64,000 nt of DNA from Acetatifactor sp. (lineage in GTDB: Bacteria > Bacillota > Clostridia > Lachnospirales > Lachnospiraceae), in assembly GCA_022511465.1 (NCBI GenBank), contig JAFLRM010000010.1, positions 1-64,000 on the forward strand, read 5' to 3'. Position numbers and translations under genes: made by a program. The number at the start of each line of letters is the position of its first letter. The stretch's first letter is position 1. The notes beneath the pieces are model-generated. The model did not search any database and was not told the DNA's origin. It worked only from the letters and a program-made list of their open reading frames with translations. Shown piece after piece: positions 1 to 64,000 of the stretch.

Positions 1-445
1 AGCTCCACGAGTTAGAGCCATAGAACATGACAATCTGGTTTCCGCTATAAAGTACAATATCCCCGGCTGAAGTAGTAGTCTGGTGATTATCGGTGGTCAG
101 GCTTGTTCCAAGGGGACCGACCTTTTCAAAGCCGGAATAATCTTCCATACTGATGGAGATTGGTGCTTCCTTCATCATTTCAATCAGCTCACTGGTAGTA
201 GCGTTATCTTCCAGCGTTGCAGTAAAAGTTGTATCGCCTATCTGCACATTCATTTTCATGCCTATGTCCTCCGTTTTCACTTCAGTTTCAGAATCAGAAA
301 TATCAATATCTGCTTCTGTTTCCGTCTGTTGATTACTGTCCGAGGGTAAATATTCAGCTTCCGATGACGGTTCTGTCTTTCCACATGCGGTCATCCCCAT
401 AATCAGAACTAGGGCTGCAAGAATGCTAAAAAACTTTTTCATCAT
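1..445 (-). CDS. Cyclophilin-like fold lipoprotein, 3' end cut by the window edge
   Basis: The N-terminus has a lipoprotein signal peptide (MMKKFF, hydrophobic core, lipobox LIMGMTAC), so the protein should be anchored outside the membrane. A Ser/Glu/Asp-rich linker follows, then a domain starting near residue 60 with VQIGDTTFTATL, PISISMEDYSGFEKVG and GDIVLYSGNQIVMFYG. That pattern fits the bacterial cyclophilin-like family (PF18050 type), whose molecular role is unknown. The start is set by GGAGG six bases before ATG at 445. This ATG overlaps the stop codon of the upstream dehydrogenase gene (ATGA), which indicates translational coupling. The gene runs off the left edge at about residue 148, so the C-terminus is not seen. 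A second lipoprotein of the same type lies at 1283..1912. Confidence 0.72.
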   Translation of the reverse strand, partial: MMKKFFSILAALVLIMGMTACGKTEPSSEAEYLPSDSNQQTETEADIDISDSETEVKTEDIGMKMNVQIGDTTFTATLEDNATTSELIEMMKEAPISISMEDYSGFEKVGPLGTSLTTDNHQTTTSAGDIVLYSGNQIVMFYGSNSWS

Positions 446-1212
446 AGGAATCCTCCATTGCAGACCTGCAGAACCTGACCACGGACGGCACGTCCCATCT
501 TGCTGGCAAGATACAGACAAGCATACGCCTGATCGATTGCCTCACATTCCGGACCGGGAAAATACACATAGTGCCCGCTGTATTCCAACATCTTTGCTCC
601 TCCTGGCTGCTCACCGGCTTTGTTGGCGAGATGCGCCGGAGTGATCGTTGCGCCAGGTGCAACCGCATTGCAGCGGATGTTTGTATCTACCAGACGCATA
701 GCCACATTTTTTGTCAAGGTATTCAAAGCACCTTTGGTAGAAGTATAAGTCGCTCCGCAGAATGGGCGGGTGCCGTTGACGGAAGAAATATTGATAATTA
801 CACCGTCATTTTTCGGCATAAAGATCTTTAATGCCTCTCGGATATAACGCATCGGACCGCCCAGATTGGTGTTCATAACATACATCATCCAATCATCATC
901 AGTTTCGTCGATCATTTTCTGCTCTCCGATACCGGCGTTGTTAATGAGAATATCTAAATCACCGAATTCTTTTATTGTTTCGGCAAATACTCTTTGCGTA
1001 TCCTCCAATGAACATACATCTGCAACAACGCCTATTGCCCTTCCGCCTTTTGCACGAATGCCCTCTACCACCGCGTCCAATTTATCGCGACCACGCGCCG
1101 TCAGTACTACTGAAGCACCTTCTTCAGCGAATAATTCCGCCATTGTCTGCCCCATTCCGTAGCTGGCTCCGGTGATGATTGCGACCTTGCCCTCCAGCAT
1201 TTGTCTTTCCAT
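442..1212 (-). CDS. Short-chain dehydrogenase/reductase (SDR), NAD(P)-dependent
   Basis: This is a classical SDR of 256 residues, the usual length. The cofactor motif is TGASYGMG at residues 14-21, NNAG is at 91-94, the catalytic Ser is about S143, and the YxxxK motif is Y156/K160. The substrate is probably a hydroxyl or carbonyl compound, but it cannot be read from the sequence. The start follows AAGGAGG seven bases upstream. The stop overlaps the start of the cyclophilin-like lipoprotein, and an AT-rich 70-base gap separates the gene from the upstream lipoprotein gene. It may therefore belong to the same long transcript or use its own weak promoter. Confidence 0.85.
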   Translation of the reverse strand: MERQMLEGKVAIITGASYGMGQTMAELFAEEGASVVLTARGRDKLDAVVEGIRAKGGRAIGVVADVCSLEDTQRVFAETIKEFGDLDILINNAGIGEQKMIDETDDDWMMYVMNTNLGGPMRYIREALKIFMPKNDGVIINISSVNGTRPFCGATYTSTKGALNTLTKNVAMRLVDTNIRCNAVAPGATITPAHLANKAGEQPGGAKMLEYSGHYVYFPGPECEAIDQAYACLYLASKMGRAVRGQVLQVCNGGFL

Positions 1213-1282
1213 ATGAAATCCTCCTTATTTCATTATATATTTTTTTGTATTATATTTAATGTTACCTAATCAATGATGTGGT

Positions 1283-1912
1283 TTATTCAATGGTCTTTGT
1301 AATCCAAAAATAGACATCTACCCCCCATGTATCACCCAAATTGGATTCATAGGCATCCTGCACTGCTTCCGCCAAGCCCTCCGTATCGGTATAATAGCCC
1401 ACTGGGGTTGCTGTGATATTTACATCTGTCATATCCTTGAAATAAAAACGGAGCTGTCCATCACCGAACAGATACAATTCGCCCACTTTGACATCGGTGA
1501 TAGTTGTTTCATCATCTCTAGTATAAGTTCCTCTTACCCTTTGCGCTACAAAACCACTTTCTTCATCATAGGTATAGGTGGGAAACAGCAAACCGGAACC
1601 TGAAAGATAGTCCAACATAGTAATGGCTGCGCTGTTGTTATACATATCGACCGACCACTCCTTCTGTCCATCCCTGCCAATACGAACGGATACTGCATTT
1701 TCCAGAATATCTCCCTCATAGGCAGTTTGGCTGTTTTCATTTTGTAAGTCATCAGCCGCACTGTTATCAGAAGATGGCTCCTCTGAATTACTTGGGTTGA
1801 TCACTTCTGACGGAGGTGATCCCGGATCTTCCTCCTGTGAACCGCATCCCGTGAATGCAGTCATGCTCAGGGCAAGCACTAAGGTCATGATCAATGTGGT
1901 AAATTTTTTCAT
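1283..1912 (-). CDS. Cyclophilin-like fold lipoprotein
   Basis: The start at 1912 (MKKFTTLIM) is preferred over the longer frame at 1936 because AAAGGAG lies seven bases upstream. The longer frame would overlap the permease gene and spoil the signal peptide. The signal sequence ends in a lipobox (MTAFTGC). A long acidic Ser/Asn/Glu linker follows, then a domain with SVDMYNNSAAITMLDYL and GELYLFGDGQLRFYFKD. That domain resembles the family seen in the lipoprotein at the left edge (PF18050 type). The gene lies 13 bases downstream of the FtsX-type permease and is likely co-transcribed with it, perhaps as an extracellular partner. Function is unknown. Confidence 0.68.
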   Translation of the reverse strand: MKKFTTLIMTLVLALSMTAFTGCGSQEEDPGSPPSEVINPSNSEEPSSDNSAADDLQNENSQTAYEGDILENAVSVRIGRDGQKEWSVDMYNNSAAITMLDYLSGSGLLFPTYTYDEESGFVAQRVRGTYTRDDETTITDVKVGELYLFGDGQLRFYFKDMTDVNITATPVGYYTDTEGLAEAVQDAYESNLGDTWGVDVYFWITKTIE

Positions 1913-1925
1913 GTTAGCATCTCCT

Positions 1926-4265
1926 TTACTCTTCATTTTCAGAAATTAACTTTACTATACTTACCTGCTTTAATTTTGCAGAGAAAACAAGCGCAAATAT
2001 AAAGAACAAAAGCGGGATTGCAAGCATCGGAAGGATCGTCCCTAAGATACTGAATCCGGAATGGAATTCTCCGATTCCAAACATCTTAAAGATCCTACCT
2101 ATCGCGGGATCCCCGAAGAATGTAGAAAAACACATGCCGATTCCCGTTCCGATGATCACTACGATCAAAAATCTGAGCGCAAAGGAAAGCCTCAGTCTGC
2201 CGGATGACATTCCCATGCTTTTGTAAATCGCCATTTTCCCGGTTTCCGACTGCAACAGCTTACTTGCCGTAAGAGCTACAGACACCAGAATAAACAGGGT
2301 GGCAACCAGATAAATGATGCCGATCAATGTGTGCATCACAAACACGATCCCACTAAGCCCCGACCAGCTGTTGGTGTGGACATCAATACCCCGGTAATGC
2401 TCCTGTAAATATACAAACGCATAATCACGCATGGAACTGTTCTCCAAAATGTAATGGTAACACCAGATATATCCGGTAATATCCCCAATCTTGGAATACC
2501 CCTCAAGACTCATGCCGATGTTGCTCCCCATGCCGTTGGCACATTGATAGGTGCCGGACACGGTATAGGTTTCCATCCGCCCGTTAGCCGCCACACGGAC
2601 GGTATCCCCAATCGTCAATCCCATTTCATTTGCCACCGTGTCTGTGATCAGAATGCTGTTTCCGTCACAGACTTTACCGGAGAGTACATGAAACCATTTG
2701 GTATCATTCAACACATTCGCCGTATATTCCTGCCCGTTCACGGTAACGCTCTGCATGGCCAGTTCATAGGTTTCCTGTATAGGGGAATACCAGTTGATGA
2801 TCCGCTCAATTTCATCCATTGGAACCGACTCATTAAAAGGCTGTACACCCAAGTCATGATCGGCGACGCTGAAAGTATTCATCAACCCCTCTCCGTTTGA
2901 ACCGAGCCATGTCCCCATGCGGCCGATCACAGACAAAAATAAGACAAGAAACGCTGAGATCATACAAATCGCTATATATTTCCGCTTGCCTGACCGAATC
3001 TCCCGCAAAGCAATATCCAGACCGAGAAAGCGTTTCCGAAGGGCAGATGTGATCCTTTTCCCGCCGCCAGTTTCCCTGATGGTCTGCATCGGTGCAATCA
3101 GCAGAATCTTTCTTGTGCGCAAGAATAAGAATACGGCGAACAGCAGTAAAAGTCCCAACAGAATCGGCAATACTACGCCTATAGGAAAAGACACCGCAAC
3201 CAACAATCCGGTAGAGGATACCATCGCTCTTGCCAGCAGCCCGGCAACTCCCAAAGCAGGTGCCAGACCGAAAAGCAATCCTGCCAAAACGGTACCACCA
3301 TAAAGTGTCAGATATATCCCACGCAGTCCACTGCCTGAGACACCCATGGCTTTCAAAACAGCCATATCCTGCTTTTCCTGCTCTACCACCACAGATAAGC
3401 TGTGTCCGATGATGATCAGGCAGATCACTAAAAGAACCACGGAAAATGCAATGAAAAAGCCGGACAAAATGTTTTGCAAAAGCAACATATAATTCAGGAT
3501 AGACTGCTGTCCATAGGTAAACTCCGTGTATAGGGGAATATCCGTGGACTCATTGATCTGTCTGTGAAAATCCAAATCGGATAACCCACTGTCTGCACGT
3601 TGAAAGACGTGAAGCATCGCTCCGGTTCTGCCAAGGACATCCACTTCCGCCGTCTGAGTAATTACTTCTTTCATTTCTGTCCAATCGCTTTCATTGATCA
3701 GAAAACTTTTCATGTCGATCATAGAACTGCCCATGAACGCATCCGCAAAATAACCGACAACCGTAAGGCTTTTGGTTTCGTTTGATGACCGTGTCAGTTC
3801 AAACTGAATGGTATCTCCGATCTGCACATCAAAGCTGGAGCTGAGCGCCGGAGAGATATAGACTGTTCCCGGCAAGATTTCCGGTATGGGCTGCAAGGTT
3901 CCATCTGCGAACTGAAAATGATATGGCACTGATCCGTCATAGGTAAGAAGCTGTCCCTCGTTATCGGAATAACTGCCGTTTATCTCATAATCTACAAAAA
4001 TAAGCGGCTGACTGAGAACATGATCCACACCCGGTATGCTTTCCAATTCTGCTTCAAGTCCCTCCGGCTGCCCGCTGACCCAGATTGTAAAATTGCCAAA
4101 TCCCAATCGGCGCATTTCGTTTTCTACGAAATTTAACCCACTCATGTATATGGTCAACGCAGAAAAAAGACACAGCGAGAGAAGAAACACCAGCAGAAAA
4201 ACTTGAGCTATACTTCCCTTTTGTTTTTTTATGGCTGCCTTCAGCAGCATCCGATACTTTCCCAT
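1926..4265 (-). CDS. ABC transporter permease, FtsX/MacB-like (779 residues)
   Basis: The permease has an N-terminal membrane segment (about residues 18-42) and a large extracytoplasmic domain (about 45-285). A first FtsX block with membrane helices and the motif KAMGVSGSGLR follows, then a second extracellular region and a C-terminal FtsX block with KSMGMSSGRLR. This duplicated layout is typical of clostridial permeases that pair with a LolD/MacB-type ATPase and act in peptide or antibiotic resistance, or in lipoprotein handling. The substrate cannot be assigned. The start is placed at 4265, one base after the ATPase stop, because the upstream 61 codons lie inside the ATPase gene. It is followed closely by a lipoprotein gene. 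Confidence 0.85.
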   Translation of the reverse strand: MGKYRMLLKAAIKKQKGSIAQVFLLVFLLSLCLFSALTIYMSGLNFVENEMRRLGFGNFTIWVSGQPEGLEAELESIPGVDHVLSQPLIFVDYEINGSYSDNEGQLLTYDGSVPYHFQFADGTLQPIPEILPGTVYISPALSSSFDVQIGDTIQFELTRSSNETKSLTVVGYFADAFMGSSMIDMKSFLINESDWTEMKEVITQTAEVDVLGRTGAMLHVFQRADSGLSDLDFHRQINESTDIPLYTEFTYGQQSILNYMLLLQNILSGFFIAFSVVLLVICLIIIGHSLSVVVEQEKQDMAVLKAMGVSGSGLRGIYLTLYGGTVLAGLLFGLAPALGVAGLLARAMVSSTGLLVAVSFPIGVVLPILLGLLLLFAVFLFLRTRKILLIAPMQTIRETGGGKRITSALRKRFLGLDIALREIRSGKRKYIAICMISAFLVLFLSVIGRMGTWLGSNGEGLMNTFSVADHDLGVQPFNESVPMDEIERIINWYSPIQETYELAMQSVTVNGQEYTANVLNDTKWFHVLSGKVCDGNSILITDTVANEMGLTIGDTVRVAANGRMETYTVSGTYQCANGMGSNIGMSLEGYSKIGDITGYIWCYHYILENSSMRDYAFVYLQEHYRGIDVHTNSWSGLSGIVFVMHTLIGIIYLVATLFILVSVALTASKLLQSETGKMAIYKSMGMSSGRLRLSFALRFLIVVIIGTGIGMCFSTFFGDPAIGRIFKMFGIGEFHSGFSILGTILPMLAIPLLFFIFALVFSAKLKQVSIVKLISENEE

Positions 4266-4266
4266 A

Positions 4267-5010
4267 CTACCACCCAAGCCCTTCCAGCCAAGCGGATAGC
4301 TTTTCTTCCCGTGACCGGTCTTTTCCTGCATAGATGGGCAGCTCCAACCCACTGATAATGGCACCATCCTCCAAATACAAAATACGGTTTCCCCGTAAAG
4401 CCGCTTCTCTGTCATGGGTGACAAGCAACACAGACTGACCTGCCTCATGAAGCGAGGATAGGAGATTCAGAACCTCCTCCGAATTCGCCTTATTCAAGGC
4501 ACCGGTCGGCTCATCGGCAAAAAGGATCGTCGGCTTATTGATTGCTGCCCTTGCAACAGCAGCCCTTTGGGCTTCGCCACCTGATACTTGTGATGGCAGT
4601 CTGTCTTTTGCACCGTTAAGATTCATCCAATTGATAAGATCATCGGCGCGCAGTTTCGTTTCCTTCTCTGACAGGTTGCCGATAAGCCCCGCCATCTGTA
4701 TGTTCTCAAGAAGTGTCAAATTACTGATCAGATGGGTACGCTGGAACACAAACCCGAATTCCTCCGCCCGAAGCTGCGTCAGTTCCTTTTCCGAGGCATT
4801 TGTGATATCCTTCCCTTGATAAGACAATTGACCACCGCTTAACCGATCCATTCCGCTTAAAGCATAGAGCAGCGTTGATTTTCCCGAACCGGAGGAACCC
4901 ATGATCACCGTAAAGTCTCCGGCATAGATTTCCACATCAATCCCATGCAGGACAATATTTTCACCAAAGGATTTTGTTATGCCCTTTCCTGATAATATTA
5001 CCTCTTTCAT
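4267..5010 (-). CDS. ABC transporter ATP-binding protein, LolD/MacB type
   Basis: This is a 247-residue ATPase that should energise the adjoining FtsX-like permease. Walker A is at about residues 38-46 (GSSGSGKST), the Q-loop Gln is at 90, the signature VSGGEAQR is at 142-149, Walker B (ILFADEP) is at 162-168, and the switch His is in LVTHDREAA. The family exports or extracts substrates through mechanotransmission. Cognate substrates include antimicrobial peptides and lipoproteins, but none can be named here. It is translated in an operon with the upstream small helical protein (10-base gap) and the downstream permease (1-base gap). Confidence 0.93.
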   Translation of the reverse strand: MKEVILSGKGITKSFGENIVLHGIDVEIYAGDFTVIMGSSGSGKSTLLYALSGMDRLSGGQLSYQGKDITNASEKELTQLRAEEFGFVFQRTHLISNLTLLENIQMAGLIGNLSEKETKLRADDLINWMNLNGAKDRLPSQVSGGEAQRAAVARAAINKPTILFADEPTGALNKANSEEVLNLLSSLHEAGQSVLLVTHDREAALRGNRILYLEDGAIISGLELPIYAGKDRSREEKLSAWLEGLGW

Positions 5011-5020
5011 GCTAACCTCG

Positions 5021-5236
5021 TTACATGTTTTCTACTTTTGCTATCATGTAGTCCAGACAAGCTAATTTTTCCCTGTCTGTTTTCAGCTTTACATTTTGTA
5101 TACTGCGAAACTGGCGCAACAGTCGCTCCTGTCCCTGCTTATTTCCGGAATTCAGATACTGCTGATACAATGCAACTATCTCATCAGCAGCGCCTGCTTC
5201 CTGTAACTTTTGGCAAAACGTCAAATCTTTTTCCAT
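5021..5236 (-). CDS. Small helical protein, family member A (71 residues)
   Basis: I do not recognise a named family. The start at 5236 follows GGGGAG in front of ATG; the longer reading at 5281 lacks a ribosome binding site. The protein is predicted to be helical and soluble. It aligns with two other small proteins in this window (6888..7121 and 12888..13160) over the pattern L.EAG, a middle Arg-rich helix, and a C-terminal CLDYMI segment. The ending resembles the helical tail of MerR-type effector proteins, but no DNA-binding domain is present. It is the first gene of the operon that encodes the ABC transporter and lies divergent to the LysR gene at 5412. Confidence 0.6.
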   Translation of the reverse strand: MEKDLTFCQKLQEAGAADEIVALYQQYLNSGNKQGQERLLRQFRSIQNVKLKTDREKLACLDYMIAKVENM

Positions 5237-5302
5237 GCCGTTTTCTCCCCTGAGATTATAGTTACAGTTCACACTGCACAAATGCTATTTCATTACACAA
5301 TA

Positions 5303-5332
5303 ATTATACTCCGCTTTCTTGACAGATAACAA
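5303..5332 (-). promoter_or_regulatory. Promoter for operon A (small protein, ABC transporter)
   Basis: On the minus strand TTGTTA (5327-5332) is followed after 18 bases by TATAAT (5303-5308). The start codon lies about 65 bases downstream. The -35 element overlaps the end of the conserved operator at 5327..5371. Confidence 0.6.
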
Positions 5333-5347
5333 ATAGCTATATAGAAT
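5319..5347 (+). promoter_or_regulatory. Promoter for the first LysR gene
   Basis: TTGACA (5319-5324) and TAGAAT (5342-5347) are separated by 17 bases. The promoter overlaps the conserved operator and the divergent promoter of operon A, an arrangement typical of LysR autoregulation. Confidence 0.6.
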
Positions 5348-5371
5348 ATACTTGTATAGGTTTTGGGAATG
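5327..5371. promoter_or_regulatory. Putative LysR operator, copy 1
   Basis: This 45-base block begins TAACAAATAGCTATA and ends GGAATG. It is matched at about three quarters of positions by 10568..10612 in front of operon B. The two copies have the same spacing of the conserved parts TAACAAATA, CTATA, AGAAT, ATAG and GGAATG. It overlaps both divergent promoters. Confidence 0.55.
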
Positions 5372-5411
5372 TTTATTTGCATTCCTCTCATAAACGATAG
5401 GAGCTAGTATC

Positions 5412-6302
5412 ATGATTGAAACCCGATTATTACAATATTTCTTAGCAATCGCTGAAGAACAGAGCATCACCCGTGCCGCTGAGTATCTCCATATAACACA
5501 GCCCACCTTGTCCAAACAGATGATGGATTTGGAAGAAAGTCTCGGAAAACAGTTATTGGTCCGTGGCAAGAAAAAGGTAACACTGACAGAGGACGGTGCA
5601 TATCTTCGTAACCGAGCACAGGAAATCATTGCCCTTATGGAAAGTACGGAAGCGTCTTTCCGTGGAAACGAGTATGCCATTACCGGCGATGTATTCATCG
5701 GTTGTGGCGAACACCGCAGCTCCTATCCCATCATGCAAATGATTCACTCAATCCAGGAAGAACATCCCGATATTCATTTTCATTTTTTCAGCGGTAATGC
5801 TGACGCCATTGTTGAAAGGCTTGACAAAGGACTTCTGGACATGGGACTTCTACTGGAACCCGAAATCAACCCACGCTATGATTATCAAAAACTGCCGCTC
5901 TATGAAACATGGGGTGTTCTTATGCGAAAGGATTCTCCTTTTGCCAATCAGGAATCCATTACTTTCAAAGAACTCTCTACCTTGCCAGTAATTATGCCAA
6001 GTCAAACCTCTAACAGCAATCGTATTGCAACATTTTGGCCGGACGCAATGGCATCGCCTCATGTGGTGGCCAGCTATAATTTGATTTACAATGCCGGGCT
6101 TATGGTAGAGGCCGGTATGGGTTATGCCCTATGTATTGATGATCTGATCAATACGGAAGGAAGTCATCCTCTTGCATTTGTTCCGTTGGCACCGGCATTG
6201 CAGTCAAATGTTTATCTTTTCACAAAGAAATATCAGGTCTTTTCCAAGGCTACTAAACTGTTTTTAGATAGACTTCAGGAAGAATTCCTTGAATCATCAT
6301 AA
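5412..6302 (+). CDS. LysR-family transcriptional regulator
   Basis: This is a 296-residue LysR regulator of normal length. Residues 1-60 form the winged HTH (FLAIAEEQSITRAAEYLHITQ, then PTLSKQMMDLEESLG). The rest is a periplasmic-binding-like effector domain beginning near GDVFIGCGE. The start follows AGGAG. It is divergent to operon A, and its last 50 bases overlap the 3' end of the convergent LysE gene of operon B. A shared operator in front of operons A and B suggests it controls both. The inducer is unknown. It is a paralogue of the LysR at 13310 (shared phrases such as FGVLMRKDSP versus WGVLMRKDSP). Confidence 0.93.
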   Translation: MIETRLLQYFLAIAEEQSITRAAEYLHITQPTLSKQMMDLEESLGKQLLVRGKKKVTLTEDGAYLRNRAQEIIALMESTEASFRGNEYAITGDVFIGCGEHRSSYPIMQMIHSIQEEHPDIHFHFFSGNADAIVERLDKGLLDMGLLLEPEINPRYDYQKLPLYETWGVLMRKDSPFANQESITFKELSTLPVIMPSQTSNSNRIATFWPDAMASPHVVASYNLIYNAGLMVEAGMGYALCIDDLINTEGSHPLAFVPLAPALQSNVYLFTKKYQVFSKATKLFLDRLQEEFLESS

Positions 6303-6891
6303 TGATACCAAACAACATCATAAGGCATCCTAAAATGCGGTTTAACCATTCGTAGATATTATTTGTGACCTTTTTACGGAAATGCGCAACCATCCAACTA
6401 AGGGCTGACCACCAGCAAAGTGTCCCCGCCAGGATGCCTAAAATCAAAGCGATTCGTTGCCCGGCATTCAAACCGCCACTGATTCCGAAAGTGGCAAAAG
6501 CGACTATGAAAGATAAAACCGTTGCCGGATTCAAGATTGCCGCTGTAAAAGCAGACAAGAAGTAAAGCACCAATGTTCCTTTGGTATCCTGACGCACCGA
6601 TGCTAACTCCTTTTTCTGTAAAATTGCAACACCAAAAATTAGTATCAGAATTCCTCCAATTATCCGAATAATCGCTTGATATGCTGTCAAAAAATCCGAT
6701 ATAACCGCAATTCCTAATGCACCTACACAAGAATAGATTAAGTCCGCAGCAGACGATCCTGCACCCGTTACCAATCCCGCAAAAAAGCCTTTTTCTATGG
6801 TGCGTTGGATGGTCAATGTGCCAATGGCTCCCGCCGGGACTCCAAACACCAGACCAATTAGCAGTCCTTTAAGAAAATATTCCGCAATCAT
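6253..6891 (-). CDS. LysE-family amino acid / metabolite exporter
   Basis: This 212-residue protein has about six hydrophobic segments. The N-terminal glycine/proline-rich motif (GLVFGVPAGAIGTLTIQRTI) and the central NPATVLSFIVAFATFG are typical of LysE/RhtB exporters. Members expel amino acids or related small molecules, but the substrate here is unknown. It is the last gene of operon B, with its ATG overlapping the stop of the small helical protein gene (ATGA) and AAGGAG just before it. Its 3' end overlaps the LysR gene tail by-tail, so transcription of one could interfere with the other. Confidence 0.85.
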   Translation of the reverse strand: MIAEYFLKGLLIGLVFGVPAGAIGTLTIQRTIEKGFFAGLVTGAGSSAADLIYSCVGALGIAVISDFLTAYQAIIRIIGGILILIFGVAILQKKELASVRQDTKGTLVLYFLSAFTAAILNPATVLSFIVAFATFGISGGLNAGQRIALILGILAGTLCWWSALSWMVAHFRKKVTNNIYEWLNRILGCLMMLFGIIMMIQGILPEVYLKTV

Positions 6892-7121
6892 TTTGGCTGC
6901 TCCTTAAGACTGTAAAGCTGCTCATCCAAAAATTCGATGCAGAACTGCTCTTTATGAATCTCACGAAGCAGTTCTGCCCGCCGTTCCTCCAACCGACAAA
7001 GACTTCCCGTTTTATCGCCGTGTAGAAAACAAGATAAAAAGCAGGTTATCATTGTCTCGCTACATCCGGCATCTATCAGGTTTTGAGTTAGTTCTTCCTC
7101 ATTTTTATAGCCTCTAAACAT
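6888..7121 (-). CDS. Small helical protein, family member B (77 residues)
   Basis: No named family is recognised. The protein looks helical and soluble. The pattern LIDAGCSETMITCF, GDKTGSL, RRAELLREIH, and then QFCIEFLDEQLYSL is shared with the small protein at 12888..13160 and more weakly with that at 5021..5236. The start has AAGGAAG upstream. It lies 17 bases after the DUF3737 gene and is coupled to LysE, so it is part of operon B. In both operons B and C a member of this family sits next to a DUF3737 gene, which suggests a functional link. A role as a small regulator or adaptor is a guess. Confidence 0.65.
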   Translation of the reverse strand: MFRGYKNEEELTQNLIDAGCSETMITCFLSCFLHGDKTGSLCRLEERRAELLREIHKEQFCIEFLDEQLYSLKEQPK

Positions 7122-7138
7122 ATACTATATGCTTCCTT

Positions 7139-8020
7139 TTATGAGATTTTTGTAAATTCTAATTTCGGTTCCTCTTGTCTACAGATAATTTTTGTTTTAG
7201 CAGGATCCACTTTATCTTTTTCAATTGTCAGTTCTGCAATGAAATCTGCTCGAATTACACCACCTAACGGATTTAGAACACTGTCAATTTTACCGATGAT
7301 ATCGGCATCTACGGTGGAATACTCAAAGGCAAGAGTGGTGTTGAGCATCTTGCAGTTTTTCATCACAAGATTGTCAATATAGCACATTCCCTGTAAACTT
7401 TCAATTGTACAGTTGATCAGCGTCAGGTTCCTTGCGTTCCAGCCAAGATACTCGCCGGAAATAAAGGAATCGTACACGGTCACATTTTCACTATTCCAAA
7501 ATGCGTCCTTTGACAGCAGATGAGAATTGCGTATTTCCACATTTCTCGCACCATCAAAGGAATAATTGCCATACAGAGTCAGATCCGAAATTTTTATATT
7601 GTGACTGTTCATGGCAAAGTAATCGCCTTTGGCAGTAACATGCTCCATAGAAACACCATCACAATGCCATAAAGTTTCAGCCGCATTGGGAAAGGATACG
7701 TTTTTAAGCACGACATCTTCACAGCGCCGAAAGTTTTTTGGTGCTTCAATGGCGGAATCCTCCACTGTGATATGTTTGGTATACCACACACCGGCACGCC
7801 CCATTTCAAACCATGTACAATTTTGAACAGAAATGTTCTCCGCATACCAGAGCGGATATTTCCATTTGAACATACAACCAAACAGTTCAATATCATAGCT
7901 TTCCTTCAAAGGCGATTCACCATCCGCAAAAATAGTATCGACGATCCGAAGATTTTGTCCTTGAAAAAGTGCTCGTTCACCAGTCAGATAAGCCTGACGA
8001 TATTCTTTCTTCTCGCCCAT
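7139..8020 (-). CDS. DUF3737 family right-handed beta-helix protein, copy 1
   Basis: This 293-residue protein consists of many short repeats of the kind NxxVxxCxxxxK that build a parallel beta-helix. Examples are ISVQNCTWFEMGRAGVWYT, NVEIRNSHLLSKDAFWNSE and LTLINCTIESLQG. It has no signal peptide, so it is probably cytoplasmic. The family (PF12541) has no proven activity. The start has AGGAGG eight bases upstream. It belongs to operon B, between the PaaK-like gene (12-base gap) and the small helical protein. The copy at 11997..12875 is about 90 percent identical, with divergence concentrated at the last ten residues, so a recent duplication is likely. Confidence 0.85.
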   Translation of the reverse strand: MGEKKEYRQAYLTGERALFQGQNLRIVDTIFADGESPLKESYDIELFGCMFKWKYPLWYAENISVQNCTWFEMGRAGVWYTKHITVEDSAIEAPKNFRRCEDVVLKNVSFPNAAETLWHCDGVSMEHVTAKGDYFAMNSHNIKISDLTLYGNYSFDGARNVEIRNSHLLSKDAFWNSENVTVYDSFISGEYLGWNARNLTLINCTIESLQGMCYIDNLVMKNCKMLNTTLAFEYSTVDADIIGKIDSVLNPLGGVIRADFIAELTIEKDKVDPAKTKIICRQEEPKLEFTKIS

Positions 8021-8032
8021 GTTTTGTTCCTC

Positions 8033-9376
8033 CTAACTTACGATCAGTAATTTCTTTCCTGTATTTGTGTCCGGCATGATCTGCCTGGCAAAGCGAATTG
8101 AAAACTGCACATCTGCCAATCCATTCTTGAATAAAAGTGTCTGCATTTGTCGTTTGATTTCTTTGCTTACTTTCTCACCGACGGAGGGCGATGTAATTTC
8201 AGCTATCATCTCAAAAGAATTCTTTGAAGTTTGACAAAATTGATAATCTAAAAGCCCTTCTATACAAAGACCTTCAATGGAAAGTGGATGCAGGTATTCC
8301 ATACGACCATTTTTTGTCTCAAACCATAATACATCCTCATTTCGACAAAGCAGGACGTCCGCTCTGGAGAAGGAGCAGGTTGCATCTCGTTCTGATTCGC
8401 GCAGTACTAAATGATCGGATATGTGGTAGCGAATCAGCGGTTGGGTAAAATTATATAGACAAGTGAGATACATCTCTCCATCAATTACTTCCACAATATT
8501 CAGATCATCAAACAGAAACATTCCTTCATCTGCCTGTTGTTCCACACCTAAAGCCAACGACTCACTGGCTCCATAGAAGTTCATCACAGTCGTTTTAAAG
8601 GTACTCTCCAGATATTTCCTGAGTCCGGGGGATAACGGCTCTCCGCAGGATATTATGCGCTTTATTCTAAGAGTTGTTCCTTCTGCTTCCATCAACTCTG
8701 CTAAGATTTTGATGGCAGAAGGATAACCAATAAGCATATTGGGCCGAAAATCCTGTATTGCATCAATCCACTTGGTAAGTGGCGTATTGATATCCAAAAA
8801 TTTCTGTTCAGCGCGAACGCCTCTGACTCCATCACCAACGGCCATTGCTCCGCCATACCGTCCGTCAGTAGCCGCTATGTATAAAATTCTTGGCTTTTCC
8901 GCAAGCAGTTTTAATATCTCCGGCATGGACATTCCCCAAAGCGCACCCCTGATAATTCCAAGCAGCATTTGCTCCCACGCAGCGTTATCATAGACAAAAT
9001 ATCTCGGGGTTCCGGTGCTGCCGGAAGAATGCACCACATGATATTTTCCGAGATAGGTTTCCGCACCATCTGCTGAATGCTCATCAAAGCGAAGCAACTC
9101 TTCCTGATTTAAAGAACGATTTGTCACCAGATCGTCAAAGTGTTCTATAAGCTGCTCTTTATTAAGTGTAGGGAACTCACTAAGCGGTGTCTGGGTAATC
9201 GCTTCAGCTTTAATACCGGCAGTTTCAAAAACTTTTCGATAATAGGGCGAATGCTTGTAAGCAAACTTAAGTATTTTCTCTAATTTTTTCTTTTGCAGCA
9301 ATTCTATCTGCTGCCTTGATTTCTTTGTGTTTTGCTTCAGTTGATACAGATTCCAAAGTAGGCGAAAATAGTTCAT
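8033..9376 (-). CDS. PaaK/CapK-like adenylate-forming enzyme
   Basis: This 447-residue protein is related to phenylacetate-CoA ligase (PaaK) and CapK. The P-loop-like motif is HSSGSTGTPRYFVY (about residues 115-128). A PaaK-type block is seen at MLIGYPSAIKILAEL and at NFYGASESLALG, where an aromatic and E-rich adenylation motif is expected. A C-terminal domain ending with TGKKLLIV supplies the usual Lys. The likely reaction is activation of a carboxylate with ATP; the acid is unknown. AGGAGG precedes the start. It lies 11 bases after the Ntn-hydrolase lipoprotein, so acid activation and amide chemistry are encoded together. Confidence 0.8.
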   Translation of the reverse strand: MNYFRLLWNLYQLKQNTKKSRQQIELLQKKKLEKILKFAYKHSPYYRKVFETAGIKAEAITQTPLSEFPTLNKEQLIEHFDDLVTNRSLNQEELLRFDEHSADGAETYLGKYHVVHSSGSTGTPRYFVYDNAAWEQMLLGIIRGALWGMSMPEILKLLAEKPRILYIAATDGRYGGAMAVGDGVRGVRAEQKFLDINTPLTKWIDAIQDFRPNMLIGYPSAIKILAELMEAEGTTLRIKRIISCGEPLSPGLRKYLESTFKTTVMNFYGASESLALGVEQQADEGMFLFDDLNIVEVIDGEMYLTCLYNFTQPLIRYHISDHLVLRESERDATCSFSRADVLLCRNEDVLWFETKNGRMEYLHPLSIEGLCIEGLLDYQFCQTSKNSFEMIAEITSPSVGEKVSKEIKRQMQTLLFKNGLADVQFSIRFARQIMPDTNTGKKLLIVS

Positions 9377-9387
9377 AACACACCTCC

Positions 9388-10512
9388 TTATCTTGTATTC
9401 AAAAGCTCAAAGGAATAACTAACTTCATAGTTTTCTCTGTGATAGTAGACAGCTGTCAGAGCCGACTGGTCAAAAACCACACTCCATTCCGTAGATTCAA
9501 ATTCCCCAAAATTATCCTTACTCACACTGTCAAGTGCATCCCGTACTTCGAGTGCGGTCATAGACGAATTTTCCTCAAGCGTTTCTGTCAGAATATCAAA
9601 CCGAGTATGCGATTGCCGCGTTCCTATGCCGTACTTTTCACCCTCCGCAAGATAAAAATTGGTCAGGATCGGCGTTTCGGTGACGATCATCTCATTATCC
9701 ACATACTCTACCGCTACGCTGTTACCGGTGTTGTCCGCAATCGCAAAATGAACCATGTAATTCATGGATGCATGTAAATCGTATTGTTTAAGCAGCTCCA
9801 GAGCTTCTTCGACATTGGCAGCTTTATCAAGCATCAACCGTATTGCCGTCGTTGTGGTGATATCTGGTTTATCTGTATTCTGCTGAATAGTTGCATTGTC
9901 TTGAATCATGTTCACGGACACACACAATCCTTTTTCATTCATGCCATCAAGCGGTGCATAAATGGCCGCGATTGACATCATTTCATCCGGCAAAAAATTG
10001 GCAACAAATCCGGCCCCTTGTCTGATAAAACCGAGATTTACTGTAGCGATGGAAGCGTATCCCTCCTCCGGGTAAGACGCAATCACCAGTGCGTCGCAGG
10101 CGTTCCAATCAAAATTGCGACCAAAAAAGTAACCGCCGTCTGCATTTGCCACAGAAATAGTACTGCACCCAAACGCATCACCACCTATTTGTAATCCGGA
10201 ATTTCTTTTAAACATGATTTCGGACAAAAATTGCAAAACATCCTGATCCGAAGAAGCACCCCCCTGCTCCAGAAAAAGGTCAAATGCATAGTCACCGTCA
10301 TAGCGCACCACGGAAAAACCAGATTCCAGTTCCGTTATTTCTGATGTCATAGATATATAACTGTTTAAGGTGTCGTTTTTATCAATCAAAATATCTTCCA
10401 TACCAACACTCCTGCTGGGTGAATCTGAGGTATCTGTATCAGCGTTACCCCCACACCCGGTCAAAATCATCAGTAAATATATAATCATAAAGCAAATAGG
10501 AGATTTTTTCAT
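9388..10512 (-). CDS. Secreted lipoprotein of the linear amide C-N hydrolase (Ntn) superfamily
   Basis: This 374-residue protein begins with a lipoprotein signal (lipobox MILTGC, Cys20). The mature part has GCSTISV with the putative nucleophile Cys116, and GRNFDW (about 131-136) supplying the conserved Arg and Asp. These motifs mark choloylglycine hydrolase / acyl-CoA:6-aminopenicillanate acyltransferase relatives, which cut or form non-peptide amide bonds after self-cleavage before the Cys. The ~95-residue stretch between lipobox and Cys116 would be the pro-region. It is the first gene of operon B, downstream of the second operator copy. The substrate is unknown; acyl amides or bile-salt-like compounds are possibilities only. 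Confidence 0.8.
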   Translation of the reverse strand: MKKSPICFMIIYLLMILTGCGGNADTDTSDSPSRSVGMEDILIDKNDTLNSYISMTSEITELESGFSVVRYDGDYAFDLFLEQGGASSDQDVLQFLSEIMFKRNSGLQIGGDAFGCSTISVANADGGYFFGRNFDWNACDALVIASYPEEGYASIATVNLGFIRQGAGFVANFLPDEMMSIAAIYAPLDGMNEKGLCVSVNMIQDNATIQQNTDKPDITTTTAIRLMLDKAANVEEALELLKQYDLHASMNYMVHFAIADNTGNSVAVEYVDNEMIVTETPILTNFYLAEGEKYGIGTRQSHTRFDILTETLEENSSMTALEVRDALDSVSKDNFGEFESTEWSVVFDQSALTAVYYHRENYEVSYSFELLNTR

Positions 10513-10544
10513 TTTAACACCTTCTTTTATATTGTTACGATTTC

Positions 10545-10573
10545 ATGGTATATCATAGCAGAATAAATAACAA
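10545..10573 (-). promoter_or_regulatory. Possible promoter of operon B
   Basis: TTGTTA (10568-10573) is at the same place within the operator as in front of operon A. The -10 seventeen bases further on is only TACCAT, so activation by the regulator would be needed. Confidence 0.35.
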
Positions 10574-10612
10574 ATACCTATACAGAATGAATTATAATAG
10601 ATTTCAGGAATG
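10568..10612. promoter_or_regulatory. Putative LysR operator, copy 2
   Basis: This 45-base block begins TAACAAATACCTATA and ends GGAATG. It matches 5327..5371 without gaps. It lies 56 bases before the start of the Ntn-hydrolase lipoprotein gene. Confidence 0.55.
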
Positions 10613-10660
10613 ATTATACTGTCAATTGAGTAGGGTTAATCATACATGCCCGTCATACCT

Positions 10661-10697
10661 CAGAAGGCTCCGGGCGTTTTCCACCCGGAGCCTTCTG
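10661..10697. terminator. Strong GC-rich hairpin behind operon C
   Basis: Two perfectly complementary 14-base arms (CAGAAGGCTCCGGG and its complement) enclose a 9-base loop. It starts seven bases after the last short reading frame of operon C. No clear T-run follows on either strand, so it may act as an mRNA-end or factor-assisted terminator. Confidence 0.55.
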
Positions 10698-10703
10698 GCT
10701 TAA

Positions 10704-10826
10704 CTATACTACAAACAACCTGATACACTTTAACAACGTAATACCGAGTTCCTGATACAGATCTTCATCGTAGCTTCCGCCAATGATTACTTTTTTAATC
10801 AAAAGTCGTTTCCCAGCCTCCTTCAT
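10704..10826 (-). CDS. Short reading frame of 40 residues at the end of operon C
   Basis: The ATG overlaps the MalY-like gene stop (ATGA), and AAGGAGG lies just inside, which could also serve a TTG at codon 9. The product would be MKEAGKRLLIKKVIIGG followed by SYDEDLYQELGI and a hydrophobic end. I see no family. It stops seven bases before the hairpin, which fits a real last gene, but it may equally be the stump of a lost gene. Confidence 0.3.
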   Translation of the reverse strand: MKEAGKRLLIKKVIIGGSYDEDLYQELGITLLKCIRLFVV

Positions 10827-11986
10827 TCCTCATAAGACGCAATGCCCTCCTGTAAGCGCTTCAGCCCGTCTTCCAATACGGAGCACGGACAGGCAATGTT
10901 TATCCGCAGAAAGCTTTCCCCACCACTTCCATATTGACCGCCTTCCGAAAGATATAATCCTGTTTTGTTTCGGATATGCTGAGCCACTTCCCTTGCTGAA
11001 CCCAACAAACCTGAGCAGTCCAACCATAACAAATAAGTTGCATGGGAAGGGACAATCCTTATCTGCGGGATATTTTCTTTCACAAATTCGACGGTTCGCT
11101 TTTTATTCTTGAAAATGTACTTCCGGAGTTCATCCAGCCAATCTTCACCTTTTGTAAAGGCTGCAATGGCGGCATCTACTGCGAAAGCGTTCGGTTCCGC
11201 AACCTCGTCGGTATTGAGCGCGCGCCAAACCTTATGCCGCAGGGACGCGTTAGGAATCATCACTGCTGCCGTCTGCAAGCCGGCTAAATTAAACGCTTTT
11301 GTCGGCGCGATACAGGTGATGCTGTTTTCCCTGCATTTTTCCGATACGGACGCAAACGGAACATAGTTCAATCCGGGATCGGTCAAGTCGCAATGAATTT
11401 CATCAGACAGTACAACCACATGATGTTTCCAGCACAGTTCTCCGACCCTTTGCAGCGTTTCCCTACTCCAAATTTCCCCCACAGGATTGTGCGGGTTACA
11501 TAAAATCATGAGAGTGGTCTGCGGGTCGGACAGCTTCTGCTCCAAATCTTCAAAGTCAATTTCATATCGGCCTGCGCTATATTTAAGGCCGTTTTCCAAA
11601 ACTTGCCGCCCATTATTCAAAATAGAATTAAAAAAGATATTATAGACTGGTGTTTGTATAAGCACCTTTTCAGCCGGCGTCGTAAGTTTTCGAACCGTGC
11701 TGGAGATGGCGGGAATTACACCCGTGCAGAAAACCAGCCACTCCTTCTGTATCGAAAAATCGTGTCGTCTCTGCCACCAACCGGTATATGCTTGATACCA
11801 TTCATCCGGAACTACGGAATACCCAAAAACGCCATGAGAGGCGCGTTTCTGAATAACCGCCTGGACTTCCGGTGCCGTCGGGAAATCCATATCGGCCACC
11901 CACATAGGAAGCTCGTTTTCAGCAATATCCCACTTTAACGAATTGGTATCTCTCCGGTTTACCGGTGTATCAAAATCATAATTCAT
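10823..11986 (-). CDS. MalY/PatB-type PLP-dependent C-S lyase / aminotransferase
   Basis: This 387-residue fold-type I PLP enzyme starts at 11986 (MNYDFDTPVNRRD) because GGAG lies just upstream and the family begins this way. Typical MalY/PatB marks are WVADMDF near residue 29, CNPHNPVGEIW, LSDEIHCDL, and the PLP lysine in APTKAFNLAG. Relatives cleave cystathionine, cysteine or other C-S substrates, and some act as aminotransferases. The gene is ten bases downstream of the second DUF3737 gene, in the operon led by a small helical protein. The metabolic role in this operon is unknown. Confidence 0.87.
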   Translation of the reverse strand: MNYDFDTPVNRRDTNSLKWDIAENELPMWVADMDFPTAPEVQAVIQKRASHGVFGYSVVPDEWYQAYTGWWQRRHDFSIQKEWLVFCTGVIPAISSTVRKLTTPAEKVLIQTPVYNIFFNSILNNGRQVLENGLKYSAGRYEIDFEDLEQKLSDPQTTLMILCNPHNPVGEIWSRETLQRVGELCWKHHVVVLSDEIHCDLTDPGLNYVPFASVSEKCRENSITCIAPTKAFNLAGLQTAAVMIPNASLRHKVWRALNTDEVAEPNAFAVDAAIAAFTKGEDWLDELRKYIFKNKKRTVEFVKENIPQIRIVPSHATYLLWLDCSGLLGSAREVAQHIRNKTGLYLSEGGQYGSGGESFLRINIACPCSVLEDGLKRLQEGIASYEE

Positions 11987-11996
11987 GGTAACTCCT

Positions 11997-12875
11997 CTAT
12001 GCACATCCGCATATGGCTTTCGATTCGTCTTGTCTGCAGATGATTTTCGTTTTTCCGGGATCCACTTTATCCTTTTCAATCGTCAACTCTGCAATGGAAT
12101 CTGCCCGAATCACACCGCCTGACGGATTTAGAACGCTGTCTACTTTTCCAACGATATCCGCATCCACGGTGGAATATTCAAAAGCAAGAGTAGTGTTGAG
12201 CAACTTGCAGTTCTTCATCACAAGGTTGTCAATATAGCACATTCCCTGCAGGCTTTCAATCGTACAGTTAATAAACGTCAGATTCTTTGCATTCCAGCCG
12301 AGATACTCGCCGGAAATAAACGAGTCATACACCGTCACGTTCTCACTGTTCCAGAATGCATCCTTGGACAACAGACGGGAATTGTGAATTTCCACATTTT
12401 TCGCACCGTCAAAGGAATAATTACCATACAGAGTCAACTCAGAAATCTTCATATTTTGGCTGTTCATGGCAAAGTAATCGCCTTTCGCGGTGACATGTTC
12501 CATAGAAACACCATCACAATGCCAAAGAGTTTCTGCCGCATTAGGAATGGATACGTTTTTCAACACAACATCTTCGCAGCGCCGAAAGTTTTTCGGCGCT
12601 TCTATAGCGGAATCCTCTACCGTAATATGCTTGGTATACCACACGCCGGCGCGCCCCATTTCAAACCAGGTGCAATTATGGACAGAGATGTTCTGCGCGT
12701 ACCAGAGCGGATATTTCCATTTGAACATACAGCCAAACAATTCAATATCACAGCTTTCTTTCAGTGGAGATTCACCATCCGCAAAAATGGTGTCAATGAT
12801 CCGAAGGTTTTTTCCTTGAAAAAGTGCTCTTTCACCGGTCAGATAAGCCTGACGATATTCTTTCTTTTCACCCAT
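11997..12875 (-). CDS. DUF3737 family right-handed beta-helix protein, copy 2
   Basis: This 292-residue protein is very close to the copy at 7139..8020 over nearly its full length. The last residues differ (ESKAICGCA instead of EPKLEFTKIS). The short beta-helix repeats are the same, and no signal peptide is seen. The upstream ribosome binding region (AGGAGGAACAAAGC) is also almost the same as in copy 1, so the duplicated block covers gene plus leader. It lies 12 bases after the small helical protein gene and is followed by the MalY-like lyase. Function is unknown. Confidence 0.85.
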   Translation of the reverse strand: MGEKKEYRQAYLTGERALFQGKNLRIIDTIFADGESPLKESCDIELFGCMFKWKYPLWYAQNISVHNCTWFEMGRAGVWYTKHITVEDSAIEAPKNFRRCEDVVLKNVSIPNAAETLWHCDGVSMEHVTAKGDYFAMNSQNMKISELTLYGNYSFDGAKNVEIHNSRLLSKDAFWNSENVTVYDSFISGEYLGWNAKNLTFINCTIESLQGMCYIDNLVMKNCKLLNTTLAFEYSTVDADIVGKVDSVLNPSGGVIRADSIAELTIEKDKVDPGKTKIICRQDESKAICGCA

Positions 12876-12887
12876 GCTTTGTTCCTC

Positions 12888-13160
12888 CTAACTATTAGAT
12901 GACTGGTGTTTCTGTCCAGCCTGATTCAGTTCATAAATAAGATAATCCAGACAATCAATCCGGCGCTGTCCGCCGTGTATTTCATCAAGAAGGCGCTGTC
13001 TGTGAAGAGATAACACTTTTAATCCCTTCTTTATGTCTCCACCCCGATAATACTGTATGAAACTGTCAATTGCTTTTTCCTCGCATCCCGCATCTTTCAG
13101 ATTCTGGATAATGTCCGGTTCTACGATTTCATTCCACTTTGTAATATTGCCGTATGCCAT
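12888..13160 (-). CDS. Small helical protein, family member C (90 residues)
   Basis: The start at 13160 is preferred because GAGG lies nine bases upstream; an ATG at 13166 is only three bases from it. The sequence IIQNLKDAGCEEKAIDSF, GGDIKKGL, RQRLLDEIH, RRIDCLDYLIYEL matches the small protein at 6888..7121 well and that at 5021..5236 weakly. The tail KHQSSNS is disordered. It is the first gene of operon C and lies divergent to a LysR gene, exactly as member A does. No activity can be assigned. Confidence 0.65.
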   Translation of the reverse strand: MAYGNITKWNEIVEPDIIQNLKDAGCEEKAIDSFIQYYRGGDIKKGLKVLSLHRQRLLDEIHGGQRRIDCLDYLIYELNQAGQKHQSSNS

Positions 13161-13219
13161 TCTCATGAACCTCTTTTATAGTGCCTACAATAATTTATGT
13201 CAGTGCTTTTGATAGTTCT

Positions 13220-13248
13220 ATTATAGCCACAAATTTTATTATGCACAA
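13220..13248 (-). promoter_or_regulatory. Promoter of operon C
   Basis: TTGTGC (13243-13248) and TATAAT (13220-13225) are 17 bases apart. An ACAAATACTTATA stretch at the -35 side resembles the core of the operators at 5327 and 10568. Confidence 0.6.
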
Positions 13249-13275
13249 ATACTTATATTTTATAGTAAACTATGC

Positions 13276-13281
13276 TATAAT
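13276..13281 (+). promoter_or_regulatory. Extended -10 of the second LysR gene
   Basis: TGCTATAAT is an extended -10 element 29 bases before the ATG. It lies between TTATGCA and TGCATAA half-sites (13239 and 13282 region), which may form a regulator site. Confidence 0.5.
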
Positions 13282-13309
13282 TGCATAATAACGGTTTAGG
13301 AGGACTCTC

Positions 13310-14182
13310 ATGGATATTCGGATCATGCAATATTATCTTGCCGTAACCCGCGAAGGCAATATATCTGCGGCTGCCGAGTCGCTTCATGTATCGCAGCCCG
13401 CTCTCTCCAGACAAATGAAGGATTTGGAAGAAGAACTTGGCGTCACTCTGTTTGAGCGTGGAAAAAGAAAGATCACGCTGACGGAAGAGGGAATGGTTCT
13501 CCGCAAACGTGCAGAAGAAATGGTTCGTTTGATGCAGATTACAGAAACGGAAATATCACAGGTCAAGAATAAGATTACAGGCGACATTCGTATTGGTGCC
13601 GGAGAATCCCACGTTTTCCACTACATTTCAAAAACAGCAGGAATCCTTCGGGAGGAATATCCTGACATTCGTTTCCATATAACAAGCGGTGACACCATTG
13701 ACCTGATGGAACAGCTTGATAACGGACTGATAGATTTTGCCCTTATCTTCAGCAATTTTGATGGGAGCTTATATCATGCCATCCCCCTCCCGGAAGAAGA
13801 CCGCTTTGGAGTATTGATGCGAAAGGACAGCCCTCTCACCGAAAAAGAAACCCTCTCTCTATCTGATTTGAGAGACCTGCCCTTGATCATATCCCGGGCC
13901 GCAGACAAATCATTTTTTAACGGCACCGAAGCCGCAAATTTAAACATCGTTGCAACCTACAACCTAATTTTCAATGCATCTTTGCTGGTTGAGGACGGAG
14001 TTGGCTATGCCCTTGGTTTTGATAAACTCATCAATATGTCCGGTAACAGCAATCTCTGTTTCCGACCGCTGGTTCCCACAATAAGCACACGCGGCACACT
14101 GATATGGAAAAAATACCAGGTATTCTCTCCTGCTATACAGCTTTTTGTAGATGCGTTGAGCGATAGCTTTAAGCCAACATAA
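13310..14182 (+). CDS. LysR-family transcriptional regulator
   Basis: This is a 290-residue regulator. The winged HTH is at residues 1-60 (YYLAVTREGNISAAAESLHVSQ, PALSRQMKDLEEELG). The effector domain begins near GDIRIGAGES. AGGAGG precedes the start. It is transcribed away from operon C with overlapping control sequence, so it is the likely regulator of that operon. It is clearly paralogous to the LysR at 5412. The ligand is unknown. Confidence 0.93.
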   Translation: MDIRIMQYYLAVTREGNISAAAESLHVSQPALSRQMKDLEEELGVTLFERGKRKITLTEEGMVLRKRAEEMVRLMQITETEISQVKNKITGDIRIGAGESHVFHYISKTAGILREEYPDIRFHITSGDTIDLMEQLDNGLIDFALIFSNFDGSLYHAIPLPEEDRFGVLMRKDSPLTEKETLSLSDLRDLPLIISRAADKSFFNGTEAANLNIVATYNLIFNASLLVEDGVGYALGFDKLINMSGNSNLCFRPLVPTISTRGTLIWKKYQVFSPAIQLFVDALSDSFKPT

Positions 14183-14203
14183 CAAATACTGATTCCTTAA
14201 GTG

Positions 14204-14983
14204 TTAGGGTAGTAAAGTTGCCATTAAATATAGTACTGCAATATGTGCGGGATAAAAAATATAAAAGAAATTTTTCATACCTCGTCCACGTTCCCCATTA
14301 TATAGAAGCATTGGTATCGCAGCCCCGCACATTAACCATTGAACTCCATTGGGATTCAAAATATAGACTGCTGCCGACATCAATAGTAATATTGCAATTT
14401 GTATGACTCGTTTTTCTCTAAATATATAAAACAAAACGCCTAAAACAACCAGTAAAACGCCTCCCTCAACAGTCATAACATTCGGAATGAGCAGTGAAAG
14501 AAAAACGATTGCACGGACAAGAACAAACGGAACATTCTCATTCATTGATAAGGTTCCTGCAAAGAGCAATGGAGCAACGCATACGATAGGGATCACACAT
14601 CCCACAATACTTTTGAAAACCAATATTGGTTTTCTCGTCCTTATACCTTCAACAAACCAATCCCAAAATTGTATATACAGCCCTGTTACAAAAAATGTGC
14701 TGAATGCATTATTCATTAAAACAATATTGGGATTTGGCACAAGAATTGACAGCAGCGTTGTTGTAATAGTCATTCCCCAGCTTGCAAATAAAAGCCTTTT
14801 TAAAAAGCTTTTCCGATTTTTTGTATAATGAAAACTGTCTGCTGCTATAAATAAAAACATCGGAAATACAGGCCTGCCCAATATGGTAAGCCATAACGGC
14901 GCTCCATTCCATACATACATCTGATGAATATGGTCAAACACCATTAAAATTAGGGCAATCATCTTTATGGTCGTAGCATCCAA
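14204..14983 (-). CDS. TraX-like integral membrane protein
   Basis: The N-terminus TIKMIALILMVFDHIHQ, then GRPVFPMFLFIAADSFHYT, is the hallmark of the TraX family (PF05857). The original TraX acetylates F pilin, but most Firmicute members are of unknown role. About eight hydrophobic segments are seen. The start is read as TTG at 14983 (about 259 residues), because GGAGG lies ten bases before it and the family begins just ahead of TIK. An ATG at codon 7 is an alternative. It follows the HTH gene by two bases and is probably translated with it. Confidence 0.75.
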   Translation of the reverse strand: MDATTIKMIALILMVFDHIHQMYVWNGAPLWLTILGRPVFPMFLFIAADSFHYTKNRKSFLKRLLFASWGMTITTTLLSILVPNPNIVLMNNAFSTFFVTGLYIQFWDWFVEGIRTRKPILVFKSIVGCVIPIVCVAPLLFAGTLSMNENVPFVLVRAIVFLSLLIPNVMTVEGGVLLVVLGVLFYIFREKRVIQIAILLLMSAAVYILNPNGVQWLMCGAAIPMLLYNGERGRGMKNFFYIFYPAHIAVLYLMATLLP

Positions 14984-14985
14984 AA

Positions 14986-15369
14986 TTAACCATCCTCCTC
15001 CTTTTTCTGCGCAGCACTTTTCAGCAGATTCTCTGCGGATACTCCATAGAGATTTGCCAATGCAATTAGATTGGATGTACTGGGGTCTGCGCTCCCATTT
15101 TCCCATTTAGAGACAGCCTGCCTGCTTACGCCAATCGTCTCAGCTACAAACTCCTGCGTCATCTTGCAGCGGATTCGATTCTCTTTCAGTATTTCTCCCA
15201 ATGACATTCTTACGACCTTTTTCTCCTCGCGCACTTCCTGAGAATTAATATATTTCCGCAGTGCCTTGACGACCAGCCAAATAAAATAGATTCCAAAAGC
15301 AACAAAAGCTAAGAAAAAAATGATGCTTGCAACGCCAATCATTATTCTAATTCCAACCATGCAATCCAT
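14986..15369 (-). CDS. Membrane-anchored XRE-type HTH regulator
   Basis: This 127-residue protein has one N-terminal membrane segment (about residues 9-35). A basic linker follows, then a Cro/C1-type HTH at 56-110 (MTQEFVAETIGVSRQAVSKWENG). An HTH after, not before, the membrane span is unusual. The full-length start is supported by AAGGAGG eight bases upstream. An internal ATG at codon 55 would give the HTH alone but has a weaker site. It is co-transcribed with the TraX-like gene and may control it or sense the membrane. A TATACT -10 lies about 25 bases upstream of the RBS. Confidence 0.8.
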   Translation of the reverse strand: MDCMVGIRIMIGVASIIFFLAFVAFGIYFIWLVVKALRKYINSQEVREEKKVVRMSLGEILKENRIRCKMTQEFVAETIGVSRQAVSKWENGSADPSTSNLIALANLYGVSAENLLKSAAQKKEEDG

Positions 15370-15532
15370 GCAATGTACCTCCTTTTTCTTAACAAGTATA
15401 GCTCATACTGTCGGTTGCGTCCACCAATTATCCCGCAACTATTGGTTTCCTTTGTATTTTTTACAACAAAACAGAGCACCCATCCCTGAGGATAAATGCC
15501 CTGTCCTTTCTTTTGCACATTATGTATACCTC

Positions 15533-16018
15533 TTAAATAATCTCCACCCTCTCAAAATACTTGATCATAATATCAGCACAATTCTCAATCCCCAGCGTGG
15601 AGGTATCCAGGATCATATGATAATTGTTCACATCGCCCCAAACTTTGCCGGTATGCTCATAATAATATTCCGAGCGCTCCTTGTCATTCTTCTCCAGCAT
15701 GGCTTTGGCATCCTCGTAGGATAAGGACTCCTTCTGCATAATGCGCTGGATGCGGTCTTCTTTGTCGGCACTGACATATACGTTAAATACATTCCCTTGT
15801 TTCTTCAAAATCTCGGATGCGCAGCGGCCCAAAATTATGCAGGAGCTCTGTGCCAATCCCTTGATGACCTCCGATTCCGACGCATAATCGCTGTCCTGAA
15901 GTTCATGCTCGATATAAGCCTTGTCATACACCGGAATACCCAGTTTCTCCGACAGTTCGTTAGCGATCATACTGGCACCTGTTCCAAATCTGCGGCTCAT
16001 AGTGATAACCAAGTTCAT
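15533..16018 (-). CDS. Cytidylate kinase-like protein, short form (161 residues)
   Basis: The start MNLVITMSRRFGTGASMIANELSEKLG, followed by VYDKAYIEHEL, matches the cytidylate kinase-like family (PF13189 type). That family has an altered P-loop and is of unknown substrate. Compared with the 199-residue paralogue at 30559 it lacks about 35-40 residues between the first helix and GRCASEILKK, the region that usually carries a flexible lid. The end DTSTLGIENC matches DSSKLGIELC of the paralogue. It is a single gene with no clear partner. Confidence 0.75.
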   Translation of the reverse strand: MNLVITMSRRFGTGASMIANELSEKLGIPVYDKAYIEHELQDSDYASESEVIKGLAQSSCIILGRCASEILKKQGNVFNVYVSADKEDRIQRIMQKESLSYEDAKAMLEKNDKERSEYYYEHTGKVWGDVNNYHMILDTSTLGIENCADIMIKYFERVEII

Positions 16019-16099
16019 GCCAATACCTCCCTGCTTTTGTTCTTTCTATTTTATCATACACTAATGTAATGGCTGTTGCAACGAAAAATATTTTCCATC

Positions 16100-16504
16100 C
16101 TAGCGCCCAAACAGGGAAGACAAGGAGCCCAATCTCTCCCCAAAAGCTTCCAAAGCATCGGTAGTCTTATTTAGTTTCTCAAGTGCAGTAGAAAGCTCCT
16201 TTGTGTCCAAGTTTCGAATGGCTTCGTTGATCGCCTCCACATCCAGCTGTTCCAAGGAGTCGGCCACCTTCTCCCAATCTACCTGCCCCAGAGAAGTGTC
16301 AACCTGTTCCATTGTTCTGTTCAAAGTGTCAATGTCCAGTTTGGAAAACTGCTCCAACGCAGGTTTCGTTTCGTTCACGAAAGAAAAAACCGGCTGCAGA
16401 CTCACAACCAAAAACACGATCGCAGCCAACAGGCAAATGGATAAAATTGATGATACAATACAGAAAAATCTGGTGAGCCGAAGTTCCCGCTTGATATCTT
16501 CCAT
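16100..16504 (-). CDS. Small membrane protein with coiled-coil exterior
   Basis: The start MEDIKREL at 16504 is chosen because GGAGG lies five bases upstream. There is one membrane helix (about residues 15-37), followed by about 95 residues rich in Leu, Asp and Glu with heptad spacing (LDIDTLNRTMEQVD, LEQLDVEAINEAIRNLD). It is the last gene after the MMPL transporter and the GLUG-repeat protein, 43 bases downstream, and could bind one of them at the cell surface. No known family is recognised. Confidence 0.7.
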   Translation of the reverse strand: MEDIKRELRLTRFFCIVSSILSICLLAAIVFLVVSLQPVFSFVNETKPALEQFSKLDIDTLNRTMEQVDTSLGQVDWEKVADSLEQLDVEAINEAIRNLDTKELSTALEKLNKTTDALEAFGERLGSLSSLFGR

Positions 16505-16546
16505 AAAATCCTCCATTCCGGGTCATATACCCTTATGTTTTGTCAT

Positions 16547-19500
16547 TCACTTATTTTTATAGATTTTCCATCTCTTTTGCAACAGAAAAAGGATAAATAC
16601 TGCCGCCGCTGCTGCCGTTGCAATGATAATGATCAAAGGGTTGATGATTCCCTTTTTCACAACACAGAAAAAAGCTTCCTCGCCAGCCATATCCACCTGC
16701 AGATACCGGCCTCTTTCCTTGTTTTCCAACTTCGTCCACACACCGTTGTCATAACCCCACACCTCAGCGTCCTTATAAGGATTCAAGATCCTCACTGCAA
16801 AAATGTCCTCCGCATTTACACTTCCATTCTCCAAGAAGAGGTGATATACAACATAATCCCGGCCGGACACTTCCCCCGGTGGATCCATATCGCCCATGCG
16901 GACGTTCAGCGTGGTCTCCTCTGTAAAGATCTGTTCCACCAATGCAAGCGGTCTGCCATATTCCCCATCTGCATCTGCCGCATATTTCTCATCGCTGGCC
17001 ACCACGATCACGTTGTCTCTATACTCGCCTTCCACTACCAAGTATCCTTTCATTACTTCCCCGGAATAGTCCGGCCAGACTCCGTAACAGCCTTCTCTAT
17101 CCGGAATCTGAGGATATTGCAGATTGGCAAGGCTTTCGCCGTATGCTACCTCCTCCGATCCGAGAAAAGCATCTTCTATCCGATATATCACCTTCAGATG
17201 CCGGAAAGTCGTAGGAAGCTTTTCTATTGTAAGCAGTTCTTCGTATACTATTGGCTCCGCAATCCCCACAAAACTAATATTGTCAATGCCATGGACATCA
17301 TCGCCTACATAGTAATTTCTGCATACCTTTGCTTCTTCCTCTTCACTATCCCGCATATTGTCGTAAGAAGCAATCTGTCCTGCGATCGCACCCTTATTGC
17401 CGCCGGTGGCATCCACGTCCACAATCACATAGCAGTCTTTCAGCGTATCTGCATATCCGGCAATTCCTCCTACATTTCGACCGCCGGACACGGAACAAAG
17501 CGCGTAACACCGCCGGATGATGGTCAGGGATTCTCCACAGATCCCTCCGACATAACCGCCTTCGATACTTTCTATTTCCCCATAACTCTCCGAGTCTGTC
17601 ACAATGCCATGCACCATATAGCCTACAATGCCGCCTGCACCATCCTTCTTAGCCGTCACATAACCTTCATTTACACAGTTGGTGATAATACATTTTGTGA
17701 TGAAATGTCTTCCGATTTCATATTTCACGCTTCCCGCCGCACTGTCCTCGGGGTCTTCCTCATCAATCGACATGGATCCGGCAATACCGCCAATATTGAT
17801 GTCTCCTTTGACAATTCCGGTGTTGGTACAACTATCGGTTCTGCCGGTAGTGATGGAATCAATCTCATCGTCGGGCACCTCCTCATAGAGTTCTTCCACA
17901 CTGAGATTGCCATAATCGGACATATGATCCGCTAAAAGGTTAAATACTATATTCAGCTGATTATTCACTGCTTTGAGATCCGCATTTACCGCATCCGAAT
18001 AAACTGACGCATTGTCACCCAGCCTTTTCAGACTATCGGATATTCCTACCAGCTGAATATGCAGATTTGTTCTGTTGGTACGGAACTCACTTCCCAAAGT
18101 GGTAAACTGAAGATCAGGCTGGGCATTGATATAATTCACAACATCCCTTGCACCATTTGAAGCATTTTTCAGGGAGTCCGACATACTCTGGAGATAAGTT
18201 GCCGCTTCCTTCAGATTTTCGTCCGCATCGCTGGGAAGTTCCGGCAAAGCCCGCTCCAACTCAATCAGCGCATAGGAGTTTGCACTTGACATATTGTCAA
18301 GATGGCCCGTCAGATTGACGATCTCTTGTACCAGTGCATCCTGCTGACCATCACTTAAGTTGCTCCACTCTTGCACAGAACCATCCCAATCCTCTGCAAT
18401 TTCCCGAATAGCAATCTTGGTTCGATCAACGTTATCAAGCGTACCTTGCAGTTCGGAGGTTACTGTAACCAGTCTATTCTCTGACCCTGCATTGTTTCCG
18501 CTGACATCCCCAATGAAGTTTTTCACAGCATCACTAAAATGCCCGAAGGCATCTTGCGCAGCAGACACATCATCCAAAATACCTGGCAGAGAATCCATGA
18601 CATATTCCATGCGTTCATTGAAAATTCTGACCTGTTCCATATTACTGTCAACAAAGTCCGTCATCTGCTCTACCATGGCATTACCCGAATTCAGTGCGCC
18701 ATCCCCGTATGCAGTCAAGCTGTCAAAGTCCGCTTTAACGGCGTTTTTCTCTGCATGAATGTCGTCTAAGGTCTTATTGATCAGGTCGTGAAGTTTGTTG
18801 ATGGCGTTTCGGAGAGACTCCGCCTCATCCACCTCTATATATGGCTCCATCTGCCCCACAATTCCACCCACATCTTTTCTGCCATACACCTTGCCGTTGT
18901 TAGTACATAGGGATAGCACACCCGCCTGTCTACCGGCGATTCCCCCTATATTGTAGCCCGTGTGTTCGTAGCCGATCCCTCCATGGTTGACACATCTGGA
19001 GATCACACCGTTCGAATATCCCGATATTCCGCCGGTGTCCACGCCGCTGTAAAGATCCGTGTCGGAGTCGGAAACATTGATGCTGAAAAAGATTCCTATT
19101 CCTATCTCATCGTCTTCCTCCACCCAGTCACTATCATTGTTGATCTTGGAATAATTTTTACAGGAAGTGACCACACCGTAGTTTGCACCCACGATACCTC
19201 CGGTCATATAATAACCGGTGATGCGCCCCCTGACAGAACAGTTGCTTATCGTACCGGTACTTTCATTGATCCCGGCGATACCTCCCACTTTATATCTACC
19301 ACTTACGACTCCCTGAAAACTGCAATTTCGGATGGTTCCATAGTTGACACCACAAATACCTCCTATACACTCCTCCTCTTCTGTTCCGCTGGCTGTCCCT
19401 AAAAGCTTCAGGTTTCTCACGACACCGGTCTCTTCAATATACCGAAACAAACCTGTCATATATCCATCGCTGTCACTGTTAAATCCGGAGATGGTGTGGC

Positions 19501-19831
19501 CTCCACCGTCAAAAGTCCCTGCAAAGACAGGGATCATCTGAAAGTCCACCTCCGACAGATTTATATCCTCTTTCAAGAGCACTTCCCTGTTCCTTGACCA
19601 GCCATCTATATAACAATGTTCTGTAAAATCCATAAAATCTTCGGCTGTATGTATCTCTAAAGTTTCTATCTGTACATTTTCCTCAGCGGCTTCACCGGTC
19701 TCCGCATCCAAAGCACTCTCAGCTGCTTGTGTCTGTTCTGTCCGCGTAGCTGCTGTCAGTCCTTGTGCCGGAAATACGCTAAACAATAATGGCAATATCA
19801 GTCCAAGGGATATAAGCTTAACCTTCTTCAT
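16547..19831 (-). CDS. Large surface protein with GLUG repeats and a coiled-coil middle
   Basis: This 1094-residue protein starts at 19831 (MKKVKLISLGLILPLL) with GGGGGAG just upstream; the longer frame lies in the MMPL gene. It has a Sec signal peptide, an acidic N-terminus, and then GLUG-type beta repeats (VGGIAGINE, TGGIVGANYG, NIGGIAGRQ). A long helical domain of about 300 residues with many Ser/Asn and Leu follows, then a second group of GLUG repeats (AGGIVGYM, VGGICGESL, VGGIAGYA), an Ig-like region, and a C-terminal membrane helix with a basic tail. GLUG repeats occur in adhesins and peptidase precursors. The start overlaps the MMPL gene end, so the two are coupled. Confidence 0.82.
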   Translation of the reverse strand: MKKVKLISLGLILPLLFSVFPAQGLTAATRTEQTQAAESALDAETGEAAEENVQIETLEIHTAEDFMDFTEHCYIDGWSRNREVLLKEDINLSEVDFQMIPVFAGTFDGGGHTISGFNSDSDGYMTGLFRYIEETGVVRNLKLLGTASGTEEEECIGGICGVNYGTIRNCSFQGVVSGRYKVGGIAGINESTGTISNCSVRGRITGYYMTGGIVGANYGVVTSCKNYSKINNDSDWVEEDDEIGIGIFFSINVSDSDTDLYSGVDTGGISGYSNGVISRCVNHGGIGYEHTGYNIGGIAGRQAGVLSLCTNNGKVYGRKDVGGIVGQMEPYIEVDEAESLRNAINKLHDLINKTLDDIHAEKNAVKADFDSLTAYGDGALNSGNAMVEQMTDFVDSNMEQVRIFNERMEYVMDSLPGILDDVSAAQDAFGHFSDAVKNFIGDVSGNNAGSENRLVTVTSELQGTLDNVDRTKIAIREIAEDWDGSVQEWSNLSDGQQDALVQEIVNLTGHLDNMSSANSYALIELERALPELPSDADENLKEAATYLQSMSDSLKNASNGARDVVNYINAQPDLQFTTLGSEFRTNRTNLHIQLVGISDSLKRLGDNASVYSDAVNADLKAVNNQLNIVFNLLADHMSDYGNLSVEELYEEVPDDEIDSITTGRTDSCTNTGIVKGDINIGGIAGSMSIDEEDPEDSAAGSVKYEIGRHFITKCIITNCVNEGYVTAKKDGAGGIVGYMVHGIVTDSESYGEIESIEGGYVGGICGESLTIIRRCYALCSVSGGRNVGGIAGYADTLKDCYVIVDVDATGGNKGAIAGQIASYDNMRDSEEEEAKVCRNYYVGDDVHGIDNISFVGIAEPIVYEELLTIEKLPTTFRHLKVIYRIEDAFLGSEEVAYGESLANLQYPQIPDREGCYGVWPDYSGEVMKGYLVVEGEYRDNVIVVASDEKYAADADGEYGRPLALVEQIFTEETTLNVRMGDMDPPGEVSGRDYVVYHLFLENGSVNAEDIFAVRILNPYKDAEVWGYDNGVWTKLENKERGRYLQVDMAGEEAFFCVVKKGIINPLIIIIATAAAAAVFILFLLQKRWKIYKNK

Positions 19832-22313
19832 CGTTCTCCCCCTTTTCCTCCAGCAAGAGTTCTTCCAGAGTACCACCGTCATCTTCTATGCTCTCCAGTT
19901 TGCCCATGTTTACAAACAGGTTAGCCTCACCGCGCACAAAGCCATGCATCTCACCGATAACCGTACCGTTTATCTGCCCCTGAACAATACCGTCAACCCG
20001 CATAAGTCCTGCAGTCTTCTCCAACTTGAGAGGGATCGATACCGCAAAGGAGGTCTTGTCGATAATCTTTTCACCCAATAAGAGTATCTGCGGAAGCACA
20101 AACATTACAATGATAATGGAAATGATCGTCCCGCGCCCCAGACATTGCCCAATACCGCAGATGGCTCCGTCGGACGACATATTACCAATAAATATGCCTG
20201 CAAGTGCCAGCATGGAACCCGAGGTCACAATTGTGGGAAACGCAAAGTTCATGGTCTCAATGATAGCGTCTCTTTTTGACATCTTATCCTTCAGCTCCAT
20301 AAATCTGCCCGATATGACAATGGCATAGTCGATGTTGGCACCCATCTGTATGGAGCTTACGATCAGGTAACTCATAAAAAATAAGTTTTTCTCCTGAACC
20401 GCAGGGAAAGAGAAATTGACCCAGATAGCACCCTGAATGATCATGATCAGAAGCACAGGCATGCCCGCCGACCGGAATGTGAACAAAAGTACTACAAGAA
20501 CCGCCAGGATTGACACCACATTCACCACTGTATTATCCGTTTGGAAAGTCTTGTACAGATCATACTGGCTGGTAGCCTCGCCCGGAATCAGAATAGTCTC
20601 CTCATAATACTTACCCGCGATCTCATGCATTTCATCCAGAAAGGCAAACGTTTCGTCCCCCTCCTCCGGCAGATTCAAATAAACCAACATACGGCTGTAA
20701 TCTTCACCCTGCAGCTGGTCCAGCGCAATCTGCATCTGTGTGTGGGCATCCTCCAGAGTATTCATAGTATCTTCATCCAAAGTGACATAGCCTTCATTCA
20801 CCTCGTCATAGAGGAACATGATCATATCGATCAAAGGAACACTGTATGTAGATAAGCCGTTTATAATTTTTGCGTAATTTTCGTCGTTAACTGCATAGGC
20901 CATATACAATACTTGAGCCACCTCATAGTCCAACTCCAAAAGCTCCGAAAAATCTCTCGGGGTAAGCTTGTCAGTGAGCATATACCCGTCCATAGCCTCA
21001 ATGTTGGAGAGTCCCATGGTATGATCGATCTCTTCCCTGCTGTCCAACTCCTGTAAAAGGGCTTTCTCTTTTTCATAGTTTCCCGCCGGCACCACCAACG
21101 CCACCATATTGGAAGAACCAAAGCTTTCCTCGATCATTTCGTCTACGATCATGGCATCACTTTGCACGGGTGTCTCCAACATAGAGTAGCCATATACATA
21201 CGGACAATTGGAGGATGTCAGATATGCCACCACGATCAGCACCACAAACAGCAGCGGCATGACATATCTCGTCTTATAAGCAAACTTTCCCACAAAGGGA
21301 ATCTGGGGGATAAAGCTTTTGTGATAGGTTTTATCCATTGCATTTCCAAACAACATGATCAGTCCGGGCATCAGCAAAAATACTGCCAACAGACTGAGTA
21401 AGATCGCGCGGATCAGACAGAGTGCCATATCGCTTCCAATACCAAATTGCATGAACATCATGGCTATCAGCCCGCCGATGGTGGTCAGAGAGCTGGAGGA
21501 AATCTCCGGTATTGCTTTACTGAGCGCAACAATATCGGCTTCTCTGGTGGGAAGCTTTTGATGTTCCTCCTTGTATCGATTACAAAAAATAACAGCATAG
21601 TCTATGGAAAGTGCAAGCTGCAGTACGATCGTCACAGAATTTGACACAAAGGAAATGGTTCCCATAAAGAAGTTGGTACCCTTTGTGATCAACGCAGCCG
21701 CTATGAAAGTTAATAGAAGAACAGGAACCTCAGCCCATGTCTGGGAGGTAAAAAGCAAAACGGACACCACCACGACCGCCACGAGGACACTGATCACCTG
21801 CATCTCACTGGCAATCTGGTCCGCAGAGGCATTGCCCATGCTTGTAGATACATACAGATCATGGTCGGACAACATTTCCCGAACCTTATCCAATGCTTCC
21901 AAAGCCCGGTCATCTGTCTCCCCGTACCCGAAGGTCACATCATAAAGCGCTGAGAAGTTATTATAGTGCTCCTGAGAATTGTCAAAGTCCAACATGATCA
22001 CTTCGTCGAGAGCCTCTATTCGCTCCGATATTTCCTCAGCCGTGTCATACGGGATATTGGTCACCATCACCTGCGCCGTGCCATATGTAATGAATTGCTC
22101 CTCCATTCGGTCAAGACCTTGTCTTGTCTCTGTCGTGTCCGGAAGATATGCCGACAACGCATTCTCCACACTGACCCAATTCATGGAAACCACAGAAAAT
22201 ATAATGGCAATACTAAATAATAGAAAAAACAGATTGCGTTTATCCACAATAAAAGTAGCAATTTTAATCATAAAATTGCTGTCTTCACCAATTTTTTCGA
22301 CTTTTTCAGTCAT
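19818..22313 (-). CDS. MMPL/RND-family transporter (831 residues)
   Basis: This RND-type protein has twelve membrane segments in two halves, with large extracellular loops after the first helix (about 40-180) and after the seventh (about 380-560). The typical helix-4 sequences SIDYAVIFCNRYKEE and NIDYAVIVSGRFMEL are present, with the Asp-Tyr pair used for proton coupling. The C-terminal cytoplasmic tail is rich in Asp/Glu. Relatives export lipids, glycolipids or drugs. Here the operon suggests a role at the cell envelope together with the GLUG-repeat protein and the coiled-coil membrane protein. Confidence 0.88.
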   Translation of the reverse strand: MTEKVEKIGEDSNFMIKIATFIVDKRNLFFLLFSIAIIFSVVSMNWVSVENALSAYLPDTTETRQGLDRMEEQFITYGTAQVMVTNIPYDTAEEISERIEALDEVIMLDFDNSQEHYNNFSALYDVTFGYGETDDRALEALDKVREMLSDHDLYVSTSMGNASADQIASEMQVISVLVAVVVVSVLLFTSQTWAEVPVLLLTFIAAALITKGTNFFMGTISFVSNSVTIVLQLALSIDYAVIFCNRYKEEHQKLPTREADIVALSKAIPEISSSSLTTIGGLIAMMFMQFGIGSDMALCLIRAILLSLLAVFLLMPGLIMLFGNAMDKTYHKSFIPQIPFVGKFAYKTRYVMPLLFVVLIVVAYLTSSNCPYVYGYSMLETPVQSDAMIVDEMIEESFGSSNMVALVVPAGNYEKEKALLQELDSREEIDHTMGLSNIEAMDGYMLTDKLTPRDFSELLELDYEVAQVLYMAYAVNDENYAKIINGLSTYSVPLIDMIMFLYDEVNEGYVTLDEDTMNTLEDAHTQMQIALDQLQGEDYSRMLVYLNLPEEGDETFAFLDEMHEIAGKYYEETILIPGEATSQYDLYKTFQTDNTVVNVVSILAVLVVLLFTFRSAGMPVLLIMIIQGAIWVNFSFPAVQEKNLFFMSYLIVSSIQMGANIDYAIVISGRFMELKDKMSKRDAIIETMNFAFPTIVTSGSMLALAGIFIGNMSSDGAICGIGQCLGRGTIISIIIVMFVLPQILLLGEKIIDKTSFAVSIPLKLEKTAGLMRVDGIVQGQINGTVIGEMHGFVRGEANLFVNMGKLESIEDDGGTLEELLLEEKGENDEEG

Positions 22314-22340
22314 TTTCCCTCACCTCTTAAAACAAATTTT

Positions 22341-22372
22341 AAAGCACTGAAAACTGGAGTTTCCAATGCTTT
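22341..22372 (-). terminator. Hairpin behind tRNA-Arg
   Basis: A 15-base arm pair (AAAGCACTGAAAACT with AGTTTCCAATGCTTT, two wobble positions) lies five bases after the tRNA and is followed by a T/A-rich stretch on the minus strand. It can end the serS-tRNA transcript before the MMPL operon. Confidence 0.6.
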
Positions 22373-22376
22373 AAAG

Positions 22377-22448
22377 CGTTCCCGGGCAGAGTCGAACTGC
22401 CGATTCACCCTTAGGAGGGGCGTGTTATATCCACTTAACTACGGGAAC
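22377..22448 (-). tRNA. tRNA-Arg(CCT)
   Basis: The 72-base cloverleaf has an acceptor stem GTTCCCG/CGGGAAC, a D arm GTTA...TAAC, an anticodon stem CGCCC/GGGTG with loop CTCCTAA (anticodon CCT, reading AGG), and a T stem GGCAG/CTGCC with loop TTCGACT. The 3' CCA is not encoded. It lies 28 bases after the DUF3881 gene and may share its transcript. Confidence 0.92.
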
Positions 22449-22475
22449 CTTTATATCCCGAAGTCGAAAAGCAGA

Positions 22476-23366
22476 TTACAAGATTTCCTCCGGGAAATTG
22501 ATGTGACCCTGAAGCCAGATGACGCCTTTAAAACGACGACCTACCTGTGGTTCACCGAATAAGTCTATTATATTGATACAAACGTCAAATGTCAATTCAT
22601 TACAACAAATTGTTAAAATATAAATTTTCTCCTCCGTAATCTCATTGGTGACCATTCGCATTCCCACGATCTCTCCCAGCACAGAATACTGGTCACACTC
22701 CACGCCGTAAGGCATAAAGTAGGTATCCACCAGACTGAAGATATCCTCTTTCTGAATCTTGCGGGAGATGGTGGAGTACATATCCATGTCCTCCAGGGTC
22801 AAAGTCTCAATGGCGTCCTCATCTCCCTTTCGGGCGGCAGCAAGTAGATTCCTCCGATTCACGGAATCTCTCTGTATTCTCTGCTTTTGCTCCTCATCTT
22901 TTTGAATAGGCATCATAATGTTACCGCTCACAGACAGAGCAGAAAGGGTGAGAGTGGTTCCCCGTACCGGCAACAGGCCGGCAGACTGAGCCTTCACATA
23001 GGGGATCCGGTTCCTCAGATAAAAGATCAGAGAGATCCCTACTTTCACATCGTCACAGACGCCAGCATAGGAGTCCTTGGCAGCGTGACGTTCCACAGAC
23101 ACATCCTCATAACTGGTGATGCCGCTGCCTGCCAAATAAGGATAATAATAATCATAAACAAATTTGTCGTCGTTATCAAAGGCACCGCAGACTGCTATCC
23201 CCACACTGTCAGCGAAATTCCTGCAAAATTCTCCCAGCATGACTTCCTCTTGATTGATCGTATAGCTGCGCTTATCTGCATTCATAATAACATCCGTCAG
23301 CAGGTCTCTCAGTGTCTTTCTGTCAGTAAGAGCACTAAAACCGATAGCACGCATAAATTTATGCAA
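22476..23366 (-). CDS. DUF3881 family protein
   Basis: This 296-residue soluble protein begins HKFMRAIGFSALTDRK, the usual beginning of a Lachnospiraceae family that I identify as DUF3881 (PF12997). No enzymatic motif is seen. The start is read as TTG at 23366 because AAGAAGG lies eight bases upstream; the GTG three codons earlier has no room for a ribosome site. The gene follows serS by 37 bases in the parAB-serS operon, an arrangement that recurs in this family of bacteria as far as I know. The function is unknown. Confidence 0.75.
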   Translation of the reverse strand: MHKFMRAIGFSALTDRKTLRDLLTDVIMNADKRSYTINQEEVMLGEFCRNFADSVGIAVCGAFDNDDKFVYDYYYPYLAGSGITSYEDVSVERHAAKDSYAGVCDDVKVGISLIFYLRNRIPYVKAQSAGLLPVRGTTLTLSALSVSGNIMMPIQKDEEQKQRIQRDSVNRRNLLAAARKGDEDAIETLTLEDMDMYSTISRKIQKEDIFSLVDTYFMPYGVECDQYSVLGEIVGMRMVTNEITEEKIYILTICCNELTFDVCINIIDLFGEPQVGRRFKGVIWLQGHINFPEEIL

Positions 23367-23403
23367 AAATTTCACCTTCTTTCTGATATAACAGTAATGG
23401 TAT

Positions 23404-24681
23404 TTATCCTATCTTTGTCTTGCCTCCCATATAAGGGCGTAATGCCTCGGGAATGTTAATGCTGCCGTCCTCGTTTACATTGTTCTCCAGAAATGCGATC
23501 AAACCTCTGGGAGATGCGAGCACTGTATTATTTAAGGTATGCACAAAGTATGTTCCATTTTCCCCTTTGGTACGGATGCCCAAACGTCTCGCCTGCGCAT
23601 CACCCAGTGTAGAGCAGGATCCAACTTCAAAATATTTTTTCTGTCTGGGGCTCCACGCCTCCACGTCACAGGACTTCACCTTCAGGTCAGCCAAATCTCC
23701 GCTGCAGCACTCCAACGTCCGGACAGGGATATCCAGCGTCCGGAAAAATTCTACGGTGTAAGACCACATCTTATTGTACCACTCCATGGAGTCCTCAGGC
23801 TTGCAGAGCACCACCATCTCCTGCTTCTCAAACTGGTGCACGCGATATACACCTCTCTCCTCCATTCCATGAGAGCCTACTTCCTTGCGGAAACAGGGGG
23901 AGTAAGAGGTCATGGTGATGGGGAGGCTTGCCTCGTTCACAATCTGTCCTTTAAATTTGCCGATCATGGAATGCTCAGAGGTTCCGATCAGGTACAGATC
24001 TTCCCCCTCGATCTTGTACATCATGGCTTCCATCTCGGCAAAGCTCATCACACCATTTACCACGCTGCTGCGGATCATAAAGGGAGGAATACAATAGGTA
24101 AATCCCTTGTCGATCATAAAATCTCTCGCATAACTGATCATAGCGGAGTGGATCCTGGCCGCATCACCTATCAAATAGTAAAAGCCGTTTCCGCTGGTGC
24201 GTCCGGCGCTGTCCTTGTCCAATCCGTTTATGCTGTCTAAAATATCTGCGTGATAGGGTACTTCAAAATCAGGCACCACGGGGTCACCGTACTTTTGAAT
24301 CTCTACATTTTCCGTATCATCTTTGCCAATGGGAACAGAAGGATCAATGATATTGGGAATGACCATCATAATCTTGGTAATCTTCTCCTGAAGCTCTTCC
24401 TCCGATCTCTCCAGCTCAGCCAGACGTTTTGCACCGGCATTCACCTCAGCCTTTTTCGCCTCGGCCTCTTCCTTTTTTCCCTGAGCCATCAGTCCGCCAA
24501 TCTCCTTGGAGATGCGGTTTCTAGCAGCGCGAAGTTCATCCGCTTCTTGCTTTGCCTTTCTGCTCTCAGCATCCAGCGCGATCACCTCGTCCACCATGGG
24601 AAGCTTGGAATCCTGAAATTTCTTGCGGATATTCTCCTTTACAATATCCGGATTCTCCCGCAAAAACTTAATGTCGATCAT
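23404..24681 (-). CDS. serS: Seryl-tRNA synthetase
   Basis: This class II synthetase of 425 residues charges tRNA-Ser. The N-terminal coiled-coil arm (about residues 28-105, rich in Lys/Glu/Ala) binds the long variable arm of tRNA-Ser. Motif 2 is FRKEVGSHGMEERGVYRVHQFEKQE (split here as FRKEVGS and RVHQFEKQE), and motif 3 includes LGIRTKG. GGAGG lies five bases before the chosen ATG at 24681. No T-box leader fits in the 50-base gap upstream, so it depends on the upstream operon for transcription. Confidence 0.96.
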   Translation of the reverse strand: MIDIKFLRENPDIVKENIRKKFQDSKLPMVDEVIALDAESRKAKQEADELRAARNRISKEIGGLMAQGKKEEAEAKKAEVNAGAKRLAELERSEEELQEKITKIMMVIPNIIDPSVPIGKDDTENVEIQKYGDPVVPDFEVPYHADILDSINGLDKDSAGRTSGNGFYYLIGDAARIHSAMISYARDFMIDKGFTYCIPPFMIRSSVVNGVMSFAEMEAMMYKIEGEDLYLIGTSEHSMIGKFKGQIVNEASLPITMTSYSPCFRKEVGSHGMEERGVYRVHQFEKQEMVVLCKPEDSMEWYNKMWSYTVEFFRTLDIPVRTLECCSGDLADLKVKSCDVEAWSPRQKKYFEVGSCSTLGDAQARRLGIRTKGENGTYFVHTLNNTVLASPRGLIAFLENNVNEDGSINIPEALRPYMGGKTKIG

Positions 24682-24730
24682 AATATCCTCCATTCTGTCA
24701 CAAAGCTTGTGACATTACTTTAATAACATT

Positions 24731-25777
24731 TTACTCCAACACCTTGTCGATAAATACATGGTGAACTTTTACCAGATCAATGATCTTCTTACCATGTACA
24801 TCTTTTCCGTCCTTATCTTTCAAAATGCGGATCACGGGCCTGTCCTGAAAAGCTTTATTCTGAGAGATCACCTCAGCCAGTTCACCCTCATTGGTTATCA
24901 CCTGGCTGCCCGCAGGATATACGGCGGTAAAAGTGAGAAAGATGTCTACTATTTTACCATCAAACTTTATATTCTGGAAGCTTTTTAAATATTCTACGGC
25001 CTCGTACACCTTAGTCCGTCTGCAGGCAATGCCACAGATCATCTCATCAAAGGCGTCACACACATTCACAATCCTACATTCCAGCGGAATATTCTTGATG
25101 TGAAGCGGAAAGCCGGAGCCATCCAATCTCTCATGGTGATAGAGAATAATATATTTACTCACGTCTGAGATCCAATTTTCGTCTTTCAGTGTGGAGTACC
25201 CATATACAGGGTGTTTTTTAAATTCCGCAAGCTCCTGCTCGTTTAAACTCTCCACATTTTTCTCATTGAAATTTAAAGTAGTATATCGCAGGCCAATGTC
25301 ATGTAATAGACAACCGACACCAATGTCATGTATTGTTTGTCTATCAATTTCTAATTTCAAGGCTGTCAGGATCGCCAGTGCACAGATATTGATGGAATGC
25401 TCATAAAGATCCGCACTCCTCTCTCTAATATCAAACACTTTCTCCACCACCTGCTCTTCCTCCAAAATGGTGGATATGATATTGTCTGCCGTCTTGCTCA
25501 GTTCTTCCAGTTCCTGATTGTTATGGTAAGTATGTCTCTCCAGAATATCTTTCACTTTCTCCCGGATAGAGTCTTCCATATCGGATTTCAGAATAGCAAT
25601 CTCACTGGACTGCTCTTCCCTCACATACACTTCCAGAATTCCAAGCTCAACTATCTTCTCAATATAGTCCTTGCGGATCACTGTACCTTCCGGCAATACG
25701 ACCTGATAGTCCCATGTCATCAATGGTCTTGCCAGCACTTCATTTCCCTGAAGTTCATCTAATCTTTTTCTGATCAT
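24731..25777 (-). CDS. HD-GYP domain phosphodiesterase-like protein
   Basis: This 348-residue protein has an N-terminal region of about 115 residues and an HD-GYP domain. The metal-binding HD pair is in LLHDIGL, and HHERLDGSGFP carries the HHExxDGxGxP signature. A GYP-like motif follows in the last third (CDAFDEM). Such enzymes hydrolyse cyclic di-GMP or related dinucleotides, or act as metal-dependent phosphohydrolases. No membrane segment or receiver domain is present. It lies between the DUF4446 gene (11-base gap) and serS in the parAB operon. Confidence 0.88.
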   Translation of the reverse strand: MIRKRLDELQGNEVLARPLMTWDYQVVLPEGTVIRKDYIEKIVELGILEVYVREEQSSEIAILKSDMEDSIREKVKDILERHTYHNNQELEELSKTADNIISTILEEEQVVEKVFDIRERSADLYEHSINICALAILTALKLEIDRQTIHDIGVGCLLHDIGLRYTTLNFNEKNVESLNEQELAEFKKHPVYGYSTLKDENWISDVSKYIILYHHERLDGSGFPLHIKNIPLECRIVNVCDAFDEMICGIACRRTKVYEAVEYLKSFQNIKFDGKIVDIFLTFTAVYPAGSQVITNEGELAEVISQNKAFQDRPVIRILKDKDGKDVHGKKIIDLVKVHHVFIDKVLE

Positions 25778-25788
25778 TTCGTATCACA

Positions 25789-26319
25789 TCACTCGCCCAT
25801 AGCCATTTGCAATGCTTCCGTTTCCTCCGTTCCCAGAGAAATTTCGCTCTCTCCCAGCTTGATCTCTTTTGTGTAAGAATAGCAGCCCTCTGAGCTGTGA
25901 ACAGAGTTAAGGAGGAAACCATTGTTATTTTCATCCAGAAGAACCAGACAGAAGCTAAGCTGTCCGCCCATCTGGTTGAAAGCGTCATATTTTACCAGAC
26001 CCATTTTCTGATAAGTGGATTCCATATTTTTGAAAAGAGTGCGGATTTCTTTCTTGTGCTCTGTGGTAATATTCTTTAAGTATTTATTGTCCTCAAATAA
26101 CTGCACAATATCCTGCTCCAGGCTGCTTCCATCCTTTCCCAACATGAGTGCGTCCAGACGTTTGCGGAGCTTTTTCACTTTCCGCATTTGTACAAATAAT
26201 GTGATCAAAACAATTAATAAAAGAAAAATTATTACTGCCATACCAATCAGCAGATATCCCAGATCAAAATCATTTAGTCCGATCTGATTTAAAAAACTGC
26301 TGTTATTAATTGTACTCAT
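25789..26319 (-). CDS. DUF4446 family membrane protein
   Basis: This 176-residue protein has one N-terminal membrane helix (about residues 22-44), a basic helical linker (KVKKLRKRLDALM), and a conserved C-terminal domain with YDAFNQMGGQLSFCLVLLDENNNGFLLNS. That block is the DUF4446 (PF14584) core. The start at 26319 follows GAGG six bases upstream. The gene sits after parB in many Clostridia. The function is unknown; a cytoplasmic domain tethered to the membrane next to ParB is the plausible picture. Confidence 0.85.
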   Translation of the reverse strand: MSTINNSSFLNQIGLNDFDLGYLLIGMAVIIFLLLIVLITLFVQMRKVKKLRKRLDALMLGKDGSSLEQDIVQLFEDNKYLKNITTEHKKEIRTLFKNMESTYQKMGLVKYDAFNQMGGQLSFCLVLLDENNNGFLLNSVHSSEGCYSYTKEIKLGESEISLGTEETEALQMAMGE

Positions 26320-26373
26320 TTTTATCCTCTTTTCTCTATACAAAGATTCTTCTGTATTTTAACAATTTGTATA

Positions 26374-27264
26374 TTAGTTGCCGGCGCCGATCATATCAAG
26401 CAATCTGTCCAGATCCTCGTGCGTATAAAACTCAATCTCAATCTTACCGGCGCCGTCCCCCTTGGAGGCGACAGTCACCTTGGTGCCCAACTTCTGTTTC
26501 AGTCTTTCTTCAATATCCTGATAGATGACCTGCAGTGCCTTGTCGTCCAACTTTTTGGGTTTGGCAGGCTTATGAAGATTTTTCACCAATTTTTCTACGT
26601 CACGAACACTCAGCTTTTCATCAAATATCTGCTGCGCAAGATTGTACTGCTCCTCCGCATCCTCCACAGCCAGAAGCGCCCGGGCATGTCCGGTGCTGAT
26701 CATTTCGTCAATGACCATCTGCTGAACCTCGTCGCTGAGTTTCAGCAGTCGGATGGAATTCGTCACGGCAGCACGACTCTTGGAAACTCTCTCCGCCACC
26801 TCATCCTGTTTCAAATTAAACTCTGTAAGCAGACGCTTATATGCCTGCGCCTCCTCAATAGGGTTGAGGTCTTCTCTCTGGATATTCTCAATCAGGGAAA
26901 TTTCTACGATCTCCTGTTCTGTATAGTTGCGGATGATGACCGGTACTTCTTTTAGCCCGGCCATCTTTGCCGCCCGCCATCTTCGCTCACCGGCAATGAT
27001 CTCGTAGTAGTCTTTCCGATCCTGTACCAGAATAGGCTGCAACAGGCCGAACTGTTTGATGGAGTCAGCCAACTCCTGCAAGGCATCCTCGTCAAAGTTT
27101 TTACGGGGCTGCTCTCTGTTTGGCTCCACCTTTGTAATTTTCACAAGGGTCTCCGGCTCTTTATTTTTATTCTCCACAATAGATGCTTCCTTTTTCGCCT
27201 TCGCCTCGCCGACTGCGTTCGGAATCAGAGAGTCCAATCCTTTTCCCAATCCTCTTGCTGCCAT
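26374..27264 (-). CDS. parB: Chromosome partition protein ParB (Spo0J)
   Basis: This 296-residue protein has a basic N-terminus and a ParB N-terminal CTP-binding domain with the motif GERRWRA (ENIQREDLNP follows). The HTH is at about residues 150-190 (LKQDEVAERVSKSRAAVTNS), with a C-terminal dimerisation domain. It binds parS sites and loads as a CTP-dependent clamp. Several parS copies lie beyond parA at 28166 and 31615-31680. It is 23 bases after parA in the same operon. Confidence 0.96.
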   Translation of the reverse strand: MAARGLGKGLDSLIPNAVGEAKAKKEASIVENKNKEPETLVKITKVEPNREQPRKNFDEDALQELADSIKQFGLLQPILVQDRKDYYEIIAGERRWRAAKMAGLKEVPVIIRNYTEQEIVEISLIENIQREDLNPIEEAQAYKRLLTEFNLKQDEVAERVSKSRAAVTNSIRLLKLSDEVQQMVIDEMISTGHARALLAVEDAEEQYNLAQQIFDEKLSVRDVEKLVKNLHKPAKPKKLDDKALQVIYQDIEERLKQKLGTKVTVASKGDGAGKIEIEFYTHEDLDRLLDMIGAGN

Positions 27265-27287
27265 ACCTCTTCACCTCTCCTTACTTT

Positions 27288-28058
27288 TTATTTATTTCCC
27301 GTATTTTCGAGCAGTTCATCCGCCAGCTGCATATAGCTTTCCGCACCGGCAGATTTCGGATCGTACAAACTGATGGGCTTTCCGTAACTGGGTGCCTCCG
27401 CCAGTCTGATATTTCTTGGTATCAGGGTTTTAAAGACGCGCTGGTTCAGGTTTTGTTTCACGTTCTCTACCACCTGCATGGAAAGGTTTGTCCTGGAATC
27501 GTACATGGTGAAAACCACGCCCTCCATATCCAGGTCGGGATTCAGTCTCTCCTTGACAAGGTTGATGGTGTGGATCAGCTGGCTGAGTCCTTCCAGGGCA
27601 TAGTACTCACATTGAATGGGAACCAGTACACTGTCTGCGGTAGTCATGGAATTGATCGTCAGCATGCTCAGGGAAGGAGGACAGTCAATGATGATGTAAT
27701 CGTAATCGTCTTTGACATAGTCCACTTCATCCTTCAATATGTATTCTTTCTTGTCTACACCAATCAGCTCAATCTCTGCAGCCGCCAGGTTCACATTGGA
27801 AGGCAGGACGGAGACATTAGGTATCACATCTTTGAGAATACAGTCTCTGACAGAGCACTCTCCCAATATCAGTTCATATATGGTGTTGTCCAAATTATTC
27901 TTATCAATACCAAAACCACTGGTGGTATTGCCCTGTGGATCTGTATCAATAACGAGTACTTTCTTCCCTTTATCGGCAAGTGCCGCCGACAAGTTAATGG
28001 AGGTAGTAGTTTTTCCAACTCCTCCCTTTTGGTTCGCAATTGCAATGATTCTTCCCAT
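27288..28058 (-). CDS. parA: Chromosome partition ATPase ParA (Soj)
   Basis: This 256-residue deviant Walker-type ATPase has KGGVGKTTTSINL at residues 11-23 and VIDTDPQGN at about 38-46. The second active-site aspartate lies in IIDCPPSL. It works with ParB in origin segregation and, in related bacteria, regulates DnaA. The start is preceded by a weak GAAAGG. A -10 TATAAT with extended TGA is about 30 bases upstream, and the first parS lies 108 bases before the start. Confidence 0.96.
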   Translation of the reverse strand: MGRIIAIANQKGGVGKTTTSINLSAALADKGKKVLVIDTDPQGNTTSGFGIDKNNLDNTIYELILGECSVRDCILKDVIPNVSVLPSNVNLAAAEIELIGVDKKEYILKDEVDYVKDDYDYIIIDCPPSLSMLTINSMTTADSVLVPIQCEYYALEGLSQLIHTINLVKERLNPDLDMEGVVFTMYDSRTNLSMQVVENVKQNLNQRVFKTLIPRNIRLAEAPSYGKPISLYDPKSAGAESYMQLADELLENTGNK

Positions 28059-28091
28059 TTGATTTTTACCTTTCGAATATTTTGCTTTTCA

Positions 28092-28097
28092 ATTATA
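28092..28097 (-). promoter_or_regulatory. -10 element of the parAB operon
   Basis: TGATATAAT on the minus strand forms an extended -10 some 34 bases before the parA start. No good -35 is present. Confidence 0.45.
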
Positions 28098-28165
28098 TCA
28101 CTATTCCATTGAGATATCTATATGAAAATTTTGATTTTATATTTTCCTAAGGTTTGAAGGGGAAA

Positions 28166-28181
28166 TGTTTCATGTGAAACA
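28166..28181. promoter_or_regulatory. parS site 1
   Basis: TGTTTCATGTGAAACA differs from the Bacillus consensus TGTTTCACGTGAAACA at one base. It lies upstream of parA. The 532-base gap 28059-28590 holds this site, the parA promoter, the palindromic element 28265-28494 and nothing else I can identify. Confidence 0.9.
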
Positions 28182-28264
28182 TTTTGAGGGAGGGTTGTGT
28201 AAAAGGGCGGGATTATGCAGAGGGGTAACAGTTGAGCAATGAAACATAAATTAAGTAACGGGAC

Positions 28265-28494
28265 GTAAGCGAGGAGAGGGAGCAGCCTCCATGGCCCTGT
28301 CTTCCGTCCTGCATTTTTCTAACAGTTCGGGGGAGTTTGTCGCTACTTACGGGTCGGTCTTAACGGACATCCTTGTCCGATAAGCCCTAGCTCGGTCATC
28401 CATGACCTCGCTCCCCTGGTTGTCTGGCCGAACTGTAAGAAAAATGGTAGGACTACACAAAGGGCCATGGAGGCTGCTCCCTCTCCTCACTTGC
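28265..28494 (-). repeat. Palindromic structured element 1 (~230 bp)
   Basis: The outer arms 28271-28298 and 28461-28488 are perfectly complementary over 28 bases (GAGGAGAGGGAGCAGCC...). Read on the minus strand, the inside has the same order of parts as elements 2 and 3: CATTTTTCTT, AGGGGA, a short hairpin (28389-28412), TAGG, a 32-base hairpin with loop AGGA (28356-28387), CCGACCCG, and then TTAGAAAAATG. The outer stem sequence is unrelated to those of the other two. No protein is encoded. It may be a structured RNA or a miniature mobile element. Confidence 0.8.
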
Positions 28495-28590
28495 TGGTCA
28501 CTGCAATTTTTTATGTTGGTTCTTTTGCTTTAGATTTAGCTTTTATAACTTCTTATTCAATTAAATAGTCCTAAGGTAAAACCAAGGTTG

Positions 28591-28976
28591 TCATGACAAA
28601 TCCAATGACTTCAACCCAATGGCTTTTAGAATTGCTTTGCTATCAATGCTTTTAATATCTGAATAATTTTTCTCAAATGGTTCCCAATACTTGAATCTAA
28701 ATCCTTCTTCGGGTTCTCCGATGGCATAACCAAGTGCTTCTGACAATCTGTTTTTAAGAGTATCATACCACTCATTCCAAATATTTTCTGGCATTGTACC
28801 CGCTATTTGTATTCCACTTGGCTCAACAGATGCCCATAAATCTATATCATTTCCAATCCAGTGAGGACAATCTTTCTGATTACTCCAGTATGGCATAGAC
28901 CTATATACATTACCTATTTTTTCCATACTTCTTCAGGAGCAGAGTAATGAATGTTTAAATTTATGTCATGTTCCAT
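28591..28976 (-). pseudogene. Unknown small protein, apparent frameshift in an A6 tract
   Basis: A well-spaced AGAGG precedes ATG at 28976, which starts MEHDINLNIHYSAPEEVWKK. The frame then stops at TAG directly after six A residues (28915-28920). One base later in phase the coding continues as IGNVYRSMPYWSNQ through to 28591, ending LKAIGLKSLDLS. Seven A residues would give one protein of about 129 residues. The internal ATG at 28926 has no ribosome site. Options are a sequencing error, a true pseudogene, or slippage-based on/off switching. I do not recognise the family; a Trp/Tyr-rich core (PYWSNQKDCPHWIG) is notable. Confidence 0.6.
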
Positions 28977-29013
28977 AGAAATTTTCCTCTTACTTGAAAT
29001 TATTCTGTGGCAT

Positions 29014-29029
29014 TATTTCACGTGAATCT
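29014..29029. promoter_or_regulatory. Degenerate parS-like site
   Basis: TATTTCACGTGAATCT matches the parS core TTTCACGTGAA but has three mismatches overall. It lies just downstream of the acetyltransferase gene, next to its stop codon. Confidence 0.3.
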
Positions 29030-29031
29030 TA

Positions 29032-29466
29032 TTATAACCATTGAATAAAAGCCGTTTTATCATTTTGGTTATAGCCTGCTTGTTTATAGAAATTTAGAGT
29101 GCTTTCTTTTTTAGATCCGGTCAATAACATCATTTTATAGCAGTTTTCTTTCATGGCAATTTCCTTTGCATAATTTAGGCAGGCTGTTGCTAATCCTTTT
29201 TTCCGGTAGTTTGTATCAGTGATGACATTTTCAATGAAAGCATAAGGTTGCTGATTATGTGTAAGGTTGGGAATAATTACACATACGCAAGAAGAGACAA
29301 TTTTTCCGTCTTCTTCTGCAACAATGATATGATGGTTTTTGTCCCCTAAAATTGTATTCCACAATTTTGTCATGGAATCATCTTTCTCCGGAAATGGGTT
29401 GTCATGGAGCTGCATATATAATTGCATAAGTCCTTCGTAGTCATTATCTGATATTTCCCTGATCAT
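29032..29466 (-). CDS. GNAT-family N-acetyltransferase
   Basis: This 144-residue GNAT protein has the acetyl-CoA loop in YRKKGLATACLNYAKEIA (the R/QxxGxA-like pattern), preceded by AFIENVITDTN. The last part, ENCYKMMLLTGSKKESTLNFYKQAGY, is the usual final strand and helix. The start has GGGAGG upstream. The acceptor cannot be assigned. It stands alone between the frameshifted gene and structured element 2. Confidence 0.85.
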   Translation of the reverse strand: MIREISDNDYEGLMQLYMQLHDNPFPEKDDSMTKLWNTILGDKNHHIIVAEEDGKIVSSCVCVIIPNLTHNQQPYAFIENVITDTNYRKKGLATACLNYAKEIAMKENCYKMMLLTGSKKESTLNFYKQAGYNQNDKTAFIQWL

Positions 29467-29477
29467 AATTTTCCTCC

Positions 29478-29493
29478 CGTTTCATGTGAAACT
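29478..29493. promoter_or_regulatory. parS-like site 2
   Basis: CGTTTCATGTGAAACT keeps the 14-base core GTTTCATGTGAAAC of parS site 1, with both outer bases changed. It lies just before the acetyltransferase gene start. Confidence 0.65.
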
Positions 29494-29531
29494 TTCTTTT
29501 TTAAAAGAATACAAATCTTTCCACAATCAGT

Positions 29532-29760
29532 CTGGCCAGTCCGGGGAGGTGCTTTCCTCACACATTGTGGAGGTTGTCTATTTTTCTTATGTGTCGTCTC
29601 GATATCTAGGGGAAAACGGACACGATGTCCGTTTTAGGCATCTATGGACATGGATGTCCACAGATGCCGACCCGTAACCTTGTATTTTCTCTATACGGCA
29701 CATTAGAAAAATGACAACCGCAACTCTGTGTGAAGAAAGTATCTTCTCGGGCTGGCCCAG
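29532..29760 (+). repeat. Palindromic structured element 2 (~230 bp)
   Basis: Arms 29532-29564 and 29727-29760 are complementary. In a plus-strand RNA the non-Watson-Crick positions are mostly G-U pairs (five) with a single C-A mismatch. Inner parts are ATTTTTCTT/AGAAAAAT, AGGGG, a hairpin CGGACACGATGTCCG with A4/T4 flanks (29613-29635), TAGG, and a 32-base hairpin with loop TGGA (29637-29668), then CCGACCCGTAA. It fills most of the 332-base gap 29467-29798, which otherwise holds parS-like site 2. Confidence 0.8.
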
Positions 29761-29798
29761 CGTCCCATTGTCTATTTGTTCAGCTTATGTTCTTTTTG

Positions 29799-30296
29799 CT
29801 AAATATCCTTCCCTGTCACCTCTCGAAATATCTTATCCATTTCCTCCTTTGAGAGATCACCCAACTCCTCTTCATCATAGTAGGGAACACCATTTTTTAT
29901 CCCCTCCTGTATTTTGCTGGGACCGTCCAGATAGTATCCTACATAATCATAATCAGTAGGAGTTGCCTGCAGGATCAAATCAATTAGCTGATATGCCGCT
30001 TTTCTGCTTTCTTCATTCTGCTGGCCACCGATTGCAGGACCCGAAGGACCATTGTATGCGTATAGGAAAATCTCTTTGCCATCTTCTGTTGTTGTGACAA
30101 CATCGTAAGTATACTGATTCTCATAATCTTTTTCCTCATATAAAGGATCACCAAAAAGAGTTTTTAGCTTTCCATAGATCAACACCTTTTGCTCACTGTA
30201 ATCAAGTGGGAAACCATCAATGATATTGCAGATCTTAGATCCGTTTACCTTACTCTGATCATCTACCACTTTAAATTCATATTTATACTCTGCCAT
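29799..30296 (-). CDS. Uncharacterised acidic protein (165 residues)
   Basis: I do not recognise the family. The protein is soluble and acidic, with a beta-rich N-terminal half (YKYEFKVVDDQSKVNGS, YTYDVVTTTEDGKEIFLYAYNGPSGPAIGG) and a helical C-terminus ending REVTGKDI. AGGAGG precedes the start. The size, charge and isolated position resemble immunity-type proteins, but no toxin gene is near, so this is only a suggestion. It is flanked by structured element 2 and a parS-like site. Confidence 0.6.
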   Translation of the reverse strand: MAEYKYEFKVVDDQSKVNGSKICNIIDGFPLDYSEQKVLIYGKLKTLFGDPLYEEKDYENQYTYDVVTTTEDGKEIFLYAYNGPSGPAIGGQQNEESRKAAYQLIDLILQATPTDYDYVGYYLDGPSKIQEGIKNGVPYYDEEELGDLSKEEMDKIFREVTGKDI

Positions 30297-30405
30297 TTTT
30301 CTTCCTCCTGTTAATGAAATGTTTCCATAGATACCTCCAGAAACATTGTCTCTATATTCGTATATATTATAAAATGTTTATTTTATCAAATCAATAATTG
30401 CATTT

Positions 30406-30421
30406 ACTTTCACGTGAAACT
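30406..30421. promoter_or_regulatory. parS-like site 3
   Basis: ACTTTCACGTGAAACT contains CTTTCACGTGAAAC, one base off the parS core. It lies in the 262-base gap between divergent genes; the rest of the gap is AT-rich with no other clear signal. Confidence 0.55.
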
Positions 30422-30558
30422 TAGCTCAATAAAAAAGGTCCCTTATTTCAAATTTAATTGCAATCTGTCGCATAATTAAATATAATTAAATTAGTAAATC
30501 ACCTATAAATATTGTGGCGGTGGAAATTACTAAAATAATAAGAAAGGAGAGATGAAGT

Positions 30559-31158
30559 ATGTATCACATCATTACAATTGAACGTCCCTATGCCAGCGGA
30601 GGAAATGAAATAGCTAAAAAATTAGCGGAAGCACTAGGCTACAAATTATTTGACAGAAATATTCTTACTGAGGCGGCGAAAAATCTCGATGTACCCCAAA
30701 TTCACATCAACAACCTTGAGGAGACCAGTTCCGGAAGTTTTATTTTCAATCTCTCCAAGACATCAAAGGGCAATGCAAACGAGAACTCTCTTCCTATGGC
30801 AGAAAAGCTTTTCGCAGAAGAAAAGCGCATTATTGAAAAGGCTGCCGACGAGGGTGGATGTGTGATCGTTGGGCGCGCAGCAGGATATATATTAAGGGAC
30901 AGAACAGATTGCCTTCGTGTATTTGTGCATGCGAATAATGAATTTAGAATACAGCGCGCCGTAGAAAGAGAAGGTATCAACCGCGCTGATGCGGAGAACG
31001 CTATAAAAAAGATTGACAAGCGCAGAAAAGGCTTTTACGATTCCGTCACAAAATGGAAATGGGGTGATCCCGAATTCTTTGAAGTATGCCTGGATAGCAG
31101 TAAGCTTGGTATTGAATTGTGCACCAAACTTCTTGCGGAAGCTGTTTTAAAAAGCTAA
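30559..31158 (+). CDS. Cytidylate kinase-like family protein
   Basis: This 199-residue protein has the family's first block (HIITIERPYASGGNEIAKKLAEALG, then LFDRNILTEAA), the central GRAAGYILRD and the lid-like IKKIDKRRKGFYD. True cytidylate kinase phosphorylates CMP. This subfamily (PF13189 type) has a loose P-loop, and its substrate is not established. AGGAG precedes the start, and a good terminator follows. A shorter relative is at 15533..16018. Confidence 0.8.
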   Translation: MYHIITIERPYASGGNEIAKKLAEALGYKLFDRNILTEAAKNLDVPQIHINNLEETSSGSFIFNLSKTSKGNANENSLPMAEKLFAEEKRIIEKAADEGGCVIVGRAAGYILRDRTDCLRVFVHANNEFRIQRAVEREGINRADAENAIKKIDKRRKGFYDSVTKWKWGDPEFFEVCLDSSKLGIELCTKLLAEAVLKS

Positions 31159-31173
31159 ATACCTATACAGCCA

Positions 31174-31206
31174 ATGCCGTCACTATAAAAGGTGGCGGCA
31201 TTTTTA
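31174..31206 (+). terminator. Terminator behind the cytidylate kinase-like gene
   Basis: ATGCCGTCAC pairs with GTGGCGGCAT (one wobble), with an 8-base loop and TTTTTATT after it. It stands in the 566-base gap 31159-31724, which also holds structured element 3 and two perfect parS sites. Confidence 0.85.
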
Positions 31207-31264
31207 TTAGATAAACATAGCTGAGACACTGTAAAAAGTAATACTCCTCAAAAGCTTTCTAAGA

Positions 31265-31495
31265 GCCAGCCGAGACAGTCTGGGTAATACTTTCTCCCGC
31301 ATTGTGGAGGTTGTCCATTTTTCTTTTGTGCCGTCCAGTATCTAGGGGAAAACGGACACGATGTCCGTTTTAGGTTTCTTTGGACAAGGATGTCCATAGA
31401 AACCGACCCGCAACTTTTCGTTTTCTTTCCACGGCACATTAGAAAAATGACAACCGCAACTCTGCGGGAGAAAGTATTACCCAGACTGTCCTGGC
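31265..31495 (+). repeat. Palindromic structured element 3 (~230 bp)
   Basis: Arms 31276-31301 and 31463-31488 match over 26 bases without a mismatch (CAGTCTGGGTAATACTTTCT...). Beyond a small bulge GCCAG/CTGGC extends the stem. The inside follows the same plan as element 2: a 32-nt right-arm stretch (from ACGGCACATT to GCAACTC) and the A4-CGGACACGATGTCCG-T4 hairpin (31349-31371) are identical to it. The 32-base hairpin (31373-31404) has loop AGGA but a changed lower stem with compensating bases. Confidence 0.8.
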
Positions 31496-31614
31496 GTCCT
31501 ATTTGCAAGTTTCTTTGAATATTCATTACCCCAACATATAGTATCTCTCAAAAATGTTTCACGCCCACCCTTTAAAATGTTTCACACATTCCATCACAAT
31601 ATTTTGTGTTTCAA

Positions 31615-31630
31615 TGTTTCACGTGAAACA
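31615..31630. promoter_or_regulatory. parS site 4
   Basis: TGTTTCACGTGAAACA, a perfect match to the Bacillus parS consensus. Confidence 0.93.
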
Positions 31631-31658
31631 TTATCTTGTATCATCATTCGTATCAAAA

Positions 31659-31686
31659 AAGGAATGTTTCACGTGAAACATTCCTT
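31659..31686. promoter_or_regulatory. parS site 5 within a 28-bp palindrome
   Basis: A perfect parS (31665-31680) is extended by six matched bases on each side (AAGGAA and TTCCTT), giving a 28-base perfect palindrome. It lies 50 bases from site 4 and 39 bases after the response regulator stop. Confidence 0.9.
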
Positions 31687-31724
31687 CTGACCACAATATC
31701 TATGATTCCTTACCATTCCCTGTC

Positions 31725-32366
31725 TTACACCTTAACAATATCATTCTTTATTGCAAAGACTGCTGCCTGTGTTCTATCCGAAACATCTATCTTCTTAAAT
31801 ATATTAGAAATATGATTTTTGACAGTTCGCTCACTGATATCTAAAGATGTCGCAATTTCTTTATTCAACATTCCTTCTGTCACCCGCACCAATATTTCCA
31901 ACTCTCTCTTCGTAAGAGAATCAACTTTATCATTTTCCACATCTCTCATCAAAAGCTTTTTGTTCAAAGCAGGAATTAAACTCGGTTGGATGTAACTCTC
32001 TCCACTGATCACAGTTTCAATGGCGCGTTTTAATTCTGCGAAATCTGAGTCTTTCATTATATAACCATCCGCACCGATATCTATTGCTTTCATCAAATAT
32101 TCTATCTCATTATGAACCGTCAAAATTAAAACCTTGATTTTAATTCCTCTATCTTTAATTTCCTGCAAAACTTCAATTCCATTCTTCTTGGGCATATTAA
32201 TATCCAAAAGAAGAACATCTGCTTTGGGTTTTGCAATTTTATTAAGGCACTCCACGCCATCATTAGCTTCATCAACCACTTCTATACTGCCGTCAAATTC
32301 CAGGAGTTGTCTGATGCCTTCCCTCATCAAAATATGGTCATCGGCCAACATAACTTTAATATTCAT
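31725..32366 (-). CDS. NarL/LuxR-type response regulator (DegU-like)
   Basis: This 213-residue protein has a receiver domain at residues 1-120, with acidic pocket ADDH, phospho-acceptor Asp in LLLDINMP (about residue 54) and Lys in YIMKDSD. A LuxR-type HTH is at 148-205 (LTKRELEILVRVTEGMLNKEIATSLDISERTVKNH). It pairs with the kinase directly upstream (13-base gap). Targets are unknown. It lies beside a pair of perfect parS sites. Confidence 0.92.
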   Translation of the reverse strand: MNIKVMLADDHILMREGIRQLLEFDGSIEVVDEANDGVECLNKIAKPKADVLLLDINMPKKNGIEVLQEIKDRGIKIKVLILTVHNEIEYLMKAIDIGADGYIMKDSDFAELKRAIETVISGESYIQPSLIPALNKKLLMRDVENDKVDSLTKRELEILVRVTEGMLNKEIATSLDISERTVKNHISNIFKKIDVSDRTQAAVFAIKNDIVKV

Positions 32367-32379
32367 ATTTCTTTCCGCC

Positions 32380-33033
32380 CTATACTTTCATTAGTGGAAT
32401 TTCCATAGAGACATTGACTCCCTCTCCAACATGAGATTGAATTAATAAATTACCTCCCAATAAATTAATTCTCTCCTTTGTAAAAGAAATTCCAAAATGT
32501 TTCCTCATTAAATTATCCAAAGCATTTTCATCGAATCCCACACCATTATCTGATATCGAGATATAACAAATTTCATCCTCCTGATAACAAGAAAACTCAA
32601 TTCGACTTGCTTTGGCGTGTTTTACAATATTAAACAAAATCTCCTTAACTATCCTGAATATATTCACCAACACCAACTCATTTTCACATGAAACATCGGA
32701 AATATCCAAAATCATTTCATACTCATTCTTTTCATTGATCACGCTGAGCAATCTTTCAAAGGATGCTTTCAAACCCAGATCATCAAAAGACATTGGACGA
32801 AGATCAAAAATAATATTACGAATTTCATCCATTGTTTCATGCAGCTTCTTATTAACAAGATGCAATTCAAGCTTTGCACCGACAGGATCACTGTCAATCA
32901 TCATGCCGGCTAATTCCAGCTTATGAGTAAGATGAGCTAAGTTTTGCAATGAGATATCATGCAGATCTTGGGCAATTCTTTTTCTGTCCTGTTCTTGGAT
33001 ATACAAAACTTTTAAATTTTCATCCTGATTCAT
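32380..33033 (-). CDS. Cytoplasmic sensor histidine kinase (DegS/NarX type)
   Basis: This 217-residue kinase has no membrane segment. The HisKA_3 box with the phospho-acceptor His is RKRIAQDLHDISLQN near the N-terminus. The HATPase domain has NIVKHAKAS, DNGVGFDENAL and HFGISFTKERI. Start ATG 33033 has GGAG six bases upstream; a TTG four codons earlier overlaps that site. There is no sensor domain, so the signal must come from a partner or from the short N-terminus. A LexA-like box lies 41 bases before the start. Confidence 0.9.
   Translation of the reverse strand: MNQDENLKVLYIQEQDRKRIAQDLHDISLQNLAHLTHKLELAGMMIDSDPVGAKLELHLVNKKLHETMDEIRNIIFDLRPMSFDDLGLKASFERLLSVINEKNEYEMILDISDVSCENELVLVNIFRIVKEILFNIVKHAKASRIEFSCYQEDEICYISISDNGVGFDENALDNLMRKHFGISFTKERINLLGGNLLIQSHVGEGVNVSMEIPLMKV
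32680..32695. promoter_or_regulatory. parS-like site inside the kinase gene
   Basis: ATTTTCACATGAAACA matches the inverted form of parS site 1 at 14 of 16 bases. It is within coding sequence, which is common for parS. Confidence 0.35.
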
Positions 33034-33073
33034 GTCATTCTCCAAAGTAACAAGTCTATAATAGTAATATTTT

Positions 33074-33085
33074 GAACATATGTTC
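33074..33085. promoter_or_regulatory. LexA/DinR-type box
   Basis: GAACATATGTTC is a perfect 12-base palindrome fitting the Gram-positive SOS consensus GAAC-N4-GTTC. It is located in the promoter region of the DegS/DegU-like pair. Confidence 0.5.
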
Positions 33086-33171
33086 TATATCACAGAATAA
33101 TATCCTTAAAAGCAGGATTCATGAAGTATACTTCATTTTACCATATGTTAAAAAACTTTTCCACGCACAAT

Positions 33172-33894
33172 TTACAAAGGATCTTTCGCAGGCATTCCCG
33201 CCTTTCTGGGATACTTCCCCGGAGTTTCTCCCACCTTCTCTATCACAAACAGGTTCCGATAAATATCTGAATCCGGCAATAAAAATTCCACCTGATCTTT
33301 CACTTTGCCGCCAAGCAGAGTAATCGCTCTGGATGCTATCTCCATCTCTTCTGCAATTTTTTCAGACTTATAAGAAATAAATTGTCCACCCACTTTCACA
33401 AAGGGAAGACAATACTCCGACAGAGTAGACAAATTTGCCACCGCCCTGGACACACAAAGGTCAAACTGCTCCCGCAGTTTTCCCTTCTTTGCATAGTCCT
33501 CCGCCCTACCATGAATCGTCTCAACTCCTATCAATCCTAACTCTTTAATCACACTATCTAAAAAGTGAATCCTTTTATTCAAAGAATCCAAAAGAGTCAC
33601 CTGAAGATTTGGAAAAGCAATCTTCAGAGCGAGACCCGGAAAACCTGCTCCTGTTCCCACATCAATGACGGCTGCATTCCTGCTCACATCATATGCCTTG
33701 ATCAAAGAAACACTGTCCACAAAATGCTTTTTCATCACTTCGTCATATTCCGTGATAGCAGTCAGATTCATAACCTGATTCCACTCTACCAGCAACTCAT
33801 AATATTTTAAAAATTGCGTGATCTGTTCACTCGACAAAGTAATCCCCAAACCATTCAGATCAGCAATAAATTGATCTGTGTCACGTTGTTCCAC
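33172..33894 (-). CDS. rsmG: 16S rRNA (guanine-N7) methyltransferase RsmG (GidB)
   Basis: This 240-residue SAM-dependent methyltransferase modifies G527 of 16S rRNA. The SAM motif is VIDVGTGAGFPGLALK, preceded by HFVDSVSLIK. The start is taken as GTG at 33894, because GGAGG lies five bases upstream; the TTG four codons earlier overlaps that site. It follows mnmG after two small genes, as part of the usual gid region, although in many genomes rsmG directly adjoins mnmG. Confidence 0.94.
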   Translation of the reverse strand: MEQRDTDQFIADLNGLGITLSSEQITQFLKYYELLVEWNQVMNLTAITEYDEVMKKHFVDSVSLIKAYDVSRNAAVIDVGTGAGFPGLALKIAFPNLQVTLLDSLNKRIHFLDSVIKELGLIGVETIHGRAEDYAKKGKLREQFDLCVSRAVANLSTLSEYCLPFVKVGGQFISYKSEKIAEEMEIASRAITLLGGKVKDQVEFLLPDSDIYRNLFVIEKVGETPGKYPRKAGMPAKDPL

Positions 33895-33913
33895 ATTTAC
33901 CTCCAAGCGTCAT

Positions 33914-34396
33914 TCACATAATTGTTTTCTTTTCTCGAATCCTACCGGAATAAGTATTCCATATATTGATACCCAGAACAGTCACCAGCCCTATTTCCGC
34001 AACAACAGATATCACATTCAAAAAAAGATTTTTTCCAAAAAGCATCAATATCCCATATGCCAAAAGGGCAATTGCCACATACACAATGCTCATTAAAATT
34101 CGATAAATCAAAAGCCTCTTTCCCATCGGCTTATAAATACACAAGGCAACTGAGGATAGGATTGTCAAAAATAAACTATAGGAAGATGGAATGAAAACAA
34201 AAAATATATATATAAGTATTAAAATAAACTTTCCAAGCTCAACCCCTTCACCACCGGTAAGCAATCCGGTTCCCATATTCAAAAGTTCTAATTTTATAAA
34301 TAATTCTACCAGAGCAACAAAAATAAATATGATCCCCACCATGATCATAATTGTAATATAATTTACAAAGACAGGTTTAATCTTTCTTTTTTTCAT
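33914..34396 (-). CDS. Uncharacterised four-helix membrane protein (160 residues)
   Basis: The basic N-terminus (MKKRKIKP) is followed by four hydrophobic segments at about residues 14-36, 54-85, 98-120 and 123-145, and a basic tail (SGRIREKK). No family motif is recognised. It lies between mnmG/the 69-residue gene and rsmG in one operon (12- and 19-base gaps), so it is probably co-expressed with tRNA/rRNA modification genes, but this does not reveal a role. Confidence 0.7.
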   Translation of the reverse strand: MKKRKIKPVFVNYITIMIMVGIIFIFVALVELFIKLELLNMGTGLLTGGEGVELGKFILILIYIFFVFIPSSYSLFLTILSSVALCIYKPMGKRLLIYRILMSIVYVAIALLAYGILMLFGKNLFLNVISVVAEIGLVTVLGINIWNTYSGRIREKKTIM

Positions 34397-34408
34397 AAGA
34401 TTGTTCTA

Positions 34409-34618
34409 CTAATACTCCTTTTTTATTTCAGAGGGATTGACTCCATATTTGCTCACAAATTCTTGCCTGTCCTTGTCATTGCGGATCAACATAATTTCTT
34501 CAAACTGTCCTGTCTTTAAATCTTTGAAACCTGCCACCTGTTCACCGTTGCAGATACTTGCCTTTATAACAGGAATTTTATTCTCCTTATCATAGGGAAT
34601 TATTTTTCTCTTTCTCAT
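34409..34618 (-). CDS. Uncharacterised small protein (69 residues)
   Basis: The start MRKRKIIPYDKENKIPVIKAS at 34618 is preferred because GGAGG lies nine bases upstream, inside the last codons of mnmG. The sequence CNGEQVAGFKDLKTGQFEEIMLIRNDKDRQEF looks like a compact beta-rich domain with a helix at the end (SKYGVNPSEIKKEY). I do not recognise a characterised family. It is tightly placed behind mnmG. Confidence 0.65.
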   Translation of the reverse strand: MRKRKIIPYDKENKIPVIKASICNGEQVAGFKDLKTGQFEEIMLIRNDKDRQEFVSKYGVNPSEIKKEY

Positions 34619-34622
34619 AACT

Positions 34623-36551
34623 CTAATCCTCCTCTCTTCCATGTTCTAAGTAAACCAGGAGTACAGACACATCCGCGGGAGATACTCCGGATATGCGCGA
34701 AGCCTGTCCCAAGGAAATCGGTCGAAATTCCTTCAGCTTCTGTCTTGCCTCAATACGCAGAGAAGGGATCCGATCATAATCCAAATCCTCTGGTATTTTC
34801 TTTTTCTCCATTTTCTTAAATTGCTCTACCTGCCTAAGTTGTCTCTGGATATATCCCTCATACTTAATCTCGATTTCCACCTGCTCAATTACTTCCGCAG
34901 GGAAAAAATCTGCTCCTATTTTCTTCCGGGCAAAATCTTTCCGGCCTTCGTCAATTTCTTCAATCATCTTATAGTTGAGCTCCGGTCTGCAGATCAACTC
35001 CGCCAGAGAAGCTGCCGTCTTCAAAGAGGAACTTCCATGTGCCTCCAAAAAATCTTGTATTTCTCTATTTGCTCCTACACTTGTATTCTTTAAACGGGAA
35101 ATTTCCGCATCTATCAAAGTCTTCTTTTGAAGAAGCCTCTCCCTCTGTTCCTCAGTGATCAATCCCAGTTGATAACCCTTTTCCCGCAGGCGAATATCCG
35201 CATTGTCCTGACGAAGCAAAAGACGGTATTCCGCTCTGGATGTCATCATGCGATAAGGCTCTCTATTATCTTTTGTCACTAGATCGTCGATCAACACGCC
35301 AATATAGCTTTCCGACCGGTCCAAAATCAAAGGTTCCCTGTTTAAAATAGACATAGCCGCATTGATTCCGGCGACCAGACCCTGGCAAGCCGCCTCCTCA
35401 TATCCACTGCTCCCATTAAATTGTCCTCCGGAAAATAGTCCTTTCACGGTCTTAAATTCCAAAGTGGGGTAGAGCTGTTTTGCATTGATGCAGTCGTATT
35501 CGATGGCATAAGCATTTCTCACAATCTTACACTTTTCCAAGCCCGGCACCGTGCGGTACATGGCCAGCTGTACATCTTCCGGAAGGGAGGAGGACATTCC
35601 GCTCACATACATTTCATTGGTGTGAAGTCCCTCCGGTTCAATAAATACCTGATGTCTCTCCTTATCCGCAAATTTAACCACCTTGTCCTCTATGGAAGGA
35701 CAATATCTGGGACCGGTTCCCTCAATGATACCTGCATAAATGGGAGAACGATCCAAATTCTCACGGATAATTTTATGAGTTTTTTCATTTGTATAAGTCA
35801 GCCAACAGGAAACCTGCTCCTTTTGGATCGAGTCGGGATCTGTAGAAAAAGAAAAGGGTATGATCCTCTCATCGCCAAACTGCTCCTCCATCTTGGAGAA
35901 ATCGAGACTTCTCTTGTCCATGCGTGCAGGTGTACCTGTCTTAAATCGGCGCAGTTCAATCCCCAATTCTTCCAAAGAATCCGACAGATGAGTCGCCGCC
36001 TGCAGACCGTTTGGTCCCGTGTAGGTGATAGTCTCACCGCAGAGACATCTTGCCTTTAAATAAGTACCGGTGCAGAGAACTACCGCCTTGCACTCGTACA
36101 CAGCTCCGGTATAAGTTTTGACACCGGTGACTTTTTTGGTAGAATCATCCAACTGCTCCCACAAAAGCTCACAGACCTCTGCTTGTTTGATCGTCAGATT
36201 ATCCTGATTCTCCAGAACCTTTCTCATTTCACGGGAATAATCAGCCTTGTCTGCCTGCGCTCGCAGAGAATGAACCGCCGGCCCTTTAGATATATTGAGC
36301 ATTTTAGATTGAATAAAGGTCTTGTCAATATTTTTGCCCATCTCTCCGCCCAATGCATCCAACTCTCTCACCAGATGGCCCTTGGAGGAACCACCCACAT
36401 TAGGATTGCAGGGCATCAGGGCAACGCTATCCACGCTGACCGTAAAAATAACCGTTTCCAGTCCCAGCCTTGCGCAGGCCAGAGCTGCCTCACATCCGGC
36501 ATGGCCGGCACCTATTACACATACATCAACATTTTCATGTATCTCAGGCAT
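34623..36551 (-). CDS. mnmG: tRNA U34 carboxymethylaminomethyl modification enzyme MnmG (GidA)
   Basis: This 642-residue FAD enzyme forms a complex with MnmE to modify the wobble uridine of tRNAs. The Rossmann FAD motif [17 protein letters not shown] is near residue 12, and [14 protein letters not shown] and the GidA signatures ([13 protein letters not shown]) follow. The start MPEIHENVD at 36551 has GGAG eight bases upstream. In most relatives mnmE lies immediately before it, but here a plus-strand nitrilase gene is between them. Confidence 0.96.
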
Positions 36552-36721
36552 TTTAATATCTCCGTTTAAAGTCACAATTACTGTTCTGTAATCTCCTTTA
36601 TCTTATCATATCGGCAGAGAAAAGTCACAGATATCTTATATTGAAAAAAGAAATTATTCATTATATGATAGTAAAAATAAGACAACTCAAAAATTATACT
36701 AAAAAAGGAAAACAAATAAAA

Positions 36722-37603
36722 ATGAATTTACTAAAAATAGCCCTCTTACAAATAGCACCCTGCGGTACTTTAAGTGGAAATCTCGAAAAAGGAATAAAAT
36801 GCTGCAAAAAAGCAAAAGAAATGGGAGCCGATATTGCACTTTTCCCTGAGATGTGGAGCAATGGATATAATATTTATGATCGACCTGTTGATGAGTGGAA
36901 GAAAGAAGCTATTCCCGCAAACAGCGATTTTGTCAATTCTTTTGGAAATCTGGCAAAAGAACTCAACATGGCCATCGGCATTACTCTGCTCGAAAAATAT
37001 GATAAAAATCTCCGCAATACACTTGTCCTTTTTGACAGATTCGGAGAACGAAAACTTACTTATGCAAAAGTGCATACCTGCGACTTTGATGTAGAAAGAA
37101 ATTTAACACCCGGAGAAGACTTTTATGTCGCTACACTCGATACAGACTGCGGACAAGTAGAAATTGGTGCAATGATCTGCTATGACAGGGAATTCCCTGA
37201 AAGTGCCAGAATCCTGATGCTTAAAGGTGCAGAGCTTATTCTGGTTCCCAATGCCTGCCCCATGGAAATAAACCGTCTTTCACAGCTTCGCGGCAGGGCA
37301 TATGAAAATATGTTGGCAATAGCTACCTGTAATTATCCCAAAGATGTTCCTGATTGCAACGGCGGTTCAAGCGTTTTTGACGGTGTGGCTTACCTTCCCG
37401 AATCAGAGGGATCGAGGGACACTTGTATTTTGCAGGCAGGTGAAAAGGAAGATATTTATATTGCCGAACTGGATCTGAACCAACTTCGCAATTATCGCCA
37501 AAAAGAAGTACATGGCAATGCATACCGTCATCCCAAAAAATATACTCTTTTAACTGATACAAAAATTAACAGACCGTTTATCAGAGCCTATCACCGGGAT
37601 TAA
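36722..37603 (+). CDS. Nitrilase-superfamily carbon-nitrogen hydrolase
   Basis: This 293-residue protein has the Glu-Lys-Cys triad: E in LFPEMWSNG, K in YAKVHTCDFD and C in ICYDREFPES. Family members hydrolyse amides (for example omega-amidase, N-carbamoyl compounds). The substrate is unknown. The start MNLLKIALLQIAP at 36722 fits the family beginning; a weak AAAAGGA is upstream. It is on the opposite strand to all neighbours and more AT-rich than mnmE/mnmG, which suggests insertion into the mnmE-mnmG junction. Confidence 0.88.
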   Translation: MNLLKIALLQIAPCGTLSGNLEKGIKCCKKAKEMGADIALFPEMWSNGYNIYDRPVDEWKKEAIPANSDFVNSFGNLAKELNMAIGITLLEKYDKNLRNTLVLFDRFGERKLTYAKVHTCDFDVERNLTPGEDFYVATLDTDCGQVEIGAMICYDREFPESARILMLKGAELILVPNACPMEINRLSQLRGRAYENMLAIATCNYPKDVPDCNGGSSVFDGVAYLPESEGSRDTCILQAGEKEDIYIAELDLNQLRNYRQKEVHGNAYRHPKKYTLLTDTKINRPFIRAYHRD

Positions 37604-37751
37604 AAGGAACCAGAAGATACTATATATTTGAGGATATAAAAATATGAAAATCCAAACTTACACTAAAACTTACTTTGAGCTTCCTGACTCATACCAGCAA
37701 ATAATCTTGTACATTCAAGATGCATCCATTACCAATTTTCCAGTGATCTAT

Positions 37752-39164
37752 TTACTTCCCCATACAAAACTTAGAGAAAATCTCTTCAACCAGATCCTCC
37801 CCAACTTCCTCTCCCACAATTTTCCCAAGCTCCTTATAAGCATCCATCAAGTCGATAGAATAAAAATCCTCCTCCATCCCATCCTCAATACTCCTTTTTA
37901 CCAATTCCAAGCTGTCATACGCATTTTGAAGCGCCTCTTTATGTCTCATATTAGTGATCACAATTTCACCATTATGAGCAATCTTCCCTTCAAAAAACAT
38001 TTCCTTTACAACATTCTCAAACTCCTCAACCCCGGAACCATCTTTAACCGAAGTTCTCACAATCTCGATATCTCCATATTCCTTGCGTTGTGGCAAATTA
38101 TCCCTTATAAAATTTTTTATATCCTCTTCCGACACCACACTCTCCAGATCAGACTTATTCAAAAGGATCACTACCTTTCGATCCTTGATCAGAGACACAA
38201 TTTCTCTGTCACTCTCATCCAAAGGCACAGATGCATCCACAACATACACGATCAAATCAGCATTTCCCGCATATTTTCTGGCTCTCTCCACGCCAATTTT
38301 CTCCACTGTGTCCTCCGTACTGCGAATTCCCGCAGTGTCGATCACATTAAATCCAATCCCATGTAAATTGATATGCTCTTCTAAAATATCCCTGGTGGTT
38401 CCCGCTATATCCGTCACAATAGCCCTCTCCTCGCCAACCAAAGCGTTTAACAGAGAAGATTTTCCGGCATTTGGTTTTCCAATAATAACTGTAGCAATTC
38501 CCTCTTTTATCAATCTTCCATTGTCAGCTGTATCGATCAATTTCTTAACTCTTACAAGTAATTCATTTACCTTCAAAAGCAAATTTTCCGAATACCCATC
38601 CAAACTGATATGTTCTGGGTCGTCCAATGCAGACTCTATAAAAGCAATCTCATAGATCACTTCACCGCGCAGCTTTTTTACTTCTTCCGAAAGACTTCCT
38701 CTCAGTTGATTTACCGAGGAAGCCAATGCATATTCATTTTGAGAATGAATCACATCCATGACAGCTTCCGCTTTTGACAGATCAATTCGTCCGTTGAGAA
38801 AAGCTCTCTTAGTAAATTCACCCGGTTCTGCCATTCTGGCTCCTGCATGCAAAACTTCCTGAAGAACTTTTTTCATCATTAAAACACCGCCATGACAATT
38901 AATCTCTATCACATCTTCCATGGTATAGCTGTGGGGCGCTTTCATAACAGAAACCATTACCTCATCTATAATTTCACCCTTATCATCCACAATATATCCA
39001 TAGTGAATCGTATGACTCTCCATATTTTGAAGTTTCTTCTTCCCACCCTGTGTGTGAAACACGGAATCTACAATTTGAATAGAATCCTCTCCACTGACCC
39101 GTATAATTCCGATCCCTGAATTTGAGAGGGCTGTTGCGATCGCTGCAATGGTATCTGTCTGCAT
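37752..39164 (-). CDS. mnmE: tRNA modification GTPase MnmE (TrmE)
   Basis: This 470-residue GTPase is the partner of MnmG. The N-terminal tetrahydrofolate-binding domain begins DTIAAIATALSNSGIGIIRVSG. The G domain has GKPNAGKSSLLNALVG, DIAGTTRD, DTAGIRSTED and NKSD. The C-terminal FCMGK supplies the conserved Cys. Start 39164 is supported by GGAG eight bases upstream; the longer frame to 39227 is AT-rich leader. It follows jag by about 105 bases. Confidence 0.95.
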   Translation of the reverse strand: MQTDTIAAIATALSNSGIGIIRVSGEDSIQIVDSVFHTQGGKKKLQNMESHTIHYGYIVDDKGEIIDEVMVSVMKAPHSYTMEDVIEINCHGGVLMMKKVLQEVLHAGARMAEPGEFTKRAFLNGRIDLSKAEAVMDVIHSQNEYALASSVNQLRGSLSEEVKKLRGEVIYEIAFIESALDDPEHISLDGYSENLLLKVNELLVRVKKLIDTADNGRLIKEGIATVIIGKPNAGKSSLLNALVGEERAIVTDIAGTTRDILEEHINLHGIGFNVIDTAGIRSTEDTVEKIGVERARKYAGNADLIVYVVDASVPLDESDREIVSLIKDRKVVILLNKSDLESVVSEEDIKNFIRDNLPQRKEYGDIEIVRTSVKDGSGVEEFENVVKEMFFEGKIAHNGEIVITNMRHKEALQNAYDSLELVKRSIEDGMEEDFYSIDLMDAYKELGKIVGEEVGEDLVEEIFSKFCMGK

Positions 39165-39268
39165 AAAAATTTCTCCATATAAAATATCAAATAGAATAAA
39201 ACCGGATATATGAATTATATCATACATCCGGTTTCGTAAACACTTTTCTTTTTATTGTAACTTCTTTA

Positions 39269-39931
39269 TTACTTGTGATCACGATTTCTGTTATCGCGGT
39301 CTCTGCTTTCTCTTTTCATGGTGACAACCACACGTCTGTAAGGTTCGTCACCCTCGCTGTGAGTAGTAACATATTTATCATTCTGGAGAGCAGAGTGGAT
39401 AATACGTCTCTCATAAGGATTCATAGGCTCCAGAGATACTGTCTTTCTTGTTCTTTTCACCTTGTAAGCAATATTCTTTGCCAGATTCTCCAAAGTTTCC
39501 TTTCTTCTCTGACGATAATTTTCAGTGTCAACCTTAACTCTGATATAATCTTCCGTGTCCTTGTTCACCACCAGAGATACCAGATACTGAAGAGAATCAA
39601 GAGTCTGTCCTCTCTTTCCTATCAAAATACCCATCTCATCTCCGCTAAGATCAATATCAACGTTTCTCTCCTGCTCATCATATTTTACATTTACAACAAC
39701 TGTAATCTTCATTGCATCAAACACATCACTCAAAAAGCTTTTTACGTTATCTTCAAGGGAACACTTCTTAGAAGCCTTGATAACAGCCGGCTTAGAACCA
39801 ATTCCCAAAAATCCGCTTGATCCCTCATCAATCACCTGATAATCCAATTTATCGCTGGTAACACCCAACTTCTGACATGCTTCTGTAATGGCATCATTAA
39901 CTGTTTTTGCAGATACTTCAATAAATTCCAT
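39269..39931 (-). CDS. jag: RNA-binding protein Jag (KhpB/SpoIIIJ-associated)
   Basis: This 220-residue protein has three domains. The Jag-N domain has FLGIGSKPA near residue 43. The KH domain has the GxxG loop GKRG in GILIGKRGQTLDSL. The R3H domain has YERRIIHSAL (Arg-x3-His). It binds RNA with KhpA in related bacteria and affects cell shape. ATG 39931 is chosen since AGGAGG is eight bases upstream; the ATG two codons earlier is too close to it. It directly follows yidC. Confidence 0.93.
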   Translation of the reverse strand: MEFIEVSAKTVNDAITEACQKLGVTSDKLDYQVIDEGSSGFLGIGSKPAVIKASKKCSLEDNVKSFLSDVFDAMKITVVVNVKYDEQERNVDIDLSGDEMGILIGKRGQTLDSLQYLVSLVVNKDTEDYIRVKVDTENYRQRRKETLENLAKNIAYKVKRTRKTVSLEPMNPYERRIIHSALQNDKYVTTHSEGDEPYRRVVVTMKRESRDRDNRNRDHK

Positions 39932-39950
39932 ATTCATGTCCTCCTAAACT

Positions 39951-41321
39951 TTACTTCCTATTCTTATTATTGTACTTATTTACCAAATTTACCTTTGCCA
40001 TAATGCTCGTAGGATCTGCATCTTCCTGATAGTTGCTATTTCCCGAACTACTTTCAACATCCAAATCGCTGCCCTCTGTGTTGGTATAAAGCTTCGCCTT
40101 TCTGCTGATGTCCTTTTTCTGCATATTTTCCAGATTCTTTGTATTCATGTTTGCATAAGCATTGATCTTCTCCTGCTGTTCCTTAATCTTTTCCATCCTC
40201 TTAGCATTCTTAGCGGTTTTCTTTTCACTTTGAGCAACATTTTTCTTTATGATATCCTCAAAGTCCATCTTATCAAAGCGCTTATTGATGATCACCTGCT
40301 GTATACTTCTCACTACACTTCCGGCCACCCAATAAAGTCCCATACCGGAAGGAAAAGAAAAGCAAAGGTAAGCGGAGAATAAAGGCATGATCATATTCAT
40401 CGTTTTCATGGATTGAGCCATGCTGTCAGCCTGCTCATTTCCACTTCCACTGTTTTGCTGGGGCATCAACTTAATATTGATCCACTGTGTCAATACAGAC
40501 AACACGGGAATCACCAAAGCTCCTATAATAACCAGCCATGAAGCACCGGCCACACCTTCTCTTATCATATCAAATTCATTCGATATGATATACCAGGGAG
40601 AATTTCCGATATTTAATCCCAGAAAATTATTATAAATTTCCAGCTGATTCATTGTATTTGCTACATCCGTAGCCAGGGATGGAAAATTCTCTGCAGCCGC
40701 AATACTTGCAAAATCAGCCGTGGAAGCTTTATTCAGACAGTCTATCAATGTATTTTGTACATAAGTGGTATCTCCCGCAAGATAACTTGCATTGGTAAAC
40801 TGGTTTGCATATCTTGCTGAACTGGTCAAACTCTGAATAAATTCAGGAGCTCCACCTAAAGAGATGATCTTGTCCACCAGAGGGAAAAAAGCATTTTTAA
40901 TTTTTCCTACATAGGCAGGCATGGAATCGATCACTCGATACAAGGCAAACAGAATAGGCATCTGGATCAAAAGATACATACAGCTTCCGGTAGGAGATAC
41001 TCCGTACTTTGCATACAAATTTTGAATCTCCTGATTCTGAGCCATCATAGAATCATTGTCCTTCTTACCCTTATACTTTGCCTGAATTGCCTGAATCTCC
41101 GGATTCATCTTTGCAGACAATTTGGCAAATTTCTGCTGCTTAACCGTGAGAGGCAGCATAAGAAGATTTACAATGATCGTAAACAAGATAATGGCAAGAC
41201 CAATATTAGGAATCCCTATTGCATCCAACACCGCAAAGATTCCTTCCATGATCTTTCCAAGCAGCCATGCCACCTGACCAATAATCGGAAAAGAATTTTG
41301 TGTCAATATAATTCCGTTCAT
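39951..41321 (-). CDS. yidC: Membrane insertase YidC/OxaA (SpoIIIJ)
   Basis: This 456-residue insertase of the YidC1 type has first helix ILTQNSFPIIGQVAWLLGKIMEG. The core helices include IPNIGLAIILFTIIVNLLMLP and a groove-lining Arg in ALYRVIDSMP. It has a large extracellular loop (about 150-230) and a Lys/Glu-rich cytoplasmic C-terminal tail of over 100 residues that can bind ribosomes. AGGAGG precedes the start. It follows yidD in the rpmH operon. Confidence 0.93.
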   Translation of the reverse strand: MNGIILTQNSFPIIGQVAWLLGKIMEGIFAVLDAIGIPNIGLAIILFTIIVNLLMLPLTVKQQKFAKLSAKMNPEIQAIQAKYKGKKDNDSMMAQNQEIQNLYAKYGVSPTGSCMYLLIQMPILFALYRVIDSMPAYVGKIKNAFFPLVDKIISLGGAPEFIQSLTSSARYANQFTNASYLAGDTTYVQNTLIDCLNKASTADFASIAAAENFPSLATDVANTMNQLEIYNNFLGLNIGNSPWYIISNEFDMIREGVAGASWLVIIGALVIPVLSVLTQWINIKLMPQQNSGSGNEQADSMAQSMKTMNMIMPLFSAYLCFSFPSGMGLYWVAGSVVRSIQQVIINKRFDKMDFEDIIKKNVAQSEKKTAKNAKRMEKIKEQQEKINAYANMNTKNLENMQKKDISRKAKLYTNTEGSDLDVESSSGNSNYQEDADPTSIMAKVNLVNKYNNKNRK

Positions 41322-41359
41322 TTATCCTCCTACACAGGTATCAGTTTTTATAAACTATT

Positions 41360-41569
41360 TCAGGGTACAGGATCATACCCTCCTTTGGAAAATGGATTGC
41401 ATCTCAAAATTCTCCATACTGCCAGAAAACTGCCTTTTATGGCTCCATACTTCTGGATCGCCTCCAGTCCATATTGGGAACAGGTTGGAATATAAGGACA
41501 TTTGGTTCTCTTTAATGGAGAAATAAACTTTTGATAAAATCTGATACCGCTGATCAAAAAAATTTTCAT
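41360..41569 (-). CDS. yidD: Membrane protein insertion efficiency factor YidD
   Basis: This 69-residue protein has the family pattern [19 protein letters not shown], then [10 protein letters not shown] and GGYDPVP. It contains conserved Cys residues and an amphipathic N-terminus associated with the inner membrane near YidC. It lies 15 bases after rnpA, with only a weak ribosome site. The usual order rnpA-yidD-yidC holds. Confidence 0.94.
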
Positions 41570-41584
41570 ACTCTTAACTAAGTC

Positions 41585-41932
41585 CTAATCAAAATAAACC
41601 TTAATTAAATGATGAATTTTACATAGATGTAGCAGTGCACTCTCTACCTCTTCATAACCTACGGTAGCTGCACCTGGTCTCGCGACGATTACGATATCCA
41701 AACCACTATTGAATATCTCTTCATGTAATCGGTAACTTTCTCTTACCAGCCTTGTAACGCGATGTCTTACAACGCTGTTTCCTACTTTTTTGCTCACGCT
41801 GATCCCAACTCGATTAATTTCTAAACCATTTTCCTTTACATACATAATTAAATACTTATTCGCATAAGATTTACCGTTCTTATAAACGAATTGGAATTGG
41901 TGATTCTTCTTCAAAGATTCTGAAAATTTCAT
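41585..41932 (-). CDS. rnpA: Ribonuclease P protein component
   Basis: This 115-residue protein assists the RNase P RNA in 5' tRNA maturation. The family signature is VSKKVGNSVVRHRVTRLVRE; the common RNR motif is RHR here. AAGGAGG precedes the start. The gene is 70 bases after rpmH in the classical arrangement. Confidence 0.95.
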   Translation of the reverse strand: MKFSESLKKNHQFQFVYKNGKSYANKYLIMYVKENGLEINRVGISVSKKVGNSVVRHRVTRLVRESYRLHEEIFNSGLDIVIVARPGAATVGYEEVESALLHLCKIHHLIKVYFD

Positions 41933-42002
41933 GAATCCTCCTTACAAGAAACACACTTAATTCATTGCTCGCGTAAATACAAAAAGGTCACAGTTCTGTG
42001 AC

Positions 42003-42137
42003 CTATACGGATAATTTCTTTCTTCCTTTTGCACGTCTTGCAGCTAAAACTTTTTTTCCGCCTGGTGTACTCATTCTAGCTCTGAATCCGTGCACTTTAG
42101 AATGGGAACGCTTTTTAGGCTGAAATGTCATCTTCAT
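42003..42137 (-). CDS. rpmH: 50S ribosomal protein L34
   Basis: This 44-residue protein, read from the minus strand, is [17 protein letters not shown], continuing to [20 protein letters not shown]. It is highly basic and near the normal length. AGGTGCC/GGAGG lies upstream of the ATG. It is the first gene of the leftward operon from oriC. The gene is below the length usually listed by automated frame searches. Confidence 0.97.
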
Positions 42138-42247
42138 AGAAAGGCACCTCCTTCTCTAAACCTCATATCGTTTCTATTATATAAGGTAAACATTTTTCAA
42201 TCGGCATACGGTAAACTATGCCATTCAACAGGAAAATAGCATATTTG

Positions 42248-42276
42248 ATTTTATAAGAAAAGCCCCTTATTGTCAA
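42248..42276 (-). promoter_or_regulatory. rpmH promoter
   Basis: TTGACA (42271-42276) and TAAAAT (42248-42253) are 17 bases apart on the minus strand. The rpmH start is about 110 bases downstream. Confidence 0.65.
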
Positions 42277-42351
42277 GCAAAAATCACTTTTTTTAACTGA
42301 AAATTCATTATTTTTCATTTCTTTAAATGTAATAAAAAAATTTTAAAAAAG

Positions 42352-42604
42352 TTATCCACATAGATATACACATAATTTACTCACATCTTATTTATCCACA
42401 ACATGTTGATTACTTGTGGATAATTTTATTATTTTGTGTTTTTTTCTGTGTAAATAATGTGTAATAATACATAAATTCTAAATATATTAAAGATTTTTCC
42501 TATCATATTAGTTATCCACTTCTTCACATTTCTATCCACACACATTTCAACCATATCAAATTATAACCAAAGTTATCAACATTATGTGGATAACTTTATC
42601 CATA
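42352..42604. other. oriC DnaA-box cluster
   Basis: The 556-base gap between rpmH and dnaA is very AT-rich. TTATCCACA occurs at 42352-42360 and 42392-42400, and its inverse TGTGGATAA at 42415-42423 and 42585-42593. Near matches are TTATCCACT 42512-42520, CTATCCACA 42532-42540, TTATCAACA 42573-42581 and TTATCCATA 42596-42604. The setting next to dnaA makes this the chromosomal replication origin. A stretch between the left and right groups (42424-42511) without boxes is the likely unwinding or spacer part. Confidence 0.9.
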
Positions 42605-42623
42605 TGCTGTTTAAAACTTACAT

Positions 42624-42652
42624 TTGAAATATTTATGATTCTATATTACAAT
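42624..42652 (+). promoter_or_regulatory. dnaA promoter
   Basis: TTGAAA (42624-42629) and TACAAT (42647-42652) are 17 bases apart, 41 bases before the dnaA ATG and right beside the last DnaA boxes, which allows autoregulation. Confidence 0.6.
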
Positions 42653-42693
42653 AAAAAAGTACAGGTTTTTATATGGTTGGAAGGGTTTTTAGA

Positions 42694-44064
42694 ATGAATA
42701 GTGACAACATAAAAGAAAATTGGAAAGTGATCAAAGATACTGTCAGAAGAGAATATAATCTCTCTGACATTTCTTATCATACATGGGTAGAACCATTGGA
42801 ATTTCATAATGTTGTAAATGATGTAGTAAATATTATCATTCCCTCAGATCAAGCTCATGCTCTAAATTACATTTCTTCCAAATATAAGAGCTTTTTTCAG
42901 GTTACCATCACAGAGATGTTTGACCATGAATACGATATCAGTTTTATTCTGGAAAAAGATGTCGGATCTCAGAACCCGGATGATAATGATAAAAATATTA
43001 GCAGCCTGGGTTACAACATTAACTATGAAAGTGCCAACTTAAATCCTAAATATAAATTTGATACTTTTGTCGTGGGAAGCAACAATAAATTTGCACATTC
43101 TGCTTCCCTTGCAGTGGCAGAGACTCCCGGTGAGACTTACAATCCTCTCTATTTGTATGGAGGTCCCGGACTTGGCAAGACTCACTTAATGCACTCTATA
43201 GGTCACTTTATTTTGGAACAGAATCCGGAAACAAAAGTTCTCTATGTCACCAGTGAGGAATTTACCAATGAAGTTATCGAATCCATTCGAAGCGGTAACG
43301 CCGCTTCCATGACCAAGCTTCGGGAAAAGTACCGCACAGTAGATGTTCTCATGGTAGACGATGTACAGTTTATAATAGGAAAAGAAAGTACACAGGAAGA
43401 ATTTTTCCACACTTTCAATGTACTCCACGGAGCCCACAAACAGATCATTATTTCCTCCGATAAACCTCCAAAAGAAATGGAGACTCTGGATGAGAGATTC
43501 CGTTCCCGGTTTGAATGGGGACTCATCGCAGATATACAACCACCCGACTATGAGACTCGTATGGCTATTTTGCGCAAAAACGCAGAGAACTACGATCGTC
43601 AGATTGACGAGGATATCATCAAATATATAGCTATCAATATCAAATCAAATATTCGTGAGCTGGAGGGTGCTTTCAATAAGATCATTGCTTTTGCCAAGCT
43701 CAACAAAGTAGATCTGACATTGGCTCTTGCAGAGGAGGCATTAAAGGATGTTATTTATCCAAACAAACCAAAGGAAGTAACTCCGTCAACTGTCATCAAC
43801 GTTGTATCCGAACATTTCGGTATCAATCCGGATGATATCACCTCCAAAAAGCGCAACGCCGAATTTGCGCTGCCAAGACAGATTGTAATGTATCTCTGCT
43901 ATGATATGATAGACGGCATCTCCTATATGAACATAGCAAAACTTCTTGGAAAGAAAGATCACACCACGATCATCTATGGAGTGAACAAGATATCTTCTGA
44001 GATAAACTCCAATGAAGAGCTGAAGAACAAGATAGATATTATTAAAAAGAAGATAAACCCTTAA
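42694..44064 (+). CDS. dnaA: Chromosomal replication initiator DnaA
   Basis: This is a 456-residue initiator. Domain I is at residues 1-80 (WKVIKDTVRREYNLSDISYHTWVEPL), with a short acidic linker. The AAA+ domain has Walker A GGPGLGKTHL, Walker B VLMVDDVQF and sensor regions. C-terminal domain IV has the DnaA signature KKDHTTIIYGVNKI. The start at 42694 (MNSDNIKENW) has GGAAGG nine bases before; the frame also opens at 42673. It initiates replication at the adjacent box cluster. Confidence 0.97.
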   Translation: MNSDNIKENWKVIKDTVRREYNLSDISYHTWVEPLEFHNVVNDVVNIIIPSDQAHALNYISSKYKSFFQVTITEMFDHEYDISFILEKDVGSQNPDDNDKNISSLGYNINYESANLNPKYKFDTFVVGSNNKFAHSASLAVAETPGETYNPLYLYGGPGLGKTHLMHSIGHFILEQNPETKVLYVTSEEFTNEVIESIRSGNAASMTKLREKYRTVDVLMVDDVQFIIGKESTQEEFFHTFNVLHGAHKQIIISSDKPPKEMETLDERFRSRFEWGLIADIQPPDYETRMAILRKNAENYDRQIDEDIIKYIAINIKSNIRELEGAFNKIIAFAKLNKVDLTLALAEEALKDVIYPNKPKEVTPSTVINVVSEHFGINPDDITSKKRNAEFALPRQIVMYLCYDMIDGISYMNIAKLLGKKDHTTIIYGVNKISSEINSNEELKNKIDIIKKKINP

Positions 44065-44165
44065 AAAGTGGATAGAAAACGCTTATGTGTATAACTTACA
44101 TATAAATCTTAAGTTATGTTGAAAGAATTCACACGTTTTCCATTCCCTTTTTCCTCAAAAAATAG

Positions 44166-44171
44166 TATAAT
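44166..44171 (+). promoter_or_regulatory. Possible dnaN -10 element
   Basis: TATAAT, 121 bases before dnaN; no clear -35. The 227-base gap also has single weak DnaA-box-like words (TGTGTATAA at 44086-44094), so a second DnaA site is possible. Confidence 0.35.
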
Positions 44172-44291
44172 AGAGATAGTTTTGCACATATCAACATCCT
44201 TTAATAATAATAATATTAATTTCTTTATCTATTTATATGATATTTGCGTGTCTGCGGATAGATATGGAATCACGAAGGGAGTTATACACAA

Positions 44292-45401
44292 ATGAAGTTA
44301 GTTTGTTCCAAGGCAAATCTATTGAATGGCGTACAGATCGTATCTAAAGCTGTTCCCAACAAGACTACCATGTCTATATTGGAGTGTATTTTAATTGATG
44401 CCTCCAAAGGAGTGATCACTTTGACCGCCAATGATATGGAGCTTGGCATTGAAACTACGATTGAGGGAGATATTGTTCAGGGTGGTATTATAGCACTGGA
44501 TGCGAAGATATTCCTTGAGATTGTGAGGAAACTTCCTGACAGCGATATCACTATTGAGACAGATCCCTCATTTAAGACAACTATCACCTGTGAGAAAGCA
44601 AAGTTTAACATTATTGGAAAGTCCGGTGAAGATTTTTCTTATCTTCCCGTGATTGAAAGAGATGACAGTATCATCGTGAGCCAATTTACTTTGAAAGAAG
44701 TGGTGAGACAGACGATCTTTTCCATTTCTGATAACGACAACAATAAGTTGATGACTGGTGAGCTCTTCGATATTAACGGAGATGAACTCAAGGTAGTGTC
44801 TTTGGATGGGCATAGAATTTCTATTCGTAAGATTCAGTTGAAGAACAGTTACGAAGCGAAAAAGGTGGTAGTACCCGGTAAGACTTTGAATGAAGTGAGT
44901 AAGATCCTTCCCGGAGACGCTGACAGTGACGTTACAATTTCCTTTACGCCGAAACACATTGTATTCGAATTTGGCGAGACAACAGTTGTCTCCAGATTGA
45001 TAGAGGGAGAATATTTCAAGGTCGACCAGATGCTCTCCAGCGACTATGAGACTAAAGTGAAGATTAACAAGAAAGAATTTTTGAACTGTATTGACAGAGC
45101 TACCCTTCTGGTGAAAGAGGGAGACAAAAAGCCTATTATCATCAATATCACGGACGGCAGCATGGAGTTAAAGATTAATTCTATACTTGGTAGTATGAAT
45201 GAGGATATTGACATTGAAAAGAGTGGAAAGGATCTGATGATAGGATTCAATCCAAAGTTTTTGATCGATGCTCTTCGTGTGATCGATGACGAAGATGTAG
45301 ATCTCTATATGGTAAATCCTAAAGCTCCCTGCTTTATCAAGAATCCGGAGGAAAGCTATATTTACCTGATTCTGCCGGTGAACTTCACCACCGTGAAATA
45401 A
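44292..45401 (+). CDS. dnaN: DNA polymerase III beta subunit (sliding clamp)
   Basis: This 369-residue protein contains the three-domain clamp fold. Characteristic segments are SILECILIDAS, IEGDIVQGG, FEFGETTVVSRLIEGEYF and the C-terminal end YIYLILPVNFTTV. It encircles DNA and tethers polymerase and other factors. It follows dnaA in the normal order; the S4-domain gene overlaps its stop. Confidence 0.97.
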   Translation: MKLVCSKANLLNGVQIVSKAVPNKTTMSILECILIDASKGVITLTANDMELGIETTIEGDIVQGGIIALDAKIFLEIVRKLPDSDITIETDPSFKTTITCEKAKFNIIGKSGEDFSYLPVIERDDSIIVSQFTLKEVVRQTIFSISDNDNNKLMTGELFDINGDELKVVSLDGHRISIRKIQLKNSYEAKKVVVPGKTLNEVSKILPGDADSDVTISFTPKHIVFEFGETTVVSRLIEGEYFKVDQMLSSDYETKVKINKKEFLNCIDRATLLVKEGDKKPIIINITDGSMELKINSILGSMNEDIDIEKSGKDLMIGFNPKFLIDALRVIDDEDVDLYMVNPKAPCFIKNPEESYIYLILPVNFTTVK

Positions 45402-45412
45402 TGGAGAATGCT

Positions 45413-45622
45413 ATGCAGACAATTCATTTAAAGGATGATTTTATCAAACTGGGCCAGGCGCTGAAAGCGGCTGGCTTGGTGGGGTCAGGGGTAGATGCAA
45501 AGTTTGTTATTCAGGATGGACTTGTCATGGTCAATGGTGAAGTTGAAACGAGGCGCGGAAGAAAACTTGTATCAGGAGATGAAGTCACCTACAACGATGA
45601 GACTGTCAGAATAGAAAAATAG
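45413..45622 (+). CDS. S4-domain RNA-binding protein (YaaA/RlbA-like)
   Basis: This 69-residue protein has the S4 fold (HLKDDFIKLGQALKAAGLVGSG, VNGEVETRRGRKL). The chosen ATG at 45413 has GGAG six bases upstream; the ATG at 45401 overlaps the dnaN stop but has no such site. Small S4 proteins between dnaN and recF are common in Firmicutes and are thought to bind ribosomal RNA or stalled ribosomes. Confidence 0.9.
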   Translation: MQTIHLKDDFIKLGQALKAAGLVGSGVDAKFVIQDGLVMVNGEVETRRGRKLVSGDEVTYNDETVRIEK

Positions 45623-45640
45623 CTTAACAAAGGTATATTT

Positions 45641-46732
45641 ATGATCATTAAATCAATTGAACTTGCAGATTACAGAAATTATGATACTCTCACTATGCAG
45701 TTTGACAAAGGAACCAACATCCTCTACGGAGATAATGCACAGGGGAAGACCAATATCTTAGAGGCAATTTATTTAGCAGCTACCACAAAGTCCCATAAGG
45801 GCAGTAAAGATAAGGAAATTATCCAATTTGACAAAGAAGAGGCCCATATAAGGACATATCTGGAGAAAGAGGGCATAGAGACAAAAGTTGATATGCACCT
45901 TAGGAAGGCAAAGTCCAAAGGAATTGCCATAGATGGACAAAAGATAAAAAAAGCTGCTGATCTGCTCGGCTTGTGCAATGTTGTTTTTTTCTCTCCGGAA
46001 GATATGAGCATCATTAAAAATGGACCTGCGGAGAGGCGAAGATTTGTAGATATGGAGCTCTGCCAGTTGGACAGTTTTTATCTATATAATTTAAATCACT
46101 ATAACAAGATTGTAAATCAACGTAACGCGCTGTTGAAAAATATGTACTTAAATCCTGATCTTAAAGAAACCTTGAACATATGGGATATGCAGTTGGTGTC
46201 CTATGGAAGCAAAATCATAGAGCGCAGAAGACTTTTTGTAGAGCAATTAAATGAAATTATTTTTGAGATTCACAAGAAACTTTCCGGTAACAGGGAAGAA
46301 CTTCACATTGTTTATGAGCCAAATGTTGAGATAGAAGATTTTGAGAAGAGAATGAAATACAGTCAGGAGAGAGATATAAAAGCCAAGATGACCACGGTAG
46401 GACCTCACAGGGATGATTTTTCTTTTGTAGTGGACGATGTGGACATTCGGAAGTACGGTTCTCAAGGGCAGCAAAGAACAGCTGCTTTATCTCTGAAATT
46501 GTCGGAGATTGAGATGGTGAAGAAGCTTTCCAAAGATACACCTATTCTTCTTTTGGACGATGTTTTGTCTGAGCTTGACAGCAATAGACAGAATTATCTT
46601 TTAAACAGCATTGGAGAAATTCAGACGATCATCACTTGTACCGGTCTGGAAGAATTTGTGAACAACCGGTTTGAGATCAACAAAGTCTTTCGTGTGGAAA
46701 ACGGAACCGTGACTTGCATGAATGAACAGTAA
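45641..46732 (+). CDS. recF: Recombination protein RecF
   Basis: This 363-residue SMC-like ATPase acts in gap repair with RecO/RecR. Walker A is GDNAQGKTNILEAIYLAA near residue 31, the signature is YGSQGQQRTAALSLKLSE, and Walker B is ILLLDDVLSELD. It is 18 bases behind the S4 gene and leads to gyrB, the usual order. Confidence 0.96.
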   Translation: MIIKSIELADYRNYDTLTMQFDKGTNILYGDNAQGKTNILEAIYLAATTKSHKGSKDKEIIQFDKEEAHIRTYLEKEGIETKVDMHLRKAKSKGIAIDGQKIKKAADLLGLCNVVFFSPEDMSIIKNGPAERRRFVDMELCQLDSFYLYNLNHYNKIVNQRNALLKNMYLNPDLKETLNIWDMQLVSYGSKIIERRRLFVEQLNEIIFEIHKKLSGNREELHIVYEPNVEIEDFEKRMKYSQERDIKAKMTTVGPHRDDFSFVVDDVDIRKYGSQGQQRTAALSLKLSEIEMVKKLSKDTPILLLDDVLSELDSNRQNYLLNSIGEIQTIITCTGLEEFVNNRFEINKVFRVENGTVTCMNEQ

Positions 46733-46739
46733 AAAGTAA

Positions 46740-48899
<2,160 letters not shown>

Positions 48900-48929
48900 T
48901 ACCAGCCTTCAGGCAGAATGTGAGGACGT

Positions 48930-51503
48930 ATGAACGACGATATTTTTGATAAGATCCAGGAAGTGGATCTGAAGGAACGAATGGAAACCTTTTATATCGA
49001 CTATGCAATGAGTGTTATTGCATCCCGTGCGTTGCCGGATGTGAGAGACGGATTGAAGCCGGTACAGAGGAGAGTCCTTTATTCCATGATTGAATTGAAT
49101 AATGGACCCGATAAGCCGCATCGTAAGAGTGCGCGTATTGTCGGAGATACCATGGGTAAATACCATCCTCACGGTGACAGCTCAATCTATGGCGCTTTGG
49201 TCAATATGGCACAGGAGTGGAATACCAGATACCCTCTGGTTGACGGACATGGAAACTTTGGTTCCATGGACGGAGACGGTGCGGCGGCCATGCGTTATAC
49301 CGAGGCAAGACTTTCTAAGATTTCCATGGAACTTCTTGCGGATATCAACAAGAACACAGTTGACTTCGTGCCGAACTTTGACGATACGGAAAAAGAACCT
49401 GTAGTACTTCCCAGCCGTTATCCTAATCTTTTGGTGAACGGTACTACCGGTATCGCGGTTGGTATGGCTACCAATATTCCCCCTCACAATCTGCGTGAAG
49501 TGGTGAACGCGGTAGTAAAGATCATAGACAATAAGGTGGAGGAGAACCGTAACACCACCATCGAGGAGGTCATGGAGATCGTAAAGGCTCCGGATTTCCC
49601 TACAGGTGGTCTGATCCTTGGAACGAGGGGCTGTGAAGAGGCATACCGCACCGGACGCGGCAAGGTACGTGTGCGCGCAGTAACGGATATTGAGACTCTT
49701 CCCAACGGCAAGACTCAGATCGTAGCCACAGAGCTTCCCTACATGGTGAACAAGGCTAACCTGATCATCAAGATCGCTGAGCTGGTAAAGTTAAAGAAAA
49801 TTGATGGTATCACAGATATCCGCGACGAGTCCAACAGAGAAGGTGTCCGCGTGGTAATTGAGCTACGAAAGGATGCCAATGCCAATGTTATTTTAAATCA
49901 ACTCTTCAAACACACGCAGCTGCAGGATACTTTTGGTGTGATCATGCTGGCCCTAGTGAACAATGAGCCCAAGATAATGAGCCTTTTGGATATGCTCGTA
50001 CATTATCTGAAGCATCAGAAGGAAGTAGTCACCAGAAGAACCAAGTATGATTTGGACAAAGCGGAAGAGAGAGACCATATTGTACAGGGTCTTTTGAAAG
50101 CTCTTGATTTTATTGATGAAGTTATCTCTATCATAAGGGCAAGCGATAATACACAGACTGCCAAGCAGCGTTTGATGGAGCGTTTCGAGTTGGATGATGC
50201 ACAGGCACAGGCTATTGTGGATATGCGCCTGCGCGCTCTGACAGGTTTGGAGAGAGAGAAGTTAGAGAACGAGCACAATGAACTGACGATCCTCATCGGA
50301 GAATTAAGGGAGATTCTTGCAGATGAAAAGAAGCTTCTTGGTGTGATCAAAAAAGAAATCACTGTTATCTCTGATAAGTATGGGGATGACAGAAGAAGTA
50401 AGATTGGCTATGATGTGTTTGATATGTCTGTGGAAGATCTGATCCCCAGAGATAACACTATCATTACCATGACCAGACTTGGCTATATCAAGCGCATGAC
50501 AGTGGATAATTTTAAGGCGCAGAATCGTGGCGGCAAGGGCATCAAGGGAATGCAGACTATAGAGGATGATTACATAGAAGACCTCTTGATGACTACCACC
50601 CATCACTACTTAAATTTCTTCACCAATATGGGAAGAGTTTATCGCCTGAAAGCCTATGAAATCCCGGAAGCGGGAAGGACCGCCAGAGGAACCGCCATAG
50701 TAAATATGCTGCAGCTCTCCCCCGGAGAAAAAATTACCGCAATGATTCCTATTCGGGAGTATGATGAGAGCAAGAATCTCTTTATGGTGACTAAGCATGG
50801 TATTGTGAAAAAGACACCCCTTGCAGAGTTTGCAAACATTCGCAAAAATGGCTTGATGGCTATCAATTTAAAAGAAGAAGATGAGCTGATAGAAGTAAAA
50901 ACTACCAATACAGAAAGCGAAATCTTTTTGGTGACTAAGCAGGGTATGTGTATTCGTTTTCTGGAGACAGATGTACGCGCCACGGGAAGAGCTTCCATGG
51001 GTGTTATCGGTATGAATCTGTCGCCCGGGGACGAGGTTGTGGGAATGCAGCTTCAGGCTCAGGGAGATTATCTGCTCATCGCATCAGAAAATGGGCTCGG
51101 TAAACGCACTGTCATGGATGAATTTACTGTACAGCGGCGCGGCGGAAAAGGAGTTAAGTGTTACAAGATCACGGAGAAGACCGGTGATGTGGTAGGTGTC
51201 AAGGCTGTGAAGGATGAGCATGAGATCATGCTGATCACCACAGAAGGTATTGTGATCCAGTTACGAGCAGAGGATATCTCTATCTTGAAGCGCATTACTT
51301 CCGGTGTGAAGATGATCAACCTTGAAAAGAATGTGAAAGTAGCACAGATTGCCAAGGTTAGAGAAAAGATTTCCAACGGAAATCAGGAATTTGACAATTT
51401 AGAGGATGCCATGGAGGATATTCCGGATGAGGAGAAATATCCCGGAGACTTTGTGGATGACGGAAAAGAGGTAAATCTTCCTAAAGAAGAAGAGGAAGAG
51501 TAA
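48930..51503 (+). CDS. gyrA: DNA gyrase subunit A
   Basis: This 857-residue subunit cuts and rejoins DNA with the active Tyr in [11 protein letters not shown]. The quinolone region is [17 protein letters not shown], with Gly at the place where E. coli has Asp87. The C-terminal half holds the beta-pinwheel repeats with GyrA box-like [10 protein letters not shown] and the end is acidic (EEEEE). GAGG precedes the ATG. It follows gyrB by 30 bases. Confidence 0.96.
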
Positions 51504-51508
51504 AAGAC

Positions 51509-52693
51509 ATGGAATCGTATCAAATATTTTTAGATCTTGCTATTATAATGGTTTTCTCCAAATTTTTTGGTCTGGTGGCCAGAAGATTAAAAGCGCCTCA
51601 GGTAGTAGGAGAGATCATTGCAGGTCTTTTGATCGGACCCAGCATTTTAGGGTTAGTTCAGCAGACAGATTTTTTGGCACAGATGGCGGAAATCGGCGTG
51701 ATCCTTCTGATGTTCTCCGCCGGTCTGGAGACCAATTTAAGAGATCTGATGCGCACCGGAGTAAAGGCTCTTTTCATTGCTTGTGCGGGTGTGTTTGTTC
51801 CTTTGGCAGGGGGAACCTTACTATATATGGCATTTTACGGAACGGCACCATTCGGCTCTGAGAAATTTTATCAGGCAGTGTTCATCGGTGTGATCATGAC
51901 GGCGACCAGTGTGAGTATTACCGTTCAATCTCTGAAAGAAATGGGAAAACTGAAAGGAGACGTTGGAACCACGATCCTCAGCGCTGCCATTATTGATGAT
52001 GTGATCGGTATTGTGGTGCTGACTTTCGTGGTGGGATTTAAGGATCCGGAGTCCAATCCCGGTAAAGTTGTGATCAACACGGTGCTGTTTTTCGTGATGG
52101 CATTGATTGTTGGATTTATTCTGTATAAAATCATGAAAATGGTGGATTTCCGCTATCCTCATACGCACAGGATTCCCATTTTGGGATTGGCTGTTTGTTT
52201 TGTCTTCTCCTATGTGGCAGAAGTGTACTTTGGAATCGCGGATATCACCGGAGCCTATGTGGCGGGAATCATTTTGTGCTCCCTGAAGGATTCCGGTTAC
52301 ATTGAAAAGCAGGTGGATACCAACTCTTATATGTTGTTTGGTCCGGTATTTTTTGCAAGTATCGGATTAAAGACCAACATTGACAATGTGACAGGTGCCA
52401 TCGTCCTCTTTGCAGTCTGCTTTGTGCTGGTAGCTTTAATATGTAAGATCGTAGGCTGTGGCCTTGTGGCAAGATTGTGCGGCTACAAGGGAAACGATGC
52501 CCTGAAGATTGGTGTGGGTATGATGACCAGAGGAGAGGTGGCTCTGATCGTATCTCAGAAAGGTCTTTCGGTGGGTATGTTAAACTCCGTATATTTTACG
52601 GCCGTGATTTTGTTGATTATTGTATCCAGTATATGCACTCCAATTTTGCTGAAAATCTTATATGCAAGAGACGGACAACATGAGCTTACCTAA
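51509..52693 (+). CDS. CPA-type cation:proton antiporter
   Basis: This 394-residue protein has about twelve membrane segments and belongs to the Na+/H+ exchanger family (PF00999). Features are EIIAGLLIGPSILG, SAGLETNLRDL and the acidic AIIDDVIGIVVL core that carries ions. No cytosolic TrkA-N domain follows, so it is the short form. The cation (Na or K) is not assigned. It begins six bases after gyrA, presumably in the same transcript. Confidence 0.88.
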   Translation: MESYQIFLDLAIIMVFSKFFGLVARRLKAPQVVGEIIAGLLIGPSILGLVQQTDFLAQMAEIGVILLMFSAGLETNLRDLMRTGVKALFIACAGVFVPLAGGTLLYMAFYGTAPFGSEKFYQAVFIGVIMTATSVSITVQSLKEMGKLKGDVGTTILSAAIIDDVIGIVVLTFVVGFKDPESNPGKVVINTVLFFVMALIVGFILYKIMKMVDFRYPHTHRIPILGLAVCFVFSYVAEVYFGIADITGAYVAGIILCSLKDSGYIEKQVDTNSYMLFGPVFFASIGLKTNIDNVTGAIVLFAVCFVLVALICKIVGCGLVARLCGYKGNDALKIGVGMMTRGEVALIVSQKGLSVGMLNSVYFTAVILLIIVSSICTPILLKILYARDGQHELT

Positions 52694-53435
52694 AGAGAAA
52701 AAAGTTGCCTTCGAGGCGGCGAGAAACAAAATAATAGGCGTGGACAGACAGAGACTGGGGATTGGCACCCTGTCGGAAAAGTCTGTCCACGCCATTTTAA
52801 AACATTATATGGAACCCGATGAGGACAGACACGAGGTTCCTGTCGAAAATTTTGTGGCGGATATTTATTCGGACGGTGCGATCATAGAGATACAGACCAA
52901 ACAATTTTACAGGATGCGGGATAAACTGAAAACTTTCCTTCCCTTGTACCCGGTGACGGTAGTTTACCCTATCCCCAGGGAAAAATGGCTTGTCTGGATC
53001 GATCCTGAGACGGGGGAACTGGCTGAGAGAAGAAAATCTCCCCTGAAAGGCAATCTCTACACAATCTTTCCGGAGCTGTACCGGATCAAAATGTTTTTAA
53101 AGGATCCCAACTTGAAATTTCGTTTGGTGTTGATGGACATGGAGGAGTATAAGTTACTAAACGGTTATGGGAAGGACAAGAAAAAACGGGCCGACAAATT
53201 TGACCGTATTCCCACGGAGCTTGTGGAGGAGGTAGAGATTAACTGTATTCAGGACTATATGCAGTTTGTCCCTTACGATTTAGAGGAGCCTTTCACCGTA
53301 AAAAATTTTGCCAAGGCCGCACATATTTCTGTAGCTCTGGCTCAGCCCGCCGTCCATATTCTTGCCTATGTTGGAATGATAGAAAAGGTTGGGAAAAAAG
53401 GAAATGCTCATTTATATAGAACAGTGGAGCTCTGA
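52680..53435 (+). CDS. Uncharacterised protein with PD-(D/E)xK-like core and C-terminal winged helix
   Basis: This 251-residue protein overlaps the antiporter stop by 14 bases. The start MSLPKEKKVAFEAARNK is chosen at 52680 (weak GAGA site). Residues ~25-90 show helix, then VADIYSD, then AIIEIQTKQFYRMRDKL, which resembles the D...E/QxK arrangement of restriction-endonuclease-fold proteins. The last 70 residues look like a winged helix (KNFAKAAHISVALAQPAVHILAYVG). I do not know a characterised homologue. The nuclease reading is inference. Confidence 0.6.
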   Translation: MSLPKEKKVAFEAARNKIIGVDRQRLGIGTLSEKSVHAILKHYMEPDEDRHEVPVENFVADIYSDGAIIEIQTKQFYRMRDKLKTFLPLYPVTVVYPIPREKWLVWIDPETGELAERRKSPLKGNLYTIFPELYRIKMFLKDPNLKFRLVLMDMEEYKLLNGYGKDKKKRADKFDRIPTELVEEVEINCIQDYMQFVPYDLEEPFTVKNFAKAAHISVALAQPAVHILAYVGMIEKVGKKGNAHLYRTVEL

Positions 53436-53455
53436 CAGTTGATAAATATAGACAT

Positions 53456-53492
53456 AAAATGACGGGGAATCAGTCTTCCTCGTCATTTTTTT
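53456..53492 (+). terminator. Terminator overlapping the sensor kinase 3' end
   Basis: AAAATGACGGGGAA pairs with TTCCTCGTCATTTT (one wobble), followed by T7 on the plus strand. On the minus strand it codes the last residues of the kinase. It separates two convergent groups of genes. Confidence 0.8.
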
Positions 53493-54897
53493 CGGACTCC
53501 GGAAGAGAGAAGATGAATTCACTTCCCTCCCCGAGAGTGCTGATCACGTTAATATGCTCGTTGTGGGCATTGATGATCTCTTTCACAATGGAGAGACCCA
53601 GTCCGGTGCCTTTCTTGTCCTTTCCTCTGGAGAGATCGGACTTATAGAAGCGATCCCATATCAGCTTCAGATCCTCCTTTGGAATCCCAATCCCGGTGTC
53701 CTTTACAGAGACGAAGAGCTTACTTTTCTTCACGGAGGTCTCTATGCGAATAACGGAATCATGATGGCTGAACTTGATGGCATTGTCCATCAGGTTGTAG
53801 AGCACCTGTTGGATCTTTCCCATATCCGCATTTACATACATAGTATCTCCGGTCAGGATCATCTCGATAGCGATGGTCTTTTGCCTGCAGGTTCCTTCAA
53901 AGGAGGCAGCAGTATTGCGTATAACCTGATTGATGTCAAAGTCGGTGCGGTCTAACAGTATTCCTCTGGTGTTCAGATTATTTAAAGTTAGAAGGCTGTT
54001 GGTAAGCTTGGTCAGGCGCTCCGTTTCATTTAATACGATGTTTAAGTATTTTTCGTGCATTTCCGGCGGTATGGTGCCGTCCAGCATAGCTTCCAGATAT
54101 CCGCGGATAGAGGTTAGGGGAGATCTAAAATCATGGGATACATTAGCTACGAATTTTTTCTGGTCATCCTCGGAACGGGCGATCTCGCTTGCCATATAAT
54201 TCAGACAGGCGGCCAAATAGCCAATCTCGTCCTCACTGTCCACCTGAAATTCATAGTGCATGTTGCCGGAGGCATATTGCTCTGTGGCGTAGGTGATCTT
54301 CCGAAGAGGTACATACACAATTTCCGTAAAAAAGATTAAAATGATCAGGGACAGTAAAAATAAGATCAACAACGTAATATAAGAAATATTAAGGAGACTG
54401 TTGCAGGACTCCATAATATCCGACATATTGCTGTGGATCGCTACATATCCCTTTACCTTGTAATCGGAGGTGATGGGAGCCAGCACCGTCAGCACATCCG
54501 ACTCAAAGTTTCCAAAGAAATCCCCTATGATATAATAAGAGCCATTAGTAATGGTGGAATCAAAGTTCTCAATGACTACCACATCTTCCACATTGATGGG
54601 GGTGTTGGTGTCCAGGACCAGACGGCCGGAGGGATTGATAATGCGAATGTTGGAATTAAGATAGACTGCCAGGGAATCCAGCTGCATTTTTACTGTCTGC
54701 AAGCTGGTTTCACTGGTGTAAAGCCCGCTGGCGTAGGTGTTGGCAATGAGAGTAGCCTCCGAGTAAAGTTCCTGCGCTTTCTCCCTTATCAGGTGCTCTT
54801 CCGTCATGCTGGGCACAAAGGTGGTGATAATGATAAAACCAAACACACCAAAAATAAAATAGGCCAAGATAAATTTTAAATAGAGTGTCTTCCTCAT
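53470..54897 (-). CDS. Sensor histidine kinase, two membrane segments (OmpR-type partner)
   Basis: This 475-residue kinase has membrane helices at about 7-28 and 172-195, an extracellular sensor of about 140 residues, a HAMP segment (VPLRKITYATEQYASG), the HisKA box FVANVSHDFRSPLTSIRGY, and the HATPase motifs NLMDNAIKFSHH, DTGIGIP and GTGLGLSI. It is coupled to the upstream response regulator by a 4-base overlap (ATGA). The stimulus is unknown. Confidence 0.94.
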   Translation of the reverse strand: MRKTLYLKFILAYFIFGVFGFIIITTFVPSMTEEHLIREKAQELYSEATLIANTYASGLYTSETSLQTVKMQLDSLAVYLNSNIRIINPSGRLVLDTNTPINVEDVVVIENFDSTITNGSYYIIGDFFGNFESDVLTVLAPITSDYKVKGYVAIHSNMSDIMESCNSLLNISYITLLILFLLSLIILIFFTEIVYVPLRKITYATEQYASGNMHYEFQVDSEDEIGYLAACLNYMASEIARSEDDQKKFVANVSHDFRSPLTSIRGYLEAMLDGTIPPEMHEKYLNIVLNETERLTKLTNSLLTLNNLNTRGILLDRTDFDINQVIRNTAASFEGTCRQKTIAIEMILTGDTMYVNADMGKIQQVLYNLMDNAIKFSHHDSVIRIETSVKKSKLFVSVKDTGIGIPKEDLKLIWDRFYKSDLSRGKDKKGTGLGLSIVKEIINAHNEHINVISTLGEGSEFIFSLPESEKNDEED

Positions 54898-55595
54898 TTG
54901 ATTACCTCAAATTTGTAGCCAATTCCCCATATGGTCGAGATTTTCCAGTTTGCATGATCCTTGATCTTCTCCCGAAGTCTCTTGATATGAACATCCACTG
55001 TTCGAGTGTCGCCGATATACTCATAACCCCAGATCTGATCGAGAAGCTGTTCTCTGGTAAATACATGGTTGGGAGATGCTGCCAGGAAATACAAAAGTTC
55101 CAACTCTTTCGGAGGCATATCCACCGTCTTTCCCATATAGACAACGGAATAGTTGGTCAAATTGATGGAGAGATCAGGGTATTCCACCAACTTTTCGGAG
55201 GAAATCTCCGGTGTGTTGATATTTGTCTTATAGCGTCTGAGAACAGCTTTCGCCCTTGCCACCAATTCCTTGGAATCAAACGGCTTTTCAATATAATCGT
55301 CAGCTCCCAGCTCCAGTCCCAACACCTTGTCAAAAACTTCACCCTTGGCGGAGAGCATGATGATAGGGATGCTGTATTTGGCACGAACCTCCCTGCACAC
55401 CTGATAGCCGTCGATGCCGGGCAGCATGATATCCAGGAGTATCAAATTGGGAGAGAAACTCTCCATCGCCGGCATCACGGACTCGCCGTCGTTGACGATC
55501 ATAGTCTCATAACACTCCTTTGTCATATAAAGAGATATCAACTCCGCAATATTGTTGTCGTCGTCTACAATGAGAACCTTCTGTTTACTTACCAT
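54894..55595 (-). CDS. OmpR/PhoB-type response regulator
   Basis: This 233-residue protein has a receiver domain at residues 1-120 (VDDD, phospho-Asp in LLDIMLPG, Lys in YIEKPFD). A winged HTH DNA-binding domain is at 135-230 (PPKELELLYFLAASPNHVFTRE, TRTVDVHIKRLREKI). It forms an operon with the sensor kinase. Regulated genes are not obvious, though the operon lies between gyrA and mutS2. Confidence 0.95.
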   Translation of the reverse strand: MVSKQKVLIVDDDNNIAELISLYMTKECYETMIVNDGESVMPAMESFSPNLILLDIMLPGIDGYQVCREVRAKYSIPIIMLSAKGEVFDKVLGLELGADDYIEKPFDSKELVARAKAVLRRYKTNINTPEISSEKLVEYPDLSINLTNYSVVYMGKTVDMPPKELELLYFLAASPNHVFTREQLLDQIWGYEYIGDTRTVDVHIKRLREKIKDHANWKISTIWGIGYKFEVIK

Positions 55596-55640
55596 GAATG
55601 ACTCCTTACTGGAAATTATTGTTAAACTATCTATAAGTTT

Positions 55641-58019
55641 CTATTTAAATGTTACGATTGTGACACCTGCGTCACCTTCTCCGTACTCTCCAAGTCGGAA
55701 TTCTTTCACATATTTTAAGCGTTTTAGATGATTATGGACCGCGTTTCTTAAGGCTCCGGTACCCTTGCCGTGTACCACGCGTACGCTGGGCAGGTGAGCC
55801 AGATATGCATCATCCAAATACTTGTCCAGCTCCGGAAGAGCTTCATCCACTGTCTTTCCCAGGAGATTGATCTCTGTAGATACCGACATGGACTTTGACA
55901 TTTTAATGCTGCCGGTGTTAGTGCGCTTTAAGGAGGGGGTGGTAATGGTCTCCTCCTGAACAAGCACCAGATCCCGGATATTGGTCTGAGTGCGCATAAT
56001 GCCGCACTGTACAAAGAGATTCCCCTTGGCATCCGGCAGGGAGTTTACGGTTCCCTTCAGGCCCATGGAGACGATCTTCACAGAGTCTCCCTTTTTCAGT
56101 TTTTTGGGATCGATAGTGTTTTGGCTGGACTGTTTTTTGTCAGTCTTCAAAGAGAGTCTATCATTTTTTTCATTGATCTTGTCGCGAACTTTCTGCCGTT
56201 TTTTCTCCAGTTCCTTCACATCCGCATTAGAACCGATCTTGTTGAAATCTCGGATGGTCTCATCCGCTACGTCTTTTGCCTCCTGAAGGATGGCTCTTGC
56301 CTTTTCGTTGGCATCTCGGAGAATGCGGTCTTTGGCCTGATCAATCTTTTCGTTTTTGTGCTGCAGCTGTTCCTGCAAGGTGCGGATACGTTCCTTGTAC
56401 TCAGCAATCTCACGACGCTCTTTCTCGATGGTGACGCGGCTCTGCTCCAGATTGGAAATCACGTCCTCGAAGCTTTCATCCTCCTTGCTAATCTGCTCCT
56501 TGGCGGCGTCTATGATGGTGCCGGGCAATCCCAGCTTAGAAGAGATGGCAAAAGCATTGCTCTTTCCGGGGATGCCAATGAGAAGTCTGTAAGTGGGCTG
56601 CAACGTCTCCACGTTAAACTCACAGCAGGCGTTCTCCACGAAAGAAGTGGAAAGGGCATAAATCTTAAGCTCGCTGTAGTGAGTGGTTGCCATGGTGCGG
56701 ATACCCCGGTCATGCAGGTGATTTAAAATTGCAATGGCCAGAGCGGCGCCTTCTGTAGGGTCCGTCCCGGCGCCCAGCTCGTCAAAGAGGCATAGGGAGT
56801 TTTCGTCCGCGTTGGCCAAAATGTGGACGATCGTCTTCATGTGGGAGGAGAATGTGGACAGACTCTGTTCAATACTCTGTTCGTCTCCGATGTCCGCATA
56901 AACTTGTGTGAAAATGGAGAGCTCCGAACGGTCCAGGGCCGGAATGTGCAGACCGGACTGTCCCATCAAAGTAAAGAGCCCCACTGTCTTCAACGATACC
57001 GTCTTTCCGCCGGTGTTGGGGCCGGTGATGACTAACAGATCGAAATCTCTACCCAGATGAATGTCAATGGGGACGACCTTCTTCTTGTCTAAAAGAGGAT
57101 GTCTCCCCTTTCGGATATTGATGTAGCGCTTTCTGTTGAAAAGCGGCTCCGTGGCGTTCTGCTCCAAAGCCAGCTTGGCCTTGGCAAAAATAAAATCCAA
57201 CTGCGTCATGACACGTTGATCAGTGGCAAGTTCCTCCGTGTGTTCAGCCGCCTGTGCACTGAGATTTGCCAAGATCACCTGAATCTCCTCCTTCTCCTGA
57301 AGATCCAATTCTTTCAGCTGATTGTTCAGATTGACAATGGCAGCAGGTTCGATAAAAAAGGTGGAGCCGGTGGCGGACTGGTCATGTACCATGCCGTTCA
57401 CCTGGCTTTTATACTCCGCTTTCACGGGGATGCAGTAACGGTTGTCCCGCATGGTGATGACCGCGTCCTGCAAATAGGTACGGTAAGAACCGTTTACCAT
57501 AGAATTTAATTGGGAGTGAATCTTCTCGTTGGTCAAAAGCTTAGCTCGGCGGATGCTCTTTAGCTTGGGACTGGCGTCGTCCGCGATCTCCTCCTCGGAG
57601 AGAATACAGCGGTTGATCTCGTTTGCAAGCTGCGTCAGAGGTGTCAGCTGCTCAAAGTAGGCATCCAGACTGTCGTCCGGAGTGTCCTCCCTGTCCTTCT
57701 TGCCATAGGTCTTGATGCGGTTCACATTGTCTAAAAGTGCCGCAATCTTCAAGAGCTCTGTGATGGACAGAGTGCTTCCGATCTCCAGCGATCTGATGGA
57801 AAAACCCAGATCCCGGTTACTGCCAAAGGAAGTGCTTCCCACTTTAAAAAGGCGGGAGAGAGCGTCCCCTGTCTCCCTTTGGGCATCGCGGATTTCACGG
57901 ATGTCCGTGGAGGGGACCAGTTCCCGGCACAGCTTCTTGCCCGGCTCGGAGTCCGCCTTGTCGGTCAGAATTTGCAGGATCTTATTATATTCTAAAGTTT
58001 GAAGTACTTTTTGGTTCAT
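55641..58019 (-). CDS. mutS2: Endonuclease MutS2
   Basis: This 792-residue MutS2 protein has an ATPase with GPNTGGKTVSLKTVG (Walker A), DELGAGTDPTEGAALA (Walker B) and TTHYSELK. A coiled-coil and acidic/basic linker follow, then a C-terminal Smr domain with VRVVHGKGTGALR. It has no MutS mismatch-recognition domain. MutS2 is linked to suppression of homologous recombination and rescue of collided ribosomes. The gene stands alone, with a TGGTATACT extended -10 about 55 bases upstream. Confidence 0.95.
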   Translation of the reverse strand: MNQKVLQTLEYNKILQILTDKADSEPGKKLCRELVPSTDIREIRDAQRETGDALSRLFKVGSTSFGSNRDLGFSIRSLEIGSTLSITELLKIAALLDNVNRIKTYGKKDREDTPDDSLDAYFEQLTPLTQLANEINRCILSEEEIADDASPKLKSIRRAKLLTNEKIHSQLNSMVNGSYRTYLQDAVITMRDNRYCIPVKAEYKSQVNGMVHDQSATGSTFFIEPAAIVNLNNQLKELDLQEKEEIQVILANLSAQAAEHTEELATDQRVMTQLDFIFAKAKLALEQNATEPLFNRKRYINIRKGRHPLLDKKKVVPIDIHLGRDFDLLVITGPNTGGKTVSLKTVGLFTLMGQSGLHIPALDRSELSIFTQVYADIGDEQSIEQSLSTFSSHMKTIVHILANADENSLCLFDELGAGTDPTEGAALAIAILNHLHDRGIRTMATTHYSELKIYALSTSFVENACCEFNVETLQPTYRLLIGIPGKSNAFAISSKLGLPGTIIDAAKEQISKEDESFEDVISNLEQSRVTIEKERREIAEYKERIRTLQEQLQHKNEKIDQAKDRILRDANEKARAILQEAKDVADETIRDFNKIGSNADVKELEKKRQKVRDKINEKNDRLSLKTDKKQSSQNTIDPKKLKKGDSVKIVSMGLKGTVNSLPDAKGNLFVQCGIMRTQTNIRDLVLVQEETITTPSLKRTNTGSIKMSKSMSVSTEINLLGKTVDEALPELDKYLDDAYLAHLPSVRVVHGKGTGALRNAVHNHLKRLKYVKEFRLGEYGEGDAGVTIVTFK

Positions 58020-58137
58020 GGTGATTCCTCGAATGCTCCATTTATCTTATTTCTCGCTGAAAATTTCAAAATAAGTATACCACATGTCAAAGGTATTTTG
58101 ATAGATTTTTATAAAATTAAGTGTTATATCTCTGCTC

Positions 58138-58166
58138 TTTACTTTTTCCTAGTAATTCGGTATACT
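58138..58166 (+). promoter_or_regulatory. Promoter of the HtrA-like gene
   Basis: TTTACT (58138-58143) and TATACT (58161-58166) are 17 bases apart, 38 bases before the start. Confidence 0.65.
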
Positions 58167-58203
58167 TATGAACGTGAGAACAGATTTGTGGAAGGGAAGA
58201 TTT

Positions 58204-59568
58204 ATGCCGGAACCGGAACAGAACAGACAAAGTGATTTTATGATAGAGAAGATCAAGCAGCACCCGATCAACAAGAAAAAGCTGATCCGGCGCACCCTGA
58301 TCACGGCAGCTATGGCCGTTATCTTTGGCTTGATCGCCTGCTTTACCTTTCTGGTGCTGGAGCCGGTGATCAGCAACCTTCTCTATCCGGAGGAGGATTC
58401 CAAACCAGTGACTTTTCCGGAGGATCAGGAGGAGATGTCACCGGAGGAGATGCTGGCAGGCAATATGCAGCAGGAAAATCAGATGGGGGAGATGGATCCG
58501 CCTTCCCCGGATCAGGAACAGATTCAGGAAATATTAAATGAAGTCAGTTTAAACACTGATCATTACGAACAGTTATATAACGCGCTGTACGATTATGTAT
58601 ACAGATCGGAAGATGTTGACGGAACCATTTCTGTCAGTCAATATATTGTTACCATTCGGGGCGTTACCTCCAACGTAGATTGGTTTGATAATATTCAGGA
58701 GAGCAGTAATCAGACTACCGGCGTGATCATTTATAACAATGAGAAAGAATTTTTGATCTTGGTAGACTACACACCTCTGCGCAACACTCAAAATCTGGTA
58801 ATGGAATTGTCGGAGGGAGTGTATCAGGTTCCTGCCCGGTTGAAAGGTCTGGATCCGGCTACCGATCTGGCGGTGGTAGCTGTGGAACTGGAGGACATTC
58901 CTGCAGAATGGATGGAGACCGGCGGCTTGGAAGTGGCTCCTATGGGCACTTTGATATTTAATGGAAACATGTTGGGTAAGCCGGTAATAGCCATGGGAAG
59001 TCCCATGGGAGTGAGTGATTCCCTGGGATACGGCATGATCACCGCCTGGACCACTTTGAACAACAAGCCTGACGTGGAAACGATATTGATACAGACTGAT
59101 ATTTATGGAAGCAACAGTGCAAGCGGTTTTCTTTTTGATCTGTATGGTAATCTCGTTGGCGTGATCACTACCCGGGAAACCGTTTCCGGAATGGAAAATG
59201 TGATCACGGCATACCGCATGAGTGAACTGAGGGGTCGGATCCAAAAACTGTCCAATGAGGAGGAGATACCTTATCTGGGGATCAGTGGAGTGGCAGTTCC
59301 TTGGATCGTACAACAAAATCAGGGGGTGCCTCGGGGCATATACATTACAAAGGTAGAGATGGACTCCCCTGCAATGATGGCCGGTATCCAGCCGGGTGAT
59401 GTGTTGACGGGCATGGACGATATCTCGATCACAAGCTTTTCCGGCTATAGTTCACGTTTGCTGCAGCATAGACCGGGGGATACAATGAAGCTTCTCATCA
59501 TGCGACAGTCCCAGAACGAATATCGGGAGCTGAAGTTCAACATTGTGTTGGAAAGTGTGTCCCAATAA
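58204..59568 (+). CDS. Membrane-anchored HtrA-like protein with degenerate catalytic site and PDZ
   Basis: This 454-residue protein starts at 58204 (GGAAGG upstream). It has a cytoplasmic N-terminus, one membrane helix (about 31-53) and an acidic linker, then a trypsin-like domain. The His-bearing motif (normally NNHVV) reads LILVDYTPL, with no His. The Asp region is kept (PATDLAVV), and the Ser loop reads SNSASGF instead of GNSGGP. A C-terminal PDZ domain follows (GIYITKVEMDSPAMMAGIQPGD). It is therefore probably not a protease, but may bind protein ends outside the membrane. Confidence 0.85.
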   Translation: MPEPEQNRQSDFMIEKIKQHPINKKKLIRRTLITAAMAVIFGLIACFTFLVLEPVISNLLYPEEDSKPVTFPEDQEEMSPEEMLAGNMQQENQMGEMDPPSPDQEQIQEILNEVSLNTDHYEQLYNALYDYVYRSEDVDGTISVSQYIVTIRGVTSNVDWFDNIQESSNQTTGVIIYNNEKEFLILVDYTPLRNTQNLVMELSEGVYQVPARLKGLDPATDLAVVAVELEDIPAEWMETGGLEVAPMGTLIFNGNMLGKPVIAMGSPMGVSDSLGYGMITAWTTLNNKPDVETILIQTDIYGSNSASGFLFDLYGNLVGVITTRETVSGMENVITAYRMSELRGRIQKLSNEEEIPYLGISGVAVPWIVQQNQGVPRGIYITKVEMDSPAMMAGIQPGDVLTGMDDISITSFSGYSSRLLQHRPGDTMKLLIMRQSQNEYRELKFNIVLESVSQ

Positions 59569-59602
59569 AGAAGTGCGATAAAAGCCGGTAACGGAGGGCA
59601 AT

Positions 59603-60550
59603 ATGAAATATATCAAGGATTTAAAAGACGGGGACAGGGTGTTTGACATTTACCTGTGTAAGCATAAGCAGTCTGCCGTCACCAAAAATGGAAAACCTTA
59701 TGAGAGCGTTATTCTGCAGGATAAGACGGGAACCATAGATGCCAAGGTGTGGGAGCCCAACAATCCTGGCATCGGAGATTACGACACGCTGGACTACATT
59801 GAAGTGTATGGTGACGTGACGAACTTTCAGGGCGCACTGCAGATCAGTGTTAAGCGCATCCGTCTGTGTCAGGAAGGAGAGTATGATCCATCCGATTACC
59901 TGCCTGTCAGCTCCAAGGATATTGACACCATGTATGAGGAGCTTCTGGGACTGGTCAAGAGTATTCAAAATATATACTTAAAACAATTGCTGGAGTCTTT
60001 TTTTGTGAAAGATGCCGCGTTTATAAAAGCATTCCGCAATTCCTCCGCAGCCAAGACGGTGCACCACGGATTTGTGGGAGGATTGTTGGAACACACGCTG
60101 AACGTGACGAAGCTCTGTGACTACTATTGCAGCACTTACCCTATACTAAAGAGGGATCTGCTGCTTACGGCGGCCATGTGCCACGACATTGGAAAGACCA
60201 GAGAGATTTCTCCTTTTCCGGAGAATGACTACACTGACGATGGACAGCTTCTGGGGCATATTGTAATGGGATCCCAGATGGTGGCGGAGCATGCAACGGC
60301 AATAAAGGAATTTCCTCACAGCCTTTTGACACAGGTTCAACATTGCATCTTGGCCCACCATGGTAAATACGAGTTCGGATCTCCCAAGATACCGGCCGTA
60401 ATCGAGGCGCTTGCCTTGAACTATGCGGATGACACCGATGCAAAGCTGGAAACCTTCAAGGAAATTCTGGAGAACAACAAGGATAACAGTGGATGGTTTG
60501 GGTACAATAGGTTGTTTGAATCTAATCTGAGGGCAAGCAACTTGGACTGA
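59603..60550 (+). CDS. 3'-5' exoribonuclease YhaM-like (OB fold plus HD domain)
   Basis: This 315-residue protein has an N-terminal OB-fold nucleic-acid domain (DKTGTIDAKVW, YGDVTNFQGALQISVKRI). The HD domain has the metal-binding HHGFVGGLLEHT and CHDIGKTREISPF. The arrangement and length match YhaM, a Firmicute 3'-5' exoribonuclease. CGGAGGG precedes the start. It is 34 bases behind the HtrA-like gene and before the DUF2156-GNAT gene. Confidence 0.9.
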   Translation: MKYIKDLKDGDRVFDIYLCKHKQSAVTKNGKPYESVILQDKTGTIDAKVWEPNNPGIGDYDTLDYIEVYGDVTNFQGALQISVKRIRLCQEGEYDPSDYLPVSSKDIDTMYEELLGLVKSIQNIYLKQLLESFFVKDAAFIKAFRNSSAAKTVHHGFVGGLLEHTLNVTKLCDYYCSTYPILKRDLLLTAAMCHDIGKTREISPFPENDYTDDGQLLGHIVMGSQMVAEHATAIKEFPHSLLTQVQHCILAHHGKYEFGSPKIPAVIEALALNYADDTDAKLETFKEILENNKDNSGWFGYNRLFESNLRASNLD

Positions 60551-60606
60551 TGGCCGGAGGGCGGCCATTTCTGAGGGGAATATAAGAAATTAGGAGTAAG
60601 GGATAA

Positions 60607-62403
60607 ATGGCAGAAAAAATAGAATTTCATCCTATCAGTGTGGAAGACAGAGAGTGGATGAATGAAAGGCTGAGGGAGGAACAACCGGAGGCTTGTGAGT
60701 ATGGTTTTGTAAATAATTATATCTGGCGGAATGCTTACGAGGTGGAAGTAGCGCAGGTATATGGCTGTGGAGTGATCCGTTATCAGGGCGAAAAAGGCTA
60801 TCTCTTTTCTTATCCTTTTGGAAACGGTGACAAGAAAGCAGTCATTGAAGCACTTAAAGTCTATTGCCTGGAAAAGTTGGGACATGAATATAAGTTGGAT
60901 CTCTGCCCTATAACAGATAAACATAGAAAAGAACTGATCACTTGGTATCCGGGACAATATATAATTGATGCGGACAGAGACGATTTTGATTATGTCTATC
61001 TGACGGAGGATCTTGCATCTTTAAAGGGCAAGAAATACCATGGAAAGCGGAATCATATCGCGCGCTTTATGGACGATGACGATTGGAGCTATGAGCCTTT
61101 GAATGCGGAGAATTTAAAGGAATGCCGCGGGTTGGAAAAGGAATGGGTGTCTATTCATGAGGATAAATGGGAGGAAGGCGTGGCTGATGAGACCATTGCT
61201 CTTCAGGAAGCATTTGACCATTATGAAGAATTCGGTCTGGTGGGTGGTCTGATCCGCAAAGGCGGAAAAGTGGTGGCTTTTACGATCGGAGAGCCCATGA
61301 ACGATCAGATGATGGTGGTACACTTTGAAAAGGCCTACCCGGATCTGCAGGGCGCTTACCCTATGATCAACCAGCAATTTGTCCTTCACGAGTGTCAGAA
61401 CTATAAATATGTAAACCGCGAGGAGGATGTGGGAGATCTAGGGCTGCGCAAGGCGAAGCTTTCCTACTATCCTGAGATTTTGCTGCGGAAATACAGTGCT
61501 GTGGTCAGCGATGTGGTGTTTGCAAACGAGAATGATATTGATCAGATCAAGATGATCTGGCGCACCTGTTTTGGAGATGAAGATGACTATATTCGATTCT
61601 ATCTGGCGCACCGATTTGAGGTGGAGAATATGCTGGTGATCCATGAGGATGGAAAGCCGGTGTCCATGGCATCCTTTCTCCCTGCGCTTTTGAAACAGGG
61701 GGAGGAATGGGCTCCTGTGCGCTATGTCTACGCGGTGGCAACTCTTCCGGAGTATCGGGGTAAGGGCTATGCCTCCCGGATCCTTAAGTATGCTTCGGAT
61801 AAATACAAGGAACCTCTGATCCTGCAGCCGGAAGGCGAAGAAGTTGAGAAGTTCTATGAGAAACTGGGGTTTGTGAACGCTTTTGAGAAGAAGAGTTGGG
61901 AGATAACCGCCTCAGGAGATGAGGAATTTTCGGCGGGAGGGGTGTCTGCGACAGAGTTACCTGACGCAGAAAGTGACTTGCAAGCCGCATCCTATGACAA
62001 TAGCGACGCGAAAAATTCTACTCCTGCACAAAAGGATCCGGGGGAGGTTACACTCGCTGAGTATCAAGCAATCCGAGACGCCTATTTTGACAGGGAAAAT
62101 TATGTGAGTTGGGATGAAGATGCGATTGCATATGCTCTCTTGGAAAATGACTTTTGTGATGGGCATGTTCTGAAAATAGGGGAAAACATTCTTCTGTACC
62201 GCCTGGAGAAGAATACGCTGCGCGTGGTGGAAACCACGCTGGAGGGAGAGGCATTGCAGTCACAGATTCAGAAGCTTCTTTCCTCTCATCAGGTTCCAAA
62301 GGCTGTCTATGAAAATAAGGGAGGCATGATTAAATATCCGGAAGGCATGGAGAAACCGAAGGGAGTAAGTAATACTGGATATCTGAATCTTACGCTGGGA
62401 TAA
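60607..62403 (+). CDS. Fusion of DUF2156 (phosphatidylglycerol lysyltransferase-like) and GNAT domains
   Basis: This 598-residue protein begins with a DUF2156 domain of about 300 residues (EYGFVNNYIWRN, GKKYHGKRNHIARFM, GDLGLRKAKLSYYPEILLRKYS). It is followed by a GNAT acetyltransferase domain (AVATLPEYRGKGYASRILKYA, YEKLGF) and a third alpha/beta region. DUF2156 enzymes transfer aminoacyl groups. GGAG precedes the start. A GNAT partner on the same chain is seen in several clostridia. The substrate is unknown. Confidence 0.85.
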   Translation: MAEKIEFHPISVEDREWMNERLREEQPEACEYGFVNNYIWRNAYEVEVAQVYGCGVIRYQGEKGYLFSYPFGNGDKKAVIEALKVYCLEKLGHEYKLDLCPITDKHRKELITWYPGQYIIDADRDDFDYVYLTEDLASLKGKKYHGKRNHIARFMDDDDWSYEPLNAENLKECRGLEKEWVSIHEDKWEEGVADETIALQEAFDHYEEFGLVGGLIRKGGKVVAFTIGEPMNDQMMVVHFEKAYPDLQGAYPMINQQFVLHECQNYKYVNREEDVGDLGLRKAKLSYYPEILLRKYSAVVSDVVFANENDIDQIKMIWRTCFGDEDDYIRFYLAHRFEVENMLVIHEDGKPVSMASFLPALLKQGEEWAPVRYVYAVATLPEYRGKGYASRILKYASDKYKEPLILQPEGEEVEKFYEKLGFVNAFEKKSWEITASGDEEFSAGGVSATELPDAESDLQAASYDNSDAKNSTPAQKDPGEVTLAEYQAIRDAYFDRENYVSWDEDAIAYALLENDFCDGHVLKIGENILLYRLEKNTLRVVETTLEGEALQSQIQKLLSSHQVPKAVYENKGGMIKYPEGMEKPKGVSNTGYLNLTLG

Positions 62404-62408
62404 TTAGT

Positions 62409-62446
62409 ATATTTTACAATGGTTTTTGCCATATTTTGTAAAATAT
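62409..62446 (+). terminator. AT-rich hairpin between the DUF2156-GNAT and methyltransferase genes
   Basis: ATATTTTACAA pairs with TTGTAAAATAT, and TGG pairs with CCA above it. Rather AT-rich; it may work as a weak terminator or mRNA stop. The ATG at 62445 overlaps its right arm. Confidence 0.4.
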
Positions 62447-62468
62447 GTCCGCTGGGGCACAGGAGAAA

Positions 62469-63995
62469 ATGACGTACAGGAAAAACGATCATGTGACAGT
62501 GACAATCGAGGATATCGGAAGCGATGGTGAAGGTATCGGCAGGGTGGAGGGTTTCACCCTGTTTGTAAAAGATGCCGTGATCGGCGACACCGTGGAGGCC
62601 AAGATTGTAAAAAGCAAAAAGAGCTATGCTTATGCGCGTTTAGAGAAGGTGATACAGCCTTCTCCTTTTCGTGTGGAGCCAAAGTGTCCCTATCACAGAC
62701 AGTGCGGCGGATGCCAGCTTCAGGCTCTCTCCTATGAGAAGCAGTTGGAGTTTAAAGAGCGAAAGATACGTGGCAATCTGATCCGTATCGGCGGATTTGA
62801 TGCGGAGTATGTGGATGCTTACATGGAGCCTATCCTTGGGATGGAGGAACCTTTTCATTATCGCAACAAAGCGCAATATCCCGTGGGATGTGACCGGGAC
62901 GGGAATATCATCACCGGATTTTACGCGGGCAGAACCCACAATATCATTGCCAATACAAATTGTTATCTGGGTGTTCCAGAGAATGAGACTATTTTAAATA
63001 CCATTTTGGAATACATGCGGACAAACCATGTAAGTGCCTACGATGAGACTACCGGAGAGGGTCTGGTGCGGCATATTTTGATCCGAACCGGCTTCACCAG
63101 CGGGGAGATCATGGTATGCCTGGTGATCAATAAGAAAATGAAAGAGTTCTTGCCAAATCAAGGCGAATTATTGAGGAAATTGGAACAGATCGAAGGTATG
63201 ACAAGTGTGTCAGTCAGCATCAACACGGAGAAAACCAATGTGATCATGGGAAAAGAGGTCTTCACCATCTGGGGAAGTCCCACCATCTCTGATACCATCC
63301 ATGTGCGGGATATGAGGAAAGAGGGCTGTCCCCTCACCGGACAGGAGCTGACCTTCAAGATTTCACCGCTTTCCTTCTATCAGGTAAACCCCTTACAGAC
63401 GGAAAAGTTGTACAGCACCGCACTGGAATATGCGGGACTCACGGGAAAGGAAACCGTGTGGGATCTGTACTGTGGGATCGGTACCATCTCTCTCTTTCTG
63501 GCCACCGCCGCAAAGAAAGTGTACGGCGTGGAGATCGTGCCCCAGGCCATAGAGGATGCCAGGGAAAATGCCAGACGGAATCATATTGAGAACGCGGAGT
63601 TCTTTGTGGGGAAAGCGGAGGAAGTACTGCCGGAGTTCTATGAGAGGATGAGCCTAGGTGAAGTGTCTGGCGAAGGCGGGCAGCAGGATTCAGCGGGTAA
63701 CGATAGCAGCATGCTACACCCGGATGTCATTGTGGTGGATCCGCCCCGGAAGGGATGCGACAGTGCGTGTCTGGCAACAATTCTTAAGATGCGGCCGGAG
63801 AGGATCGTGTATGTGAGCTGTGATTCTGCCACACTGGCGAGGGATCTGAGGGTGCTATGTGATGGGGGGTATGAGATTAAGAGGATCCGAGGGGTGGACA
63901 TGTTCGCGCATTCGGGGCACGTTGAGTGCGTGATAATGATGCAGTATAATGCGAACGGAGTTCGCATGGGAAAAGAGAAGAATTTGCAGGGTTAG
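62469..63995 (+). CDS. 23S rRNA (uracil-5-)-methyltransferase, TrmA/RlmD family
   Basis: This 508-residue protein has a TRAM domain (HVTVTIEDIGSDGEGIGRVEG), iron-sulfur-type cysteines (CPYHRQCGGCQLQ), SAM motif DLYCGIGTISLFL, the catalytic Cys in YVSCDSATLARDL and VVDPPRKG. The family methylates U747/U1939 of 23S rRNA. I choose ATG 62469 because AGGAG lies upstream, although only three bases separate them; the ATG at 62445 has no site and overlaps the hairpin. An insertion (GEVSGEGGQQDSAGNDS) near residue 405 is a flexible loop. Confidence 0.9.
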   Translation: MTYRKNDHVTVTIEDIGSDGEGIGRVEGFTLFVKDAVIGDTVEAKIVKSKKSYAYARLEKVIQPSPFRVEPKCPYHRQCGGCQLQALSYEKQLEFKERKIRGNLIRIGGFDAEYVDAYMEPILGMEEPFHYRNKAQYPVGCDRDGNIITGFYAGRTHNIIANTNCYLGVPENETILNTILEYMRTNHVSAYDETTGEGLVRHILIRTGFTSGEIMVCLVINKKMKEFLPNQGELLRKLEQIEGMTSVSVSINTEKTNVIMGKEVFTIWGSPTISDTIHVRDMRKEGCPLTGQELTFKISPLSFYQVNPLQTEKLYSTALEYAGLTGKETVWDLYCGIGTISLFLATAAKKVYGVEIVPQAIEDARENARRNHIENAEFFVGKAEEVLPEFYERMSLGEVSGEGGQQDSAGNDSSMLHPDVIVVDPPRKGCDSACLATILKMRPERIVYVSCDSATLARDLRVLCDGGYEIKRIRGVDMFAHSGHVECVIMMQYNANGVRMGKEKNLQG

Positions 63996-64000
63996 ACCAC

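Follow-up and report, generated by a model that had tools for sequence, protein, structure and literature searches.

The palindromic elements and their identity

The window, a 64,000-nucleotide stretch of Acetatifactor sp. DNA, carries three palindromic elements that share a block with four genes. Each element consists of a core and a long outer stem formed by two inverted arms, and the features are listed below.

28139..31518, no strand: block of three elements and four genes, missing from G148, the nearest relative found
28267..28492, minus: element 1, whole; 32-bp outer stem plus core; stem score 31.3 (shuffle maximum 10.9)
28267..28298, minus: element 1 outer arm, low-coordinate side, from the arm-pairing analysis
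28299..28460, minus: element 1 core, RF01731 (TwoAYGGAY), 81.9 bits, E 2e-12
28461..28492, minus: element 1 outer arm, high-coordinate side, from the arm-pairing analysis
29534..29757, plus: element 2, whole; arms 29534-29564 and 29727-29757; 31-bp outer stem, score 25.0 (shuffle maximum 9.5)
29565..29726, plus: element 2 core, RF01731 (TwoAYGGAY), 95.4 bits, E 1.8e-15
29613..29635, plus: element 2 hairpin 1, loop ACGAT, lacking GGA, from sequence and alignment
29637..29668, plus: element 2 hairpin 2, loop ATGGAT, C-G closing pair, from sequence and alignment
31269..31495, plus: element 3, whole; arms 31269-31301 and 31463-31495; 33-bp outer stem, score 29.8 (shuffle maximum 8.7)
31302..31462, plus: element 3 core, RF01731 (TwoAYGGAY), 86.8 bits, E 1.6e-13

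An earlier note had described three palindromes with self-complementary outer arms, and the stem scores of 25.0-31.3 bear this out, as 200 shuffles of each element reached at most 8.7-10.9. Measured by their arms the elements are 224-227 bases long rather than the 229-231 given there. The outer stem of element 1 is unrelated to the other two, as had been claimed: its arms do not pair with theirs (scores 2.6-3.3), whereas the arms of elements 2 and 3 cross-pair in part (11.7 and 13.2), which makes these two elements related to each other and element 1 not. A common interior is also present, although element 2 carries TATTTTTCTT and not the CATTTTTCTT that had been reported for it. In the alignment the two hairpin loops are ATGGAT and AAGGAT in element 1, with GGA in both, and ACGAT and AAGGAT in element 3; hairpin 2 contains ACAAGGATGT in both of these elements. 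No target duplication was noticed by eye at the copies in the window, whose arms are inverted but specific to each copy.

The three palindromes are copies of TwoAYGGAY (RF01731), a bacterial RNA family that Rfam catalogues without an assigned function and that was listed by Weinberg et al. in 2010 (PMC2864571). All three match the full covariance model (positions 1-168) with 81.9-95.4 bits, well above the gathering cut-off of 43 bits. The model covers the core of about 162 nt and ends where the long outer stem starts, so that the 31-33 bp outer stems into which the elements continue fall outside it. The suggestion of a structured RNA or a miniature mobile element was thus right in outline, but the belief that no such element had been described fails on an outcome that the note itself had named beforehand, a match to Rfam. 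The available literature passages that name TwoAYGGAY do not describe it as a dispersed repeat and make no mention of flipping.

Dispersal and orthologous loci

TwoAYGGAY is present in 32 of the 138 genomes of the genus, 15 of which have a single match. The genome to which the window belongs (G000) has 18 matches, Lachnospiraceae bacterium GAM79 has 30, several of them identical, and the maximum is 38 (G048). In these three genomes the copies are many, related and intergenic, a feature of miniature inverted-repeat transposable elements (MITEs). Copies were fetched for 122 of 154 matches in eight genomes, mostly the better-scoring ones (G000, 18 of 18; G006, 30 of 30; G048, 28 of 38; G010, 12 of 13; G008, 5 of 6; G034, 9 of 12; G060, 11 of 18; G054, 9 of 19). 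All but one of the 122 lie clear of any called gene, gene context being assigned by codon scoring, which missed some genes (for example, beside L007). There is no preferred orientation: where both neighbouring genes are co-directional, 36 copies are sense and 41 antisense (p 0.65). GAM79 apart, the median identity between copies of one genome is 63-87% for cores and 51-71% for arms, compared with 47-51% for unrelated flanking sequence. A blastn search for a phage or plasmid origin gave no match with element 2, a single diverged query that makes this a weak negative.

In GAM79 the family spread within a larger repeat bearing inverted ends. Of its 30 copies, 24 lie inside units of 465-698 bp that mostly start with TAA and end with TTA, a duplication not being separable from these ends, and a strict pattern for the carrier end occurs at 7 places. 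GAM79 copies with identical cores also have identical arms, which indicates that arms change slowly in this genome. GAM79 gave no support to the idea that each insertion builds its arms afresh from target sequence, since these identical-core copies share arms at different places.

Ten copies occupy orthologous places in G060 and G054, two species that are about 90% identical. In two of the ten pairs (L276/L269 and L281/L230) the core is inverted between conserved flanks. L206/L270 may be a third such case and was left uncounted, its alignment being uninformative; the survey covered loci other than L273, L274 and L283, where the core pattern was not found. Homologous recombination between the arms would invert the core too. 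Nine of 19 copies in G060, and likewise nine of 19 in G054, have no counterpart among the compared loci of the other genome. For one of them, L231 of G054, the corresponding place in G060 has flanks that are 86-88% identical and similar outermost arms with a different palindrome inside, an arrangement that template switching does not explain. That palindrome has no Rfam match, and a stretch of it recurs beside L272 (40 nt, 95%). Elsewhere, L226 has only one flank in common with G054, L219, which was chosen as a likely unshared copy, proved to be shared, L220 and L272 differ in other sequence adjoining the element, and the relatives of L016 match on one side only. In G148 the sequences that match the window up to 28138 and from 31519 directly abut. 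A clean empty site for a single element was not found among the cases compared (the G148 block, L016, L219, L220/L272, L226 and L231).

Sequence change in the core and in the outer stem

Covariation is the standard proof of conserved RNA structure, and TwoAYGGAY permits two helices within one element to be compared. Among 109 distinct cores, a set freed of duplicates and of cores outside 150-180 nt (L017, L018), the hairpin loops are conserved while all four Watson-Crick types occur at several stem pairs. The core stems covary around conserved loops, as expected of selection on RNA, and it is this covariation that suggests an RNA role for the core. GGA is found in at least one loop of all 109 cores and in both loops of 77, where the two GGA motifs are 29 nt apart in 72 cores and 30 nt apart in 5; it is missing from hairpin 1 in 24 cores and from hairpin 2 in 8. 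G-U exceeds A-C in the core overall (85 to 45), with the order reversed in G008 (7 to 21) and G054 (3 to 4).

The outer stem is paired (score of at least 12) in 120 of the 122 copies, mostly with sequence specific to the copy, and L015 and L229 lack an outer stem by this score. Per-genome median scores are 18.9-29.5 for a copy's own arms and 4.5-10.8 for arms taken across copies, though some copies share arms, the highest cross-copy scores being 26.1 in G000 and 29.1 in G048. G000 and GAM79 account for the G-U excess over A-C in the outer stem (174 to 112), and in the remaining six genomes the counts are nearly balanced (90 to 83).

The arms change in concert. Eight same-orientation orthologous pairs contain seven two-sided Watson-Crick changes in the outer stem, compared with a mean of 1.48 in shuffles, of which one in 2000 reached seven. 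Double transversions make up six of the seven two-sided changes in the arms and none of three in the core (Fisher p 0.033), those of the core being transitions in a small sample. One-sided changes lean the same way, 19 of 55 being transversions in the arms and 8 of 37 in the core. Two-sided changes are small in number, and the distal arms of L282/L275 align poorly. The two flipped pairs were excluded from this count; with them included in core orientation, which misplaces the arms, the number of two-sided Watson-Crick changes is nine for the outer stem and six for the core.

Homogenisation of arms and inversion of the spacer between them are described products of DNA template switching (PMC8604942, PMC8794818), and because they mark this process the pairing of the outer stem alone is no proof of a selected structure. 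The earlier note had argued that pairing kept without sequence means that structure is selected. For the core the argument holds, as a single pair can show as many as four Watson-Crick types while the loops stay conserved; for the outer stem it is weaker in view of the concerted double transversions and the spacer inversion. According to one proposal, template switching may mimic compensatory selection (PMC8794818). The proposal is testable here in many copies of bacterial loci, as the two-sided changes were transitions in the core and mostly double transversions in the arms, with an occasional inversion, in what is a small sample.

Interpretation and alternative explanations

The three elements are somewhat more probably than otherwise dispersed intergenic palindromic repeats, with an RNA-like core and with arms kept in part by template switching. 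Directly observed are the dispersal of the copies, the pairing and joint change of their arms, cores inverted in place, and the absence of a favoured direction relative to genes. Each copy has two layers, an RNA-like core of two hairpins and an outer inverted repeat that is mostly private to the copy. In the core the loops (usually A-Y-GGA-Y, closed by C-G) are kept while the stems drift and covary. The core looks shaped by selection on RNA, and the core RNA may be made and bound by a protein, CsrA being a possible candidate. In a DNA hairpin one arm may template the other, so that a change in one arm would be copied into the other arm and complementarity would be kept at least partly, and the segment between the arms may occasionally be re-inserted in the opposite direction. 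Template switching, and not homologous recombination, would then lie behind both the arm change and the inversion.

Alternatively, though with rather low probability, TwoAYGGAY copies could be independent small RNAs that capture CsrA at the GGA motifs of their hairpin loops and so titrate it, a reading put forward in 2014 (PMC4333381). The CsrA SELEX consensus RUACARGGAUGU (PMC7652899) is similar to the loop with its closing pair, hairpin 2 of elements 1 and 3 contains ACAAGGATGT, and both-loop GGA at near-constant spacing in the majority of cores is in keeping with titration. Hairpin 1 of elements 2 and 3, however, belongs to the minority that lacks GGA. The genome to which the window belongs has a csrA gene, and so do 14 of the 16 carriers that were examined, but the gene is nearly as common in non-carriers (36 of 45), so co-occurrence does not discriminate. 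Nor is a common upstream promoter visible in the own genome, since similarity between its copies runs out some 45 bases away from the core, and in-place inversion is left unexplained. CsrB/CsrC-type CsrA-binding RNAs, in the available descriptions, likewise carry GGA in hairpin loops; TwoAYGGAY differs from them in that its fixed fold offers one or two sites, its genomic copies are many, no promoter is visible and it is found in Clostridia rather than Gammaproteobacteria.

A bolder extension of the preferred reading, dispersed repeats with an RNA-like core, is doubtful: TwoAYGGAY may comprise mobile, flip-prone elements that spread CsrA-type hairpins through gut Lachnospiraceae. If so, the cell would rewrite and perfect a long core-shielding helix by copying from arm to arm, cores of different families would be exchangeable between the same arms, and copy number and orientation would tune the regulator over evolutionary time.

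It is improbable that the arms are older palindromes into whose middle the TwoAYGGAY core was inserted or swapped, in which case each locus would have its own arms because it had its own target palindrome. The G060 place of L231, with its aligned flanks and outermost arms around a different palindrome, fits this explanation, but it is one locus; of the remaining unshared copies, nine in G060 and eight in G054, the comparison took in L226, where one flank is shared. In GAM79, moreover, arms travel with the core, and insertion alone does not explain concerted arm change.

A plain MITE or REP-like element with no RNA role, whose fold serves only transposition, as single-stranded or cruciform DNA, is a little less credible still. 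ERIC, Correia and RUP elements are small palindromic intergenic repeats of the MITE-like kind, also present in many copies, and the likeness to TwoAYGGAY is in plan only. The copies in the window have no shared terminal repeats beyond their own arms. RNase III cleaves transcripts that contain a Correia element (PMC10969869). The patchy, often multi-copy, intergenic and unoriented distribution, the inverted-end units of GAM79 and the roughly half of G060 and G054 copies that are unshared among the compared loci would all suit such an element. DNA mobility does not necessarily demand, however, that loops be kept while stems covary, and ten copies have stayed at orthologous places in two species.

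Recasting a family of Rfam type Cis-reg as a dispersed repeat changes the choice of experiments. Cis-regulation of neighbouring genes, as that type label implies, is already disfavoured and highly improbable, given the even split between sense and antisense copies, the lack of shared flanking genes in seven single-copy genomes (tblastx, E 1e-15) and the 'n' entered for cis-reg in the discoverers' table (PMC2864571).

The TwoAYGGAY family and the locus of the three elements

The cores of the three palindromes match the Rfam family TwoAYGGAY (RF01731) across the whole model (95.4, 86.8 and 81.9 bits; cut-off 43). The elements thus belong, as ordinary members, to an RNA family already in the catalogue, and the statement in the earlier note that no described element has this plan is not borne out. 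The note's description of the three elements was confirmed. Their paired outer arms, which lie outside the Rfam model, form stems that score 25.0-31.3, and 200 shuffles of each element gave at most 8.7-10.9. The arms of element 1 are indeed unrelated to those of elements 2 and 3 (cross-pairing scores of 2.6-3.3), and the arms of elements 2 and 3 cross-pair partially (11.7 and 13.2).

Features of the locus
28267-28298 / 28461-28492, minus strand: outer arms of element 1, stem pairing
29534-29564 / 29727-29757, plus strand: outer arms of element 2, stem pairing
31269-31301 / 31463-31495, plus strand: outer arms of element 3, stem pairing
28139-31518: block with genes for an acetyltransferase (PF00583) and a cytidylate-kinase-like protein (PF13189)
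28166-28181, 31615-31630, 31665-31680: parS-like sites, matching TGTTTCACGTGAAACA with at most one mismatch

In the nearest relative found (genome G148; 81% identity on one side of the block and 77% on the other), the stretches that correspond to the window up to 28138 and from 31519 onwards directly adjoin, and the four genes and three elements of the block are therefore absent there. The other two block genes have no Pfam match. The block adjoins parA and is also missing from some other relatives (L088, L092 and L094), where ~78-180 bases separate the counterparts of parA and of the parS region. G040 carries one element of its own in the interval from parA to the parS sites. Three parS-like sites occur in the window where 0.02 would be expected, with parA and parB nearby, and they flank the three elements on both sides; TGTTTCACGTGAAACA is the parS consensus. 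The genome around the window is Lachnospiraceae-like, the closest named ParA relative among the matches listed being from Lachnospiraceae bacterium GAM79.

A 2010 table lists TwoAYGGAY as an RNA ('y') and as neither cis-regulatory nor a switch ('n' for both) (PMC2864571). The family was put forward in 2014 as a CsrA-binding sRNA in a paper that calls the external stem 'not well conserved' in the then-current Rfam model (PMC4333381), and it has since served as an example case for structure prediction or stability (PMC11701678, PMC11661157, PMC7657543). In the text consulted from these papers, no description of copy-specific outer stems, dispersal or inversion was found. It is this family-level behaviour, rather than the window copies themselves, that gives the elements their interest.

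Dispersal and copy-specific outer stems

TwoAYGGAY is dispersed and unoriented, and its outer arms are mostly copy-specific. The window's own genome (G000) has 18 matches, 17 of them above the cut-off. The family is carried by 16 of 61 genomes in the genus sample, with 38 matches in G048 and 30 in G006 (taken as GAM79), and by 32 of 138 in a wider genus set, in which 15 carriers have one match; copy numbers in this set are lower bounds, as no more than 18 candidates per genome were scored. An order-level set gave matches in 21 of 295 genomes, 17 above the cut-off. Seven of the single-copy genomes share no common flanking genes by tblastx at E 1e-15.

From the 154 matches in eight genomes, 122 copies were examined, and 121 overlap no called gene. 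Between co-directional neighbours the element is sense in 36 cases and antisense in 41 (p 0.65). Sites between convergent genes number 28 versus 10 between divergent genes, G006 alone contributing 16 versus 0. The outer stem scores at least 12 in 120 copies, the others being L015 (1.0) and L229 (4.9), and spans at least 23 aligned columns in 119, with arms analysed over at most 45 bases each. Own-arm pairing has a median per genome of 18.9-29.5 versus 4.5-10.8 across copies; the highest single cross-copy values (26.1 in G000 and 29.1 in G048) occur where arms are common to several copies. Median identity between copies within a genome is 63-87% for the core, 51-71% for the arms and, G006 excepted, 47-51% for unrelated flank. 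In G000, matches between copies stop within ~45 bases of the core.

In G006, 24 of the 30 copies (among L046-L074) lie inside repeats of 465-698 bp with 15-nt inverted ends, close to TAAATGGAAAGTTAG and CTAACTTTCCATTTA, in which other structured sequence adjoins the element. Several copies are identical in core and arms, and the carrier repeat has therefore moved recently, carrying the arms along. In some copies (e.g. L056, L064) the end of the carrier repeat may provide the upstream gene with its TAA stop.

Individual copies vary in form. L213 (G008) appears as a near-perfect palindrome over the 60 bases shown on either side. L017 (G000 C32:6547-6732) has an extra nested palindrome of ~24 bases inside hairpin 2, which makes its core 186 nt instead of ~162 nt. 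Hairpin 2 is missing from L018 (G000 C32:15453-15565), yet its outer stem has 35 columns and a score of 28.7 and resembles that of L012, ~7 kb off. Head-to-head pairs, minus then plus, with starts ~340-415 bases apart, occur on contigs C26 and C4 of G034 and C128 and C152 of G048 (L076-L079); the pair on G034 C26, the one aligned, has similar inner cores and different outer arms. G034 has two head-to-head copies at a place where G048 has one.

Concerted change of the arms and rearrangement of the cores

Genomes G060 and G054 are ~90% identical at common loci, and 19 element loci were compared from each; 10 are orthologous and 9 on each side have no counterpart among the loci compared. Core orientation is the same in eight of the ten orthologous pairs. 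In these eight, the 417 base pairs of the outer stem changed on one side in 55 cases (36 transitions, 19 transversions) and on both sides in 13. Seven of the two-sided changes are Watson-Crick, where shuffling gives a mean of 1.48 and 1 of 2000 shuffles is as high; double transversions account for six of them. Among 522 pairs of the core, one-sided changes number 37 (29 transitions, 8 transversions), and there are three two-sided Watson-Crick changes, all double transitions, a number reached in 88 of 2000 shuffles. The types of two-sided change differ between outer stem and core (p 0.033). At L219/L252 adjacent pairs were altered jointly, from TT:AA to GG:CC. The arms of a copy thus change in concert.

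The other two orthologous pairs, L276/L269 and L281/L230, have cores that run in opposite directions between flanks that are 87-94% identical; for L281/L230, aligning the cores in their own orientation gives 136 matching letters of 163, and in the orientation of the flanks 103. Cores can also, in one case seen, be replaced. Two unshared copies were traced in the other genome. The flanks of L231 (G054) have counterparts in G060 (85.6% and 87.5% identical) that enclose 176 bases instead of 248, and this site (L301; C94, ~10994-11171) holds a different palindrome within outermost arms still like those of L231. Cores can therefore be exchanged or inserted inside a palindrome, at least once. The L301 palindrome has no Rfam match; 40 nt of it are repeated beside L272 (G054) at 95% identity, and it may represent another dispersed family of structured repeats. 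For L226, one flank only was found in G054.

Template switching between inverted repeats homogenises arms and inverts spacers in yeast (PMC8604942), and has been proposed as the origin and upkeep of RNA stems (PMC8794818). If a core flipped while its arms stayed, an outer-stem G-U would read as A-C relative to the new core strand. G-U exceeds A-C in outer stems by 174 to 112 over eight genomes and by 90 to 83 in six of them; the near-even ratio in these six could be due to core flipping. Most likely, TwoAYGGAY is an RNA-like core under selection within an inverted repeat whose complementarity is at least partly upheld by a DNA process.

The core hairpins and CsrA

Among 109 distinct cores, up to four Watson-Crick types occur per pair in the two hairpins, and the loops and junction letters are conserved. 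Core G-U exceeds A-C by 85 to 45 in total: 6:0 in G000, 44:15 in G006, 16:2 in G010, 4:0 in G048, 4:3 in G060 and 1:0 in G034, with no excess in G054 (3 to 4) or G008 (7 to 21). GGA loops are present in both hairpins of 77 cores, in hairpin 2 only of 24 and in hairpin 1 only of 8; the two GGAs are 29 nt apart in 72 of the 77 and 30 nt apart in five. The CsrA consensus, as given in a review, is RUACARGGAUGU with GGA mostly within a hairpin loop (PMC7652899). Elements 1 and 3 contain ACAAGGATGT. The csrA gene (PF02599) is present in 14 of the 16 TwoAYGGAY carriers and in 36 of the 45 genomes that lack the family, 50 of 61 in all. The loop sequence and the csrA distribution agree with TwoAYGGAY as a candidate CsrA binder. 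The two carriers without csrA are genomes that are 59% and 73% complete.
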